From: Flavobacteriales bacterium
Lineage (GTDB): Bacteria; Bacteroidota; Bacteroidia; NS11-12g; UBA955
Reading direction: 5' to 3'
DNA: 59,792 bases
Assembly (NCBI GenBank): GCA_947487175.1
Contig: CANKVM010000003.1
Location: 1-59,792, forward strand
This document shows positions 1 to 59,792 of this stretch, piece by piece; within the stretch, counting starts at the first letter, position 1; the number at the start of each line of letters is the position of its first letter. The notes below the pieces were generated by a model that was given only the letters and a program-made list of their open reading frames with translations, did not search any database and was not told the DNA's origin. The position numbers and the translations under genes were made by a program.

Positions 1-576
1 CTATTCATAGCTTATAAGGCCAATAAAAAATTAGAAGTTTATGTTGGAAGTCCAAATAAGGAAATGTCACTTTATGAAACTTACAATGTTTGCGCCCAAT
101 CAGGTGATATTGGACCCAAAAACCAAAGTGGCGACAACCAAACACCTGAAGGATATTATTATATAGATCGATTTAATCCTGCCAGCAATTTCCTCTTGAG
201 TTTAGGTTTAAACTATCCGAATAAGGCCGATAAAATTAGAAGTAATGCCTCAGATTTGGGTGGTGATATTTTCATTCATGGCAACTGTTTGTCAATTGGC
301 TGCTTAGCCATGACAGATGAAAGCATCAAAGAAATTTATACACTAGCCATTATGGCAAGAAATTCAAATCAAATGAAAATCCCTGTAATTATTGCTCCTT
401 TTACAATGCTACAATCTAAAAAAATGGATTTTGACAAGCAGGCTGATTTAAAACCCTATGCCAAATATTTTGGTTTATGGAAAAGTATTTTTGAGGGAAT
501 TTCAAAATTTTACAAAACAAAACAGCTTCCTAAATTTACAATAAGCAAAACTGGTTCTTATATCTTAACAAAATAA
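1..576 (+). CDS. L,D-transpeptidase family protein (YkuD fold), 5' end outside the window
   Basis: The reading frame is open from base 1, so the first visible ATG (64) is very probably internal; codons before it read like the family's N-terminal strand. The visible 191 residues end in the C-terminal part of a YkuD-type catalytic domain. The signature HG-x6-GC is seen with His at visible codon 93 and the nucleophile Cys at codon 101, inside HGNCLSIGC. Known members cross-link peptidoglycan or attach proteins to it in the periplasm, going through a Cys acyl-enzyme. Any signal peptide lies off the window. The DUF1801 gene follows after 9 bp, so the two may be co-transcribed. Family confidence is high; the substrate is unknown. 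Confidence 0.85.
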   Translation, partial: LFIAYKANKKLEVYVGSPNKEMSLYETYNVCAQSGDIGPKNQSGDNQTPEGYYYIDRFNPASNFLLSLGLNYPNKADKIRSNASDLGGDIFIHGNCLSIGCLAMTDESIKEIYTLAIMARNSNQMKIPVIIAPFTMLQSKKMDFDKQADLKPYAKYFGLWKSIFEGISKFYKTKQLPKFTISKTGSYILTK

Positions 577-585
577 TCAATTATT

Positions 586-1056
586 ATGCAGTACGTTGCT
601 AAAAACGCCCTTGACTACATTGCTCAGTTGCCAGAAGATCGCGTTGAGCCAATGAAAAAACTTAGAGAAACGATTGTCAACAGCCTTCCACCAGGATTTG
701 AAGAGTGCATTTCATATGGAATGATTGGATATGTTGTACCTCTAAGTGTTTATCCCGCTGGATATCATTGCGACCCAAAATTACCATTGGGTTTTATGAA
801 TATTGCTTCTCAAAAGAACTTTATTGCATTGTATCATCTGGGTATGTATGGAAGCGAGACTTTGTTGAATTGGTTTGTTGAAGAATATCCCAAACACAGC
901 AAATCCAAATTAGATATGGGCAAAAGTTGCATTCGTTTTAAGAAAATGGACCAAATTCCGTATGATTTAATTGCCGAATTATGCAAAAAATTGAGCATGG
1001 AAAAATACATTGAATTGTATGAAACTGCATTAAAAAACGGTCAAAAAGTGCAATAA
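586..1056 (+). CDS. DUF1801 domain protein
   Basis: A 156-residue soluble protein with no signal peptide or membrane segment. The N-terminal pattern (YIAQLPEDRVEPMKKLRETI, then EECISYGMIGY) and the central FIALYHLGMYG stretch match the DUF1801 family (YdhG-like), small alpha/beta proteins of unsettled function. The C-terminal part has a conserved CIRFKKMDQIP strand-helix. It lies 9 bp after the L,D-transpeptidase gene on the same strand and probably shares its transcript. Nothing in the sequence shows an enzyme activity. Family assignment is by recognised motifs; the function is unknown. Confidence 0.75.
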   Translation: MQYVAKNALDYIAQLPEDRVEPMKKLRETIVNSLPPGFEECISYGMIGYVVPLSVYPAGYHCDPKLPLGFMNIASQKNFIALYHLGMYGSETLLNWFVEEYPKHSKSKLDMGKSCIRFKKMDQIPYDLIAELCKKLSMEKYIELYETALKNGQKVQ

Positions 1057-1120
1057 TTTTCATTCAACAAATGATTTGATTCATTCACCAATCAGATGAT
1101 TTTATCAGTTCATTTTCTAT

Positions 1121-1128
1121 TATCTTTG
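1121..1128 (+). promoter_or_regulatory. TATCTTTG -7 box, acyl-CoA carboxylase beta
   Basis: Exact match to the Bacteroidota -7 consensus TAnnTTTG. It ends 4 nt before ATG 1133, so the predicted transcript starts at or next to the start codon (leaderless). No clear -33 TTG is seen at the usual distance. Confidence 0.7.
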
Positions 1129-1132
1129 AATC

Positions 1133-2767
1133 ATGTCAACACAAGACATTCAATTCAATAAAAACGAGGACACCAATAAGCAAAATTGGGATGTCGTAAA
1201 AAGTAGATTAGAAAAAATCTATCTTGGAGGTGGCATAAAAGCTGCTGCAAAACAAAAAGAAAAAGGCAAATTATTAGCGCGTGAAAGAGTTGATTATTTA
1301 AGAGATAAAGATTCAGAATGGATTGAAATTGGTGCCTTTGCCGGATATGAAATGTATGAAGAATACGGTGGATGTGCCGGTGGCGGTGTTGTAACTGGTA
1401 TTGGATATGTGAGCGGCCGCCAATGTATCATTGTTGCCAATGATGCCACTGTAAAAGCAGGAGCTTGGTTCCCAATTACCGGAAAAAAGAATTTGCGTGC
1501 CCAAGAAATAGCAATGGAAAACCATTTGCCAATTATTTATTTGGTTGATAGCGCTGGCGTTTTCTTGCCAATGCAAGATGAAATTTTTGCCGACAAAGAT
1601 CATTTTGGTAGAATGTTCAGAAACAATGCTATCATGAGCAGCATGGGAATTACCCAAATTGCTGCTGTTATGGGAAGTTGTGTTGCAGGTGGTGCCTATT
1701 TGCCAATTATGTCTGATGAAGCATTAATTGTTGAGGGAAATGGAAGTATTTTTCTAGCGGGAAGCTATTTGGTAAAAGCTGCAATTGGAGAAGATATTGA
1801 CAATGAAACCTTAGGAGGCGCAATAACACAAACTGAAATATCGGGTGTTATTGACGATAAATTCCCTAATGACCAAGCCTGTTTAGATAGGATAAAATAT
1901 ATCATGGATAAACTAGGCAAACCTGAAAATGCAGGTTTTGACCGGGTAAAAACAAAATTACCTGTAAAAAAGCAAGACGAAATTTGGGGGTTGTTGCCTG
2001 CAGATAGAGGAAAACCTTATAAGTCCCTCGAAATAATTGAAAGACTTGTTGACAACAGTGAATTTGAGCAATACAAAGAAGGATATGGAAAAAGTATCCT
2101 TTGTGGATATGCGAGAATTGATGGCTGGGCTGTGGGTATTGTTGCAAATAACCGTGAACTGGTGAAAAGCAAAAAAGGAGAAATGCAATTTGGTGGTGTA
2201 ATTTATAGCGATAGTGCAGATAAATCAGCAAGATTTATTATGAATTGCAACCAAAAGAAAATTCCTTTGGTATTTTTACAAGACGTTACAGGATTCATGG
2301 TTGGAAGTAGATCTGAGCATGGAGGCATTATTAAAGATGGCGCCAAAATGGTAATGGCAATGGCCAATAGTACTGTTCCAAAGTTTACCATTGTAATGGG
2401 AAATAGCTATGGTGCAGGAAACTATGCAATGTGCGGAAAAGCATATGACCCAAGATTAATTGTAGCATGGCCAACGGCAAAAATTGCGGTAATGGGTGGA
2501 GAGCAAGCTGCCAAAACACTTTTGCAAATTGAAAAAGCATCTTTAAAAGCAAAAGGTGAAGAAATTACGATTGAAAACGAAAATGCATTGCTTGATAAAA
2601 TCACCCAAAGATACAATAGCCAAACTACTCCTTATTATGCTGCTTCTCGTTTGTGGGTAGATGCAATTATAAATCCTCTGGATACTAGAAAATGGATTTC
2701 AATGGGAATAGAAGCGGCAAGTCAAGCGCCGGTGAAACCATTTCATCCTGGCATTTTACAAGTTTAA
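1133..2767 (+). CDS. acyl-CoA carboxylase beta subunit (carboxyltransferase), methylcrotonyl-CoA carboxylase-like
   Basis: This 544-aa protein is a full-length biotin-dependent carboxyltransferase beta subunit. It would transfer carboxyl from carboxybiotin to an acyl-CoA in the cytoplasm. Both crotonase-like halves are present. The N half has the CAGGG and GSCVAGGAYLP acyl-CoA/oxyanion loops, and the C half has QDVTGFMVG and GNSYGAGNYAM for biotin. The DHFGR stretch and the C-terminal YYAASRLWVDAIINPLDTRK pattern look closest to methylcrotonyl-CoA carboxylase (leucine breakdown); propionyl or geranyl relatives cannot be excluded. No biotin carboxylase alpha subunit lies in the window. The start is set by the -7 box 4 nt upstream. 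A methylmalonyl-CoA epimerase at 18.6 kb suggests the strain also handles propionyl-CoA. Confidence 0.9.
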   Translation: MSTQDIQFNKNEDTNKQNWDVVKSRLEKIYLGGGIKAAAKQKEKGKLLARERVDYLRDKDSEWIEIGAFAGYEMYEEYGGCAGGGVVTGIGYVSGRQCIIVANDATVKAGAWFPITGKKNLRAQEIAMENHLPIIYLVDSAGVFLPMQDEIFADKDHFGRMFRNNAIMSSMGITQIAAVMGSCVAGGAYLPIMSDEALIVEGNGSIFLAGSYLVKAAIGEDIDNETLGGAITQTEISGVIDDKFPNDQACLDRIKYIMDKLGKPENAGFDRVKTKLPVKKQDEIWGLLPADRGKPYKSLEIIERLVDNSEFEQYKEGYGKSILCGYARIDGWAVGIVANNRELVKSKKGEMQFGGVIYSDSADKSARFIMNCNQKKIPLVFLQDVTGFMVGSRSEHGGIIKDGAKMVMAMANSTVPKFTIVMGNSYGAGNYAMCGKAYDPRLIVAWPTAKIAVMGGEQAAKTLLQIEKASLKAKGEEITIENENALLDKITQRYNSQTTPYYAASRLWVDAIINPLDTRKWISMGIEAASQAPVKPFHPGILQV

Positions 2768-2893
2768 GTAGCGAGAATAAATTTCGGGTAGAATTCGAAA
2801 GTAAAAATTATGCGATTTAGCGATAAAAATCGTTAAATACAATCTTTTCTTGATAAAATGTGGAAAACGTTAGGAAATATCTGAAGATATACC

Positions 2894-2901
2894 TACCTTT
2901 G
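2894..2901 (+). promoter_or_regulatory. TACCTTTG -7 box, helicase gene
   Basis: Exact TAnnTTTG match, followed by about 100 nt before the ATG at 3003. The resulting long leader contains a CGCTT/AAGCG inverted repeat (about 2959-2983). Long leaders are typical of cold-regulated DEAD-box helicase genes, so leader-based control is plausible but not shown. Confidence 0.6.
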
Positions 2902-3002
2902 CAGCGCAATTCTTTACGAGTGGGACTTTTGTAGTTTGAATCTATTGCGATTCCTACGCTTTCATTTCTGCTTCTGAAGCGTTAGCCCGAAAAAAAATAT
3001 TA

Positions 3003-5081
3003 ATGCAAAATTTTGAAAACTTGGGGTTACTACCTCAACTTGTGTCTACTGTAGAAAAGCAGGGATACACCGAACCTACGCCTATCCAAAAAGTGGCGAT
3101 TCCAGCAATTTTAGCAGGTGGCGACCTTTTCGCAACTGCTCCTACGGGTACAGGTAAAACTGCAGCATTTGCAATTCCTATTATCCAACAAATCATCGAG
3201 AAACCGCAAAAAGGCGTTCACGCCCTTATTTTAGCGCCAACTCGTGAGTTAGCACACCAAATTTCTGACAACTTCAAGAAATATGGTGCCACAATGAAAC
3301 TTCGTATCGCTTTGGTATACGGTGGAGTTTCTCAAAGACGCCAGGTTGAAGACATTCGCCGTGGTTGTCAGGTAATTATTGCCACTCCTGGCCGTTTATT
3401 AGACCTTATTCAACAAGGACATATTGATTTATCTGCAATTAACACTTGGGTGTTAGATGAGTGTGATCGTATGTTAGACATGGGATTCATTAGTGATATC
3501 CGTGATATTGGTCGTTTAATGTTAAATGATAAAAAACAAACTTTATTATTTTCAGCTACGGCTCCAAGAGAAATTAGAGTTTTGTCTCAAGAATTATTGT
3601 CTGAGCCAACACAAATTGACATTGCTCCTTTAAACGAAGAAAAACCAAAAATTACACAATGGTTATTTGCAGTAGGAAGAAATGACAAATTTGAATTATT
3701 AAAAGAACTTTTAGATGATGCTGAGGTTCACTCTATGTTGGTTTTTACAAAAACCAAACATGGTGCTGACAAATTGGTTGATTTACTAAGAAACATCAAT
3801 GAACATGCAGTTGCTATTCATGGCGACAAGAGTCAACGCGAACGTACTCGTAACCTAGACTTATTCAAAGAAGGCCGTGCACGTATTTTGGTAGCAACAG
3901 ACGTTGCTGCGAGAGGTGTAGACGTTCCAGCTTTGAATCACGTATTAAACTATGACATGCCGCAAGATCCTGAAACTTATACGCACCGTATAGGTAGAAC
4001 TGGAAGAGCGGGTAGTACAGGTTTGGCTATGTCGTTTTGTGATCAATCAGAATCAAACTTGCTTGATATGATTTACAAAGAGCATGGAACAACTGATTTG
4101 GTTGAAATGGAACATGAATACCGCATTGAATTGCCAAAAGGGCGCAGTGGTGGTGGACGTGGCCGTGGTGGTTATGGTGGCGGTGGAAACCGTGGCGGTA
4201 ATCGCGGTGGCGGAAGTCGTGGTGGTAGCTCATTTGGTGGCAACCGCGGTGGAAGCTCATATGGCGGCGGCGGCGGAAGTTCTTACGGCGGTGGCGGTGG
4301 AAACTCTTACGGTGGTGGTAATCGCGGTGGAAGTGGTGGCGGAGAACGTCGTTCATTTTCAAACGATAGACCTGCTAATACAGACAGACCTGCTTTCAGT
4401 AACGACAGACCTTCTTACAACAACGACAGACCATCTTTTAATGATAGACCAGCTGGAGATAAACCTTCAGGAGACAGATCATTTGGTGGTAACAGACCCT
4501 CTGGCGATAGATCATTTAACAGTAACAGAACATCTAGCGATAGACCTGCATTTAATAGAAGCGATAGACCTGCACCATCTGGTGACAGACCTGCATTCAA
4601 CAGCAACAGATCTGGTAGCGACCGTCCATCTGGCGACAGGCCTTATGGAAACGCAAACAGAGGTGGTGGATCATTCGGTGGCAACAGGCCAGCGGGAGGC
4701 GACCGCCCTTTTAATAACGATCGCAATAGCAACACTTCTTCACGCCCTTATGGGTCTGAAAACCGCGATCGTAGTTTTGAAGGTAAGGTTAGACAAGAAA
4801 CGCAAGCTCGTCAGAGCAGTGCTTTCGGAAACAGCCGCAATAGTGAACGTAGTGCTCGTCCAGCATTTAACAGCAATAGCAGCGGCGACAACAATCGTCA
4901 AGCTCGTAGATCTGATTCAGGTCAACCTGCTGCGCCTGCTAGCGCTGATAGTGGCAAAAGTCACCATCGAGGCCAGGGCGGGAAAAAGCCAGCTAGTTCG
5001 AGCAATTTTAGCAGAAATTCACCTGCTAAACCTCGCAGAAACCCAGCTGGACACAAAAACAAATACAAATCTGATATTTAA
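3003..5081 (+). CDS. rhlE: DEAD-box RNA helicase, RhlE-like, with long RGG/DRP-repeat tail
   Basis: The 692-aa protein has an ATP-dependent RNA helicase core in residues 1-378. Visible motifs are the Q motif (PTPIQ, 25-29), Walker A APTGTGKT (46-53), PTRELA (79-84), motif II DECD (152-155), SAT (184-186) and HRIGRTGRAG (near 330). Motif II is DECD rather than DEAD, with a TGT codon at 3462-3464. Residues 379-692 form a low-complexity tail: first Gly/Arg (RGG, GGNRGG, SSYGGGGG units), then many (S/N)DRP units, ending in a Lys/Arg-rich stretch. Such tails bind RNA and can promote condensates in known proteins; that role here is inference. A strong terminator follows at 5105. Overlapping long frames in the tail are repeat artefacts. 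Confidence 0.93.
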   Translation: MQNFENLGLLPQLVSTVEKQGYTEPTPIQKVAIPAILAGGDLFATAPTGTGKTAAFAIPIIQQIIEKPQKGVHALILAPTRELAHQISDNFKKYGATMKLRIALVYGGVSQRRQVEDIRRGCQVIIATPGRLLDLIQQGHIDLSAINTWVLDECDRMLDMGFISDIRDIGRLMLNDKKQTLLFSATAPREIRVLSQELLSEPTQIDIAPLNEEKPKITQWLFAVGRNDKFELLKELLDDAEVHSMLVFTKTKHGADKLVDLLRNINEHAVAIHGDKSQRERTRNLDLFKEGRARILVATDVAARGVDVPALNHVLNYDMPQDPETYTHRIGRTGRAGSTGLAMSFCDQSESNLLDMIYKEHGTTDLVEMEHEYRIELPKGRSGGGRGRGGYGGGGNRGGNRGGGSRGGSSFGGNRGGSSYGGGGGSSYGGGGGNSYGGGNRGGSGGGERRSFSNDRPANTDRPAFSNDRPSYNNDRPSFNDRPAGDKPSGDRSFGGNRPSGDRSFNSNRTSSDRPAFNRSDRPAPSGDRPAFNSNRSGSDRPSGDRPYGNANRGGGSFGGNRPAGGDRPFNNDRNSNTSSRPYGSENRDRSFEGKVRQETQARQSSAFGNSRNSERSARPAFNSNSSGDNNRQARRSDSGQPAAPASADSGKSHHRGQGGKKPASSSNFSRNSPAKPRRNPAGHKNKYKSDI
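4138..4780 (+). repeat. degenerate RGG/GGN and DRP coding repeats in the helicase tail
   Basis: The DNA is built of short degenerate units. Up to about 4345 it encodes Gly/Arg-rich blocks; after that it encodes repeated xDRP motifs about 6-10 residues apart. The units vary in sequence, so this is an old, drifting repeat rather than a recent tandem expansion. Confidence 0.8.
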
Positions 5082-5104
5082 TAAATAGCAGAATCTGATA
5101 TTTC

Positions 5105-5131
5105 AAAGGTGCGTGAAAACGCACCTTTTTT
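5105..5131 (+). terminator. intrinsic terminator after the helicase gene
   Basis: Perfect 10-bp stem AAAGGTGCGT / ACGCACCTTT closed by a GAAA tetraloop, with the T-run continuing to 5131. It lies 23 bp after the helicase stop codon. Confidence 0.9.
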
Positions 5132-5377
5132 ATTTAATGAGGTTTTAAATTGTAGCTATTACAATTAATTTAATTTCCAAAATTAACAAACGCAATTTTT
5201 TGGACTATTAGAAAATCAATTCCAAAAATCTAAAAGTTGAGTATTAAAGAAATATTCTAAGATTGGATTATTCCCAAATGCGTATTTTTAGGATGTTAAC
5301 TCTATTAGAGAATTATAAATTCACAAACCATTTATAGAAATATGGTTCTTTTTTTATTCATTTGAAATTTTGAACAT
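5132..5377. other. AT-rich intergenic stretch, no gene recognised
   Basis: This is the largest space without a recognised gene. I find no convincing reading frame and no TAnnTTTG box on the plus strand. It holds one weak terminator-like hairpin: AACCAT at 5326-5331 pairs with ATGGTT at 5342-5347, followed by a T-run to 5355. No obvious gene lies directly upstream of that hairpin. Confidence 0.5.
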
Positions 5378-5384
5378 AAAAAAA

Positions 5385-5465
5385 GGCGGTATCGCGTCGC
5401 TACAACCCACTGCCCTTGCTTCCTTCCGGACCTGGGGGAATTCATGAGGAGCTGACCGTACCGCC
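5385..5465 (-). ncRNA. ffs: signal recognition particle RNA (small bacterial SRP RNA, 4.5S type)
   Basis: Read on the minus strand, the 81-nt RNA begins GGCGGTA and ends TACCGCC, which pair as the closing helix. Its apical part carries the hallmark GGTCCGGAAGGAAGCA, the conserved Ffh-binding domain (internal loop plus GGAA tetraloop) of SRP RNA. A run of seven T follows at once (5378-5384), acting as terminator. A TATCTTTG box ends 4 nt before the 5' G, with a TTG 20 nt further upstream. The RNA works with Ffh to target nascent membrane and secreted proteins to the translocon. It is divergent from lptB. The 5' end is well fixed by the closing helix; the 3' end may include a few T. Confidence 0.95.
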
Positions 5466-5469
5466 GGTG

Positions 5470-5477
5470 CAAAGATA
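5470..5477 (-). promoter_or_regulatory. TATCTTTG -7 box of the SRP RNA gene
   Basis: Minus-strand TATCTTTG, preceded 20 nt upstream by TTG (-33 element) and ending 4 nt before the RNA 5' end at 5465. It serves as an internal ruler for where transcription starts in this genome. Confidence 0.85.
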
Positions 5478-5530
5478 CTGCCTTTTCTTTAGACCATCAA
5501 TCGAAATTCAAAAAATCGTATTCATTTCAT

Positions 5531-5538
5531 TATCTTTG
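5531..5538 (+). promoter_or_regulatory. TATCTTTG -7 box of lptB-lplA
   Basis: Exact TAnnTTTG match ending 4 nt before ATG 5543, so a leaderless transcript is predicted. It is divergent from the SRP RNA promoter 53 bp away. Confidence 0.75.
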
Positions 5539-5542
5539 CCAC

Positions 5543-6295
5543 ATGCGCCTTCGCTCCGAAAACTTAATTAAACAATACGGCTCCAAAAAAGTTGTAAATG
5601 ACGTAAGTGTTGAAGTAAACCAAGGAGAAATTGTTGGTCTTTTAGGACCCAACGGTGCCGGCAAAACAACCACATTCTACATGTGCGTTGGTCTTGTGAA
5701 ACCAGATAAAGGAAAAATTTATTTGGATGATAAAGACATTACCAAATTGCCAATGTACAAAAGGGCCCAATTTGGTATTGGTTATTTGCCTCAAGAAGCC
5801 TCTGTTTTTAGAGATCTCAGCGTAGAAGATAATATCAAAGCCATTCTTGAAATGACTCCCCTTACCAAAATTCAACAAGAAGAGAAATTAGAAACATTGA
5901 TTGAAGAATTTAGTTTGGGTAGGGTTAGAACCAATTTAGGAAAGGTTTTGAGCGGCGGTGAACGTAGAAGAACTGAAATTGCCCGCGCCTTGGCAACGGA
6001 TCCTCATTTTATCCTTCTAGACGAACCTTTTGCTGGCGTTGATCCAATTGCTGTAGAAGACATCCAAAGTATTGTAGCGAAGCTAAAAGATCGCAATATT
6101 GGCATTCTAATAACCGATCACAATGTGCAAGAAACTTTAAGTATCACCGATCGCGCATATTTGCTTTTCGAGGGACAATTACTCAAACAAGGAAATGCCG
6201 AAGAACTTGCAAATGACGAGTTGGTGCGTAAAGTTTACCTAGGTCAAAACTTCGAATTGCGACGCAAATCACCAAAACAAGAAATTACCGAATGA
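5543..6295 (+). CDS. lptB: LPS export ABC transporter ATP-binding protein LptB
   Basis: The 250-aa cytoplasmic ATPase has Walker [10 protein letters not shown] (35-43), the Q-loop [12 protein letters not shown] typical of LptB, the signature [15 protein letters not shown] and Walker [12 protein letters not shown]. In known systems LptB2FG extracts LPS from the inner membrane and pushes it along the Lpt bridge. LptF and LptG are not in the window. The stop overlaps the start of the lipoate ligase gene by 4 bp (ATGA), so both share the leaderless promoter at 5531. The length and the [11 protein letters not shown] signature separate it from amino-acid transporter ATPases. Confidence 0.93.
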
Positions 6296-7239
6296 GATTG
6301 ATTGTTTCACGCAGTCTTTGTCCGTATTTCCATCTCGCTGCAGAAGCTTTCTTTTTACAACAAACAGACGAAAATATTTTGCTTATTTGGCAAAGCGAAA
6401 GTGCTGTAGTATCAGGCAAACATCAAAATATTTGCGCCGAAATCAATTATAAGTTCTGTAAGGAAAACAACATATTGCCGGCAAGACGACTTTCAGGGGG
6501 TGGAACAGTGTTTCATGATATGGGAAATATTAATTTCACATTTATCAAAAACATTGAAACCGAAATGGACAAAGCTGTTAATTACAAACAATTCCTTGAA
6601 CCCATTCGCAAAACGCTTTTTTCATTGGGCATAGAAACTACCTATAGCTACAGAGATGATTTATTGTTAGATGGGAAAAAAATAAGTGGCAATGCCCAAC
6701 ATATTTTCCAACAAAAGAAACGCGTTTTACATCATGGAACCCTATTATACGATTGCCAATTAACCAACTTGTCAAGTGCATTGCACTCAGAAGGACAATA
6801 TGAAGACAAAGCAGTTAAAAGTGTAAGAAGCGTTGTAACCAACATCAAAGACTATCACAACTTTGGTGAAACCCAAGATTTCTTGGTGAAATTTATCAAT
6901 GAACTGAGCACTTCATTCGGCGCCGCACAATTTCTTTCAGAAAATGAAGTACAGCGTATTGACGAAATAAAGAAAGAAAAGTTTGAGCTTGAAGAATGGA
7001 TTTTAGGTTACTCACCAAAATATATTCACCGACGGTCAGTGTCCCTCAAAAACAAAAAATACGAATTGTATTTGTTTGTCGATAAAGGCGTTGTAACGTT
7101 AATGGAACTCGTAAACGAAATGGGCGAAAAAAACTTTATTTCAGAAAGTTCGGAATGCATTTCAAATCCAATTTCTATTGAAACTTTCAAAAGCGGATTT
7201 CCGGAAATTCCAGAAACTGAATTGTATCAATTTTTATAA
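6292..7239 (+). CDS. lplA: lipoate-protein ligase A family protein
   Basis: The 315-aa cytoplasmic enzyme has the BPL/LplA catalytic fold. The lipoyl-AMP loop reads [15 protein letters not shown] (about residues 64-78). The conserved [15 protein letters not shown] stretch holds the active-site Lys, and HHGTLLYD follows. The C-terminal domain (about residues 225-315) corresponds to the accessory domain of two-domain LplA. Known members activate free lipoate with ATP and attach it to 2-oxoacid dehydrogenase E2 and GcvH. Translation is probably coupled to lptB through the ATGA overlap. The 3' end overlaps the convergent nth gene by 6 bp (TTATAA holds both stops). Octanoyl transfer (LipM type) is a less likely alternative. 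Confidence 0.88.
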
Positions 7240-7854
7240 TTGAATTGCCTTACAAATTGGGCAATTTTCAACGACATGACCTCTGGCTGGACAATATTCT
7301 CGGCCATAAAATATAATTTGCAAATGTATTTTATTCCACAAATCTCTCGGGGTCAATCGTTTCAAATCCTTTTCTGTTTGTTCCACGTTTTTACCGTTTG
7401 ATAACTTCCATCTTACTGCCAAACGATGAATATGGGTATCAACAGGAAAAGCAGGCACACCAAAAGCTTGCGACATAACCACACTCGCAGTTTTATGTCC
7501 TACCCCAGGCAATGCTTCCAAGTCTTCGAAAGTTTCAGGAACTTGTCCATTGTGCTTATCAAGAATGATTTGGCTTAAATTAAAAATGGCTTTGCTTTTA
7601 AACGGAGACAATCCACAAGGCTTGATAATCTCACGAATTTCTTCAATGGTTAATTTTACCATATCTGAGGGATTGTTAGCCTTGGCAAATAACGAAGGGG
7701 TAATTAAATTTACTCTTTTATCGGTGCATTGGGCACTCAACAAAACAGCAATTAGCAAGGTATATGCATCTGAATGATCCAAAGGAATTGGAACTTCAGT
7801 ATACAAATTTTCCAGCGTATCAAGAATAAATTGAACGCGTTCAGCTTTTTTCAT
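7234..7854 (-). CDS. nth: endonuclease III (DNA glycosylase/AP lyase), Fe-S cysteine set incomplete
   Basis: The 206-aa HhH-GPD protein excises oxidised pyrimidines and cuts abasic sites. The HhH motif LPGVGHKTASVV carries catalytic Lys121, and VDTHIHRL carries catalytic Asp139. The usual C-terminal 4Fe-4S loop is C-x6-C-x2-C-x5-C. Here only three Cys are visible (188, 198, 201), as C-x9-C-x2-C, and the protein ends five residues later. The cluster is therefore degenerate or absent; some relatives are known to lack it. It is the last gene of a minus-strand run with moxR (7-bp gap) and two foldase genes. DNA repair activity should not need the cluster. Confidence 0.9.
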   Translation of the reverse strand: MKKAERVQFILDTLENLYTEVPIPLDHSDAYTLLIAVLLSAQCTDKRVNLITPSLFAKANNPSDMVKLTIEEIREIIKPCGLSPFKSKAIFNLSQIILDKHNGQVPETFEDLEALPGVGHKTASVVMSQAFGVPAFPVDTHIHRLAVRWKLSNGKNVEQTEKDLKRLTPRDLWNKIHLQIIFYGREYCPARGHVVENCPICKAIQL

Positions 7855-7861
7855 TGAATGA

Positions 7862-8824
7862 TTAGATAAAATTACTTAGAATTTGCGCATTTGATATACC
7901 CTCTGCCTCTGCCTTAAAATTGCGAACTATTCTGTGAGAAAGAACCCAATTCATAACAGCGTGTACATCTTCAATATCAACAGAGAACTTCCCATTCATC
8001 AAGGCGTTGCATTTGGCCCCTAGAATCAAATTTTGACCAGCTCTTGGGCCTGCACCATAAGAAAGATACTTATTTGCCATTGGGTGAGCCCCAGGTGTAT
8101 TTGAACGTGTTTTTTGAACCAATCCCACTACATATTCGTAAACATTGTTTGTAACAGGTACCTGTCTCACAATATTTTGGTAATCCATAATTTCCTTTGC
8201 GGTCAGAACTGCAGAAGCATTTTCAGAACTACCAGAGGTAGTTTGTTTTAATATTTGCACCTCTTCATTGAAATTTGGATAATCCAAAACAACTTGATAC
8301 ATAAATCGATCGAGTTGAGCTTCAGGCAAAGGATACGTACCTTCTTGTTCAATTGGATTTTGAGTAGCCAACACAAAGAATGGTTCAGTTAAATGATAAA
8401 TACTCCCACCAGCGGTAACTTGACGCTCTTGCATCGCTTCTAACAAAGCACTTTGAGTTTTAGGTGGAGTCCTATTTATTTCATCGGCCAATAACAGATT
8501 GGCAAAAACAGGGCCTTTAATAAATTTAAATTGTCTGTTTTCATCTAATATTTCAGAACCAATGATATCACTTGGCATTAAATCTGGTGTAAACTGGATG
8601 CGGTTAAAATCTAATGACATCGCTTGTGAAAGTGTTTTCACCAATAATGTTTTTGCCAAACCAGGAACACCAACCATTAATACGTGGCCATGACAAAAAA
8701 TTGCATTCACCAAAGCAGTAACTACTGTATCTTGGCCAACAATAACTTTACCAACTTCAGATTTTAACTGATTTACTTTGGCTCCAAATTGGGAAGCCAA
8801 TTCTGCAGTATCAAGATTACTCAT
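7862..8824 (-). CDS. MoxR-family AAA+ ATPase
   Basis: This 320-aa cytoplasmic ATPase has Walker A GVPGLAKT (about 57-64), Walker B LLADEINRTPPKTQSALLEAM and sensor 1 ATQNP, followed by the C-terminal lid domain (AAA_lid). MoxR ATPases act as chaperones, often with DUF58 and von Willebrand A partners; none is next to this gene. It overlaps the SurA-like gene by 8 bp upstream and is separated from nth by 7 bp, so all are probably one transcript. Its clustering with two periplasmic foldases hints at a role in envelope stress, which is inference only. Confidence 0.9.
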   Translation of the reverse strand: MSNLDTAELASQFGAKVNQLKSEVGKVIVGQDTVVTALVNAIFCHGHVLMVGVPGLAKTLLVKTLSQAMSLDFNRIQFTPDLMPSDIIGSEILDENRQFKFIKGPVFANLLLADEINRTPPKTQSALLEAMQERQVTAGGSIYHLTEPFFVLATQNPIEQEGTYPLPEAQLDRFMYQVVLDYPNFNEEVQILKQTTSGSSENASAVLTAKEIMDYQNIVRQVPVTNNVYEYVVGLVQKTRSNTPGAHPMANKYLSYGAGPRAGQNLILGAKCNALMNGKFSVDIEDVHAVMNWVLSHRIVRNFKAEAEGISNAQILSNFI

Positions 8825-10187
8825 TCACCCACTTTTTAATGTTGTCGCAATGAAATTCTCTCGTTTTAATTTTGATATAGGTTTTGCCTTTGTATTTGGC
8901 AACCCATTTATCAGTTGCTTGTTGCTTTTTCTTGGATTCAGCAGCCATTTGAATTCTGCTATAATCTTGAATCAAATTAGCTTGATGCGGAGCAATAAAC
9001 GATTTCAAATACACAATTCTATAAACCGCTCTCCCATCAGGCAACATAGTAATTTTAGGTTCTGAAAAATTTCCTGGTTTCATTTTCTCAACCACCTGTT
9101 TCACATCCGTTGGTAAGGTTTCAAACTCGGTTTTTTGCAATCCTGTTGCTTCATCAGTTAAAAATCCACAATACCCTTTATTTCCCATTTGCTCACTGGC
9201 ATGAGATTTAACTGCAATACACCAATCTAATTTACCAGATACCAATACACTATAAATACTATCTGTCAATTTTGATGCTTTAGAATAATCATCACTTGTA
9301 TTCTCGGGTCTAATTAAGATATGCTGAGCAATGATTCGCTCACCCTTACGTTTGATGAGTTTCATAATATGATAGCCATAATCTGTTTGAAATACAGGAC
9401 TAATACTATCTTCTTTTAATTTGAAAGCCATTCTTTCAAATTGTCCAACCATTTCTCCCCTTCCAAATTCAGGCAACAAACCATTGTTATTTTTCGAACC
9501 TGGATCCATAGAATAAGCCCTTGCTAATTTGTCAAAGCTTTCACCGTTTAAAATCCTTGTCTTTAATTCTTCTAATTGTGATTTTGCAAAATCTTGTGCA
9601 AGCGTTGAATAAGGCAATTCCAATATCAACTGGGCTACTTCAACTTCGGTAGCTACCAATGGGAGACTATCTTGAGGGATATTGTCATAGTATTGCTGAA
9701 CTTCTTTGGGACTAATTCTAACAGGCGATGTAATTTTATTTCTCATTTCTTGAGCCATTAACTGCTCGCGAATTTTAGGACGAATTTCATCTTTGTACTC
9801 TTGAATAGATTTGCCTATATACTTTTCCAATTCGGCTACACTTCCAACTTGGCGTTGGAAATATCGAATTCTATTATCAATATCAGATTCAATTCTGTCG
9901 TTTGTAATTGGCAAACTATCAATTTCAGCCTGACTTAACATTAATTTTTGAATAATCAATTTTTCAAAAAGCAAACAATAAAGCAAATGAGAATCCTTTA
10001 GGATTTGGCCTCGTGCCATGTCCATTTTTTCGGTTTCAAAATCACTCCTTCGAATAATTTTTTCGCCAATTACAGCCATTATGCCATCCACATATTTTGG
10101 AGGCAAGTTTGGACCTTGTTGCGCAGAAGAAGTTCCCCAAATAGAAAAGAGAAAAATTACTAAGAAAGACTTGCGTAAATGAATCAC
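8817..10187 (-). CDS. periplasmic peptidyl-prolyl isomerase, SurA-like (PpiC domains)
   Basis: The 456-aa protein starts with GTG at 10187, chosen because it gives a good signal peptide ending in TSSAQQ near residue 23. A SurA-type N-terminal helical domain (residues about 30-170) follows, then two parvulin-type domains. The first, from about 180, shows SKNNGLLPEFGRGEM and DYGYHIMKLIKRKG; the second starts around 290. SurA-type chaperones escort outer-membrane proteins in the periplasm. It starts 10 bp after the larger PpiC gene and overlaps moxR by 8 bp. Two foldase genes in tandem are common in this phylum. Isomerase activity of each domain cannot be judged from the sequence alone. Confidence 0.88.
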   Translation of the reverse strand: MIHLRKSFLVIFLFSIWGTSSAQQGPNLPPKYVDGIMAVIGEKIIRRSDFETEKMDMARGQILKDSHLLYCLLFEKLIIQKLMLSQAEIDSLPITNDRIESDIDNRIRYFQRQVGSVAELEKYIGKSIQEYKDEIRPKIREQLMAQEMRNKITSPVRISPKEVQQYYDNIPQDSLPLVATEVEVAQLILELPYSTLAQDFAKSQLEELKTRILNGESFDKLARAYSMDPGSKNNNGLLPEFGRGEMVGQFERMAFKLKEDSISPVFQTDYGYHIMKLIKRKGERIIAQHILIRPENTSDDYSKASKLTDSIYSVLVSGKLDWCIAVKSHASEQMGNKGYCGFLTDEATGLQKTEFETLPTDVKQVVEKMKPGNFSEPKITMLPDGRAVYRIVYLKSFIAPHQANLIQDYSRIQMAAESKKKQQATDKWVAKYKGKTYIKIKTREFHCDNIKKWVNE

Positions 10188-10197
10188 TAGATTAAAA

Positions 10198-12294
10198 TTA
10201 TTGCGTAATTAATTTTTGTTTGAAAGCAGAAATCACATCCTCATTAATTGATACATTGTATTTGCTTTCTAGCTCTTTCAACCATTGGATTTCTAATTCT
10301 TCTTGGTATTTAGAAGCAACAGGACCCCTTGTTTCATCTAGTAATTTTGGACCAGCAGGCAAAAACTCTTTTACTTTAACAACAACATAATCATTTTGGA
10401 ATTGACCCAATTTAAAGATTTTATTTTTTGCAGTTTTGTATTCAGGATTGGCAAATATTTTATTCAAAACATCTGGCTGCGGGAACAAATAAGTATCCGT
10501 AGCTTGATATTTACCAATACGGTAATCAAAATCAAGTTGTTTCACTTTGGTATGAATTTTCTTCATGCTGTCGGCTGAAATACCTATTTTGGCCTCTTTC
10601 ATCACTTGTTTTGACATTTTTTCAGAAGAGCAATAATATACTTCGATATTAAATCTGTCTCCCCATGTGTATTCGGTATTATGCTGATCAAAATACTTTG
10701 CAAGACCAATTGAGTCGTTGTTTGCACGATCCCAAACCTTTTCTTGCATTCTATTGAACATTAAAATGCCTTCACGGTATTCTTGATAAATATCTCTAAA
10801 CTCAACAGATTTTTCTTCTAAATGATTGTTTTGATAATTTACAGCAATGTCCTTTACCCATGTGTTTAATTTAGACTCAACCGCTTCACTCACAGAAGAG
10901 GTGATTTTCTTTTTACCATTAATGCGCATTGCAAATTCTTCAACTGTAAATGATTCTCCCGCAAAATTGAACATTTCCATTTTAGGAAAATCAAATGAAA
11001 CAGTTTCTTTTTTCTTTGCAGCAGGATCTTTTATTTTAGTATACTTTGCAGGCAACATTTCAACCTTAAAATTGCCATTTAAGAAGTTTGTATCTAAAGA
11101 TTTTACCAAGAAATCAAATGCTTCTTTGTTTAATTTATAATTTTCTTCCTTTTTAACTTTATCAACCAAAGCATCTACTGAAATTTGAGAACGTTGGTTT
11201 TGTTGAACTTGATTCTTCAAAGTGTTTTTCATTTGATCAAATGAAACAATAGGCTTAACGCCTACTTTTTGTAAAATATGCCAACCAAAGCTCGATCTAA
11301 AAGGAGTTGTCATGTCACCAATATTTGGCAATTCATAAGCTTTGTCAATCCAATTCTGACGGTCAATGTCACCCACATATTGGGTGTTGTTCACATATTC
11401 CATTTCGCCACCATTGTATTTACTGCTAAAATCTTCGCTATAAGCCCTTGCCATTACATCAAATTTCTCTTCACCAGATTTTAGCTTCGTGTAAATTTCA
11501 TCTACTTTCTTTTTAGAAGCTTCATCTGTATTTTCAGCATTGGTTCCAACACGAATTAATATGTGCTTTACTTTAATATCGCCTCTGTTTTTGCGTTTTT
11601 CTTCAACACGAACAATATGAAAACCAAAATCCGTTCTGAATGGTTCTGAAATTTGTCCAATTGGAGTTTTGTATGCTTGGTTTTCAAATTCATAAACCAC
11701 TTGCAAAGCAGTCATATATCCCAAACTTCCACCTGAGTTTTTAGTTCCTGGATCTTCAGAGTCTGTTTTTGCATATTCAGCAAAATTATCCCCACTCGGA
11801 TTGCGTTTTAAAGATGCATACACTTCATTGATTCTTTTTGTTGCTTTGGCAACGTCAGATTCAGAAGCATCGCGATTGCACATTATCAAAATATGCGAAA
11901 CCTTAATTTCAGATTGCATTCTTTCATAAGCTTCTTCAATTAACCCTTGAGTAACCGCTCTATCATACAAATAATTTCTAGACAATTGCTCACGATACAT
12001 TGCTAACTCCTGTTTGTAAGCAGCCGCAGTATCTTTACCTGCATCAGATGCATCTTGGATTTTCAATTTGAACTTTACATAAAGCTTCAAATAATCATCT
12101 ATGTCTTTTGAAGTGACTTTCTTTTCATTCAAATTCAAGTTTTTCAAGAATTGACGTTCGAATTCACCCAAATACACTTTTTGTTTTCCATTGATAGTAA
12201 AAACTACAGGTTCATTGGTCGTGTTTTGAGATTTTACATTTCCTAAAACACCGAAACAAACTAAAAATAATACAATACTTTTTACGATTTTCAT
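10198..12294 (-). CDS. peptidyl-prolyl isomerase with two parvulin (PpiC) domains
   Basis: A 698-aa exported protein with a signal peptide at residues 1-22 (hydrophobic IVLFLVCFGVLG, then NVKSQ). Two PpiC domains are visible. One is near residues 130-235 (KVSHILI, SGGSLGYMTA, TDFGFHIVRVEE); the other is near 240-345 (KVKHILIRVG, GGEMEYVN, SFGWHILQ). The remaining C-terminal 350 residues hold no motif I recognise and may bind clients. It heads the minus-strand set with the SurA-like gene, moxR and nth. A TATTTTTG box lies 39 nt upstream. The role is assisted folding of outer-membrane or secreted proteins, by family. Confidence 0.88.
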   Translation of the reverse strand: MKIVKSIVLFLVCFGVLGNVKSQNTTNEPVVFTINGKQKVYLGEFERQFLKNLNLNEKKVTSKDIDDYLKLYVKFKLKIQDASDAGKDTAAAYKQELAMYREQLSRNYLYDRAVTQGLIEEAYERMQSEIKVSHILIMCNRDASESDVAKATKRINEVYASLKRNPSGDNFAEYAKTDSEDPGTKNSGGSLGYMTALQVVYEFENQAYKTPIGQISEPFRTDFGFHIVRVEEKRKNRGDIKVKHILIRVGTNAENTDEASKKKVDEIYTKLKSGEEKFDVMARAYSEDFSSKYNGGEMEYVNNTQYVGDIDRQNWIDKAYELPNIGDMTTPFRSSFGWHILQKVGVKPIVSFDQMKNTLKNQVQQNQRSQISVDALVDKVKKEENYKLNKEAFDFLVKSLDTNFLNGNFKVEMLPAKYTKIKDPAAKKKETVSFDFPKMEMFNFAGESFTVEEFAMRINGKKKITSSVSEAVESKLNTWVKDIAVNYQNNHLEEKSVEFRDIYQEYREGILMFNRMQEKVWDRANNDSIGLAKYFDQHNTEYTWGDRFNIEVYYCSSEKMSKQVMKEAKIGISADSMKKIHTKVKQLDFDYRIGKYQATDTYLFPQPDVLNKIFANPEYKTAKNKIFKLGQFQNDYVVVKVKEFLPAGPKLLDETRGPVASKYQEELEIQWLKELESKYNVSINEDVISAFKQKLITQ

Positions 12295-12333
12295 AAGTCT
12301 AATAAATCTTTTCTATTTTAATTTTATAACAAG

Positions 12334-12341
12334 CAAAAATA
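12334..12341 (-). promoter_or_regulatory. TATTTTTG -7 box of the foldase-moxR-nth operon
   Basis: Minus-strand TAnnTTTG match 39 nt before the ATG at 12294, within the gap after obg. It is the only such box in that gap. Confidence 0.5.
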
Positions 12342-12358
12342 AGCATTCTTAGCGAATG

Positions 12359-13354
12359 TTACACATTCTCTTCAATGGCTTTAAATAATTCATCTTTGAG
12401 AACATCTAACCCTTGTTCGGTAATTGAACTAAAGAATAAAACCTTAACATCTCCCATTTCCTTCACGATTTCGGCTTTTAACTCATCATCAAGCATCTCA
12501 GCCTTACTAATTGCTACAATTTTATCTTTCAATACCAATTCTTCATTAAATTGAGCCAACTCATTTATGAGCGTATTGTATTCCATTCTATGATTCTTAC
12601 TGTCTGATGGAATTAACAACAGCAATACGGCATTTCGTTCAATATGCTTTAAAAATCGATGTCCTAATCCCTTACCCAAATGAGCTCCTTCAATAATTCC
12701 AGGAATATCTGCCATAACAAAACTTCTAAAGTCACGATATTTCACTACCCCCAAATTAGGTGTTAGTGTTGTAAAAGCATAATCTGCGATTTCAGGTTTT
12801 GCAGCAGACAATACACTTAACAAGGTGCTCTTGCCCGCATTTGGAAAACCAACCAAACCAACATCCGCCAATACTTTTAACTCCAAAACCATCCAACGCT
12901 CCACTCCTGGTTCGCCAGGTTGGGCATATTGTGGTGCTTGGTTTGTAGGTGTTGCAAAATGCGCATTCCCTAAACCACCTCTACCTCCAGGAATCAATAC
13001 TTTTTTCTCACCATCTGCAGTTATTTCAAATAAGATCTCACCGGTTTCAGCATCTTTTGCAACTGTTCCCAATGGAACATCCAAAATAATATTTTCACCA
13101 GAAGCGCCAGTACTTGTACTTTCACTTCCTCCTATACCATCTCCTGCCATAACGTGCTTTCTGAATTTCAAATGCAACAACGTCCACATTTGCTTATTTC
13201 CCATAAGAATTATATCACCTCCCTTTCCTCCATCGCCACCATCTGGACCACCACGTGGATTTATTTTTGAACGATTATAATGACGACTTCCCGCGCCACC
13301 ATTGCCACTACGACAACATATTTTAACGTAATCAATAAAATTACTTTCAGCCAT
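12359..13354 (-). CDS. obg: GTPase Obg
   Basis: The 331-aa protein has the Gly-rich Obg domain (residues 1-160, with GGPDGGDGGKGGD and GGRGGLGNAHFATPTNQAP). The GTPase domain follows with Walker A GFPNAGKS (169-176) and the G3/switch region DIPGIIEGAHLGKGLGHRFL. G4 is unusual: SKAE at 283-286 (12497-12508) instead of (N/T/S)KxD, so the base-specifying Asp is Glu. The TGS domain of longer homologues is absent, as is normal in this phylum. Obg acts in 50S ribosome maturation and stress control. It is divergent from leuS; the upstream box is GACCTTTG (13362-13369), one base off consensus and 7 nt before the ATG. Confidence 0.93.
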   Translation of the reverse strand: MAESNFIDYVKICCRSGNGGAGSRHYNRSKINPRGGPDGGDGGKGGDIILMGNKQMWTLLHLKFRKHVMAGDGIGGSESTSTGASGENIILDVPLGTVAKDAETGEILFEITADGEKKVLIPGGRGGLGNAHFATPTNQAPQYAQPGEPGVERWMVLELKVLADVGLVGFPNAGKSTLLSVLSAAKPEIADYAFTTLTPNLGVVKYRDFRSFVMADIPGIIEGAHLGKGLGHRFLKHIERNAVLLLLIPSDSKNHRMEYNTLINELAQFNEELVLKDKIVAISKAEMLDDELKAEIVKEMGDVKVLFFSSITEQGLDVLKDELFKAIEENV

Positions 13355-13382
13355 TTCACTGCAAAGGTCGTTAAAATTCAGC

Positions 13383-13390
13383 TACCTTTG
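13383..13390 (+). promoter_or_regulatory. TACCTTTG -7 box of leuS
   Basis: Exact TAnnTTTG match 16 nt before ATG 13407. It is divergent from obg, whose weaker minus-strand box GACCTTTG lies at 13362-13369, so two promoters share about 50 bp. Confidence 0.65.
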
Positions 13391-13406
13391 TATTTTTGCA
13401 CTCGGA

Positions 13407-15983
13407 ATGTCTATTTCTCATCAATATAATTTCAACGAAATCGAATCAAAATGGCAAAAACATTGGAAAGATTCGCAATTGTACAAGGTTATTGAAAACT
13501 CTTCAAAGCCAAAATTCTATGCATTAGATATGTTTCCTTATCCCTCCGGATCAGGTTTACATGTTGGTCACCCTTTGGGTTACATTGCAAGTGATATTGT
13601 TTCTCGTTACAAAAGATTGAATGGATTCAATGTGCTACATCCAATGGGCTACGATGCTTTCGGATTGCCCGCTGAACAATATGCCATTCAAACTGGTCAA
13701 CACCCAGCCGTTACCACAGAACAAAATATTATTAGATTTAGAGAGCAGCTCGACAAAATGGGCTTTTGCTTTGATTGGGATAGACAAGTAAAAACTTGTG
13801 ATGCTAATTATTACAAATGGACGCAATGGATATTTTCATTGTTTTTTACCCATTGGTTCAATAAAGATTTGCAAAAAGCGCAAAAAATTGAAGATTTAAT
13901 TTCAGTATTTTCAGCAAATGGAAATATTGGAATCAACGCTCATTCAGGTAAAATTCATTCCTTTACAGCCAATGAATGGAATGCGTATAATACTCACCAA
14001 CAAAATGAGGTACTCAACCAATACCGTTTGGCATTCATTGACGAAACTACTGTCAATTGGTGCGAAGAAATGGGTACGGTTCTAGCCAATGAAGAAGTTG
14101 TAAATGGCCTAAGTGAAAGAGGTGGATATCCAGTTATTCGTAAAAAAATGAAGCAATGGAGTTTGCGAATTACAGCTTATGCCGACAAACTGCTTCAAGG
14201 TTTAGAAACCATTAAATGGTCAGATTCAATCAAAGAAATTCAAAAAAATTGGATTGGAAGAAGTGAAGGCGCTGAAATTGATTTTAATATTGAGGGACAT
14301 TCAACTAAAATCAAAGTTTTCACTACACGTCCAGATACATTGTTCGGAGCTACTTTTATGGTTATTGCTCCCGAAAGTGAATTAATCAATAGCATTTGCA
14401 GCGACAATCAAAAACAATTGGTTTTAGATTATGCTGCTAAAGCAAAAAATAGAAGTGAAATTGAACGAATGGCCGACACCAAAAAAACAGGTGTTTTTAC
14501 AGGCGCATCTGCCATCAATCCTTTCACAAATAAATCTATTCCAGTTTGGGTTAGCGACTATGTTTTGGCAGGTTATGGAACTGGTGCTATTATGGCAGTT
14601 CCAGCACATGATGAGCGCGACTTTGAATTTGCACAAACCTTTGGATTGGATATAATTCCTGTAATAAAACCTGAAAATGAAACCATTGAAGTTCCATTGT
14701 CAGAGGCATTTAGTGCCAAAGATGGAATTTGTTTCAACAGTGGTTTCTTAGATGGATTAACAGTAAAAGATGCAATAAAAACTGCCATTTCTAAGGTTGA
14801 AGAATTAGAAATTGGCAGTAAAAAAATCAACTATAAATTGCGTGAAGCTGGTTTCGGCAGACAACGCTATTGGGGTGAACCCTTTCCAATCATTTGGAAC
14901 GATCAAATTCCCCAGCTTGTTAATGAATTTCCAGTAGAATTACCAAAAGTTGAATCATACAAACCCACTGGTACTGGAGAAAGTCCTTTGGCTGCTGTTT
15001 CTGATTGGGTAAATACCGCCATTGGTAAAAGAGAAACCGACACCATGCCAGGATGGGCAGGAAGTAGCTGGTATTTTTTACGTTACATGGATCCTAATAA
15101 TTCAACAGCGTTTGCTAGCAAAGAAGCCTTAGAATATTGGAATCAAGTTGATTTGTATGTTGGGGGAAGTGAACACGCAACAGGACATTTGTTATACAGC
15201 AGATTTTGGACGAAATTCTTAAATGACTTAGGATATATCAGTTGGGATGAACCATTCAAGCGCTTGGTAAACCAAGGCATGATCATGGGTGAAGATGGTC
15301 AAAAAATGAGCAAACGTTGGGGCAATGTTGTTAATCCCGATGATGTTTGCGAACAATACGGAGCAGATACCTTAAGATTATATGAAATGTTCCTAGGTCC
15401 ATTAACTGACAGCAAACCTTGGAATACACATGGAATTGAAGGCGTTTCTCGATTTTTAGGGAAATTTTGGCGTTTATTCATCCAAAACGAACAATTTAGT
15501 GTGTCAAGTGAAACCGCTTCAGCAGAAGAGCTAAAAATCCTTCATAAAACCATTAAAAAGATTTCAGAAGATATTGAATCAATGAGTTTCAATACCTCAG
15601 TATCTGCATTTATGGTATGCGTGAATGAATTGGGCACATTAAAATGCAATAAATTAGAAATATTAAAGCCGTTATTGGTTTTACTTGCGCCATTTGCGCC
15701 GCATGTTACTGAAGAGTTATGGGAAGCACTTGGTGAGAATACAAGTATTCACAAAAGTGATTGGCCAAAATTCAACAGCGAATATTTGGCAGAAAGTAGC
15801 TTCACGTATCCTATAAGTATTAATGGAAAAACCAGAACGCAACTAGAATTTGATATTAATGCTGATGTGAAAGACATCGAAGCCGCGGTATTGAACAATG
15901 AAATTGTTTTAAAGTGGACAAACGGTGAAAAACCTAAAAAGGTTATTGTGGTTAAAAACAGAATTGTAAACGTAGTTATATAA
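13407..15983 (+). CDS. leuS: leucyl-tRNA synthetase
   Basis: The 858-aa class I enzyme charges tRNA-Leu. The HIGH-type motif reads FPYPSGSGLHVGHPLGY (about residues 44-60) and the KMSKR loop reads GQKMSKRWGNVV (near 631). The editing domain (CP1), with TRPDTLFGATFMVIAPE and GTGAIMAVPAHDERD, is intact. There is an insert of some 50 residues after WTQWIFSLFF (about 155-205), of the kind seen in LeuRS of this phylum. The C-terminal anticodon-binding domain ends in KVIVVKNRIVNVVI. A perfect 17-bp inverted repeat follows 17 bp after the stop. Confidence 0.97.
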   Translation: MSISHQYNFNEIESKWQKHWKDSQLYKVIENSSKPKFYALDMFPYPSGSGLHVGHPLGYIASDIVSRYKRLNGFNVLHPMGYDAFGLPAEQYAIQTGQHPAVTTEQNIIRFREQLDKMGFCFDWDRQVKTCDANYYKWTQWIFSLFFTHWFNKDLQKAQKIEDLISVFSANGNIGINAHSGKIHSFTANEWNAYNTHQQNEVLNQYRLAFIDETTVNWCEEMGTVLANEEVVNGLSERGGYPVIRKKMKQWSLRITAYADKLLQGLETIKWSDSIKEIQKNWIGRSEGAEIDFNIEGHSTKIKVFTTRPDTLFGATFMVIAPESELINSICSDNQKQLVLDYAAKAKNRSEIERMADTKKTGVFTGASAINPFTNKSIPVWVSDYVLAGYGTGAIMAVPAHDERDFEFAQTFGLDIIPVIKPENETIEVPLSEAFSAKDGICFNSGFLDGLTVKDAIKTAISKVEELEIGSKKINYKLREAGFGRQRYWGEPFPIIWNDQIPQLVNEFPVELPKVESYKPTGTGESPLAAVSDWVNTAIGKRETDTMPGWAGSSWYFLRYMDPNNSTAFASKEALEYWNQVDLYVGGSEHATGHLLYSRFWTKFLNDLGYISWDEPFKRLVNQGMIMGEDGQKMSKRWGNVVNPDDVCEQYGADTLRLYEMFLGPLTDSKPWNTHGIEGVSRFLGKFWRLFIQNEQFSVSSETASAEELKILHKTIKKISEDIESMSFNTSVSAFMVCVNELGTLKCNKLEILKPLLVLLAPFAPHVTEELWEALGENTSIHKSDWPKFNSEYLAESSFTYPISINGKTRTQLEFDINADVKDIEAAVLNNEIVLKWTNGEKPKKVIVVKNRIVNVVI

Positions 15984-16000
15984 ATATTAGATTTACATAA

Positions 16001-16037
16001 AACAGAAAGGGAGCGATTTTATCGCTCCCTTTCTGTT
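16001..16037. terminator. perfect 17-bp inverted repeat after leuS
   Basis: AACAGAAAGGGAGCGAT is followed by TTT and its exact complement, giving a very stable hairpin with a 3-nt loop. There is no T-run on either side, so it is not a classical intrinsic terminator. It may end transcription otherwise, protect the leuS 3' end, or block read-through from the convergent isc operon. Confidence 0.7.
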
Positions 16038-16057
16038 AACAAAACTATATAAAAAGA

Positions 16058-16207
16058 CTAATAAGCTTTTTGTAAAAACAATTTAAATTCATTTTTCAAT
16101 TCAGAAAATATATGATTAAATGTATCCATTTGATCGCGTAATTCCAGATGATCATCAACTTTCCTATGGTCATGACACCTATCAGATGCACATATGATTT
16201 TAATCAT
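16058..16207 (-). CDS. small hypothetical protein (49 aa)
   Basis: This short frame starts with ATG at 16207, 13 bp after the S4-protein stop, and ends in TAG at 16058. A longer in-frame start at 16261 would overlap the S4 gene and is less likely. The product begins MIKIICASDRCHDH and continues as an acidic-then-basic amphipathic helix (QMDTFNHIFSELKNEFKLFL). Two Cys and four His in the first 22 residues could bind metal, which fits its place behind an Fe-S assembly operon. I do not recognise it. Third-position bases look like those of its neighbours, but the length makes chance possible. Confidence 0.35.
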   Translation of the reverse strand: MIKIICASDRCHDHRKVDDHLELRDQMDTFNHIFSELKNEFKLFLQKAY

Positions 16208-16220
16208 AAATAAAAAGTAA

Positions 16221-16433
16221 TTAAGCTGCTTGAACCTTGGCTTTTTGTCCCTCAAATTCAATAATAAAATCGGGATAAACTTTATTCCTTTTGCGAAGTT
16301 CGATTTTACCGTTTACCTTAACCAATTCGGCATCTATTACCTCATTTGCCATACTTCCAGACTCAACCCAGCCCATCAGTTTCAAGGCTTGATTCAATTG
16401 AATGTAAGGAGTATTAATAGTAAGAATTTCCAA
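16221..16433 (-). CDS. S4-domain RNA-binding protein (YbcJ-like)
   Basis: The 70-aa protein is a single S4 domain. IQLNQALKLMGWVESGSMANEVID (helix-turn-helix of S4, residues 12-35) is followed by AELVKVNGKIELRKRNKV, the strand-loop with the conserved VNG. Relatives such as YbcJ bind RNA; a biological role is not established. It sits 2 bp after the iscA gene and belongs to the isc operon. The link of S4 protein and Fe-S assembly is seen here by position only. Confidence 0.85.
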   Translation of the reverse strand: MEILTINTPYIQLNQALKLMGWVESGSMANEVIDAELVKVNGKIELRKRNKVYPDFIIEFEGQKAKVQAA

Positions 16434-16435
16434 AA

Positions 16436-16783
16436 TTAGATAGAGAAACTTTCGCCGCAGCCGCAGGTTCTTGAAGCATTAGGATTGACAAAATTGAATC
16501 CTTTGCCGTTTAATCCATCAGAAAAATCCAATTCTGTTCCGCATAGGTATAAAAAACTTTTCATGTCGCAAACCAATTTGAAATTTGAATCACCGAATTC
16601 CATGTCCCCTTTTTTGGGTTCATTATCAAAATCCAATTCATAAGTCAAACCAGAGCAACCTCCGCCCTTAACACCTACACGCAAGAAATATTCTGGAGAT
16701 GCAATATTTGCATCACGCATTAAATCATAAGCTTTTCCCAAAGCTTTTTCAGTAATTGTTATTGCACCTGCATCAGCCAACAT
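16436..16783 (-). CDS. iscA: A-type iron-sulfur carrier protein (IscA/SufA/HesB)
   Basis: The 115-aa protein has the three invariant cysteines of A-type carriers: Cys43 in VKGGGCSGLTYEL, and Cys107 and Cys109 in the C-terminal TCGCGESFSI. Such proteins accept an Fe-S cluster from the scaffold and hand it to target enzymes in the cytoplasm. It lies 11 bp after iscU and 2 bp before the S4 gene. The symbol follows its isc neighbours; by sequence alone SufA or ErpA would be equally acceptable. Confidence 0.9.
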   Translation of the reverse strand: MLADAGAITITEKALGKAYDLMRDANIASPEYFLRVGVKGGGCSGLTYELDFDNEPKKGDMEFGDSNFKLVCDMKSFLYLCGTELDFSDGLNGKGFNFVNPNASRTCGCGESFSI

Positions 16784-16794
16784 AGGAAAAAATA

Positions 16795-17211
16795 TTAATG
16801 GTGTACTTTTTCAGAAATCAAAGGCTCTAAACCTTGTTTTGCTCTGTAATCGTTAATTGCCATACGAATAGCATCTTCAGCCAAAACTGAACAATGTATT
16901 TTAACGGGTGGCAATGCCAATTCCTCAACAATATCCATATTGTCAATTTCTAATGCTTGGTCAATTGTTTTACCTTTTAACCATTCAGTAGCCAAAGACG
17001 AAGAAGCAATTGCAGATCCACATCCAAATGTTTTAAATTTAGCATCTTGAATAACGCCTGTTTCATCGTTAACTTCAATTTGCAAACGCATTACATCGCC
17101 ACATTCTGGAGCACCTACCAAACCTGTGCCAACAGTATTTTTAGATTTATCTAAAGTCCCAATATTTCTTGGATTGGTATAATGATCAACTACTTTATCT
17201 GAATATGCCAT
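16795..17211 (-). CDS. iscU: Fe-S cluster scaffold protein IscU
   Basis: The 138-aa scaffold has the three ligand cysteines, Cys37 (PECGD), Cys64 (FGCGSA) and Cys107 (KIHCSVLAEDAI), plus Asp39. Bacterial IscU carries an LPPVK motif for the HscA chaperone; LPPVK is present just before Cys107. No hscA, hscB or ferredoxin gene is in the window. The sulfur donor iscS lies 72 bp upstream. A separate TAACTTTG box (17233-17240) stands 21 nt before the start, so iscU can be transcribed on its own. Its leader shares a 14-mer with the iscS leader. Confidence 0.95.
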   Translation of the reverse strand: MAYSDKVVDHYTNPRNIGTLDKSKNTVGTGLVGAPECGDVMRLQIEVNDETGVIQDAKFKTFGCGSAIASSSLATEWLKGKTIDQALEIDNMDIVEELALPPVKIHCSVLAEDAIRMAINDYRAKQGLEPLISEKVHH

Positions 17212-17232
17212 ATTGCTTTTTTTACTTGATTA

Positions 17233-17240
17233 CAAAGTTA
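17233..17240 (-). promoter_or_regulatory. TAACTTTG -7 box of iscU
   Basis: Minus-strand TAnnTTTG match 21 nt before ATG 17211. Directly downstream of it the leader contains TAATCAAGTAAAAA (17219-17232), which also occurs in the iscS leader. Confidence 0.55.
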
Positions 17241-17283
17241 TTTAAAATGTTTCTAAATTAAAAATTATTTCGACCAAATCGGA

Positions 17284-18495
17284 TTAATGTTCTGTCCACT
17301 CAATCGATTTCAAATCGATTCCTTCTTTGAACATTTCCCAAAGTGGGCTCATGTCACGAAGTTTGTTAACGGCTTCTGTAACACAATTGATTGTATAATC
17401 AACTTCTTCTTCTGTTGTAAAACGACCTAACCCAAAACGCAAACTGCTGTGGGCCAATTCGTCATCTAAACCTAAACTCTTCAATACGTAACTTGGTTCT
17501 AAAGATGCACTGGTACAAGCTGATCCAGACGAAACTGCGATATCCTTGATTCCCATCATCAATCCTTCTCCCTCAACATATTTAAAACTAATGTTTGCGG
17601 TATGAGGCAAACGATGTTCTGCACTTCCATTCACGTAACTCTCTTCAAGGTTAAGCAACGCTTTTTCTAACTTATCTCTTAACGCACTCAAACGAATTGC
17701 TTCAGCGTCCATTTCCAATCTTGCCAATTCGCAAGCTTTGCCTAATCCTACTATACCTGGAACGTTCAAAGTACCAGATCTCATTCCTCTTTCATGTCCA
17801 CCGCCATCCATTTGAGCTGTTACTTTAACTCTTGGATTTTTTCTGCGAACATACAAAGCACCAATACCTTTAGGACCATACATTTTGTGAGCTGTGAAAC
17901 TCATCAAATCAATATTGTCGGCTAAAACATCTACAGGAATTTTGCCTACAGTTTGAGTTGCATCTGTATGAAACAAAACACCTTTTTCTTTACATAACTT
18001 GCCAATTTCGCGAATGGGTTGAATTACACCCAATTCATTATTACCATACATTACAGAAACCAAAACGGTATTTGGTTTAATTGCCTCAGCAACTTGTTCT
18101 ACCTTCAATAAACCATCAGATCCAACAGGTAAATAAGTAATTTCTGCACCTAATTTTTCTAAATGCTTACATGCATCTAAAACCGCTTTATGTTCAGTAG
18201 TCACTGTAATAAAGTGATTTCCTTTTGCTGCGTACATTTCATATACCCCTTTAATTGCGAGGTTATTACTTTCGGTTGCACCGCTGGTAAAAATGATTTC
18301 TTTTTCGTTTGCGCCAATTAGCGTAGCAATTTGCTCACGGGCGTAGTCAACTGCTTCTTCTGCTTTCCATCCAAAAGGGTGACTCTTACTTGCCGCATTT
18401 CCAAAATCATGCAAAAAATAGGGAATCATAACTTCAAAAACTCTTGGATCAACTTGAGTAGTTGCATTGTTGTCTAAATATACGGGTAGTTTCAT
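17284..18495 (-). CDS. iscS: cysteine desulfurase IscS
   Basis: The 403-aa PLP enzyme takes sulfur from cysteine to give a persulfide for Fe-S clusters and thio-modified tRNA. Visible features are the N-terminal [14 protein letters not shown], the PLP-binding Lys204 in [12 protein letters not shown], and the catalytic Cys327 in the long [14 protein letters not shown] loop that marks IscS rather than SufS. It heads the minus-strand order iscS, iscU, iscA, S4 protein. No IscR repressor is adjacent. A TACTTTTG box lies 46 nt upstream. Many members of this phylum use SUF instead, so an ISC set is a useful marker. Confidence 0.96.
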
Positions 18496-18500
18496 GTTGG

Positions 18501-18514
18501 TTTTTACTTGATTA
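18501..18514 (-). promoter_or_regulatory. shared 14-mer TAATCAAGTAAAAA in the iscS leader
   Basis: The same 14 bases occur before iscU at 17219-17232. The distance to the start codon is similar (5 and 7 nt), in both cases downstream of a -7 box. It may be a translation element or a regulator site; nothing more can be said from the sequence. Confidence 0.4.
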
Positions 18515-18541
18515 ATTATAATTTAGATTGGTTCTAAACTG

Positions 18542-18549
18542 CAAAAGTA
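18542..18549 (-). promoter_or_regulatory. TACTTTTG -7 box of iscS
   Basis: Minus-strand TAnnTTTG match 46 nt before ATG 18495. Confidence 0.55.
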
Positions 18550-18617
18550 ACATTCAAATGTCAAAATAGTTCAGCTTTTCGTTAATTTGCACAAACAATT
18601 AACAATTTAATTATAAA

Positions 18618-19028
18618 ATGCCTAAAAAACTTGAACATATAGGAATTGCGGTAAGCAATTTAGAAGCTTCAGAAAAATTATTCACAAAACTTCTGGGAGT
18701 GTCGCCATACAAGAGAGAATTGGTTGAAAGCGAGATGGTAATGACATCATTTTTTTTATTGGGGGACATTAAATTTGAGCTATTGGCCGCTACAAGCCCA
18801 GAGAGCACCATTGCAAAATTTATAGAAAAAAAAGGCGAGGGACTACATCATCTGGCGTTTGAGTCAGATAATATTGTTGACGAATTGGCTGAAAAGGAAA
18901 ATCAAAATTTCCAACTGATTCACCAAGTTCCAAAAGACGGTGCCGACAATAAAACAATTGCTTTCTTGCATCCCAAAACTACTGGTGGAGTTCTTACTGA
19001 ACTTTGTCAAGAAAAATCTAATCCCTAA
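18618..19028 (+). CDS. mce: methylmalonyl-CoA epimerase
   Basis: The 136-aa vicinal-oxygen-chelate protein begins KKLEHIGIAVSNLEASEKLF and contains GEGLHHLAFESDNI, with the metal-binding His residues expected for methylmalonyl-CoA epimerase. It interconverts the (R) and (S) forms of methylmalonyl-CoA, linking propionyl-CoA and succinyl-CoA. No mutase or propionyl-CoA carboxylase alpha gene is nearby. The gene is divergent from iscS. No exact -7 box is seen; TTAATTTG at about 18586 is one base off. The small size agrees with the family, though other glyoxalase-fold enzymes cannot be fully excluded. Confidence 0.88.
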   Translation: MPKKLEHIGIAVSNLEASEKLFTKLLGVSPYKRELVESEMVMTSFFLLGDIKFELLAATSPESTIAKFIEKKGEGLHHLAFESDNIVDELAEKENQNFQLIHQVPKDGADNKTIAFLHPKTTGGVLTELCQEKSNP

Positions 19029-19039
19029 CTTTCCTTCAC

Positions 19040-19047
19040 TACCTTTG
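19040..19047 (+). promoter_or_regulatory. TACCTTTG -7 box of the TPR-comA pair
   Basis: Exact TAnnTTTG match just after the epimerase stop codon and 68 nt before ATG 19116. Confidence 0.6.
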
Positions 19048-19115
19048 TGCAAAAGATGTAGATGCTTTTTTTGAAAAATTTAACAAACTTGAACCTACGT
19101 CAATATATTTGAGAA

Positions 19116-20585
19116 ATGAGTTTTTTTCCGTCAGATTGGGATGATGAAGAGGACGAAGATAACTTCGATCCGTTTCAAGGAGATATAGATTCTCTTGTAA
19201 GCGATTTTGAAAATAAATCTCGCGACAATTTCACTGCACGCGAACTTATGGAGCTTTTCCGTTTTTACAACAGTCAAATTGCCCTTCCCGGCGAAATTAG
19301 AAACGAAAATTATTCAAAAATAATTATAGAATTAGGCATTCAACAGTTTCCTTACATGCCAATTTTCACCCTGCACATGGTTGAAATATTTTTGAGGGAA
19401 AACAAATACAAACAAGCTCATACTTCTCTAGCTCAGGCGACTGCCTATACCCCTTTCGACCCTGCGTTAATGATGATGAAGTCCATTTGCTACAGCCATG
19501 AAGGCGCTAGAAAATTGGCATTAGAATCCTTGCTCGCTGCATTAGAAATTGCAGGAAACGATGAAGAACAATTAGAAGATTTCCTAGAAATGGCTTTGTA
19601 TCATGAGCAATATGATTTAACACTTCCAATTGTTGAAAAAGCGCTAAATGCAGGTGCCGAAATTAGTCCAATAATTGAGAAATATATTGCCCGTGCCGAA
19701 GATGATGGTTTAATTGCTGAACTCATACCTACAATTGAAGCAATAATTGAACAGGATCCTTATTCATCTGAGGCATGGTATGTTTTGGGCTCTGGGTATT
19801 TGGCTCAAGAAAAGCATAAGGAAGCACTAAGAGCCTTTGATTTTGCTGTTACTATCAACGACAATTTCAGCGATGCTTGGATTGCATTAATGGAGTGCAA
19901 TTATGAGCTTTCAAATTACGAAACATTTATTTCGCTTTACAACGAACAAATTGAACGCTTTCCAAAAAAGATTTTTGAAGAATTGGAAGGACTTTTGGCT
20001 TGGAGTTACCATGAAACAAGTCAAACAGCAAAAGCCCGTGAAATATATAAAGATGTATTAAATAGAGACCCTACAGATGCCGAAAGTTGGTATAGTTTAG
20101 GATTAACTTGGCAACAGGAAAGCAATTACACGAATGCCATACCTTATCTTGAAAAAGCTTATGAACTTGATTCAATTGAAGTTGATTATGGCTTAGTACT
20201 TGCCACTAGTTATGTTGCTACCAATAACATTGAAAAATGGGAAGCGCTATTTGAACAATTAAGCACCGAATTCCCATTTCAACCCGAAGTTTGGCTAGAT
20301 TGGGGTGTTGCACTTCATGAAAACGGCGAAATCAACAAAGCACTCGACATTACTGAACAGGGCTTAGAAAATAGCCCACGAAGTCCAGCATTATTATATA
20401 GAATGGGAGCTTTATGTTATTTGTCAGGCAACCAAGATGTGGCCATACTTATTTTAGAAAGGGCATTAGAATTGAATCCGCAAGAACATTTCACCCTCTT
20501 TATATTTGCACCAGAACTCAAAAAAGCACTTCGCGTTTTAGAGTGTATATCAAGATTTACTCAACCAAAATTTTCAGATGAATAA
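19116..20585 (+). CDS. tetratricopeptide-repeat protein, cytoplasmic
   Basis: The 489-aa protein has no signal peptide and begins with a very acidic segment (WDDEEDEDNFDPFQGD). The rest is a chain of TPR-like helical pairs; the clearest units are SSEAWYVLGSGYLAQEKHKE (near residue 215), DAESWYSLGLTWQQESNYTN and SPALLYRMGALCYLSGNQDV. TPR arrays bind other proteins, and no partner can be read from the sequence. The stop overlaps the start of the phosphosulfolactate synthase gene by 8 bp, so both are translated from one mRNA. Proteins with this acidic start and TPR pattern are common in the phylum, but I cannot assign a role. Confidence 0.8.
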   Translation: MSFFPSDWDDEEDEDNFDPFQGDIDSLVSDFENKSRDNFTARELMELFRFYNSQIALPGEIRNENYSKIIIELGIQQFPYMPIFTLHMVEIFLRENKYKQAHTSLAQATAYTPFDPALMMMKSICYSHEGARKLALESLLAALEIAGNDEEQLEDFLEMALYHEQYDLTLPIVEKALNAGAEISPIIEKYIARAEDDGLIAELIPTIEAIIEQDPYSSEAWYVLGSGYLAQEKHKEALRAFDFAVTINDNFSDAWIALMECNYELSNYETFISLYNEQIERFPKKIFEELEGLLAWSYHETSQTAKAREIYKDVLNRDPTDAESWYSLGLTWQQESNYTNAIPYLEKAYELDSIEVDYGLVLATSYVATNNIEKWEALFEQLSTEFPFQPEVWLDWGVALHENGEINKALDITEQGLENSPRSPALLYRMGALCYLSGNQDVAILILERALELNPQEHFTLFIFAPELKKALRVLECISRFTQPKFSDE

Positions 20586-21342
20586 CGACTTATTTCAACT
20601 TACAAAACTTCCGGAAAGAAGTGCTAAACCTAGACAAAATGGCATAACAATGGTTATGGACAAAGGTTTATCATTAGGGGAAGTAGAAAACTTTATTTCC
20701 ATGAATGAGCCTCATACCGATATTGTAAAACTCGGATTCGGTACAAGTTTTGTTAGCCCTAATTTAATCGAAAAAATTAATCTTTATCATTCCGCAAATA
20801 TTCCAGTTTATTTTGGTGGTACATTGTTTGAAGCTTATATCGCCAGAAATCAATTTGATGATTATTTAAGGCTCCTAGACAAAACCAAAATTACCTTTGC
20901 AGAGGTTAGTGACGGCAGCTTAGATATGCATCATGATGAAAAATGCGAATATATTCGCACTTTGGCAAAGAACTTCACCGTACTAAGTGAAGTAGGAAGC
21001 AAAGATGCCGAAAAAATCATCCCTCCATACGAATGGATTGAACAAATGGAAACTGAGTTAGAAGCTGGTGCTTGGAAGGTCATTGGCGAAGCACGTGAAT
21101 CTGGAACGGTTGGAATTTTCAGAGGCACTGGAGAGGTTCGTTCGGGATTGGTTGCTGAAATAATACGTAAAATTCCTCAAGATAAAATCATCTGGGAAGC
21201 ACCTCAAAAAGCGCAACAAGTATGGTTTATACAGCTTTATGGCACAAACATAAACTTAGGAAACATTGCACCCAACGAAGTAATTCCATTAGAAACACTG
21301 CGCATTGGTTTGCGCGGAGATAGTTTTCACTTCTTCTTATAA
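20578..21342 (+). CDS. phosphosulfolactate synthase (ComA family)
   Basis: The 254-aa TIM-barrel protein has the family's motifs: VKLGFGTSF (about 50-58), YFGGTLFEAY, FAEVSDGSLDM, VLSEVGSKD and GTGEVRSGLV. The reaction known for ComA is addition of sulfite to phosphoenolpyruvate, the first step of coenzyme M synthesis in methanogens. This organism is clearly not a methanogen. In Bacteroidota a likely use is a sulfonated metabolite such as sulfolactate or cysteate, perhaps for sulfonolipids, but that is inference. No ComB or ComC homologue is adjacent. It overlaps the TPR gene by 8 bp, and a strong bidirectional terminator follows. Confidence 0.85.
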   Translation: MNNDLFQLTKLPERSAKPRQNGITMVMDKGLSLGEVENFISMNEPHTDIVKLGFGTSFVSPNLIEKINLYHSANIPVYFGGTLFEAYIARNQFDDYLRLLDKTKITFAEVSDGSLDMHHDEKCEYIRTLAKNFTVLSEVGSKDAEKIIPPYEWIEQMETELEAGAWKVIGEARESGTVGIFRGTGEVRSGLVAEIIRKIPQDKIIWEAPQKAQQVWFIQLYGTNINLGNIAPNEVIPLETLRIGLRGDSFHFFL

Positions 21343-21344
21343 CA

Positions 21345-21376
21345 AAAAAAGGCGAATCTTGAGATTCGCCTTTTTT
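21345..21376. terminator. bidirectional intrinsic terminator
   Basis: GGCGAATC (21351-21358), loop TTGA, GATTCGCC (21363-21370), flanked by A-run and T-run so that it works on both strands. It separates the convergent phosphosulfolactate synthase and thioredoxin genes. Confidence 0.93.
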
Positions 21377-21397
21377 GTTATTTATTGCTTGATTTTA

Positions 21398-21895
21398 TTA
21401 TTTGTATTTATTTACCAATTGAAGCAAACCTTCCTTGTCAAGCGCACCCAATTGTTTAAAAATTACTTCTCCTTTTTTGAAGAAAATAATTGTAGGATAA
21501 CCTTCTAAATTATATTTACTTGAAATATCCAATTGTGCTTCTGCATCTACTTTAATTACGTTCACAATGTCAGATTTTTCAGCTTTTATTTCAGCAACAA
21601 ATGGAGCCATTTGCTTACAAGGACCACACCAAGTGGTATAAAAGTCAACCATAGATAACTTTTCGCTTGCTATTTCTTTGTTGAATTCATCAAGAGTTAA
21701 CTTTTTATGATCGTTGGTCACAGCTACATTCTCCACTGGCGTAGCAGCAATTGTTTCAGGCGTAATTGCCGTGGGAGCTGCAGTGTCTAGATTCATTGCT
21801 TCATTTGATTTTGATTGACAACTAGCCAATAAAAACACACTCAATCCCAAAAAAACTGGGGTAAATATTCTGTTCATTAAAAATCTTCTTTCCAT
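21398..21895 (-). CDS. thioredoxin-like lipoprotein
   Basis: The 165-aa protein has a lipoprotein signal with lipobox LLASC (Cys26 lipidated). A Thr/Pro/Ala-rich linker (30-65) follows, then a complete thioredoxin domain with active site WCGPCK (Cys90, Cys93) and the cis-Pro loop GYPTII. It would sit in the membrane facing the periplasm and reduce or rearrange disulfides. Start ATG 21895 is supported by a TAACTTTG box ending 4 nt upstream (leaderless); a second Met at codon 7 is possible. A lipoprotein MsrB is found at 33.3 kb, a potential client. Confidence 0.9.
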   Translation of the reverse strand: MERRFLMNRIFTPVFLGLSVFLLASCQSKSNEAMNLDTAAPTAITPETIAATPVENVAVTNDHKKLTLDEFNKEIASEKLSMVDFYTTWCGPCKQMAPFVAEIKAEKSDIVNVIKVDAEAQLDISSKYNLEGYPTIIFFKKGEVIFKQLGALDKEGLLQLVNKYK

Positions 21896-21899
21896 AACA

Positions 21900-21907
21900 C
21901 AAAGTTA
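21900..21907 (-). promoter_or_regulatory. TAACTTTG -7 box of the thioredoxin gene
   Basis: Minus-strand TAnnTTTG match ending 4 nt before ATG 21895. It faces another leaderless promoter 16 bp away in a 40-bp divergent gap. Confidence 0.75.
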
Positions 21908-21923
21908 CTTCAGATAAAATGAA

Positions 21924-21931
21924 TATTTTTG
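21924..21931 (+). promoter_or_regulatory. TATTTTTG -7 box of the glycosyltransferase pair
   Basis: Plus-strand TAnnTTTG match ending 4 nt before ATG 21936. Its upstream element would have to overlap the divergent thioredoxin promoter. Confidence 0.72.
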
Positions 21932-21935
21932 CTGT

Positions 21936-22883
21936 ATGTCAGAAAAAAACATAGAATTATCAGTCATTGTACCTTTGTTCAATGAAGAGCAAAATATAGG
22001 TGCTCTAAATGAGCGAATAATCACTGTATTGGCATCTATGTCTATATCGAATGAAGTGATCTATATAAACGATGGCAGCAAAGACAAAACCCTGCCTCTA
22101 ATCATTGGATTAACATATCAATTTCCGAATATTAAGTACATTGATTTTTCAAGAAATTTCGGACATCAGCAAGCCATTTCTGCTGGAATACAATTTGCAA
22201 AAGGCAAATATTTAGTAATTATGGATGGTGATGGCCAAGATCCACCCGAGCTCATTCCGGAGTTATATGAAAAAGCTTGCAGCGGATTTGAAGTGGTATA
22301 TGCAAAACGCAAAAAGCGTCAAGGTGAGGGATTGCTAAAGAAATTTACCGCAAAACTATTCTATCGCATACTAGCAAAAATTACCAATATTGAAATCCCA
22401 GTTGATACAGGCGATTTTAGAATTATCCATCAAAAAGTACAAAGAATATTGAATCAAATGCCTGAGCAGCATAAATATATTAGAGGACAAATTGCATGGA
22501 TTGGGTTTAATCAAACCTTTATTGAATACGACCGAGAGGAAAGAATGTCGGGTCAAACAAAATTTACTTACCGCAAAATGATAGGATTTGCAATTGATGG
22601 GATCAGCGGATTTAGCACTTGGCCTTTAAAAGTGGCTACCATAAGTGGATTCATTGTATCATTCATTTCATTTATGCTCATCATTTATAGTTTATACCAA
22701 AAATTCTTTGGTGAAACTGAAAAAGGTTGGACATCGCTCAATATTTCGGTTTTATTTATTGGGGGAATACAACTCATTGGAATAGGAATATTGGGTGAAT
22801 ACTTAGGCCGAGTGAGTGAAAATGTAAAAAATAGACCTCATTTTATTGTGAGAGATTCGAATTTAAATTCAAATGAATCTTAA
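21936..22883 (+). CDS. GT2 family polyprenyl-phosphate glycosyltransferase (DPM1/GtrB-like)
   Basis: The 315-aa protein has a GT-A domain with SVIVPLFNEEQNI at the N-terminus, YINDGSKDKT and the metal-binding MDGDGQDPPE (about 93-102). Two C-terminal membrane segments follow, near 230-260 and 270-295. Proteins of this layout transfer a sugar from a nucleotide donor to undecaprenyl phosphate on the cytoplasmic face. The next gene, a multi-pass transferase, overlaps by 11 bp and would use the lipid-linked sugar on the other face. Start ATG 21936 is supported by the -7 box 4 nt upstream. The sugar cannot be predicted. Confidence 0.9.
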   Translation: MSEKNIELSVIVPLFNEEQNIGALNERIITVLASMSISNEVIYINDGSKDKTLPLIIGLTYQFPNIKYIDFSRNFGHQQAISAGIQFAKGKYLVIMDGDGQDPPELIPELYEKACSGFEVVYAKRKKRQGEGLLKKFTAKLFYRILAKITNIEIPVDTGDFRIIHQKVQRILNQMPEQHKYIRGQIAWIGFNQTFIEYDREERMSGQTKFTYRKMIGFAIDGISGFSTWPLKVATISGFIVSFISFMLIIYSLYQKFFGETEKGWTSLNISVLFIGGIQLIGIGILGEYLGRVSENVKNRPHFIVRDSNLNSNES

Positions 22884-24417
22884 AAATAAAAATACCCAAT
22901 TTATTTTATTTTGGATACTGCTTCATGTATTCTTTAACTGGATTGAATACATTCATCTGCCACCTTTTGGAATGCACCAAGGTGCGCAAGCCGATAGAGC
23001 AAGCATTGCATTGAATTACTTCAATTATTCAGAGAATTTTTTCGAGCCAAGGGTAATGGAATCAAGGGCTTACCATGGGCTTACTGGTTTGGAATTTCCG
23101 ATTATTCAATACATTGTTAGTTTACTGTATCAATTATTCGGATTTCATCATTTCATTTATCGTGCGGTAATGGGTTCAATCGTATTTGCAGGTTGTTTTG
23201 CTATTTGGAAACTAACTGGTATGTATGTTTTAAAAACCATACATAGATACTGTATTTTTACACTTTGGTATTCATCGCCAATCTTGGTTTATTATTCATT
23301 TAATTACATTCCAGATATACCAGCATTCTCATTTTCAATGATTGCATGGTACTATTTTTTCCAATATTATCAAGGTTTGAATAAAAACAAATCGTTCAAT
23401 CTTTATATTTTATTTACAACCTTATCTGGCTTATTGAAAGTAACATTCTTTATCAATCATTTTGCCATTTTAGGGATTATTTTATTGCAAAAGATCTATC
23501 CAAACACAATTCGTAATCAAGTTATATTCAAACCAAAGCAATTTGCATTGTACTTCTTGCCATTTGTTTTTGTTTCAGCCTGGTATTATTATTCAAATTA
23601 CTTGACACAACTCACTTGGAACCATCATTTTTTACAAGCAACAAATCCTGCAAAATCAATATCAGATTTCATTGAAAATACCCGTTTTTCTTTCAATACT
23701 TGGGGCAATAGAATTTATCCATTTTCAGTATTGATGGGGGTTTTGATTATTTGGCTCATATCATTAATCAAGTATTTTAAACAATTAGACATAATTGGAT
23801 ATATAGGTTTATTCCTGTTCGGAGGATTTGTCATTATTTTTACGCTGTTTAATATTCAATTTCGCTACCACGATTATTATTTTGTGGTTTTGTACCCTTG
23901 TTTGTTTTTTATATTTCTATGGCTCTATAAAATGCACATTGAAAATAGAAGTTTCTTTACCGGGCTGGCAGGTTTAGCCAGTTTAATTGCAATGTATGTT
24001 TTGCCAATTTCAAATAGCATTCATGCAAAAAACAATGTAAAACGCACATTTACAAACAACGACTATTATTGCCAAAACGTTATTGGAAATATTGATGATT
24101 ATCAAAAGGCAAAAGCGTTTATTGATAAAAAATATCCAAACGATAATGAGATTTTCTCCGCCTTCGACCCTAGCCCCAATACATCTTTATATTTGCTTGG
24201 AAGGCAAGGAATTAGAATAGCAAAAGATTTCAACAAAGAGGTAATTGAAGATATTTTCGATAGAAAATTCGAAGAAAAAGACACCAAATTCCTACCTATA
24301 ATTGTAATCAATGATTACCAATTTTGGAAAAATTTAAACTTAGAAAAATATCAAATTTCAGCACCGATTTTTACTTCAGGCAATTTATATATTTGTTATT
24401 TCAATAAAATAAAATAA
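22873..24417 (+). CDS. multi-pass membrane glycosyltransferase, GT39/ArnT-like (GT-C fold)
   Basis: The 514-aa protein has about ten hydrophobic helices. In the first outer loop is HQGAQADRASIALNYF, with an Asp (41) where GT-C enzymes (PMT, ArnT) keep their catalytic acid; FEPRVMESRAYHGLTG follows. The C-terminal 110 residues form a soluble domain. It overlaps the preceding polyprenyl-phosphate glycosyltransferase by 11 bp, which supports a pair that loads and then transfers a sugar onto lipid A, a glycan or a protein outside the cytoplasm. Its stop codon directly abuts that of the convergent beta-barrel gene (TAA then TTA, no spacer). Confidence 0.72.
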   Translation: MNLKNKNTQFILFWILLHVFFNWIEYIHLPPFGMHQGAQADRASIALNYFNYSENFFEPRVMESRAYHGLTGLEFPIIQYIVSLLYQLFGFHHFIYRAVMGSIVFAGCFAIWKLTGMYVLKTIHRYCIFTLWYSSPILVYYSFNYIPDIPAFSFSMIAWYYFFQYYQGLNKNKSFNLYILFTTLSGLLKVTFFINHFAILGIILLQKIYPNTIRNQVIFKPKQFALYFLPFVFVSAWYYYSNYLTQLTWNHHFLQATNPAKSISDFIENTRFSFNTWGNRIYPFSVLMGVLIIWLISLIKYFKQLDIIGYIGLFLFGGFVIIFTLFNIQFRYHDYYFVVLYPCLFFIFLWLYKMHIENRSFFTGLAGLASLIAMYVLPISNSIHAKNNVKRTFTNNDYYCQNVIGNIDDYQKAKAFIDKKYPNDNEIFSAFDPSPNTSLYLLGRQGIRIAKDFNKEVIEDIFDRKFEEKDTKFLPIIVINDYQFWKNLNLEKYQISAPIFTSGNLYICYFNKIK

Positions 24418-25827
24418 TTAGAAAATTTGATATCCTAGGTGCATTCCAATTCCTCCACCATGCCATTTTGAAGGATTCACAAAAGACTCAATTCCTATTA
24501 CATTAATACCCAAAACTAATGGTTTTCCTTTAAAATTAAATGAATTAAAACTCAATCCACAGTTTATATCAAAATCATCAAATCCACCGACACTTGCACC
24601 AACTTGGTAAAAAAACGGTGAGGTTTTATTGCTCTTTTTACTAGTGTATTTTCCCTTAAAAGTTGCCATATAATTCAATCGTGGCAAGTAGCCAATCATA
24701 TTGATATATTTTAAAGAAATCAATTGGTTGTATAATTTAGAATTGGAATTATTTCTATTTCTAAAATCTATTCCTGCATAAATTGTAAATGGAGACATAA
24801 TCATTCCTCTGCGTTTAGAATCAACCAAATTCATCTTACTTACAATACTATCTTTTTGTCTGGTAAACCAAGAACCGAAGCGCAAATCTGATGCATTAAT
24901 TTGCACAGCCATTAAGTTTAATGGCTTAGAATCCTGATAGCTATCAGGAGTTAGCCCTTCGCCGTTTGCATTCCATACAGCGTCTTTGCTGGTAACATTC
25001 ACATCTGAAAAACTGTAAAACCCGAAATTTTGCAATTTCAATTCAATGTTCGTCAATATTCCACCAGCTTGATAAATAGATTTTGTTAAATCTAATCCTG
25101 CTTGCAATCCATACCCATTTCCACCAAAAGAATATCCAGTAGAAGCAAAATACCCACTTCCAGATAAATCAACCTTATCGCCCAATTGATCACTTGTTAA
25201 CTTAATATCTTTGGTTGAAATTCGAGTATAAGACAAGCATTGTCCGAACTGAATACTTGGATTTACAGTAAATCCAAAGAATTTCGACTTAGTTTTAAAT
25301 ACAAATCGAAGTACTCTATTTCTCCAAGATTCAATTTCATTATTATCGGCATTTAATGTTTGACCCAAATAATTGGTATTTCCTTGAAAAAACATCCGGA
25401 AAGCATCTTGGGTAAAATTTGCCCCTAGCACATCTTGAATTAGCAATTCAACCGTTTTTAAGGATATGTTTTTATTACTTTCGATACCAATTATTGGATA
25501 AAGCGTTAAACGATACTCTTGGCTTGCTCCCATTCGATTTGAGCTACTTAATAAAGACTGATAAGCATTCATACTTTCAGGAGATATGTAACCTCCAAAT
25601 GCAAATTTAGACACCATAGAAAGAGGTACTGCGTTTGACCCAGATTCGATATCAAATGATGCTATTGGCATTACCATTGATACATTATTGCTTATAACCG
25701 GTTCGAGATTAGTTCTAATTGGGAAACCTATTTTAGCTTTACCCAATGAATCATTCAATCCAAGTAATTGATAAACAGGTAAAAGACCAACCAATAAAAC
25801 AAGTTTAATTCCTAGCTTCATACTCAA
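24418..25827 (-). CDS. outer-membrane beta-barrel protein of unknown function (DUF5723-like)
   Basis: The 469-aa protein has an N-terminal hydrophobic segment (LVLLVGLLPVYQLLG) and then alternating Gly/aromatic strands typical of a beta-barrel. It ends in GGGIGMHLGYQIF, a terminal strand with the C-terminal Phe that outer-membrane insertion prefers. The middle contains a repeated surface-loop look (Ser/Asn/Lys-rich). It reminds me of DUF5723-type barrels in this phylum; this is recognition by pattern only. Its start overlaps the 679-aa lipoprotein gene by 23 bp, so the two are translationally linked. Substrate and partners are unknown. Confidence 0.6.
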   Translation of the reverse strand: MSMKLGIKLVLLVGLLPVYQLLGLNDSLGKAKIGFPIRTNLEPVISNNVSMVMPIASFDIESGSNAVPLSMVSKFAFGGYISPESMNAYQSLLSSSNRMGASQEYRLTLYPIIGIESNKNISLKTVELLIQDVLGANFTQDAFRMFFQGNTNYLGQTLNADNNEIESWRNRVLRFVFKTKSKFFGFTVNPSIQFGQCLSYTRISTKDIKLTSDQLGDKVDLSGSGYFASTGYSFGGNGYGLQAGLDLTKSIYQAGGILTNIELKLQNFGFYSFSDVNVTSKDAVWNANGEGLTPDSYQDSKPLNLMAVQINASDLRFGSWFTRQKDSIVSKMNLVDSKRRGMIMSPFTIYAGIDFRNRNNSNSKLYNQLISLKYINMIGYLPRLNYMATFKGKYTSKKSNKTSPFFYQVGASVGGFDDFDINCGLSFNSFNFKGKPLVLGINVIGIESFVNPSKWHGGGIGMHLGYQIF

Positions 25828-27844
25828 ATTGAATTCTAGATTTTACTTTCAACTTACTGGTATTAAAAAGTCGTTGCATTTTGCCATTGCCTTTCACTTT
25901 CATTTTCAAAGCCACATAACCCGCTGTTTTTAACATACCCACTTTTTCTCTCGGCAATTTTATTACCATCATAGAATTATTCGCTTTTACAGGATAACCA
26001 TTAGCATCTACATCACCCGCCAAAATTCCAGAAACGGGCTCAACATTCAAAAACCCTAATGATTTATATTGGTTATCAAGCATCTCTACTTCAATTCCAA
26101 AATCCATAGGGAATGAATTTGTCATATCTAAGAACAAAGTAGCACTTTTTATCCGCTCCATTGCACCAATATTACTCAAATTCAAACCTTGTGTGTCCCT
26201 CAAAACAAAACCACCAAAAGCAAATGTTGCAGGCGCTTGAACCCTCATAATTACATCTAACCGCGAATTGTCAAACACAAAATCCTTGTAATTATTGACA
26301 TTGCCATTGGGTGAAATTTCAGTTTCCAAGTCATAATTTAATTTCTGAGGGAGATTTTCTAAAAAGGACTTAATATTTGAATTGTTTGGATTTAAATCAA
26401 CCACAGTTTCAGTATATTTATCTCTTTGAAAAATGGGCGATGTCACAAACAAATCATTCATCAGTGGATTCGCACTTAACGCCACTTTACTGTTAGTAAA
26501 AACATTTTCACCTTCCAATGAATGTAATTTGAATCTACCATCAGTACCAATGCTGTTTCTCAATACAAATGAAACATTGATGTCTTTTACCTTTAAATCT
26601 CCGTCTAAGCCCTTAAATAAACTAAAATCTGTTACTTTTGGACCTGTTCTACTCAAAGAATTACCCAAATAACCAATGGCATATTCTGGTTTTAGACCTT
26701 CAATACGATATGTAAGCTTGATACTGTCTTTTAAACTTACAGCCAGCTTTCTTCCGCTACTGTCAAGTGTAACTCTTAAAATTTGATGGAAAGTATTTAC
26801 AGTATCATTTGTTAATGGATCTTTCCCTCTAAAATCCAACAAATACCCCGACATATCATATATCTGCTGGGTTGTTGCAACGCCATTTCCTACTGATCCT
26901 GGCATTTTGAGTTCTTGATAAAAAGGTTTGCCATCTTTCATTGCTCCTGGCAAAGAAAGAACCATAGACATATTTTCTTGAATTGTGCTTTCTACTTTAA
27001 TTCTCAATTGACCAGAAGCCACCTTGAAATACTTTACCTCAGCACCACCCATGTAAAGCGTTAAACCTTCATCCTGATCAATTACATTTTGGGTTGGAAA
27101 TGCGGCAATTGCGTTTCTAGGCCTTAAATTGCGAACAGATAACTTCACATTAATACCCTTACTGGCATCAATTAAAACCAAACCACCACTTGCCTCTGTT
27201 ATAAGTTTTTTAATTGTTCCCTTTAATGTCTTAGTAACGGTTTTATTTCTTAAATCAATGGTTTTTATTGCAATTCCACCATTTTTATTGATATTTTTAA
27301 AAGAATCAAGCGCTACAACAGTATTGTCACCCGCATTTGTTAATTCAAACACAATTAATGAAATATTTACAGGCAAACCATTGGTGATTGATATATCTAA
27401 ATAACCCGTATCTAATGTTGCAGTTTCAAAAAACGCACTAGCATCAATATCGGTAGGTTCTAAATTAGACTGTACTTGTGCTGGAATATCAGCAGTTTGT
27501 CCATTTAAAATTTTAAACAATGGATTAATTTGCCCCAAAGTGATGTTGTTTTCAATAGTTCTATCGCTTAGTTTTAGTTTTCTTAAACTAAAAAAGGCAT
27601 CAATTCCAGTATCTGTAGCCTGCAAATCATTGATTTTGTATCTATAAATTAGATTTTCATAATTCAATAAATAACTGCTATCTGTCAATGTTGGCTTTAA
27701 ATATCGCGTATCAACATTGTCAAGCGACATTTCAGTTTGAAATAATGGCAGTGTTGAATTGACGTCCCAACTTGTTTGCTCTCTAGAACATGCAATAAAC
27801 AGCATTGCAGAAATGATGAATATATTTACCTTTTTAAAAATCAT
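25805..27844 (-). CDS. large lipoprotein of unknown function
   Basis: The 679-aa protein carries a lipoprotein signal (FIISAMLFIACS, lipidated Cys19) and then a soluble region of beta-strand character with no catalytic motif I recognise. After the Cys comes SREQT without the Asp or acidic export tag known from some relatives. A recurring pattern (LDMTNSFPMDFGIEVEMLDNQ; LDISITNGLPVNISLIVFEL) suggests repeated immunoglobulin-like or LEA/WHy-like sandwich domains. It overlaps the following beta-barrel gene by 23 bp and stands 19 bp after a small membrane protein gene, suggesting an envelope unit of three. Confidence 0.6.
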   Translation of the reverse strand: MIFKKVNIFIISAMLFIACSREQTSWDVNSTLPLFQTEMSLDNVDTRYLKPTLTDSSYLLNYENLIYRYKINDLQATDTGIDAFFSLRKLKLSDRTIENNITLGQINPLFKILNGQTADIPAQVQSNLEPTDIDASAFFETATLDTGYLDISITNGLPVNISLIVFELTNAGDNTVVALDSFKNINKNGGIAIKTIDLRNKTVTKTLKGTIKKLITEASGGLVLIDASKGINVKLSVRNLRPRNAIAAFPTQNVIDQDEGLTLYMGGAEVKYFKVASGQLRIKVESTIQENMSMVLSLPGAMKDGKPFYQELKMPGSVGNGVATTQQIYDMSGYLLDFRGKDPLTNDTVNTFHQILRVTLDSSGRKLAVSLKDSIKLTYRIEGLKPEYAIGYLGNSLSRTGPKVTDFSLFKGLDGDLKVKDINVSFVLRNSIGTDGRFKLHSLEGENVFTNSKVALSANPLMNDLFVTSPIFQRDKYTETVVDLNPNNSNIKSFLENLPQKLNYDLETEISPNGNVNNYKDFVFDNSRLDVIMRVQAPATFAFGGFVLRDTQGLNLSNIGAMERIKSATLFLDMTNSFPMDFGIEVEMLDNQYKSLGFLNVEPVSGILAGDVDANGYPVKANNSMMVIKLPREKVGMLKTAGYVALKMKVKGNGKMQRLFNTSKLKVKSRIQFEYEARN

Positions 27845-27863
27845 TTAATGCGCAATTTACATT

Positions 27864-28334
27864 TTATTTGGCGAGTCCCCAACCAAATTGAGTGCCTAAC
27901 AAACTTTTACCACCAAAAATCATTATCCCCCAAATAAAAATAGAGATAATCATATAAGTTACTATTTTGGGTCTGTTGTGAATAAACGTTATTGCCAATA
28001 AACAACCAACGGTTAAACTAATGACCACTGGCGCCAAGAAAGCAACCAATGGCAATCCACCATTCTTTCTGATTTTCACCAAAAATCGATTCTTTTTAGT
28101 GAAAACTAAAGGTTTTTTATATTTATCGCCTTGTCTTCTAATTTTACGCTCTCTAAAAAACCGGGTTAATTCAGTTCCGCCATAAACATATATTAAAACT
28201 GAAATACCTGAACCTATGGTGGTTGAAAGGAATCCTTCAATCGGATTCAGCCACTTTAAAGCAAAGGTTACACCAATTAAATACTTGATAATTGATAAAC
28301 CCACAGTGCCTAAAACCTTAAAAATTAATTCCAT
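27864..28334 (-). CDS. small integral membrane protein, unknown function
   Basis: The 156-aa protein has about four predicted membrane helices: residues 5-25, 38-55, 95-118 and 125-145. A strongly basic loop lies between helices two and three (FFRERKIRRQGDKYKKP), which should face the cytoplasm. No family is recognised. It precedes the 679-aa lipoprotein gene by 19 bp on the minus strand. No exact -7 box is seen in the 97 bp to the divergent porin gene. Confidence 0.5.
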   Translation of the reverse strand: MELIFKVLGTVGLSIIKYLIGVTFALKWLNPIEGFLSTTIGSGISVLIYVYGGTELTRFFRERKIRRQGDKYKKPLVFTKKNRFLVKIRKNGGLPLVAFLAPVVISLTVGCLLAITFIHNRPKIVTYMIISIFIWGIMIFGGKSLLGTQFGWGLAK

Positions 28335-28431
28335 TTTTTACAATTTACGCAATTTATGGCAATTTTTTCTAGAAATCGGCACCTCATAAAAGATAATACC
28401 TCAAAAATTATACGCAAATTTGCAAATCAAA

Positions 28432-30450
28432 TTGAAAAAACAATTTAAACATATCTTATTTGTGGTTTGTGTGCTCACACTTTTTATTCATAAAGTTGAT
28501 GCGCAAATTTTTCCAAACTCCCAAGGTTCTATGCTAGAGCCCAAGAGCGCAGACACCGCTAGTATGAAAAGAGATTCAATTGAAATGGCCAATAAGCCAA
28601 AAAAACTGCGTGCTTATCCCAAATCTCAGTTGGCAAATTCAATTTGGCAAATGAGGGATACTATGCACCAGTCAGACTCCACTTTTTCTAATTTTCACCG
28701 TTACTCGCCGTCAAGTAAACAAATTATTCCGAGTGCAAATCTCGGTGTAATTGGTTCACCAGAGAAACTTTTAGCCATACAACCTTTTAAGAATTCCGGC
28801 ATCCAAATAGGATTCCAACAGTTTCCATTACAAGGCAAAAATCCCGAGAATTTTGAATTTCATAAAGTATCGCAACCCTATACCAATGTAAAGTATTTAC
28901 AAGGCTCAGGCGGTATTATTGGATTAGATATTTTGCATACTCAAAATTTATCTGCCACATGGAATGTGACAATTGATTACAGCAGTATTTTGAATGAGGA
29001 TATGTACACCCCAAAAGTGGCACTTCAACAAAACTTAAATCGAAACACAATTTTAGGCAGTAATTTCACTTCAAAATCTGGTAAATACGAGCAACAGATT
29101 GTTTTCTCTTGGAATAGAAACCGCAGGCTTGAAAATGGGGGACTTAAAACGGATAGCTTGTTCTATGGACCAAATTTTCAGGCATCGAATTCAATTCAAC
29201 AACGTTTATTTGGAAACTACTATCCTAATTTAACAAATGCAAAATCATTTTGGGCACAAACAGACCACAGATTTAAGCATCGCTATTTTTTCGATTCATC
29301 CAAAACATTTGGAATTTCGCAAAGTTTACGTTTTCAAAAAGTAAGATTTCAATACACAGACAAAACTAGAGACACCACATTTTATGGCAATGAATACAAT
29401 TTCACCAAAAATAAAATTGCAGATAGTACGTCCTATAATCTATTTGAACACAAAATAGGGGTTAATTTTCAAAAAACTTTCTCATCGTTAACAGCCAACC
29501 TGCAAGTAAATCATGTTTTTCAATATTTAGATTATCAATATGATACATTTTTAACCAAAGTAAAAAGTTACTCCATAAATACACAAGGTTTTGAAGGTGT
29601 TATAAACACCAAATACAAGAGTTGGCAAATATTTGCAGAAGCAAATTTGTTTGTTTTAGGTTATGCTCAAAAAGCATTTTTATTAAACGCAGAATTGAAA
29701 AAAAGTTTCAGTAACGAATATTTTTTAACGCTGAGAGGACAAATTTCCAATCAACCCGTAGCGCAATATTTATCAACTTTCACAAACAATCATTACCATT
29801 TTTCGGCGGATAGCCTTCGCGCAACGCCTAGTAATCCTAATTTTACGCAACAACAATTTGCAAGTATAAATATTGTTAAAAAAGGGAAGTTTTTATGGGG
29901 AAACATGGGATTAACGTTGGGTAGTTTACAAAACGACTATATTGGCATAAACACCGCCATCCCTCAAAAAATAGACATTGTAAATTATGTTCAATTTTCA
30001 ACGGATGTTTCTTTGAAAATCGGTCATTTCATTTTCCAAGAACAGGTATTTTTACAGATAAATCAAAATAAAGAATTGGCAAATTACGGATTACCGAAAT
30101 TGAATGCACGTTCTGCCATTTTCTATCAAAATGAAGCCTTTGATCAGGCTTTATTATTTAGAATTGGTATTGAGGGAACTTACACGTCGCAATATATGCA
30201 AATCAATTACAGACCAGATGCTGGCGCATTTTATTGGAATACCAATAACTTAAATCCTTTAGGAAATTATCCGATATTCGACGTATTTATAAGTGGCAGA
30301 ATTCAAACGGTTGATCTATTCTTAAAATACGAACACTTAAATGAATGGCTCATTGTTCCTAGTGTTAATAAACGATACGAACAAGTTTATAAATACCCAA
30401 TTGAACCCTACCGTTTAAGATTTGGATTCAATTGGAGATTCTGGAATTAA
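28432..30450 (+). CDS. putative porin (Porin_10-type outer-membrane beta-barrel)
   Basis: I place the start at TTG 28432, giving 672 aa that begin MKKQFKHILFVVCVL, a textbook signal peptide cleaved after VDAQ. An earlier in-frame TTG at 28420 adds four residues, but it lies inside a near-consensus -7 box (CAAATTTG, 28415-28422). After a disordered Pro/Ser-rich segment comes a long run of alternating aromatic/polar strands (for example FWAQTDHRFKHRYFF, YRPDAGAFYW) ending in PYRLRFGFNWRFWN, a classic terminal strand. This matches the putative-porin family of Bacteroidota. The stop shares TTAA with the convergent polA stop. Transported solutes are unknown. Confidence 0.8.
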   Translation: MKKQFKHILFVVCVLTLFIHKVDAQIFPNSQGSMLEPKSADTASMKRDSIEMANKPKKLRAYPKSQLANSIWQMRDTMHQSDSTFSNFHRYSPSSKQIIPSANLGVIGSPEKLLAIQPFKNSGIQIGFQQFPLQGKNPENFEFHKVSQPYTNVKYLQGSGGIIGLDILHTQNLSATWNVTIDYSSILNEDMYTPKVALQQNLNRNTILGSNFTSKSGKYEQQIVFSWNRNRRLENGGLKTDSLFYGPNFQASNSIQQRLFGNYYPNLTNAKSFWAQTDHRFKHRYFFDSSKTFGISQSLRFQKVRFQYTDKTRDTTFYGNEYNFTKNKIADSTSYNLFEHKIGVNFQKTFSSLTANLQVNHVFQYLDYQYDTFLTKVKSYSINTQGFEGVINTKYKSWQIFAEANLFVLGYAQKAFLLNAELKKSFSNEYFLTLRGQISNQPVAQYLSTFTNNHYHFSADSLRATPSNPNFTQQQFASINIVKKGKFLWGNMGLTLGSLQNDYIGINTAIPQKIDIVNYVQFSTDVSLKIGHFIFQEQVFLQINQNKELANYGLPKLNARSAIFYQNEAFDQALLFRIGIEGTYTSQYMQINYRPDAGAFYWNTNNLNPLGNYPIFDVFISGRIQTVDLFLKYEHLNEWLIVPSVNKRYEQVYKYPIEPYRLRFGFNWRFWN

Positions 30451-33263
30451 TGCGCTTCTAACCAGTTATTTCCAACACCGGTTTCCACCAAAATTGGAAC
30501 ATCTAATTGCATTGCCGATTCCATCAATTCTTTTACTTTAGATTGAACTATTTCTATTTCATTTTTAGGGACATCGAACAACAATTCATCATGCACTTGC
30601 AACATCATTTTGGTTTGCAAGGTGGTTGATTTCAACCAATTTTGAATATTAATCATGGCAATTTTAATCATATCGGCTGCACTTCCTTGAATTGGCGCAT
30701 TGATTGCATTTCGTTCCGCAAAACCTCTTACCACAGCATTTTTGCTATTGATATCTCTCAAATTGCGCTTTCTACCCACCAAAGTTTCTACATAGCCCAA
30801 ATCACGAGCAGAATTGATGGTATTATCCATATATGATTTAATACCTGGAAACTGAACAAAGTAATTTTCAATAATTTCTTTGGCCTCAGATCTTGGAATA
30901 TTTACCCTCTGGCTTAACCCAAAGGCAGAAATACCATAAATGATACCAAAATTGACTGTTTTTGCCTTTCTCCGCATTTCCTTATCTACATCAGCCAACT
31001 CAACACCCCAAACTTTGGCCGCTGTAGCCGTATGAATATCTAGACCTTGATTAAATGCTTCTATCATGGTAGCATCTTTTGAAATATGTGCAATGATTCT
31101 CAATTCTATTTGAGAATAATCTGCACTTAACAACAAATGATTTTCGTCTCTAGGAACAAACGCTTTTCTAATTTCTCTACCCAAATCAGTGCGAATTGGA
31201 ATATTTTGCAAATTCGGATTTTGGCTACTCAATCTTCCAGTTGCAGCTACGGCTTGGTTAAAACTTGTATGAACCCTTCCAGTTTGATTTTTAACCAACA
31301 ATGGCAAAGCATCAACGTAAGTACCTTTTAGCTTCTGCAAAGTTCTGAAATTCATGATATATTCAATAATTTCATGTTTACCCATCAACGACACAAGCGT
31401 TTCCTCGTCGGTTTGATATTGGCCTGTTTTTGTTTTCTTTGGCTTATCTGACAATTTCAACCTTTCAAACAATACAGCACCAACTTGCTGTGGCGAAGAA
31501 ATATTAAATTGCATTCCCGCACTTTCAAATATTTTTGTTTGTAATTCCAAAGCCGAAGATTGCAATTCTTTGCTATATGCATTTAGGAAATCCGTATCAA
31601 TTTTCACACCCTCTGATTCCATTTCCATAAGTACTTCAACCAAAGGAATTTCAATATCGTTAAAAACAGAGTTTAGGCCTCTATCCTCTATTTCAACCTT
31701 CAATTTTTGTTTCAATTGAAGCGTAACATCGGTATCTTCAGCTGCATATTCAGCAATTTTTTCTATGTCAACATCCGACATGTTGCCTTGCATTTTGCCT
31801 TTTTTACCAATTAATGTTTCAATACTAATTGGAGAATAATTCAAATAATGCTCACTTAAAACTTGCATATTATGGCGTTGGTCTGGCTCTACCAAATAAT
31901 GCGCCAACATGGTGTCATAAAACGGACAAACCATTTTTAGATCATATTTTTTTAGCATTGCCATATCAAATTTCAAATTCTGAGCAATTTTTAATTTATT
32001 TGAAAAAAATAAAGGTTGAAACTTTTGAAGGACATTTTTGGCTTCTTCAAAATTATTCGGCAGTGGCAAGTAAACCCCTTGGCCATTTAACCAAGAGAAT
32101 GAAATACCTACGATTTCAGCAACAAACAAATCTAAATCTGTTGTTTCTGTATCAAAACAAAATTCATCCTGATTGGATAGTTCTTGAATCAATTCTTGGA
32201 TTTCAGTATCTGTCAAAATGGCTTTATAACTGTGGGCTACATCTTGAATTGTTTGATAAACTGGCGCAGTAATTTCTTCTTCGTCTGATTCAGGCTGACT
32301 AAATAAATCGAACATTGAAGTTTGAGCTGGATTTGTTTTGGCAGCAGGTTTTGCTTTTGCAACAGAGGAATTGGATGTTTGTTCTTCTGATACTGTTACA
32401 CCTAAAACACGTTTCAATAAGGATCTAAATTCTAATTCATGAAATACTTCGGTGATAAGTTCTGCATTTTTGGGTTTAATTTCTAATGATTCTATGTCAA
32501 CATGAACTGGCACTTTGGTATCAATCGTTGCCAACCATTTACTTACCTTAGCTTGTTCAGAAAACTCTTCAAATTTTTCTTTCATCTTGCCTTTTAATTC
32601 ATGGGTATGGGCCAAAATATTTTCCATTGTACCATATTCTTGAATTAATTTTTTGGCAGTTTTTTCGCCAACACCCGGAACACCAGGAATATTATCTGCG
32701 GCATCGCCCCACAATCCCAAAATGTCAATTACCTGATCAACCCTTTCAATTTCCCACTTTTTTAGGATTTCATTCACCCCCAAAATTTCATCAGGATTGC
32801 CCATTCTGCCAGGTTTATAAATATGAACCCTCTCTTTTACCAATTGCCCAAAATCTTTGTCGGGGGTCATCATAAACACATCCATATTTTCAGCTTGCCA
32901 AGCCAATGTTCCAATGATGTCGTCAGCTTCATATCCATCCATCGAAATCACCTGAATATTAAAGCCATTCAAAATTTTAACAATATAAGGCAAGCTTTTT
33001 CTTAGGTCTTCTGGCATTGGATCTCTGTGTGCCTTATATTTTTCGTACTCAATATGTCGTTGAGTAGGTTTGTCTGTATCAAAAACCACAGCAATATGAG
33101 TGGGTTTTTGTTTATTAAGAATGTCTAACAAAGTATTTGTAAAACCTAACATGGCACTTGCATTTATTCCAGTGCTTGTAATTCTTGGATTTTGGCTAAA
33201 CGCAAAAAAGGCCCGATAAACGAGGGCCATACCATCTAATAAAAACAATTTCCGCTCTTGCAT
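30447..33263 (-). CDS. polA: DNA polymerase I
   Basis: I choose ATG 33263 (938 aa, MQERKLFLLDGMALVYR); a TTG at 33275 would add four residues but family members start close to KLFLLDG. The 5'-3' exonuclease domain (1-300) has MTPDKDFGQLV and DNIPGVPGVGEKTA. The 3'-5' exonuclease looks active: FDTETT (Exo I), NLKFDMAML (Exo II) and YAAEDTDVT (Exo III). The polymerase motifs are DYSQIELR (A), KTVNFGIIYG (B) and VHDELLFD (C). The enzyme fills gaps, removes RNA primers and serves repair. The stop overlaps the convergent porin stop in TTAA. Confidence 0.96.
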   Translation of the reverse strand: MQERKLFLLDGMALVYRAFFAFSQNPRITSTGINASAMLGFTNTLLDILNKQKPTHIAVVFDTDKPTQRHIEYEKYKAHRDPMPEDLRKSLPYIVKILNGFNIQVISMDGYEADDIIGTLAWQAENMDVFMMTPDKDFGQLVKERVHIYKPGRMGNPDEILGVNEILKKWEIERVDQVIDILGLWGDAADNIPGVPGVGEKTAKKLIQEYGTMENILAHTHELKGKMKEKFEEFSEQAKVSKWLATIDTKVPVHVDIESLEIKPKNAELITEVFHELEFRSLLKRVLGVTVSEEQTSNSSVAKAKPAAKTNPAQTSMFDLFSQPESDEEEITAPVYQTIQDVAHSYKAILTDTEIQELIQELSNQDEFCFDTETTDLDLFVAEIVGISFSWLNGQGVYLPLPNNFEEAKNVLQKFQPLFFSNKLKIAQNLKFDMAMLKKYDLKMVCPFYDTMLAHYLVEPDQRHNMQVLSEHYLNYSPISIETLIGKKGKMQGNMSDVDIEKIAEYAAEDTDVTLQLKQKLKVEIEDRGLNSVFNDIEIPLVEVLMEMESEGVKIDTDFLNAYSKELQSSALELQTKIFESAGMQFNISSPQQVGAVLFERLKLSDKPKKTKTGQYQTDEETLVSLMGKHEIIEYIMNFRTLQKLKGTYVDALPLLVKNQTGRVHTSFNQAVAATGRLSSQNPNLQNIPIRTDLGREIRKAFVPRDENHLLLSADYSQIELRIIAHISKDATMIEAFNQGLDIHTATAAKVWGVELADVDKEMRRKAKTVNFGIIYGISAFGLSQRVNIPRSEAKEIIENYFVQFPGIKSYMDNTINSARDLGYVETLVGRKRNLRDINSKNAVVRGFAERNAINAPIQGSAADMIKIAMINIQNWLKSTTLQTKMMLQVHDELLFDVPKNEIEIVQSKVKELMESAMQLDVPILVETGVGNNWLEAH

Positions 33264-33308
33264 ATGAGGTAGCAAGTTAAGAAATTTTTTGCCTAAAATT
33301 TGATTTAT

Positions 33309-33800
33309 TTATTGCTTTTTTACAAATCCAAGTGATGCTCCATTGATACAATATCTCAAACCCGTAGGTTGATTATATCCATCATTAAAAACATGTCCCA
33401 AATGACCTCCACAATTCGCACAAACCACTTCAACTCTTGTCATTCCGTAAGCTGTATCAAGAATTTCTTTCACTTTTGATTTATCAATAGATTGATAAAA
33501 ACTTGGCCATCCACAGCCTGCGTCGAATTTTGTATTGCTTGAAAACAATTCGGAATTACAACCTTTACAAACATAAGTGCCAGAATCCCAAAGCGTTTCA
33601 TATTCACTTGAATATGGTTTTTCCGTTCCTTTTTCCCTCATGACATTAAAAGAAAAGTCACCTAAAATTGCTTTCCACTCATTATCTGTTTTCTCTATTG
33701 GAAATTTATTGCTATCCTGCTCCATATTTGTTTTTTTGTTTTTAGAAATGGACGAACATCCAACGAAATAAAACACGATTGCCAATATTACCCATTTCAT
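33309..33800 (-). CDS. msrB: peptide-methionine (R)-S-oxide reductase, predicted lipoprotein
   Basis: The 163-aa protein has a short hydrophobic signal with a lipobox-like YFVGC (Cys15), then the MsrB fold. Two zinc CxxC pairs (CKGC and CANC) are visible, with the catalytic Cys151 in RYCINGASL and GCGWPSF in the core. It reduces methionine-R-sulfoxide in proteins. The lipid anchor places it outside the cytoplasm, where a thioredoxin-like lipoprotein such as the one at 21.4 kb could regenerate it. It lies 45 bp upstream of polA on the same strand. The MsrB identity is firm; the lipoprotein call is good but not certain. Confidence 0.92.
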   Translation of the reverse strand: MKWVILAIVFYFVGCSSISKNKKTNMEQDSNKFPIEKTDNEWKAILGDFSFNVMREKGTEKPYSSEYETLWDSGTYVCKGCNSELFSSNTKFDAGCGWPSFYQSIDKSKVKEILDTAYGMTRVEVVCANCGGHLGHVFNDGYNQPTGLRYCINGASLGFVKKQ

Positions 33801-33837
33801 ATTTGTTTAACAATATAATGGTTTGATTGTTTTATAA

Positions 33838-34506
33838 ATGATTCAAATCCTTGAACTTTGCCTTGTGAATTTCTTCGGACATTACTTTTTAGATCAAATA
33901 CCCAATAATCCGAAACATAATTTTGGAATATTAACTCCCGATTTGCTCAGAAATTTCACAGCAAATCTTTATGATAAAAATTTATTGCATCACTTAAAAG
34001 ATAGCGATTGGCAAACAGGAGTAATAAAGCACTTCGAAAGAGACAAACATTTTCATCAGTCTGTATTTTTCAAAGAAACATACGAATCATGTCATAAAAT
34101 AACCAAGAATACATTTCAAAAAACCGGCATCCCAAGATTTTACTTTGCACTCCACGTATTGATTGAAATGATTTTAGATAAGGTTCTTATTAGTGAAGAT
34201 GAAAGTAAACTTTACGAATTTTATGAGCAATTGGAATTATGCAAAAATGAAATTCCAAATTTACTAGAACAGATCAACCACCAAAATCCCAATCTTTTTT
34301 TAGAACGTTATAACCGTTTTTTAGAATCAAAGTACTTATTTAAGTACCTAAATAAGTCAGGAATTGTATATGGTTTAAATAGAATTTACATTCAAGTGAA
34401 TGCGTATCAACTTGAATGGAATGAAGAACAAAAAAACGAATTAGAAAAACTTGTTTCAATTATTGAATTAGCAATTCGGGAAAACATTACAAAGTTGAAT
34501 TCCTAA
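33838..34506 (+). CDS. ACP phosphodiesterase-like protein (AcpH-type metal site)
   Basis: The 222-aa soluble protein resembles the AcpH/YajB family in pattern. NFFGHYF near the start (His15), GILTPDLLRNF, and HFERDKHFHQSVFF offer the His/Asp metal ligands of an HD-like fold. Known AcpH removes phosphopantetheine from acyl carrier protein, using Mn. Overall similarity is weak to the eye, so another HD-like hydrolase is possible. It is divergent from msrB across 37 bp. Its last 20 bp overlap the 3' end of a convergent membrane protein gene. Confidence 0.5.
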   Translation: MIQILELCLVNFFGHYFLDQIPNNPKHNFGILTPDLLRNFTANLYDKNLLHHLKDSDWQTGVIKHFERDKHFHQSVFFKETYESCHKITKNTFQKTGIPRFYFALHVLIEMILDKVLISEDESKLYEFYEQLELCKNEIPNLLEQINHQNPNLFLERYNRFLESKYLFKYLNKSGIVYGLNRIYIQVNAYQLEWNEEQKNELEKLVSIIELAIRENITKLNS

Positions 34507-35479
34507 AAAGCGTATAAATCAAAAACAAAAGAGTCATTATATGTAAAAACTCTTTCCATTTCCTCCATTTATTTCCCTCATAAAAACTAGAAATAAATAT
34601 TGAAACTGGAATTGATGCAACAATAAAATAGTGTGAGTAATCCTTAAATCTGATAAAAAAGATTGAAAGCACATAGAATCCAAAAATCAACATTGCCAAT
34701 TTACTACGCCTGGTATCAACATTTGATCTAAAATAATTGCCAACAATTTGCAATACTCCAACAAATACAAAAATCAACACCACAAACAACAACAAAATTT
34801 CAGGACCATCTTTGAGCCAATGGAAGTCTAAAGTCTTATTTTTAATTACCCAAAATTGCCAAGTATTATAAAAATCATAAGAGAAATTTGATAAATATCC
34901 AATTGCTGAAACCAAATAATAAGGCATGATTAATCCAAATAAAATAGCAAATATATCCAATGGCAAAATGGTTTTAAAAAAAATGACTGCAAAAATTAAA
35001 AAGATGATTATCCAATAATGTTCAGCAATGCACAAAGCACTAATTCCAAAAAAAAGCGAACTTAAAAAAAGCCATCGTCTGTGATAATTATTCTTGATAT
35101 AAAGGTAAAAATATGTTAATCCTATTAATACAAAAATATTTCCTACCTGCACATTTGACAGGTAAAAATTCTCTAAAAAACATGAATTTACAATTGCAAA
35201 AAAATACAAAATAACATATCCGGGCTTTTCAACAATATTGTACTCCCAACATAACTTATTGACAATTAATCCTTCAATAATTACAATTATAAATGAAAGA
35301 ACAAAAGACAACCATCGTACCGAATTTATTTCATTGATAAAAGTAGATAATATTCCTGTATTTAAAGTAGTACTTGGTTGATATTTTGTAACAAAATAAA
35401 TGGGAATTCGAATGAACATGATTACCAAAATAACCAACGTCAAAGAACCAATTTTATTATCAAAAAACTTCCTAATCAT
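34487..35479 (-). CDS. polytopic membrane protein, unknown function
   Basis: The 330-aa protein is almost entirely hydrophobic, with about nine predicted membrane helices. It opens MIRKFFDNKIGSLTLVILVIMF and ends with a basic loop (EGNKWRKWKEF) before the last helix. The layout resembles small GT-C or EpsG-like proteins, but no catalytic signature stands out. Its start overlaps the end of the secreted-protein gene by 8 bp, so the two form an operon. The 3' end overlaps the convergent ACP-phosphodiesterase-like gene by 20 bp. Confidence 0.55.
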   Translation of the reverse strand: MIRKFFDNKIGSLTLVILVIMFIRIPIYFVTKYQPSTTLNTGILSTFINEINSVRWLSFVLSFIIVIIEGLIVNKLCWEYNIVEKPGYVILYFFAIVNSCFLENFYLSNVQVGNIFVLIGLTYFYLYIKNNYHRRWLFLSSLFFGISALCIAEHYWIIIFLIFAVIFFKTILPLDIFAILFGLIMPYYLVSAIGYLSNFSYDFYNTWQFWVIKNKTLDFHWLKDGPEILLLFVVLIFVFVGVLQIVGNYFRSNVDTRRSKLAMLIFGFYVLSIFFIRFKDYSHYFIVASIPVSIFISSFYEGNKWRKWKEFLHIMTLLFLIYTLFRNSTL

Positions 35480-36947
35480 TGCCTGTTAACTGCATCCAAA
35501 ACCATTGTTTATCGCGGAACAAAGGTACCGTAAATGTACAATAATCCATCTCTTTTCCATCAAATGGAACCGCCAAATTATAGAAATTATCACTATTCAT
35601 GATAACTTTTTTCACAATTTGGAAATTCGGTTGAATGCAATAATCCAAAATCTGATTTTTTCTGGCTATATCATCATTAAAAATGACATGAATTCCATCT
35701 TTACATACATAGCTTCCAAAACCTAGTAAATAGGCATTTGAAATTGTAGCTGATTGATCTTTTTTGATTGAAACACAACTATCCAATGCAAAATCTTTAT
35801 TCATGAATAAACCAAAAACATTGCCGTAATGGTAGGATATTTTTGTTGCAGTTTGTGGAATTCCATTTACATAGTAAGTTTCCAATTGTCGGAGTTCATT
35901 AAATTGCTCTAACAAAAATAACTTGTTCCCATTCGCATTCAAAATCAAACGTCTCAAATATAAATTTCTAGGCAGTTCTTTCCTTTTATTGTTTTTAATT
36001 TCTAAAATTTGATCAATTGTACTTTGCTGAAATTCATAATCAAAATAATTTTTTTGAGGGAAATTCACACTTGAAATTACCTGATCAAAACATCCAATTA
36101 CATCCATTCCGTTTGCATTTGAATAAAGACCACTTATATGCCAATCCTGCTTTATCGGATCTACAGTTAAAATTGAATGCATGTATGTTCCATTATGCAA
36201 GTTTAATTTAAAAATATCACTCACTTTTTCAGAAAAAGCACAAAGATGTAACTCCTGATTTTTTGTAGATTTAGACCCAAACTCTCTCGGTAAATTCGCC
36301 AAAATAGCACCGACAAATTTTGCACTATCAGACAAAGAACCTCCATCCCAAATCAAATAGTCTCTGGGTATTTTAAGCGTGTCCGAGTTTTGAAATACCC
36401 TTTCCCCTTTTAAATTATAAATATAAACACCAATCAAACTTGTATTTCTTTTAATTTCATTTATGTATCCAAAAACCCATTGCTTTCTATCTAAACTAAA
36501 ATCAACCAACAAATGATCAATACTTATGTTGGGCAATTCGAAACTTGAAATAATCTTTGTTTCAACAATTCCATCTAAATTGTTCCCAATTTTATTTAGA
36601 AACAACCTTAAAGGCTCCTTTCTTTTTTTCAAAACACTAACCCAATAGATTCCGGAATCAGTAGTAAAAATTTTTAATACATAAACCTTTCTCGCCAATT
36701 CAAAAAATCGATCCTCAATAAAACCCAAATCATTGTCATAACGCTCTATACTAAAGCCACCCACCAAATTTTCTCTGGCATAATTTAAAAAATAATTGCC
36801 AAAATCATTCTGCCCAATGGGTCTATGGTACAAACTATTTTTTTGATTTAATTGCGATTTATTCGACAAAATATACTGTTGTGCATTTACTTCCAAACTC
36901 AACAAAAAAAGGGAAATTACCAATAGTATTTTGCGCATATCCCTCAA
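35472..36947 (-). CDS. secreted or periplasmic protein, unknown function
   Basis: The 491-aa protein has a signal peptide (MRDMRKILLVISLFLLSLEVNAQ, cleavage after NAQ). The rest is beta-rich, with repeated patterns such as FSLDRKQWVFGYINEI and GNKLFLLEQFNELRQLETYY that suggest a beta-propeller-like fold; I see no catalytic motif and no T9SS sorting domain. Ten Cys or more are absent, so it is not disulfide-rich. It is translationally coupled to the polytopic membrane protein downstream (8-bp overlap). An upstream GAATTTTG is one base off the -7 consensus. Confidence 0.55.
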   Translation of the reverse strand: MRDMRKILLVISLFLLSLEVNAQQYILSNKSQLNQKNSLYHRPIGQNDFGNYFLNYARENLVGGFSIERYDNDLGFIEDRFFELARKVYVLKIFTTDSGIYWVSVLKKRKEPLRLFLNKIGNNLDGIVETKIISSFELPNISIDHLLVDFSLDRKQWVFGYINEIKRNTSLIGVYIYNLKGERVFQNSDTLKIPRDYLIWDGGSLSDSAKFVGAILANLPREFGSKSTKNQELHLCAFSEKVSDIFKLNLHNGTYMHSILTVDPIKQDWHISGLYSNANGMDVIGCFDQVISSVNFPQKNYFDYEFQQSTIDQILEIKNNKRKELPRNLYLRRLILNANGNKLFLLEQFNELRQLETYYVNGIPQTATKISYHYGNVFGLFMNKDFALDSCVSIKKDQSATISNAYLLGFGSYVCKDGIHVIFNDDIARKNQILDYCIQPNFQIVKKVIMNSDNFYNLAVPFDGKEMDYCTFTVPLFRDKQWFWMQLTGND

Positions 36948-36984
36948 AATTCGATTTCAAACACCACATTCGCAAATACAATCG

Positions 36985-36992
36985 TAATTTTG
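36985..36992 (+). promoter_or_regulatory. TAATTTTG -7 box of hflX
   Basis: Exact TAnnTTTG match 19 nt before the TTG start at 37012. Confidence 0.5.
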
Positions 36993-37011
36993 TACTCTAA
37001 TTTGAATTATT

Positions 37012-38184
37012 TTGATAGAAAACGAAAAACCTCAAGAAATTGCCATTATTGTGGGAGTACAATCTCAAAGGCAAGAATTGCCAGTAGATGAATATCTTGA
37101 TGAACTTGAGCAATTGGTTTATACGTCGGGAGCAAAAAGCATTAAAAGATTTACCCAAAAACTTGAACACCCCCACGCCAAAACCTATGTTGGAAAAGGA
37201 AAAATGCAAGAAATTGCAGAATACTGCAAAAACAACAGAATTGATATTGCAATATTTGACGATGAATTAAGCCCTGCACAAGTTAGAAATCTTGAAAAAG
37301 AAATAATTGACGTTAAAGTACTTACTAGGACACATTTGATTCTCGATATTTTTGCAAAAAATGCACAAACTGCCCAAGCCAAAACACAAGTTGAATTGGC
37401 GCAAAGTGTTTTCTTATTGCCACGACTTACCGGTATGTGGACGCATTTAAGTAAACAAAAAGGGGGTATTGGTATGAAGGGGCCCGGTGAAACTGAAATC
37501 GAAACCGACAGACGTACGCTGAGAGCAAAAATTACCCTTTTAAAAGAACGTCTACTTCATATTGAAAAAATCGGGATAACACAAAGAGCCTCTAGAGAAG
37601 GTGCCCTTAGGGCTGCACTGGTTGGATATACAAACGTTGGTAAAAGTACAATCATGAACTTATTAAGTCGTTCTGATGTATTGGTTGAAGACAAATTTTT
37701 TGCCACTTTAGATTCTACTGTGCGTAAAATTGTATTGCCTAATCCTTTAGAAGAAGGCCAAAATGTTCCAATTTTGTTAAGTGATACAGTAGGATTTATT
37801 AGAAAACTACCTACTCTTCTGGTAGAAAGTTTCAAAAGCACTTTGGCAGAAGCATTGGAAGCCGATTTATTGATACATGTTGTTGATATTAGTAATCCAA
37901 ATTACGAAAAACAAATGCAATCTGTAAAAGAAACACTGCATAGCATTGGTGCTTCCGATAAACCAGAATTAATTGTTTTTAATAAAGTTGATGCTTTTAA
38001 GGGACATGACGACGATTTCTTTGTTGGAACAACAGGTTTAACTATTGAGCAATTTGAAAAAAGCTGGATGGCGAAAGAAAATGCTCCTGCCGTATTTATT
38101 TCAGCAACCAATAAAACCAATGTAGACCGATTAAGAGATTCAGTAGTTACCGAATTGTTAAAAGTTCGTACACCCGGATATTGA
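37012..38184 (+). CDS. hflX: ribosome-associated GTPase HflX
   Basis: The 390-aa protein starts at TTG 37012; no in-frame ATG lies before the conserved region. The N-terminal HflX domain has AKTYVGKGKMQEI and the linker GPGETEIETDRR. The GTPase domain has Walker A GYTNVGKST (about 205-213), switch FFATLDSTVRK, G3 DTVGFI and G4 NKVD. HflX rescues and splits stalled ribosomes, notably after heat or antibiotic stress. It is divergent from the secreted-protein gene and ends in a strong bidirectional terminator. Confidence 0.95.
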   Translation: MIENEKPQEIAIIVGVQSQRQELPVDEYLDELEQLVYTSGAKSIKRFTQKLEHPHAKTYVGKGKMQEIAEYCKNNRIDIAIFDDELSPAQVRNLEKEIIDVKVLTRTHLILDIFAKNAQTAQAKTQVELAQSVFLLPRLTGMWTHLSKQKGGIGMKGPGETEIETDRRTLRAKITLLKERLLHIEKIGITQRASREGALRAALVGYTNVGKSTIMNLLSRSDVLVEDKFFATLDSTVRKIVLPNPLEEGQNVPILLSDTVGFIRKLPTLLVESFKSTLAEALEADLLIHVVDISNPNYEKQMQSVKETLHSIGASDKPELIVFNKVDAFKGHDDDFFVGTTGLTIEQFEKSWMAKENAPAVFISATNKTNVDRLRDSVVTELLKVRTPGY

Positions 38185-38203
38185 TTTTTTAAACTTCTAT
38201 AAC

Positions 38204-38235
38204 ATAAAAAGAGCGGCACTTGCCGCTCTTTTTAT
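38204..38235. terminator. bidirectional intrinsic terminator
   Basis: GAGCGGCA (38211-38218) and TGCCGCTC (38221-38228) form the stem, flanked by ATAAAAA and TTTTTAT that extend it. It serves convergent hflX and the DUF2795 gene, and overlaps the stop codon of the latter by a few bases. Confidence 0.93.
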
Positions 38236-38453
38236 AATTCGTCTTCGTTGAAGAAATAATCATCATCCGTAGGATAATCACTCCAGATTTCTTCGATACT
38301 CTCATAAGGTTCCCCATCATCTTCCAATTCTTGAAGATTTTCGATAACCTCTAAAGGAGCGCCCGAACGAATTCCATAGTCAATTAATTCATCTTTCGTT
38401 GCTGGCCATGGAGCGTCGTCCAAATAACCAACCAATTCAAGTGTCCAATACAT
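38232..38453 (-). CDS. DUF2795-like small acidic protein
   Basis: The 73-aa protein is very acidic at its C-terminus (DDDYFFNEDEL). The core WPATKDELIDYGIRSGAPLEVIENLQELEDDGEPYESIEEIW matches the helical DUF2795 pattern in short stretches (KDELIDYG, GAPLEV). Family members are small and of unknown role. It stands alone on the minus strand between hflX and an O-methyltransferase gene. The pattern is good, so this is a real gene despite its size. Confidence 0.75.
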   Translation of the reverse strand: MYWTLELVGYLDDAPWPATKDELIDYGIRSGAPLEVIENLQELEDDGEPYESIEEIWSDYPTDDDYFFNEDEL

Positions 38454-38537
38454 AAGCTTTATTTATTAAGTTTTAATTTAGCGCGAAAATATATTTTTAT
38501 TTGTATAAAACAACACCATTTTTGTAATCATTTTATT

Positions 38538-39185
38538 ATGCACCCAGATTGGCAAGACAAACTTCATCTTTATTGTGAACAAAATAGCAGTCCAGAACAG
38601 CAATATCTGAAAGATGTTACTGCTTTTACATGGCGAAACATGTTAAATGCCAGACAATTAAGTGGAAAACTTCAAGGACAGCTATTGTCTATGTTGGTTG
38701 CGCTAAAAAATCCCCAATGTATTTTAGAAATAGGAACATTTACGGGGTATGCAACGGCCTGTTTAACCGAAAATGCATCTCAAGAAACACAAATTCATAC
38801 CATTGAAGCCGATCTTGAGACCGCTTTTAAAACAAAATCATTCTGGAAAAACTATAATTTCATGAATAAAGTACAATTTCACGAAGGCCCAGCACTTGAA
38901 ATTTTGCCCCCATTAAATTTAAATCCCGATTTTATTTTTGTTGATGCCGACAAGCATAATTATATCAATTACTTCAATATGTGCTTTCCAATATTACAAA
39001 AGGGCGGAATTATGCTTTTTGACAATACACTTTGGAGCGGAAAAGTTTTAGATAACGAATTCATACAAAATGACAAAGACACAAAAAATATGCATGCCTT
39101 TAACCAAGAGATTGCAAAATGTACAAATTGGAAGACGCTTTTGTTGCCTATTCGCGATGGATTAACCGCAATAATTAAAAATTAA
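38538..39185 (+). CDS. SAM-dependent O-methyltransferase (COG4122-like)
   Basis: The 215-aa enzyme has the class I methyltransferase core: LEIGTFTGYATACL (motif I), HTIEAD, FIFVDADKHNY (the metal-binding Asp of the catechol/caffeoyl-CoA type) and MLFDNTLWSGKV. Such proteins methylate hydroxyls of small phenolic or related compounds with a divalent metal. It precedes a MarR regulator convergently (stops share TTAA) and lies 0.5 kb from kynU, so a kynurenine-related hydroxyl could be a substrate; that is speculation. An imperfect box CATTTTTG lies 13 nt before the ATG. Confidence 0.88.
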   Translation: MHPDWQDKLHLYCEQNSSPEQQYLKDVTAFTWRNMLNARQLSGKLQGQLLSMLVALKNPQCILEIGTFTGYATACLTENASQETQIHTIEADLETAFKTKSFWKNYNFMNKVQFHEGPALEILPPLNLNPDFIFVDADKHNYINYFNMCFPILQKGGIMLFDNTLWSGKVLDNEFIQNDKDTKNMHAFNQEIAKCTNWKTLLLPIRDGLTAIIKN

Positions 39186-39631
39186 CCGCGCAACTTATCG
39201 AGCAAATTGCTCAAAATTACAGCTTCCTCTTCCGTTATGGTAGCAACTTTTTCATTAAATTCAATCATAATTGGATCGATTAAATTCAACATTTTTAACC
39301 CATCCTCGGTAATTCTGATGTTCATTTTGCGCCTATTGCCATCATCGATACAACGATCAATCAGATTACGCTTTAATAATCTGTCGCACAACCTGGTTAA
39401 ATCAGGGTTTTTATCTAACATTACCGCTTTTATATCGGAGGGATTTAATGACTCAGGATATTTACCTCTAAGAATACGCAATACATTATATTGCTGAGGA
39501 GTTAAATTGTGGTTCTTGAAAACATCGCGAAGGTGATTACTCAGCCATCCATCGGTGAACATGATATTTACAACGGCTTTATGAACTGCCGATGTAAATT
39601 TATCTTGTTTTAACTCTTCTTCAATTTTCAC
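39182..39631 (-). CDS. MarR-family transcriptional regulator
   Basis: The 149-aa protein has a winged helix: NHLRDVFKNHNLTPQQYNVLRILRG (helices 1-3), then DLTRLCDRLLKRNLIDR (recognition helix) and the wing DDGNRRKMNIRITEDG. The start is GTG at 39631. MarR proteins usually repress a divergent gene and respond to small ligands. The divergent gene is kynU, and a perfect 14-bp palindrome lies between them at 39680-39693, overlapping the kynU promoter. The family call is firm; the target is inferred from position. Confidence 0.9.
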   Translation of the reverse strand: MKIEEELKQDKFTSAVHKAVVNIMFTDGWLSNHLRDVFKNHNLTPQQYNVLRILRGKYPESLNPSDIKAVMLDKNPDLTRLCDRLLKRNLIDRCIDDGNRRKMNIRITEDGLKMLNLIDPIMIEFNEKVATITEEEAVILSNLLDKLRG

Positions 39632-39679
39632 TACGATACAAATTAAATACTAAATAATTATAAATATAGTATCTCATTC

Positions 39680-39693
39680 AATCATTAATGATT
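39680..39693. promoter_or_regulatory. candidate MarR operator, palindrome AATCATTAATGATT
   Basis: Perfect 14-bp palindrome in the 76-bp marR/kynU gap. It ends 2 bp before the kynU -7 box (39696-39703), so a bound dimer would block RNA polymerase. Size and symmetry fit MarR sites. Confidence 0.5.
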
Positions 39694-39695
39694 AT

Positions 39696-39703
39696 TACCT
39701 TTG
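39696..39703 (+). promoter_or_regulatory. TACCTTTG -7 box of kynU
   Basis: Exact TAnnTTTG match ending 4 nt before the GTG start at 39708, so a leaderless message is predicted. Confidence 0.75.
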
Positions 39704-39707
39704 CATT

Positions 39708-40988
39708 GTGAATATTTCTTTTCAAAATAGCCTCGAATACGCGAATGATTGCGACAAAAACGATACACTAGCAAAGTTTAGAGATCAATACATCTTTCCA
39801 GTGAATGAAAAAAATGAAAGCCAAATTTATTTTTGTGGTAATTCACTTGGGTTACAACCTAAAACGGCGAAAGAAGCCATAAATATTGAATTAGAAGATT
39901 GGGGTAAATGGGGTGTTGAGGGACATTTTCACGGCAGAAAACCTTGGTTTCATTATCATAAATTCCTAACTGAACATGCTGCCGAAGTGGTTGGAGCAAA
40001 ACCTATTGAGGTTGTTGTGATGAACCAATTAACTGTCAATTTGCATTTATTGATGGTGAGTTTTTACCGTCCCTCAAAAGAAAAATATAAAATAATTATG
40101 GAAGCTGGCGCCTTCCCTTCTGACATGTACGCCATTGAAAGTCAGGTAAAACACCATGGCTTCAATTATAATGATGCAGTGATTGAGTTGACTCCACGAG
40201 AGGGTGAATATACATTAAGAACCGAAGATATTTTAAAAGCAATTGACGACAATGCATCTGAATTGGCATTGGTTTTCTTTAGCGGTGTACAATATTATAC
40301 TGGTCAGTATTTCAATATTCCAGAAATAACTAAAAAAGCCCATGAAGTTGGTGCCATTGCAGGATTTGATTTGGCACATGCAGCTGGGAATTTGAATTTG
40401 AAACTCCACGATTGGGATGTAGATTTTGCTGCTTGGTGTTCGTATAAATATTTAAACAGTGGACCAGGTAATGTTTCGGGCATTTATATTCACGAAAAAC
40501 ACTGCACAAATCCAGAAACTCCTAGATTTTCAGGATGGTGGGGATATCAAGAAAACAAAAGATTTTTAATGGAAAAAGGATACGTTCCTGAAAATGGTGC
40601 AGCAGGTTGGCAATTGTCAAATGCGCCCGTATTTGGAATGGCAGTTCATTTGGCTTCACTTGAATTATTTCATCAGGCAGGCATTGATAACCTAAGAAAT
40701 AAAAGCATTGTTTTAACAAACTATTTAGAATTTATTCTTGAAGATGCAAAAAGTCAGAATGCCAATTTGTCATTTGAGATAATAACTCCAAAGAATGAAC
40801 GTGGTGCGCAACTTTCGTTGCTAACAGATTCAACTGGAAAAGCTCTTTTTGACCATCTGCTTCATCACAATATCATTGCAGATTGGAGAGAGCCTAATGT
40901 GATAAGAATTGCGCCAACGCCTATGTATAACTCATTTTTAGATGTTTATTTGTTGGGAAAAGCAATGATCTCTTTTTCAAATCAATAG
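39708..40988 (+). CDS. kynU: kynureninase
   Basis: The 426-aa PLP enzyme cleaves kynurenine or 3-hydroxykynurenine to anthranilate or 3-hydroxyanthranilate. It shows FCGNSLGLQPKTA near the start, AFPSDMYAIESQ, DLAHAAGN and the PLP-lysine segment CSYKYLNSGPGNVSG (Lys247). Starting at GTG 39708 is supported by the -7 box 4 nt upstream; the next in-frame Met would cut into conserved sequence. Kynurenine breakdown feeds de novo NAD synthesis in many Bacteroidota. No other pathway gene is adjacent. A MarR regulator is divergent. Confidence 0.95.
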   Translation: MNISFQNSLEYANDCDKNDTLAKFRDQYIFPVNEKNESQIYFCGNSLGLQPKTAKEAINIELEDWGKWGVEGHFHGRKPWFHYHKFLTEHAAEVVGAKPIEVVVMNQLTVNLHLLMVSFYRPSKEKYKIIMEAGAFPSDMYAIESQVKHHGFNYNDAVIELTPREGEYTLRTEDILKAIDDNASELALVFFSGVQYYTGQYFNIPEITKKAHEVGAIAGFDLAHAAGNLNLKLHDWDVDFAAWCSYKYLNSGPGNVSGIYIHEKHCTNPETPRFSGWWGYQENKRFLMEKGYVPENGAAGWQLSNAPVFGMAVHLASLELFHQAGIDNLRNKSIVLTNYLEFILEDAKSQNANLSFEIITPKNERGAQLSLLTDSTGKALFDHLLHHNIIADWREPNVIRIAPTPMYNSFLDVYLLGKAMISFSNQ

Positions 40989-41094
40989 TTGCCATTTTGA
41001 GAATACTTTTCAAGTTCAAACTGCCATTTTATCAGTTCCATCAATTTTTTTCTGTTTCCTGTCGCCTTTTTTATTTCAATTGTTTGTAAAATTG

Positions 41095-41102
41095 TAGTTT
41101 TG
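41095..41102 (+). promoter_or_regulatory. TAGTTTTG -7 box of ftsH
   Basis: TAnnTTTG match 52 nt before ATG 41155. No clear -33 element is seen. Confidence 0.4.
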
Positions 41103-41154
41103 TAGCCAATTCGTATTTTGGTGCGATTATTGAAACAACAAATTATATTTTAGA

Positions 41155-43287
41155 ATGACCGAAGAACGCAAAACCCCTGAAAATAAGCCAAGTGGCCGAA
41201 AATTTAATTATTATTGGATATACGGTATTTTATTTATTGTTTTTCTAGCCTTAAGTTTCCTCCCTAAAGGATCTGGACAAGTAACAAGTTGGAACGAAGT
41301 TAGAGACATGGCCATCAAAGGCGATGTTAAAAAATTGGTTCTAGTAAATGACCGTATGGTTGAAGTATTTTTAACTCAAGAAGCTTCCCAACAAAAAAGT
41401 TATTCAAACGCTCAGAAAAAGGATGATCTTTTTGGCCAAACCGAACCAAATTTTAGTTTCGAAATTGAAAAAGGATTCTTTAACAATGAATTTCAAGAAT
41501 TAAAAAGTGATATTGTTAAAGCAGGTAAAAATCCAAACGATTTAACCGTTCAATTTGTAAGTCAAAGTGATATTTTTGGTCAACTTTTTCAATGGATATT
41601 CTTTATTGCTATTTTCTTGGTTTTCTGGAACCTTATGTTCAAGAAAATGGGAGGCGGCGGAGGCGGAGGAGGCCCTAATATATTCAGTATTGGACGTTCA
41701 AAAGCTCAATTATATGACAAAGACACCAAAGTAAATATTTCATTTAAAGATGTTGCTGGATTAGAGGAAGCCAAAGAGGAAGTGATGGAAATCGTTGATT
41801 TTCTGAAAAATCCAAAAAAATATACTGATTTAGGTGGTAAAATCCCAAAAGGCGCCCTTCTTGTTGGCCCTCCGGGTACAGGTAAAACTTTATTAGCCAA
41901 AGCCGTTGCTGGTGAAGCAGGTGTGCCATTTTTCTCTTTGTCAGGTTCTGATTTCGTAGAAATGTTTGTTGGTGTTGGAGCAAGTCGTGTGCGTGACCTT
42001 TTCAAACAAGCTAAAGAAAAAGCACCTGCCATTATTTTTATCGATGAAATTGATGCAATTGGTAGAGCAAGAGGAAAAAATTTAATACAAAACTCTAACG
42101 ATGAACGTGAAAACACATTGAACCAACTTCTTTCCGAAATGGATGGATTTGGAACAGATTCTGGTGTTATCATTCTTGCCGCTACAAACCGTGCCGACAT
42201 TCTTGATAGCGCGTTAATGCGTCCAGGTCGTTTCGACAGACAAATTAGTGTTGACAGACCAGACATCGTTGGTAGAGAGCAAATTTTCAAAGTGCATCTT
42301 AAACCATTAACCAAACTAAATGCAGATGTTGATGTGCATAGATTGGCCGCTCAAACTCCTGGTTTTGCCGGTGCTGAAATTGCAAATGTATGTAACGAGG
42401 CCGCATTGATTGCAGCCCGCCATGGTAAAGATCAAGTTACAATGAAAGATTTCCAAGATGCTATTGATAGAGTTATCGGCGGATTGGAAAAGAAAAATAA
42501 AATAATATCTCCTGAAGAAAAGAAAATTGTTGCCTATCATGAAGCAGGACATGCTGTTGCAGGCTGGTTCCTTGAATTTGCAGACCCTTTACTGAAGGTT
42601 TCTATTGTTCCTCGTGGTGTTGCAGCTTTGGGATATGCACAATATCTTCCAAAAGAACAGTATTTATACCGCACCGAACAATTGATTGATAGCATGTGTA
42701 TGACACTTGGTGGTCGTGTGGCTGAACAAATTTTCTTTGGAAAAATTTCAACTGGAGCACAAAATGATTTGGAAAGAATTACCAAATTAGCCTATAGTAT
42801 GATTACTATTTATGGTATGAGTGCCAAAGTTGGAAACGTAAGTTTTAATGATCCAACAGGCGAATATGGCTACCAACGTCCATATTCTGAGCAAACCGCT
42901 CAAATTATTGATCAAGAAGTAAGAGAATTGATTGACAGTGCTTACAAGCGAACCATGGAATTATTGAGCGAGAAAAAATCTGAGTTAGAAGCAGTGGCAT
43001 TAGAATTGCTCGACAAGGAAATTATATTCAAATCAGATTTAGACAGACTTATTGGTAAACGCCCATTCGCTGAAGATGAAGATATTACAGCTACAATTGC
43101 AGCTGCCAATTTAACAGATAGCGAAAAGAACGAACCAAAGTTACCAGCAGCTGAAACTCCTGTTACAATTGAACCTGCTAACGAATCTGAAGTAGATGAA
43201 AACAATGTAAACACTTCTGAAAAATCTAATACTGACACAACTGAAGAAACAACTGCTACTTCAGAAGAATCGAATAAACCCGAATAA
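41155..43287 (+). CDS. ftsH: ATP-dependent zinc metalloprotease FtsH
   Basis: The 710-aa membrane protease has two N-terminal membrane helices (about 22-37 and 140-162) around a periplasmic domain. A Gly run (GGGGGGGGP) lies before the AAA domain, which has Walker A GPPGTGKT (about 238-245), Walker [12 protein letters not shown] and SRH RPGRFDR. The zinc motif HEAGH starts at His462, with a distal Asp in [10 protein letters not shown]. The C-terminal tail of about 65 residues is acidic, Thr/Glu/Ser-rich and probably disordered. FtsH degrades misassembled membrane proteins and key cytoplasmic regulators. A bidirectional terminator follows. Confidence 0.97.
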
Positions 43288-43304
43288 CATCATTTAACTT
43301 ATAT

Positions 43305-43342
43305 AAAAAAGAGGTGCAATTGGTCTATTGCACCTCTTTTTT
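43305..43342. terminator. bidirectional intrinsic terminator
   Basis: GAGGTGCAAT (43311-43320) and ATTGCACCTC (43327-43336) with loop TGGTCT, flanked by six A and six T. It separates convergent ftsH and the MsbA-like gene. Confidence 0.95.
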
Positions 43343-43388
43343 ATTATTCACATCAATATCTTAACCCGTCTAATCCGTCTAACCTAGA

Positions 43389-45215
43389 TTATGATCCCAA
43401 CTCTTGCAATTGAATTAGCTTGGCATACAATCCACCTTTTGCTATCAATTCTTGGTGTTTACCAATTTCAATGATTTTACCCTTTTCCAATACAACTATT
43501 TTATCAGCATGCATCACCGTACTCAATCTATGTGCCACTACCAGGCTCGTACGATTGCGCATAAGGCTCTCTAAGGCCATTTGAACAGCCTTTTCGCTCT
43601 GAGAGTCCAAAGCGGATGTTGCTTCGTCTAAAATTAAAATTTCAGGGTCTTTTAACAATGCACGCGCAATAGATAGTCTTTGCTTTTGTCCACCGCTTAA
43701 TTTTCCGCCTCGTTCACCAATTTCAGACTCGTATCCTTTTTCCATTTCCATAATGAAATCATGGGCATAAGCCGCTTTGGCAGCAGATTCAACTTGTTCC
43801 ATTGTCAGTTCAGGCCTGCCTAACGCAATATTATTTCGAATCGTATCATTGAATAAAATACTCTCCTGATTTACTATACCAACCAATTGTCTTAAATCTT
43901 CTTGATTGAACTCACGAATATCAATTCCGTCAAGCAAAATTGCACCCGAAGAAACATCGTAAAATCTGGCTATCAAATCTGTAATGGTGGTTTTACCCGC
44001 ACCTGAAGGTCCAACAAATGCAATTGTTTCACCTTTATTTATTTTGAGGGACACATTGCTAAGTACCTCACTTCCCTCGAGGTAAGAAAATCCAACATTG
44101 GCTAATTCCAAGGTACTTTCAAATTTAGGAGTTTTGGGATTTTTAGGATCTTCAACCACAACAGGGGCCGTAACCAAATCTTGAATTCTATCCAAGCTCG
44201 CCATTCCCTTCTGTGCGGCATATAAAGCATTTGAAAAACCTTTAAACGGAGGAATAAGTTGACTAAAAATAGTAAAATAACCCAAAAAGAATTCTGGATC
44301 CAATTCACCACTAAACACCATTTTTCCGCCTAACCACAAAAGCAGTGCAGAAACCGTAATACCTATTGTTTCACTCACCGGCGATGATAAATCATATCTG
44401 CGTTGAACTGAAATGTTATTTTTGGTATAATCTAAATCCTGATCACTGTATCTGTTAAAGAAAAACTTTGAAGCATTAAACGCCTTAATAACCCGAATTC
44501 CGCCAAGAGTTTCCTCAAAAGAACTCATTACCCTGCCTAACAATTGTTGATTTTTACCCGACTTTCTGCGTAATGACCTACCAATCAAAGCAATGATAAC
44601 AGCTGTAATTGGCAAAAACAAAAGTATATATAGGGTTAATTTAGCAGAAAGCACAACCAATGCCAACATGAAAATAATTATGTTCAATGGCTGAAAATAA
44701 AGTGCCTCTAATGAAACCATCAAAGCAAATTCAATCTCTTTAATATCATTGCTCATCTTCGAAATCAAATCGCCTTTTCTTTCATTATTAAAATAGGCAA
44801 TTGGCAGATTCAAACATTTCTCATATATATCCAATCTCATTTGTCTGATGCTCTTATTTCTAATTAGCACCATGTAATTCATTGCGGTAAAACGAGCAGC
44901 ATTTTTAAATAAAGTTACAATAACCAAACCTATACTCAAATAAGCCAAAGCAGTATATGGATCGCCTTTGGCCATTGCACCAAACCAATCAATAAAAGAT
45001 TGATAAAGTCCAGCAAACCATTTTCCAACGTCTTTTTGATTTACATGCAAATCAGATATTTGTTGATCTTTACTGAATAAAAATTTCAGCACAGGCATGA
45101 TCAACAACAATGTAATTAAGTTGAATAATATGTAAAACAGATTAAATAAGAAATTTAAAAAGATTAATCCCTTATAATCTGCAGCATACTTAAGAAATTT
45201 TAATACAGCTTTCAA
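43389..45215 (-). CDS. ABC exporter, MsbA-like (lipid A or multidrug flippase)
   Basis: The 608-aa half-transporter fuses a six-helix membrane domain (1-330) to an ATPase with Walker A GPSGAGKTT, the signature LSGGQKQRLSIARAL and Walker B ILILDEATSALD. The start is TTG 45215, supported by a TAATTTTG box 7 nt upstream; there is no in-frame ATG before the first helix. The long first periplasmic loop (DQQISDLHVNQKDVGKWF) matches MsbA-type proteins of this phylum, so flipping of lipid A-core is plausible, but drug or peptide export cannot be ruled out. The window has a second exporter of the same class at 49.4 kb. Confidence 0.88.
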   Translation of the reverse strand: MKAVLKFLKYAADYKGLIFLNFLFNLFYILFNLITLLLIMPVLKFLFSKDQQISDLHVNQKDVGKWFAGLYQSFIDWFGAMAKGDPYTALAYLSIGLVIVTLFKNAARFTAMNYMVLIRNKSIRQMRLDIYEKCLNLPIAYFNNERKGDLISKMSNDIKEIEFALMVSLEALYFQPLNIIIFMLALVVLSAKLTLYILLFLPITAVIIALIGRSLRRKSGKNQQLLGRVMSSFEETLGGIRVIKAFNASKFFFNRYSDQDLDYTKNNISVQRRYDLSSPVSETIGITVSALLLWLGGKMVFSGELDPEFFLGYFTIFSQLIPPFKGFSNALYAAQKGMASLDRIQDLVTAPVVVEDPKNPKTPKFESTLELANVGFSYLEGSEVLSNVSLKINKGETIAFVGPSGAGKTTITDLIARFYDVSSGAILLDGIDIREFNQEDLRQLVGIVNQESILFNDTIRNNIALGRPELTMEQVESAAKAAYAHDFIMEMEKGYESEIGERGGKLSGGQKQRLSIARALLKDPEILILDEATSALDSQSEKAVQMALESLMRNRTSLVVAHRLSTVMHADKIVVLEKGKIIEIGKHQELIAKGGLYAKLIQLQELGS

Positions 45216-45222
45216 ATTGTTG

Positions 45223-45230
45223 CAAAATTA
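45223..45230 (-). promoter_or_regulatory. TAATTTTG -7 box of the MsbA-like gene
   Basis: Minus-strand TAnnTTTG match 7 nt before the TTG start at 45215, giving a nearly leaderless transcript. Confidence 0.6.
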
Positions 45231-45280
45231 CGGAATATTCTGATTGTTTTAATCAGTTCATTTATGCGACTAAATTGCAT

Positions 45281-45311
45281 AAAAAAGGCCCAAGTTGAAA
45301 CTTGGGCCTTT
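45281..45311 (-). terminator. intrinsic terminator after the T9SS cargo gene
   Basis: On the minus strand, AAAGGCCCAAG pairs with CTTGGGCCTTT around the loop TTTCAA, followed by a run of six T. It lies 36 bp after the stop of the 1060-aa gene. Confidence 0.9.
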
Positions 45312-45346
45312 CTAATTTTGCCATCCATATGGCAATTGATTATAAT

Positions 45347-48300
45347 TTATTTAACAAATAATCTATCAACGAATGATTGACCAGCTAAATTGGTAATTCT
45401 AACAAATAACATTCCTTTAAAATTATCCAATTGTACATTCAATTCTGAATTTGAGAAATTTGTATTTTTAAAGCTTTTCACAATTCTTCCAGACAAATCA
45501 ATAAACTCAACTTTTACAATATTTTGTGCATTGTTAAAGTTTATAGTTTCAACAGCCGGATTAGGATACATTTTGAAATTTCCTTGTGAGAAATCCTTAA
45601 CTGCACTTGCTTCATTGTCCTTAATGGTTAAGATCATCAATGAGTCCTTTCCATAAGCACCTGGGCCTTTAATATTGCGGATTGCAAACGTTAGGAACAA
45701 ATCTCCCTGATAAATCAAATCATCAGTAATGTTTGTTTTGACACTGAAATAGTTATTATTTTTTGTTACAATGATTGTTTTGTTTGCAAAGTCATAATCT
45801 GCAGGACTTGCAGCTGTACCACCAAGACAAACAACGTCAAATGTGAAATTCTCATCCGATGGAAAAACTGAAATATCCATTTTGAAAGAATCAGCCAATT
45901 CAAAAACAGAATCTTTACCATTCATAAATTTCACAGTTGGCAAACTAGAAACAGAAATATCTGAAATTTTACGAGGCGTTAAATAGTATTTTGTTGTGAA
46001 TGGAGATGTTGCATCCATTTGCGTTCCAATACCAATAACATTGATGTATCCTGTAGGAGTTGCCATTCCAGATATATTGGTTTCTGCATCAATATTCAAA
46101 GTATCAACATTACCAGAAGTACTAATTACCCTTACAAATTTATTTGTATTTGCACTTAAAGCAGTTGTTGGCCATTCTGCAATATCAACCAATTTTACTC
46201 TATTCAACTGAACCAATTTAGACTCTGTAGTTTCATTAATTTTAGTAACAGAAACTGGCGAAACCATTTTATTATTGTTTGAAATTTTAATGATGGTATC
46301 TAGTTTATCCATTTGAGCATAACCCTGATTCTGATTCACCGAACCTTGAACCATAATAGAATCACCTTCTTTTAGTGTGTAACCAAAATTATTCGTTGCC
46401 GATAGTACTCCAATTCCACCTGTATTATCCATCATAGTAAATTCTAAGCCAGTAGATTTCAAGTTAACACCGTAAACCGTACCATAAATTCTGCATTTTA
46501 CATTTAAAGAATCCGCAGCTTTGTTAATTTTTGTTTGCTTGTTTATTTTTCCGATAGGATAAATCGGATAATCGTCATCTTTTATTAAAACGTTAAATGT
46601 ATCAGATTTAGCAATGTAAAAATTAGACAAATTAGCCAATCCAAATTTCATATTTTCAGTAACCTCAAATATATTGTCATCAACTATTGGAATACTAATA
46701 CTTAGCGTATCAGATGTAGTAGAAGTAACGTTAAAGATTTTAGATGCTGGATTAAATTTAAAGTCTCCAGGATTTTGAGCTGTACTTAATGCTGTATAGA
46801 GTCTAAAGGTAAAATCACCACCGGCATCTTTTTTATTAACCAATAGCATTTTAATATTTACAGAACCCACATTTTCTTTTACAGTTATGCCAGAACCAAT
46901 AAACTTAACAGTAGATGGCCCATCATTATCCATAATTATAATTGTTCCTAATGAATCTTTAGAAATTAATCCACCTCCTGTAATTTGTCTTACTACAACA
47001 ATCAATGAATCATCTTTATCAGACATTATATCATCAAAAACTTTCCCTTTGATTATAATAGAATCAGGACCAGTAGTTTTACCCAAATTGAAAGTAGTAT
47101 CATTATTGTTGCTGCTCAAAGAAAATTCTGCCGGAATAAAAGTACTATCCGCTTTATATTTCACCATTAATCTTAATTTGCAAGCAGTGTTAACAGCCTT
47201 GTCAATTTTGATTTTGATCCCAACAGTACCTGCGCTTTCTTTTACTTTGATCTTAGCTGGCAAAATTGAAATATTTGCAATGTCATTATCTGTAACAGTT
47301 GCAGTATGCGCAACTTCTGTCCCAATTAAACAATTAACTGCTTGATCTAAACGTAAAACTATTGTTTCTGAACCTTCTGCAATATTGTCATCATTTAATG
47401 TAATTACTGTTGTGTCGTTTGCTGCCACACCTGGTTTGAATTTGATCACTTTAGGTTCAACTACATCGTAATCAGCGCTAGCACCTTTGGAAGCAGTACC
47501 ACCAACAACATACAATCTCACAGATTGGTTGTCTGAGTTGCTATATTTCCTTGTAACATAAACATTGAATTTACCCGCACCTTCTCCAATTGTAGAAGTT
47601 CTTGTCCAAAATTCAATTTTGGGAGCAATCATCGGCGCATCATCAACCGTAAATATAATTGGGCTAGTTGCACCTCCTGAAGGATTTTTTGTATTTCTAT
47701 TGTTCACACCCCAAATTGCATTTGTATCTGTATTTGCATAAATTGAAAATCCAGTAGAAGCTGATAAATTATCAATCCTCTTAACGCCTGAAGCCAAATT
47801 GTTTGGAATAATTGTACCCCAACGCCCAGATTTACCAACAACACTATCTGATAAAAATTTAACTATGCTAGAATATGATGCTCCTGAATAAGAACTATTT
47901 TCAATATTTGCAATTGACAATGGCCTTCCTGTTCCGTTCACATTATCAAACAATCCAGCAAAACTTTTTGCTGAAGCCATACTTTTACCCCAAACCGCTG
48001 TTCCAGAATTTGAGTTTGCCGTTGTACCCCATTGCAATACGGTAATTGAATCTTGACAGAAATATCTCAAAGTATCATTTGGATTGCTAATACCCAAAAT
48101 AGTAACTGCCAAGTATAATTTGTTACCAGCGGTAAATCTAGAATTACCATCATTTACAACGGAAAACCATCCTTCAACAGCACCTGTCATATCACTACTC
48201 AAAGTATCACAACCACCTGTAGTTTTAAAGCTTGTGGTTGTTGCATATCTATAATTTCCTTGTGAATCAATGTATAAATTACTTCCTGAACCAATTGCTG

Positions 48301-48529
48301 TATCGCTGTATTGATAAAGTTCAGATGATTTCATCATTTTAACAATATACTTATATTTTGAATTTGGTGTAAAACCATCCATTCTCAATTTAGCAAAAAC
48401 CGGTAAACGCGCTGTAGAACCTGATGCCATGTACTGAGGTACTTGCATTCCAGTTGTTTTAATTGATGAATATTGAGCTTTGGAAAAGCCAATTTGTAGC
48501 ACCAATAACATAAATAATATCTTTTTCAT
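45347..48529 (-). CDS. T9SS-secreted protein with Calx-beta repeats and type A sorting domain
   Basis: The 1060-aa protein has a signal peptide (MKKILFMLLVLQIGFSKAQ). Two to three Calx-beta-like domains follow between about residues 305 and 660, marked by ADYDVVEPKVIKFKPG, DDNIAEGSETIVL and DDNIFEVTENMKFGL. An OB-fold-like region (about 665-890, KEGDSIMVQGSVNQNQGYAQ) and a further Calx-beta unit (DDLIYQGDLFLTFAI) come next. The last 80 residues are a T9SS type A sorting domain: FKMYPNPAVETINF, then VEFIDLSGRIVKSF, then GMLFVRITNLAG. It should be exported and released or anchored on the surface, perhaps as an adhesin binding calcium. The gene is a single transcription unit with its own promoter and terminator. 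Confidence 0.9.
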   Translation of the reverse strand: MKKILFMLLVLQIGFSKAQYSSIKTTGMQVPQYMASGSTARLPVFAKLRMDGFTPNSKYKYIVKMMKSSELYQYSDTAIGSGSNLYIDSQGNYRYATTTSFKTTGGCDTLSSDMTGAVEGWFSVVNDGNSRFTAGNKLYLAVTILGISNPNDTLRYFCQDSITVLQWGTTANSNSGTAVWGKSMASAKSFAGLFDNVNGTGRPLSIANIENSSYSGASYSSIVKFLSDSVVGKSGRWGTIIPNNLASGVKRIDNLSASTGFSIYANTDTNAIWGVNNRNTKNPSGGATSPIIFTVDDAPMIAPKIEFWTRTSTIGEGAGKFNVYVTRKYSNSDNQSVRLYVVGGTASKGASADYDVVEPKVIKFKPGVAANDTTVITLNDDNIAEGSETIVLRLDQAVNCLIGTEVAHTATVTDNDIANISILPAKIKVKESAGTVGIKIKIDKAVNTACKLRLMVKYKADSTFIPAEFSLSSNNNDTTFNLGKTTGPDSIIIKGKVFDDIMSDKDDSLIVVVRQITGGGLISKDSLGTIIIMDNDGPSTVKFIGSGITVKENVGSVNIKMLLVNKKDAGGDFTFRLYTALSTAQNPGDFKFNPASKIFNVTSTTSDTLSISIPIVDDNIFEVTENMKFGLANLSNFYIAKSDTFNVLIKDDDYPIYPIGKINKQTKINKAADSLNVKCRIYGTVYGVNLKSTGLEFTMMDNTGGIGVLSATNNFGYTLKEGDSIMVQGSVNQNQGYAQMDKLDTIIKISNNNKMVSPVSVTKINETTESKLVQLNRVKLVDIAEWPTTALSANTNKFVRVISTSGNVDTLNIDAETNISGMATPTGYINVIGIGTQMDATSPFTTKYYLTPRKISDISVSSLPTVKFMNGKDSVFELADSFKMDISVFPSDENFTFDVVCLGGTAASPADYDFANKTIIVTKNNNYFSVKTNITDDLIYQGDLFLTFAIRNIKGPGAYGKDSLMILTIKDNEASAVKDFSQGNFKMYPNPAVETINFNNAQNIVKVEFIDLSGRIVKSFKNTNFSNSELNVQLDNFKGMLFVRITNLAGQSFVDRLFVK

Positions 48530-48548
48530 TGTAATTTTTCGAATATTA

Positions 48549-48556
48549 CAAATTTA
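48549..48556 (-). promoter_or_regulatory. TAAATTTG -7 box with -33 TTG, T9SS cargo gene
   Basis: Minus-strand TAAATTTG with TTG 19 nt upstream, the classical Bacteroidota spacing, and a 19-nt leader before ATG 48529. Confidence 0.7.
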
Positions 48557-48612
48557 ATCAACTATTTGACATTAGCAACACTCTTATTGGCACTCGCCAC
48601 ATCAGGCCTCAC

Positions 48613-49326
48613 CTATAAAGTGAATCCCAATGCCAGAACACTCACTTTAACATCCTTAAACTGATGAACTGCCCTAACACATGATTCAATGGTAGAACCA
48701 GTTGTAATAACATCATCTACAATAACAATATGCGTATAATTATCGTTAAGCTCATTCAATGCATATAAATCCTTGGTATTTTCCCAACGAGAAAATCGAT
48801 TCTTTTTTGTTTGGCTTTCTGCCTCTATATCTCTTTTTAAAATATTCATATCCAAAGGAATACCTAAAGAAAGAGATAAACCTTTGGCAATCTCTTCCGA
48901 TTGATTATATCCCCTTTTCTTTAATTTTTTCGGATGCATTGGTACTGGCACCAGACAATCAAAATTATTATCTATCAAATGGTTGCTTTTAAGCCAATTT
49001 CCATATTTATTACCTAAGTCATTTGCCAATATCATACCACCGTCATATTTAATGTTTTTTATCAAAGAAGCGTATTTAGAATCACTTCGGTATTTGATGT
49101 AAGCTCCCGCAGCATCTATTTTGCAACGTCCCCAAAAAGTTTTTTCAACTGGATTTTCTGTACCCAAATTATAATATCCGAATGGTATACCTCCCTCGCA
49201 TTTTAAACATAAATATTGTTCATGCCCATAAATAATTTTGTTACAAACCAAACAATATCTCGGGAAAATTACATCTATAAATGAATTATATATTTCCCTC
49301 ATGCTTTTATCGAATATTTCATTCAT
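48613..49326 (-). CDS. comF: ComF-family phosphoribosyltransferase-like protein
   Basis: The 237-aa protein has an N-terminal zinc-ribbon-like segment (RYCLVCNK and YLCLKCEGG, two CxxC pairs). The PRTase-like domain follows with DCLVPVPMHPKKLKKRGYNQSE and the PRPP loop IVIVDDVITTGST. ComF acts in natural DNA uptake in known competent bacteria; the exact biochemical step is unresolved. Start ATG 49326 is the first of two close Met codons (the other is residue 9). It is divergent from the ABC exporter gene, with no other competence gene near. Confidence 0.88.
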   Translation of the reverse strand: MNEIFDKSMREIYNSFIDVIFPRYCLVCNKIIYGHEQYLCLKCEGGIPFGYYNLGTENPVEKTFWGRCKIDAAGAYIKYRSDSKYASLIKNIKYDGGMILANDLGNKYGNWLKSNHLIDNNFDCLVPVPMHPKKLKKRGYNQSEEIAKGLSLSLGIPLDMNILKRDIEAESQTKKNRFSRWENTKDLYALNELNDNYTHIVIVDDVITTGSTIESCVRAVHQFKDVKVSVLALGFTL

Positions 49327-49394
49327 TTAAAACAACTTTTTTGCCAATTCCCCCCACGAATTGAAATAAACACCGAAATTTGTTTTTTTAAAGT

Positions 49395-51224
49395 ATGGCA
49401 TCACGACGATTTGAAGACAGAGATATTCCAAAAACCAAAATAAGCATGGGCGCAATTAAACGCGCATTTCGTTTATTTAATTACATTTCTACAACCAATA
49501 AATGGCTATTTTTATTAGGAACACTTTTTTTAGCAATTACAGCGGGTGCCTCAATTTTATTTCCAAAATTATTGGGAAATATGATGGACGGGGTCTTCGT
49601 TTATAAACAAGGTTCAGTTTCTACGGCCCCTTCAATGGATAAAATTACCCAAGTTGCAAATTGGTTTATTTATCTTTTTATCATTCAAGCCGTATTCAGT
49701 TTCTTGCGAATTGCACTTTATGTTAAAGTTACTGAAAACATGACCTTCTCTCTGCGAACTAGTCTTTTCAAATCAGTTATAAATCAGAACATGGACTTTC
49801 ACTCAAAAAACAGAGTGGGCGACTTATTGTCGCGTTTTAGTTCAGACATTTCTCAAATACAAGATACATTTACTACAAACATTGCCATGTTTATCAGACA
49901 AATATTGGTAATGATAGGAGGCGTTTTTTTAATCTTTAAAACATCACCACAACTTGCAGTTTATATGTTGGCCACTGTTCCAGTAATTATTGTTGTTGCA
50001 TTGATTTTTGGAAAATTTATTCGTAAAATTTCAAGGGAGGTACAAGACTTAACAGCCCAAAATAATATTATTGTTGAAGAATCCATCACCGGGATCATCA
50101 ATGTAAAAGCATACACCAACGAACTTTTTGAACATACGCGCTACATCAAAAATGCATTTACGCTTCAAAAAGAAAGTGTAATTAGGGGATATTGGAGAGG
50201 TGCTTTCAGCTCGTTTATTATTGTTTGTTTGTTTGGAAGTATTGTATTTTTGATTTTTAAGGGACTTGGACTTGTTCAAGCCGGCGAATTAGGCATTGGC
50301 GAATTATTCAATTTCATGCTTTTAACAGCCTTTGTTGGAGGCAGCATTGGCGGAATGGCTGAACAATTTGTGCAAATTCAAAAAACACTAGGAGCAGTAG
50401 AAAGAGTTCTTGATATTATTGAAATGCCTATCGAATCTAATAATTCAAGCAATTCACCTGACTTCAATCAACCAATCAAATTTGAAAATATAGAATTCTC
50501 ATACCCCTCAAGACCAGAAAATCTCGTTTTAAAAGGCATTTCATTAACCTTAGAACCCGGAAAAACAATTGCGCTTGTTGGACCAAGTGGTTCAGGCAAA
50601 AGCACCATTGCAAGTTTAATTTACCAATTTTATAAACCTACAAATGGAAAAATCAACCTTGGAAATAAAAACATTAACGATTTAAATTTAATTGATTACA
50701 GAAACAACTTCGCCTATGTTCCACAAGAAGTTGTGCTTTTTGGTGGTAGCATTTATGAAAATATCCTTTACGGAAATCCAGCGGCAACAAACCAAGAAGT
50801 AATAGATGCAGCAACCAAAGCAAATGCAATTAATTTTATTAATGAATTTCCTGAAAAATTCGAAACACTAGTTGGCGATAGAGGCATGAAACTTTCTGGT
50901 GGACAAAAACAACGAATTGCAATTGCAAGGGCCATAATTAGAAATCCAAAAATATTGATTCTCGACGAAGCAACTTCTGCACTTGATTCAGAAAGCGAAT
51001 TTGAAGTTCAGAAAGCATTGGCAGAATTAATGAAAAATAGAACTTCAATTGTTATTGCCCACAGATTAAGTACAATTCGATATGCCAACAATATACTTGT
51101 TATTAGAAGTGGTAAAATTATTGAAAATGGAAACCACCTTGAATTAATGACAATTGAAAACGGAATCTATAAAAACATGATCGAAAGACAATTAGATCCT
51201 TCTGATTATTTTAGCGAAAATTAA
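49395..51224 (+). CDS. ABC exporter (MsbA/LmrA-type half-transporter)
   Basis: The 609-aa protein has a six-helix membrane domain (about 35-330) and an ATPase with Walker A GPSGSGKST, signature LSGGQKQRIAIARAI and Walker B ILILDEATSALD. The N-terminus is charged (MASRRFEDRDIPK). Its stop overlaps the start of a periplasmic TPR protein gene (TAATG), and a beta-barrel gene follows, suggesting an envelope-spanning unit. Substrate prediction is not possible; a lipid or an antibiotic are the usual options. An imperfect box (GAAATTTG) ends 12 nt before the ATG. Confidence 0.88.
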   Translation: MASRRFEDRDIPKTKISMGAIKRAFRLFNYISTTNKWLFLLGTLFLAITAGASILFPKLLGNMMDGVFVYKQGSVSTAPSMDKITQVANWFIYLFIIQAVFSFLRIALYVKVTENMTFSLRTSLFKSVINQNMDFHSKNRVGDLLSRFSSDISQIQDTFTTNIAMFIRQILVMIGGVFLIFKTSPQLAVYMLATVPVIIVVALIFGKFIRKISREVQDLTAQNNIIVEESITGIINVKAYTNELFEHTRYIKNAFTLQKESVIRGYWRGAFSSFIIVCLFGSIVFLIFKGLGLVQAGELGIGELFNFMLLTAFVGGSIGGMAEQFVQIQKTLGAVERVLDIIEMPIESNNSSNSPDFNQPIKFENIEFSYPSRPENLVLKGISLTLEPGKTIALVGPSGSGKSTIASLIYQFYKPTNGKINLGNKNINDLNLIDYRNNFAYVPQEVVLFGGSIYENILYGNPAATNQEVIDAATKANAINFINEFPEKFETLVGDRGMKLSGGQKQRIAIARAIIRNPKILILDEATSALDSESEFEVQKALAELMKNRTSIVIAHRLSTIRYANNILVIRSGKIIENGNHLELMTIENGIYKNMIERQLDPSDYFSEN

Positions 51225-53026
51225 TGCGGTTAAAATTCTATATCCTTTTTGTTCCGCTCATTTTTTGGGCAAATATTGCTTGTTCACAGAATAAAAGTGA
51301 GCTAGCGAATAATTTATATGAACAAAATGAATATGAAAAAGCAACTTTTATCTATGAAGATTTAGCTTCCGAAAATCCAGATCAACAAATTTATTATGAC
51401 AGATATGTGCAATGTCTGGTAAAAACAAATAATCAGAAAAAAGCAGTAAAATTCATTCGTAAAAAATCCAAAAAACAGCCGGATCCATTGAATTACATGG
51501 TAGATGAATGTTGGGTTTTGAGTACTGATAAAAATACGGAAAACGAAAGCAAAAAACTCTTTGATTTTATTAGTGAGAAAATCAAAAATGATTACGGTAC
51601 TCTCATGCTAGCTGCCGATTTATTTGAACAACACAATCTCAATGATTACGCCATAAAACTCCTTCAAGAAGGGGAAAATATTTTTGGATCTACATCAGAT
51701 ATTACCAACCGATTGGCTAATTTGTATTTAACAAATGGTCAGCGAATCAAAGCAATGGAAAGGTATTTAACTTTGATGATTCAAAGCAATATTCCGTTTG
51801 AACAATTTAAACAGGTTTTCGAATCCAACATTACAGACAGTGCCGACTTTGTTGCATTGCAACAACTTTTAATTGTTAAAATTCAAGAAAATCCCAATGT
51901 TTATTCGTTGAATGATTGGTTAAAATGGTCATTTATTAAACAGCAAGATTGGAACAATGCATTCATATTCACCAAAGCAATCGATTCAAAACTGAATGAA
52001 GATGGCAAACGATTGTTTGATTTAGGAATATTATGTGCTTCCAACAACGAACTTGATATTGCATTAAAATGTTTCGATTATTGCATAAAACTTGAACAGA
52101 ATAGCCATGACCCAAATTTGGTAATGTCTTATTATCTAAATACAAAATATCAAATATTAAGCAAATCAAATCCCTCACCTGAAGAATGGAATCAACTTTT
52201 ACTCGAACTTACAAAGTTCGAAACTGAAAATGGACCATCTTCAGAAACTTTACCAATTGCTCAAAATTTGGCCAATATTTATATTCAGCGCAAAAACAAT
52301 CCAACAGAAGCAGTTAGCATGTTGCAGAAATATGTGGGCAACACAACTCTCGACAAAAAAGTATTGGCTAATGCAAAAATTTCTTTGGCAAAAGCAGAAA
52401 TCGCAAATAATGAAATGTGGAAAAGCGAATTGCTTTTGGCTCAAGTTGAAAAAGATTTTTCTGAAGAAGCATTAGGGCAACAAGCCAAATTTTACCGATC
52501 CGAATTAAGCTTCTTCCGCGGTGATTATGATTGGGCTTCCATGCAACTAGATGTTTTGAAAGATGCGACTACCCAATTAATTTCTAACGATGCCATGGAA
52601 TTGGCGCTTTGTATCACGGATAATGTTGGCGCCGACAGCAATTACACTCCCCTTCAACTTTATTCTAAAGCTTTGCTTTTTCAAAGGCAAATTAGATTTG
52701 ATAGCGCCATTTTCTATGCCGAAAAAATTAGAAACGATTTCCAAGGTCATAGTTTAACTGATGAAATATTGCTTTTAAAAGCAAGAATTTACGAGAGTCA
52801 AGAAAATTATCAAAAAGCTGTTGATACCTATGAAACCTTGGCAATTGCCTTTTCCCACGATATTTTAGCCGATAATGCACTTTTTGCATTGGGAAACCTT
52901 TATCAGTACAAATTAAAGAATTCCGAAAAAGCCATTCAAACCTATAAGAAAATTATTGAAAATCATTCAAATAGCATTTTTATTACCGAAGCAAGAAAAG
53001 AATATAGAAAACTGCGTGGTTTTTAA
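51224..53026 (+). CDS. exported TPR-repeat protein
   Basis: The 600-aa protein has a signal peptide (residues 1-22, IPLIFWANIACSQN region; a Cys at position 20 may make it a lipoprotein). Helical repeats of TPR type follow. The clearest units are NNLYEQNEYEKATFIYEDLA near the start, SYYLNTKYQILSKSNP in the middle and ADNALFALGNLYQYKLKNSE near the C-terminus. The start codon overlaps the exporter stop by one base, so translation is coupled. Its role is probably to hold a periplasmic complex together; BamD-like and gliding-motor-like TPR proteins have similar layouts. The family is clear, the function is not. Confidence 0.75.
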   Translation: MRLKFYILFVPLIFWANIACSQNKSELANNLYEQNEYEKATFIYEDLASENPDQQIYYDRYVQCLVKTNNQKKAVKFIRKKSKKQPDPLNYMVDECWVLSTDKNTENESKKLFDFISEKIKNDYGTLMLAADLFEQHNLNDYAIKLLQEGENIFGSTSDITNRLANLYLTNGQRIKAMERYLTLMIQSNIPFEQFKQVFESNITDSADFVALQQLLIVKIQENPNVYSLNDWLKWSFIKQQDWNNAFIFTKAIDSKLNEDGKRLFDLGILCASNNELDIALKCFDYCIKLEQNSHDPNLVMSYYLNTKYQILSKSNPSPEEWNQLLLELTKFETENGPSSETLPIAQNLANIYIQRKNNPTEAVSMLQKYVGNTTLDKKVLANAKISLAKAEIANNEMWKSELLLAQVEKDFSEEALGQQAKFYRSELSFFRGDYDWASMQLDVLKDATTQLISNDAMELALCITDNVGADSNYTPLQLYSKALLFQRQIRFDSAIFYAEKIRNDFQGHSLTDEILLLKARIYESQENYQKAVDTYETLAIAFSHDILADNALFALGNLYQYKLKNSEKAIQTYKKIIENHSNSIFITEARKEYRKLRGF

Positions 53027-53038
53027 GTTATTTGTAAT

Positions 53039-54298
53039 ATGATTTTAACCCATAGGAATAATTTTATTGTTTTCATTTTTCTTTTTGGGGGACTTAATTC
53101 TGCCGCGGCTCAGCTAGATAATTTTATTTTTAAACGTCAAAGCGACCTAACATACTTGAAATCGCAATATGATTTTAGACCAATAGATACTTTTGTTATA
53201 GATACTGTTGTTGCTGAATATGATTCTTTATATAATCAGAAAATAAAGAATTCTAAATCTCAAAATCAAGAAATACGCATAAATAGAAGCGGATTCAGCT
53301 TCGGGAATATGATGTATTCCAAAAACAATGAATATGGCGAAAACAACAATCCGGGTCAAACTTTCTTTGGTAATCAATTGTGGTTTGGTGGCAAAGTATA
53401 TTTTACACAAAACTTATCTGGCAGCTTAGGATTGTTCTTGCAATACGATTTCGGGGACAATAAATTTCCAAGCAAAACATTGCCTATTTTTAACATTGAA
53501 TACAAAACAAAAAACTCTCAATTAATTGCAGGTACCATTTTAGGCAACTCTAATCACTACCTCATTGAACCCGTTTATAATTACGAAAACGTTTTGACCA
53601 AACCTTTAGAATACGGACTTCAATATTATACCAAAAACAAACTTTTCAATTATCAAACCTGGGTTGATTGGCGCCAATTTGCCAAAATTGCCACTTCTCA
53701 ACAAGAGATTATATCATTTGGTCAAACATTAAATATCCATTTAATAGATAGCTCAAAATATCCATTGGCGATTTCTCTTCCATCATCGTTGTTGGTTTAT
53801 CACCAAGGTGGAGAAGCATTAAATATCCCTCAAAGAATACAAACAACAATGAATGCAACGTTTGGAATAAGATTGAGCGACAAATCAAAGCATTTTAAGG
53901 CTGAATCCTTTTACCTTATTTCAAACGACCCATCTCCAACGTTAAGTCATGCATTTAAAAATGGCCAAGGATTAATGACAAACCTTACCTATTTCTTCTC
54001 TCAAAAAGAACTTTCACAACATAGAATTGTGGCAACGTATTACAAAGCAATTGAATTTTACAGCCCCTTAGGAGCTCCATTGTTTGCCAGCGAACTTCAA
54101 GGGAAACCTTATTTACAAGCTCGAAACAGAGAACTTGTCATGTTGCGCTACCAATATGAAAATATGTTTCAATTGCCAAATTTATCGAACCTTACGCTCG
54201 ATATTCGCATTGAACCTATTTACCACCTTCAAGACAAGCTATTTGCTTTTTCAACCGGGATATATTTAAAATATACCATTGGCAACAACATCAATTAA
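53039..54298 (+). CDS. outer-membrane beta-barrel protein, putative porin-like
   Basis: The 419-aa protein has a signal peptide ending in LNSAAAQ. A barrel with many aromatic strand edges follows (for example NMMYSKNNEYGENN, QLWFGGKVYFTQNLSG) and ends in FAFSTGIYLKYTIGNNIN. The strands near PSLTLD and IRIEPIYHL resemble the porin-like barrel at 28.4 kb, so the two may be related. It is 12 bp after the TPR gene, in the same cassette. Its stop region overlaps the convergent lipid A deacylase-like gene by 8 bp. The class is clear, the solute unknown. Confidence 0.65.
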   Translation: MILTHRNNFIVFIFLFGGLNSAAAQLDNFIFKRQSDLTYLKSQYDFRPIDTFVIDTVVAEYDSLYNQKIKNSKSQNQEIRINRSGFSFGNMMYSKNNEYGENNNPGQTFFGNQLWFGGKVYFTQNLSGSLGLFLQYDFGDNKFPSKTLPIFNIEYKTKNSQLIAGTILGNSNHYLIEPVYNYENVLTKPLEYGLQYYTKNKLFNYQTWVDWRQFAKIATSQQEIISFGQTLNIHLIDSSKYPLAISLPSSLLVYHQGGEALNIPQRIQTTMNATFGIRLSDKSKHFKAESFYLISNDPSPTLSHAFKNGQGLMTNLTYFFSQKELSQHRIVATYYKAIEFYSPLGAPLFASELQGKPYLQARNRELVMLRYQYENMFQLPNLSNLTLDIRIEPIYHLQDKLFAFSTGIYLKYTIGNNIN

Positions 54299-55505
54299 AA
54301 AGATAGGTCAATCCAAACTCTGCAAAGTCTGCAATGGTTTTGTTGGCTTTTAAACGCACTACGGCTTTGTAATTTGAATTAATTGCATAACTGCACCCAA
54401 TTCCCTCGAAATAGGCCGTTTTCTTCTTAAAATCGGGCTTATATAAGTAAATACCAAAATCGGTGATGATACCGAATTTGCCAAATCGGGTTTCATAACC
54501 AGCAGAAACGGTAATTTCAGAAGTTCCAGCAAAACTATAATTAGGCATTTTGTCAAATTTCTTGAATTGATAAGTCCTGTCATGGAAATAGGAAATAGCA
54601 TATCTAAAATTACTTTTTTTACTTATCCAATTTTCTAGTGCAAATTCTAAAACTCCATTAAAAAATACCCTGTCATCGTCCAAATCGATTTCCTTTTTAC
54701 CCAAACGGATTGAAACTGATTTTCGCCAAGGTAAAAACGATAATTGTTGGTTTAATTGTTTTTGTTTGTCTAAATTTTTTATTGAGGGACATGAATTCAG
54801 TGGGTAGCCAATACCAACTTGGAAATAAGGCAAATTCACTCCCAAATTTGGAAATTTCCAACAAGCATTTGAAAAGTGAGCCAATCCAAACTCTAAAAAC
54901 ATCATAGAATTTTTATAAATATTCTTTTCAATACTTAAGCCTAATTGCATATAACCGTTTATATGACTTCCGATGGCTCTATTCTCAGAATTTGTAATTG
55001 CATCATATTTCTGAGTTAAATACCCCAAACCCAATGCTAATTTTAAACTACTTCTCCAATCAATTTTATTTCCCTTATTGCCCATCAAATCAGTAGATAT
55101 AAGTAATCCCCCTGAAAACGCCTTACCAGAAATATTTGTACCCAAATCAATAGCGGAAAAGACAAAACCCAAACGTTGGGCATATTTTATACTCCCAGTT
55201 TTGAATTTTTTATTGTTCTCCCAAGTTAAATCTGTAGATAAATACTGAAGTTGTACCCCTTGAATGTGGGCATACATTTGTTGCATATCTTCATGGTGAG
55301 GCATTAAAAAGCCTTTCATGATACCAACAGATAAGTGATTGGTAATTCTATTTTGGGATAAATCAGAATTTCCTAATTCAATTCTATTTTCGAATTGAGT
55401 TCCACCTAAATCTGATGAGTCAATGCTTATTGTTTTCGCTATAACGAATTGAGCAGAAAATAAAAGCCAAAAAAAAAGGCCTATATAAATAAGCCTTTTT
55501 TTCAT
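54291..55505 (-). CDS. acyloxyacyl hydrolase / lipid A 3-O-deacylase-like (PagL-type) barrel
   Basis: The 404-aa protein has a signal peptide (IGLFFWLLFSAQFVIA) and a beta-barrel. Its middle carries FGLAHFSNACWKFPNLGVNLPYFQVG. This matches the PagL signature: the His and Ser of the H-x-S catalytic pair (HFSN) plus the PNLGxN loop. PagL cleaves the 3-O acyl chain of lipid A in the outer membrane; the fold and site suggest the same here. It is about twice the size of P. aeruginosa PagL, with extra barrel after residue 270. It overlaps exbD by one base. A terminator-like hairpin lies within its first codons (55471-55502). Confidence 0.75.
   Translation of the reverse strand: MKKRLIYIGLFFWLLFSAQFVIAKTISIDSSDLGGTQFENRIELGNSDLSQNRITNHLSVGIMKGFLMPHHEDMQQMYAHIQGVQLQYLSTDLTWENNKKFKTGSIKYAQRLGFVFSAIDLGTNISGKAFSGGLLISTDLMGNKGNKIDWRSSLKLALGLGYLTQKYDAITNSENRAIGSHINGYMQLGLSIEKNIYKNSMMFLEFGLAHFSNACWKFPNLGVNLPYFQVGIGYPLNSCPSIKNLDKQKQLNQQLSFLPWRKSVSIRLGKKEIDLDDDRVFFNGVLEFALENWISKKSNFRYAISYFHDRTYQFKKFDKMPNYSFAGTSEITVSAGYETRFGKFGIITDFGIYLYKPDFKKKTAYFEGIGCSYAINSNYKAVVRLKANKTIADFAEFGLTYLFN
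55471..55502 (-). promoter_or_regulatory. terminator-like hairpin at the 5' end of the deacylase-like gene
   Basis: On the minus strand AAAAAAAGGC pairs with GCCTTTTTTT around a 12-nt loop, followed by further T, starting right at the ATG. It could act as an attenuator between exbD and the deacylase-like gene. The run also encodes the Lys-rich start and Phe-rich core of the signal peptide, so chance is possible. Confidence 0.4.
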
Positions 55506-55957
55506 TATTGTCTTGTTTTATCGGTTGCGAGAACCATTCGAATACCCAAATTGGCACCAATTTCCATAACATCAACCATTTGTTGAATGGTAAGTGCTTT
55601 ATCCAAACGCAATACTACATTCAATCTATTGTCGGGATTCGCAGCATCAAAAGATTGATCTCTTCTTGTCTTTAATCTCTCTGTTAATATAGTTAAACCA
55701 ACAGGTTCTTTTTCGCTATCAATAAAGTATAAAACTTGGGTTTTGGTTGCATCGTTTTCATCAAACTTTACCGTTAAAATAAACGGTTTAGTTTGTACTG
55801 TTGAAGTTGTTTTTGCTTGTGGCAACATAATCTTAATTACGTTGGGATTTGCAAGCGTACTTGCAATCAAGAAAAACAACATCAAGAAAAACATGATGTC
55901 ACTTAACGACGATGATTCAACTTCTGCCTCTTCTCTTTTACGGCGTCCGAGTTTCAT
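55505..55957 (-). CDS. exbD: ExbD/TolR biopolymer transport protein
   Basis: The 150-aa protein has a basic N-terminus (MKLGRRKREE), one membrane helix with the conserved Asp (LSDIMFFLMLFFLIAS, Asp20) that carries protons, and a periplasmic domain ending at VVLRLDKALTIQQMV. It forms the proton channel with ExbB, powering TonB-dependent uptake or TolA. It follows exbB by 5 bp. A single exbD is present here; other members of the phylum often have two. It is translationally coupled to the lipid A deacylase-like gene. Confidence 0.9.
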   Translation of the reverse strand: MKLGRRKREEAEVESSSLSDIMFFLMLFFLIASTLANPNVIKIMLPQAKTTSTVQTKPFILTVKFDENDATKTQVLYFIDSEKEPVGLTILTERLKTRRDQSFDAANPDNRLNVVLRLDKALTIQQMVDVMEIGANLGIRMVLATDKTRQ

Positions 55958-55962
55958 AAGCC

Positions 55963-56676
55963 TTAAATATTAGACTTTGTTAATACTTCAAGTAAATTCA
56001 AACTTTGCTCTTGCAATCTCTCTGCAAACCTATCAATTCTCCTCATGAATAACTGATATCCCAAGAAAGAAATAATACCCACCACTAAACCAGCGAAACT
56101 GGCTACCATCTTCACATATAAACCTTCAGATATAGAAGCAATACTCAAATCATTCGATTGTGCAATTGAATAAAAGATGTTAATCACACCCCAAATGGTT
56201 CCTACGAAACCCAACATCGGTGCAATTCTTGAAATCAAACTTAAATAGGTTAAATTGCTTTCCATCGCACTCAATTCAACACTTGCTTTGGTTTCCATAG
56301 CACTTTCAATTTCTCTCATGTTGCTACCTAAAAAACGCAATCCTGTTGAAATCATTTGAGCTTGCGCAGTTGGAACCCTATCGCAGTATGCCAAGGCAGC
56401 ATCTGGTCTGTTCTCTCTCAAATTATCTTTGATAACATTAATCAAATTATCGTCAATTTTTGCACGTTTGTTTAAGTAAATAAAACGCTCCACCATAAAG
56501 TAAATGGAAAGAACTAAGCAAAAACCCAATATTCCCATAACAAAGCCACCTTTAGCCATCATTTCCAATATTGGAGCAGAAACATGCTCTACGGTTGTTG
56601 CTTTTGCACCTGCAACTGGTTCATTTACCGCCGCAACACTAGCAGCTTGTAGTAAAATGTTAAGTAAAAACATCAT
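55963..56676 (-). CDS. exbB: ExbB/TolQ/MotA-type proton channel protein
   Basis: The 237-aa protein has an N-terminal hydrophobic segment that may be a signal anchor, a helix at about 48-68, and a cytoplasmic domain. The conserved MotA/ExbB region (YLSLISRIAPMLGFVGTIWGVINIF, then MVASFAGLVVGIISFLGYQLF) follows. With ExbD it uses proton motive force to energise TonB or TolA. It stands 5 bp before exbD, and the DUF502 gene ends 72 bp upstream. No -7 box matches TAnnTTTG in that gap, so the operon may start further up. Confidence 0.9.
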   Translation of the reverse strand: MMFLLNILLQAASVAAVNEPVAGAKATTVEHVSAPILEMMAKGGFVMGILGFCLVLSIYFMVERFIYLNKRAKIDDNLINVIKDNLRENRPDAALAYCDRVPTAQAQMISTGLRFLGSNMREIESAMETKASVELSAMESNLTYLSLISRIAPMLGFVGTIWGVINIFYSIAQSNDLSIASISEGLYVKMVASFAGLVVGIISFLGYQLFMRRIDRFAERLQEQSLNLLEVLTKSNI

Positions 56677-56748
56677 ATCATGCGAATTAAGGTTTGAATG
56701 ATTAGATTAACGAATGTTTGATGTAAAAATTATCCCCAAAGAAATGCA

Positions 56749-57354
56749 CTATTTCATTTCTGTGACACCACCACTTAAAATAAACTTGGTAATATCACCA
56801 GAATCAATATCTAATTTAACAACTTTTTCTTTTCGCACAACAAGAATTTCCCCTGATATAGCATAGCTATTAGGGAAATAGACTGCACAAAATCCAGGCA
56901 TCCCAAATTCTTCCATATCCTTCTGGGTTAAAAATCCAATTCTGTAGACATTGTCAGAAATTTCAACTTTTACAGCAACAGTGAATTTTTTATTTTCACC
57001 CACAAAAGCCTGTGTCATGTCTTTGGTTGTTCCAAAAATCCAATTTAATCCGGGCGCTTTTTCAATAATTCCTTCAAGAAATTCCAAAATTTGCTTTGCA
57101 ACAACACCCTCTGTGAATTTACCAATGAAAGTAATGGCAACAATACCTAAAATCAAATATAAAAATACAGCACCAAAACTCAATTTGTCTAGGTGTAAAA
57201 ATGAACCTAAAATTTGCAATACCCATATCAATATGCTCACAGTCAATGCAATTGGCAAGACTACCAATAATCCCCTCAAGAATAAATTCAACATTTTTCT
57301 TGCAGGCGGTTTCATTCGCCTATTGATTTGGTCATCAAATTGATTCATTTTCAT
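56749..57354 (-). CDS. DUF502 membrane protein
   Basis: The 201-aa protein has two helices (about 26-50 and 60-80) around LRGLLVVLPIALTVSILIW. A conserved soluble domain follows with PGLNWIFGTTKDM and FPNSYAISGEILVV, the pattern of DUF502 proteins of this phylum and of plants (COV/LCV). Function is unknown; plant members affect vesicle traffic. It overlaps the 3' end of purD by 20 bp and so belongs to the purD transcript. A second Met at residue 3 could be the true start. Confidence 0.85.
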   Translation of the reverse strand: MKMNQFDDQINRRMKPPARKMLNLFLRGLLVVLPIALTVSILIWVLQILGSFLHLDKLSFGAVFLYLILGIVAITFIGKFTEGVVAKQILEFLEGIIEKAPGLNWIFGTTKDMTQAFVGENKKFTVAVKVEISDNVYRIGFLTQKDMEEFGMPGFCAVYFPNSYAISGEILVVRKEKVVKLDIDSGDITKFILSGGVTEMK

Positions 57355-58642
57355 ACTTTAACAAATCTAGTCCAATATCTCTACGATAGAATTTTCCATC
57401 AAAATTAATTAATTCAGCCAATTCATTTGAATCAGATAAAGCCGATTTAATATCAGAATTTAAAGAAGTTACAGCTATTACCCTTCCGCCATTGGTAACA
57501 ATTTCACCGTTGGTTAATTTTGTTCCAGCATGGTAAATAAATTGATTTTCTTTATTCTTAGTTTCATCAATTTGAATTATTTTGCCTTTCTCAATATCTC
57601 CTGGATATCCTCCAGAAACCAAAAATATAGTTGCCGCTGTTCTGTTGTCAATTTCCAACGCCAATTGATCTACTCCACCATCTGCAATAGCCAATAACAT
57701 CTCAATCATATCGGTTTTTAAACGAGGGAAAATGGCCTCCGTTTCAGGATCTCCCATTCTCACATTATATTCAATAACTTTTGGCTGACCCGCAACATTC
57801 ATCAATCCCAAAAACAAAAATCCTTTAAATGGATTTCCTTCTTTCCTCAATCCTTCAAAAGTGGGCTTAATGATTTCATTTTCAACTTTTGACATAAAAA
57901 CTTCGTCGGCAAATGGCACTGGACTAATTGCGCCCATTCCGCCCGTGTTTGGACCTAAATCGCCGTCAAAAATTCTTTTGTAATCTTTGGCAGAAGCCAA
58001 AATTCTATAATTTTCACCATCGCCAATGGCGAATACGGAAATTTCAATTCCATCTAAAAACTCCTCAATGACTACTGATTTTGAGGCAGATCCAAACATC
58101 CCCCCTAAAATCATTTCATTTAATGTATCTACTGCCTCTTGAAAGTTAGAAGTAATGATAACACCCTTCCCAGCAGCCAAGCCATCGGCTTTCAATACAT
58201 AAGGAGGGGTTAACGTTTTTAAATAATCTTCAGATTCGTGAATATTCGTTGCATCAAAAGTTTTGTATAATGCTGTTGGAATTGCATTCTTAACCATAAA
58301 TGCTTTCGCAAAATCTTTACTTCCTTCTAATTGCGCACAAAATTTATTCGGACCAGCTACCTTTATAGAAGTTCCAAACTCAAGATTTTTTGACTCAATA
58401 AAATCAACAATTCCCGCAACCAATGGGTCTTCATTTCCAGGTATTAGTAAATCAATTTTATTTTCAACGCAAAATGAATAAACCTCATCCAACTTTAATG
58501 GATTCAAGTCAACGTTTTCACCGCAATTTGAAGTCCCAGCATTGCCAGGTGCAATAAATAATCTTGAAAAATGTTTACTCTGGTTAATAGCGCGCGAAAA
58601 AGCATGCTCTCTACCACCAGATCCTAATAAAAGTATATTCAC
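57335..58642 (-). CDS. purD: phosphoribosylamine-glycine ligase (GAR synthetase)
   Basis: The 435-aa ATP-grasp enzyme joins phosphoribosylamine and glycine in purine synthesis. Visible are LLLGSGGREHA at the start, the ATP-grasp KADGLAAGKGV stretch (about 150-160), DLGPNTGGMGAISP and NVRMGDPETEAIFP. The start is GTG 58642, supported by a TAAATTTG box ending 4 nt upstream (leaderless) and by the start of the conserved fold. It begins 24 bp after the rluB stop and overlaps the DUF502 gene by 20 bp. Confidence 0.96.
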   Translation of the reverse strand: MNILLLGSGGREHAFSRAINQSKHFSRLFIAPGNAGTSNCGENVDLNPLKLDEVYSFCVENKIDLLIPGNEDPLVAGIVDFIESKNLEFGTSIKVAGPNKFCAQLEGSKDFAKAFMVKNAIPTALYKTFDATNIHESEDYLKTLTPPYVLKADGLAAGKGVIITSNFQEAVDTLNEMILGGMFGSASKSVVIEEFLDGIEISVFAIGDGENYRILASAKDYKRIFDGDLGPNTGGMGAISPVPFADEVFMSKVENEIIKPTFEGLRKEGNPFKGFLFLGLMNVAGQPKVIEYNVRMGDPETEAIFPRLKTDMIEMLLAIADGGVDQLALEIDNRTAATIFLVSGGYPGDIEKGKIIQIDETKNKENQFIYHAGTKLTNGEIVTNGGRVIAVTSLNSDIKSALSDSNELAELINFDGKFYRRDIGLDLLKYENESI

Positions 58643-58646
58643 AGAG

Positions 58647-58654
58647 CAAATTTA
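58647..58654 (-). promoter_or_regulatory. TAAATTTG -7 box with -33 TTG, purD
   Basis: Minus-strand TAnnTTTG match with TTG 19 nt upstream. It ends 4 nt before the GTG start at 58642, so a leaderless mRNA is predicted. Confidence 0.8.
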
Positions 58655-58666
58655 CTCTTTAAAGAT

Positions 58667-59792
58667 TTATTCCCAAGTTTCCGGGTTAACTTTTGATAAA
58701 TCCATTGGTTTTTTAGGTTCTTTACGCTTCAGTCTTTCAACATAAGAAATTTCTTTCTCAGTTAAGAATCGCCATTTGCTTCTGCCTAACTTTATCTTAT
58801 CAAACTCACCAAACAAAACCCTATCCAATCCAGCAACTTCATATCCAAAATGTTCAAACATTCTACGAACAATTCTGTTTCTTCCGCTGTGGATTTCTAC
58901 ACCCAATACAGTTTCTTCATCTTCTTCAACCCATCCAATTTGTTCAAAAGCCATAAACCCATCTTCTAACTCAACACCTTCAACCCAAGCCAACATATGG
59001 TCTTTGGTAGGTTTTTTGTCAAGAGTAACTCTATAAACTTTCTTGATTTCAAAACTAGGATGAGTCAATTTTTGCGCAAATTCACCATCATTCGTTAGCA
59101 ACAAAACACCCGTTGTATTTCTATCCAAACGACCTACAGGGTAAATTCTTTCTTTGCCAGGCAAATCAATTAAATCTATAACTGTGTCGCGTCCTTCAGG
59201 ATCACTTGTTGTTGTTATATAACCTTTAGGCTTATTTAAAATAATATAAACGGGTTGTTCTGGAACAATTCTCTTGTCATCCACTTTTACCTCATCTCTT
59301 GGCATTACTTTACAACCCAATTCAGTTACAACCTCGCCATTTATTTTAACCAAACCTTGCTCAATCATCGAATCTGCCTCTCTTCTGCTGCACATTCCAC
59401 TATTGGCAATATAACGATTTAATCGTATTTCTTTGCTAGTAAGTTCTTTGCCTAAAGCCAATTTATCACCTGCTTGTTTAAAGTCTTTTTTACTTCCTTT
59501 AAACGCAGTTGTAATTTCAAAATCAAATTGTTTTTTCTTAGACAACGGTTTTACTGGTTTGTTATCTGCATTTTCAGGTTTATTATTTGAAAATTTAGAT
59601 TTGAACCCACCACGATTGTCTCTATTGTAACCGCCGCCTTCTGGACGTGGACCTCTATCGTATCCGCCACCTTCTGGACGTGGACCTCTATTGAATCCAC
59701 CGCCTTCTGGACGTGGACCTCTATTGAATCCACCGCCTTCTGGACGTGGACCTCTATTGAATCCACCACCTTCTGGACGTGGACCTCTATTG
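58667..59792 (-). CDS. rluB: RsuA/RluB-family pseudouridine synthase with repeat-rich N-terminal extension (5' end outside the window)
   Basis: The frame stays open to the window edge. A start at TTG 59545 would cut off an extension that is in frame, so I treat the gene as partial at 5'. The enzyme modifies rRNA uridine. It has an S4 domain (LNRYIANSGMCSRREAD), KPKGYITTTSD, the catalytic Asp in GRLDRNTTGVLLL and HSGRNRIVRRMFEHF. The extension repeats RGPRPEGGG(F/Y)(N/D) every 11 residues and ends in GGFKSKFSNNK. Extensions of this kind are usual for this family in Bacteroidota and may bind rRNA. It is the last gene visible; purD follows it after 24 bp. RluB versus RluE/F specificity cannot be told. 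Confidence 0.92.
   Translation of the reverse strand, partial: NRGPRPEGGGFNRGPRPEGGGFNRGPRPEGGGFNRGPRPEGGGYDRGPRPEGGGYNRDNRGGFKSKFSNNKPENADNKPVKPLSKKKQFDFEITTAFKGSKKDFKQAGDKLALGKELTSKEIRLNRYIANSGMCSRREADSMIEQGLVKINGEVVTELGCKVMPRDEVKVDDKRIVPEQPVYIILNKPKGYITTTSDPEGRDTVIDLIDLPGKERIYPVGRLDRNTTGVLLLTNDGEFAQKLTHPSFEIKKVYRVTLDKKPTKDHMLAWVEGVELEDGFMAFEQIGWVEEDEETVLGVEIHSGRNRIVRRMFEHFGYEVAGLDRVLFGEFDKIKLGRSKWRFLTEKEISYVERLKRKEPKKPMDLSKVNPETWE
59637..59792 (-). repeat. 33-bp tandem coding repeat in the pseudouridine synthase extension
   Basis: Five copies begin at 59637, 59670, 59703, 59736 and 59769; the last runs to the window edge. Each encodes 11 residues (NRGPRPEGGGF). The three copies nearest the edge differ from each other by very few bases, suggesting recent or ongoing expansion; the two nearer the catalytic domain differ more (Y for F, D for N). 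Not a CRISPR array: there are no unique spacers. Confidence 0.95.

Follow-up and report, generated by a model that had tools for sequence, protein, structure and literature searches.

Introduction

The closest described counterparts of the promoters analysed here are the sigma-ABfr -7 promoters of Bacteroidetes, in which, according to the available parts of two reports, the -7 element occupies positions -12 to -5 with 4-5 nt left to the transcription start site (PMC6847099, PMC9723704). The divergent thioredoxin/GT2 gene pair of a Flavobacteriales bacterium (GenBank assembly GCA_947487175.1) has the same box sequence, TAnnTTTG, at the same 4-nt distance to the presumed start site. It differs in that its starts are predicted ones and in that no TTTG is present near -33 on the sense strand of either promoter, both having CAAA at -36 to -33. 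The lack of TTTG is not decisive, because this element is much less evident in F. johnsoniae, according to PMC6847099. Leaders under 10 nt are reported at about 3.7% in B. thetaiotaomicron, leaderless cases at 5.5% in F. psychrophilum (PMC9723704) and, by subtraction, leaders of up to 10 nt at 13% of the probable promoters in F. johnsoniae (PMC6847099).

A -10-type box a few base pairs before the open reading frame drives leaderless mRNA also in Deinococcus-Thermus, a different phylum with a different box, TANNNT (PMC12340547, available sections); the word 'divergent' does not occur in the main text of that paper. Divergent transcription from a short segment that excludes two polymerases is known from the E. 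coli bidirectional promoters of Warman and colleagues, which, in the available part of their paper, use one shared symmetric -10 element, 10, 18 and 23 bp being common distances between the starts (PMC12825309). The thioredoxin/GT2 pair, in contrast, has two separate boxes with predicted starts 41 bp apart, and by that definition it represents separate divergent promoters and not a bidirectional one. The same part of the E. coli study reports that the basal activity of all five bidirectional promoters tested (5/5) was too low for polymerase competition, and that competition arose upon strong activation, the interference reducing cell-to-cell variation (PMC12825309). Our literature search over a limited collection found no description of paired leaderless divergent promoters in Bacteroidetes.

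Genes and predicted promoter elements at the thioredoxin/GT2 gap

The window, i.e., the whole 59,792-nt stretch of DNA that was analysed (contig CANKVM010000003.1), contains the following features at and around the gap:

21398..21895, minus strand: thioredoxin-fold protein, 165 aa (Pfam PF00085, 1.8e-27); predicted transcription start A21895
21893-21895, minus strand: thioredoxin start codon (CAT)
21900..21907, minus strand: TAACTTTG, -7 box for thioredoxin, separated by 4 nt from the ATG at 21895
21908..21923, no strand: 16-bp spacer CTTCAGATAAAATGAA, common to both promoters and identical in loci L002-L005
21924..21931, plus strand: TATTTTTG, -7 box for GT2, separated by 4 nt from the ATG at 21936
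21936-21938, plus strand: GT2 start codon (ATG)
21936..22883, plus strand: GT2 glycosyltransferase, 315 aa (Pfam PF00535, 2.1e-28); predicted transcription start A21936
22873..24417, plus strand: open reading frame 3′ of GT2, 514 aa, sharing 11 bp with GT2

The two start codons are thus separated by 40 bp. The thioredoxin-fold protein scored 95.8 bits with NCBIfam TIGR01068 (cut-off 96.8), and its N-terminal hydrophobic stretch ends with LLASC, which, judged by eye, we take to be a lipoprotein signal with its lipobox. The best NCBIfam match of the GT2 protein was PgfS (1.9e-78; 263.8 bits, below the cut-off of 500), and in sequence the protein resembles polyprenyl-phosphate sugar transferases. 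The 514-aa open reading frame, for which Pfam and NCBIfam gave no match at E 0.001, is probably co-transcribed with GT2. At Rfam gathering scores the only hit in the window was an SRP RNA, located elsewhere than the gap. A second in-frame thioredoxin ATG is present at 21877. We chose the first ATG because the relative at locus L005 keeps it and lacks the one at 21877; the latter, which would leave an 18-nt leader, was thereby rejected as a general start and may still be usable in the window's species.

Both TAACTTTG and TATTTTTG fit exactly the sigma-ABfr -7 consensus TAnnTTTG (TAHHTTTG). Since the published -7 element lies at -12 to -5, a box 4 nt upstream of a start codon would mean a leaderless transcript, and this geometry places both transcription starts, as predicted, at the ATGs. 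With starts at 21936 (plus) and 21895 (minus), simple arithmetic puts each -7 box at -36 to -29 of the opposite promoter. RNA polymerase covers roughly -55 to +20. For a footprint of this commonly assumed extent, the core elements of each promoter lie inside the footprint at the other, as in overlapping divergent promoters; given the shared spacer, two polymerases should therefore not fit, and their simultaneous binding in the 40-bp gap is sterically unlikely. The initial annotation had placed both ATGs, the 40-bp gap, the two exact boxes and both 4-nt spacings correctly to the base. Its reading of two leaderless-type promoters agrees with the sigma-ABfr-type boxes at leaderless distance, its claim of reciprocal overlap with the positions just given, and its steric argument against two polymerases appears sound for this spacer and footprint.

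Start-adjacent boxes in the genome

TAnnTTTG as such is not enriched within the window (105 found vs. 99 expected), so the signal lies in its position. We sampled the window together with 20 stretches of 20 kb (459.8 kb), relying on our own open reading frame calls (at least 100 aa for box-to-start counts; at least 80 aa for divergent pairs and for the alignment with a genus-mate described below), which gave 358 genes with up to six start candidates each. The box-to-start distances peaked at 4-5 nt, with 21 pairs at 4 nt and 9-10 at 5 nt over a background of 3.0 per distance (Poisson 1e-11 for the 21). Genome-wide, the pattern TAHHTTTGNNNNATG occurred 100 times and its reversed control 39 times. 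When divergent gaps were modelled as a first-order Markov chain, the probability of a box was about 0.001 per position, and under this model only about 3e-4 two-sided 4-nt cases are expected in roughly 270 divergent pairs, a number extrapolated from 52 pairs in 460 kb.

As start-adjacent boxes are habitual in this genome, a two-sided pair is to be expected. Considering the first five starts on each side, the 52 sampled divergent pairs had a box at a distance of 3-8 nt from a start on 24 of 104 sides, some of them by chance given the background of about 3 per distance in 358 genes; boxes on both sides were seen in four pairs (4/52), with 2.8 predicted under independence. Gaps of 37-52 bp were found in 8/52, and in 7/52 the gap was negative, the longest open reading frames overlapping. 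Facing boxes 15-17 bp apart formed no cluster in the sampled divergent pairs, and sites with facing boxes 5-35 bp apart were hardly above control genome-wide (56 vs. 50). The thioredoxin/GT2 configuration is about what the habits of this genome produce, and fairly ordinary.

On another contig we observed a further two-sided start-adjacent divergent pair (L072, 15304-15334); its starts are separated by 29 bp, a tighter gap than that of thioredoxin/GT2, and its boxes by 6 bp.

Conservation of the gap in the family

A GT2 match with an E value of 1e-110 or lower was obtained for 38 of the 70 genomes of the family, representing 8/14 genera; the counts below cover these GT2-matching genomes. G080, which begins inside the gene at a contig edge, was left out, L032-L041, which look like contigs already among the loci, were counted once, and so was the window, a copy of L002. 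This left 37 loci, the window's own genome included, which are related and hence not independent events. The plus box was defined as the exact match closest to GT2 on its 5′ side, and its partner as the nearest exact box on the opposite strand at a distance of 10-30 bp; each box was assigned the first start codon that follows it in frame. Six loci of genus g1 have another CAAAnnTA, 2 bp from the plus box, that this distance limit excludes.

A divergent thioredoxin gene was present at the GT2 locus in 37/37 cases. The GT2 plus box was likewise exact in all 37, at 4-7 nt from the start (4 nt in 28), and an exact thioredoxin minus box was found in 36, one locus being without it. The distance between the boxes was 15 bp in 18 loci, 16 bp in 9 and 17 bp in 6, i.e., 15-17 bp in 33/37; it was 26 bp in three loci of one genus (g10) and undefined in one. 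Start-to-start gaps ranged from 40 to 60 bp, and outside L002-L005 the inter-box sequence differs in other genera. A compact spacer is thus conserved among relatives, which the initial annotation had named as evidence in its favour. On the thioredoxin side the first in-frame ATG was 4-8 nt from the box in 21/37 loci, 16-25 nt in 15 and undefined in one. A fixed short box-to-start distance, as expected of leaderless genes, is therefore kept in relatives for GT2 and only partly for thioredoxin, and the view that leaderlessness is essential on both sides of the gap is not supported.

The Obg/LeuS pair as a control

The same window contains a second compact divergent pair, Obg/LeuS (13354-13407), whose gap measures 52 bp and whose boxes are nearly start-adjacent. 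Together with the 29-bp gap on the other contig, it speaks against the layout being unique. Obg matches were found in 64 of the 70 family genomes and 30 loci were fetched, of which 29 were counted, L196 apparently ending at the gene start. The gap measured 50-52 bp in 23/29 loci and 61-104 bp in six. When either T or G was allowed as the first base of the Obg box (the window version is GACCTTTG), an exact LeuS box lay 21 bp away from it in 10 of the 11 g1 loci that include the upstream region; the 18 loci from other genera yielded no exact LeuS box. Stable geometry is thus not unique to thioredoxin/GT2, the preferred distance in Obg/LeuS being different, and beyond the genus the thioredoxin/GT2 boxes are better kept than those of Obg/LeuS.

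Identity with a genus-mate

Across the gap, a 63-bp run (21899-21961) is identical between the window and the genus-mate G006; the overall identity of the two is about 75%, in intergenic as well as coding DNA. Fourfold-degenerate sites are shared at only 26/88 positions in GT2 and 9/33 in thioredoxin. Next to the thioredoxin ATG two or three bases differ in G006, which has one extra base there. At least 43 of 45 upstream bases were identical at 4 of the 40 gene starts that could be aligned (six further starts gave no alignment), and two of the four belong to this pair. Fully identical 37-bp windows numbered 203 of 50,080, 27 of them at this gap. Such identity of the whole spacer exceeds the need of two -7 boxes, so that, judged from sequence, the site of an unseen regulator is possible, as is a short gene conversion as source of the identity.

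Two other places stood out in this comparison. Positions 2905-3052 (148 bp) and 3054-3118 (65 bp) of the window, upstream of a DEAD-box helicase gene and at its start, are identical to G006, and could represent a conserved element, a longer open reading frame or a recent exchange. Upstream of an O-methyltransferase gene (38493-38537), 44 of 45 bases are as in G006, with no exact TAnnTTTG.

Explanations for the paired boxes

The positions, spacing and conservation of the boxes are direct observations, and we consider it probable that the gap holds two Bacteroidetes-type housekeeping promoters, compact, divergent and overlapping, and maintained as a pair by selection. RNA polymerase carrying the primary sigma factor would recognise TATTTTTG, with GT2 transcription beginning on the ATG or immediately beside it; from TAACTTTG on the opposite strand, thioredoxin transcription would likewise begin on or beside the ATG of that gene. 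From this we infer that both mRNAs would be leaderless, or nearly so, in the window's species and translated as such. The same 16 bp would serve as upstream spacer for both promoters, presumably occupied by one polymerase at a time, each binding event picking one direction; the most likely outcome is low, largely independent basal expression, and, by analogy with E. coli, dampening of one gene by the other would be expected only upon strong activation of the latter's promoter. We favour two overlapping, mostly independent promoters because competition is low at basal activity in E. coli. Mutually exclusive expression of thioredoxin and GT2 is unsupported, and the exclusivity proposed by the initial annotation overstated.

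In a compact genome, two unrelated start-adjacent promoters could also have come to lie together by chance, the pair as such being unconstrained. This is possible, if rather less probable, and compatible with the favoured reading, which adds only that selection now keeps the pair. Consistent with coincidence, two-sided cases hardly exceed independence (4/52 vs. 2.8), gaps of 37-52 bp are found in 8/52 pairs, and in a sister family all eight fetched loci (8/8) have a near box at GT2 with no thioredoxin match in the locus; the box there is exact and 8 nt from the ATG in four loci, and has one mismatch at 4 nt in the other four. Yet coincidence alone leaves unexplained that the box-to-box distance is kept over genera while the sequence between the boxes changes, as well as the spacer identity with G006. 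That identity would follow if a transcription factor bound in the 16-bp spacer and controlled both genes, the site and not the geometry being conserved, which we regard as unlikely. Besides the spacer being identical beyond the boxes in L002-L005, TTCA-N7-TGAA can be made out in it by eye; its arms of 4 bp are weak and absent from the differing spacers of other genera, and overlapping promoter contacts could equally conserve the spacer. As a palindromic regulator site it was rejected on account of these arms, only 4 bp long and not kept in other genera. Selected reciprocal occlusion, with boxes held 15-17 bp apart since activity at one promoter has to shut the other off, would set expression of an envelope redox protein against that of a glycosyltransferase. 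We consider it improbable, despite a box-to-box distance (15-17 bp in 33/37) that is steadier than either the thioredoxin box-to-start distance (4-25 nt) or the inter-box sequence, with 26 bp, about one helical turn above 16, as the sole other value, and despite exact opposing Obg/LeuS boxes having been detected in genus g1 alone, which makes that pair a weaker control beyond the genus. Obg/LeuS nevertheless also holds a stable, different spacing, so that such stability is not peculiar to thioredoxin/GT2; facing boxes 5-35 bp apart are about as frequent as in the control (56 vs. 50); and E. coli bidirectional promoters show no competition at basal activity in the available part of PMC12825309. 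A family-wide selected polymerase switch, in which a fixed distance of 15-17 bp (or roughly a helical turn longer) places each box at the other's -33 contact, seems equally improbable, the better retention of the thioredoxin/GT2 boxes beyond the genus raising its odds slightly. If such a switch were true, an envelope thioredoxin and a polyprenyl sugar transferase would compete for each polymerase with no regulator.

The thioredoxin/GT2 gap is a fresh example of a promoter kind already known. As a clean conserved case of two start-adjacent promoters in 40 bp, it suits testing interference between overlapping -7 promoters.

Start-adjacent promoters across Bacteroidia

Of 119 Bacteroidia genomes, the window's own included, 115 had more occurrences of TAHHTTTGNNNNATG than of its reversed control, and 68 at least twice as many; by this ratio the window's genome ranks 43rd among the 119. 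The extremes were families f39, with up to 317 vs. 47 (G131, G168, G197), and f43, with up to 190 vs. 10 (G135, G171, G200), and these counts suggest that some Bacteroidia families rely heavily on leaderless genes. Little or no excess was seen in families f5 and f41, and a Marinilabiliaceae genome showed neither an excess of TANNTTTGNNNNATG (88 vs. 110) nor a 4-nt peak in 166 genes. Smaller samples from three more genomes, two in the same family and one in the order, gave only weak 4-nt peaks, with 4, 2 and 2 boxes in 120, 109 and 85 genes, respectively. The excess being this variable, start-adjacent promoters are a lineage-dependent habit, moderate in the window's genome. Leaderless genes may be under-annotated in parts of Bacteroidia.

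Within the GT2 gene, at 21970-21984, the box TACCTTTG (21970-21977) is followed after 4 nt by an ATG that is out of frame. Single pattern matches can therefore be chance, and this site is a decoy for pattern-based calling of leaderless genes.
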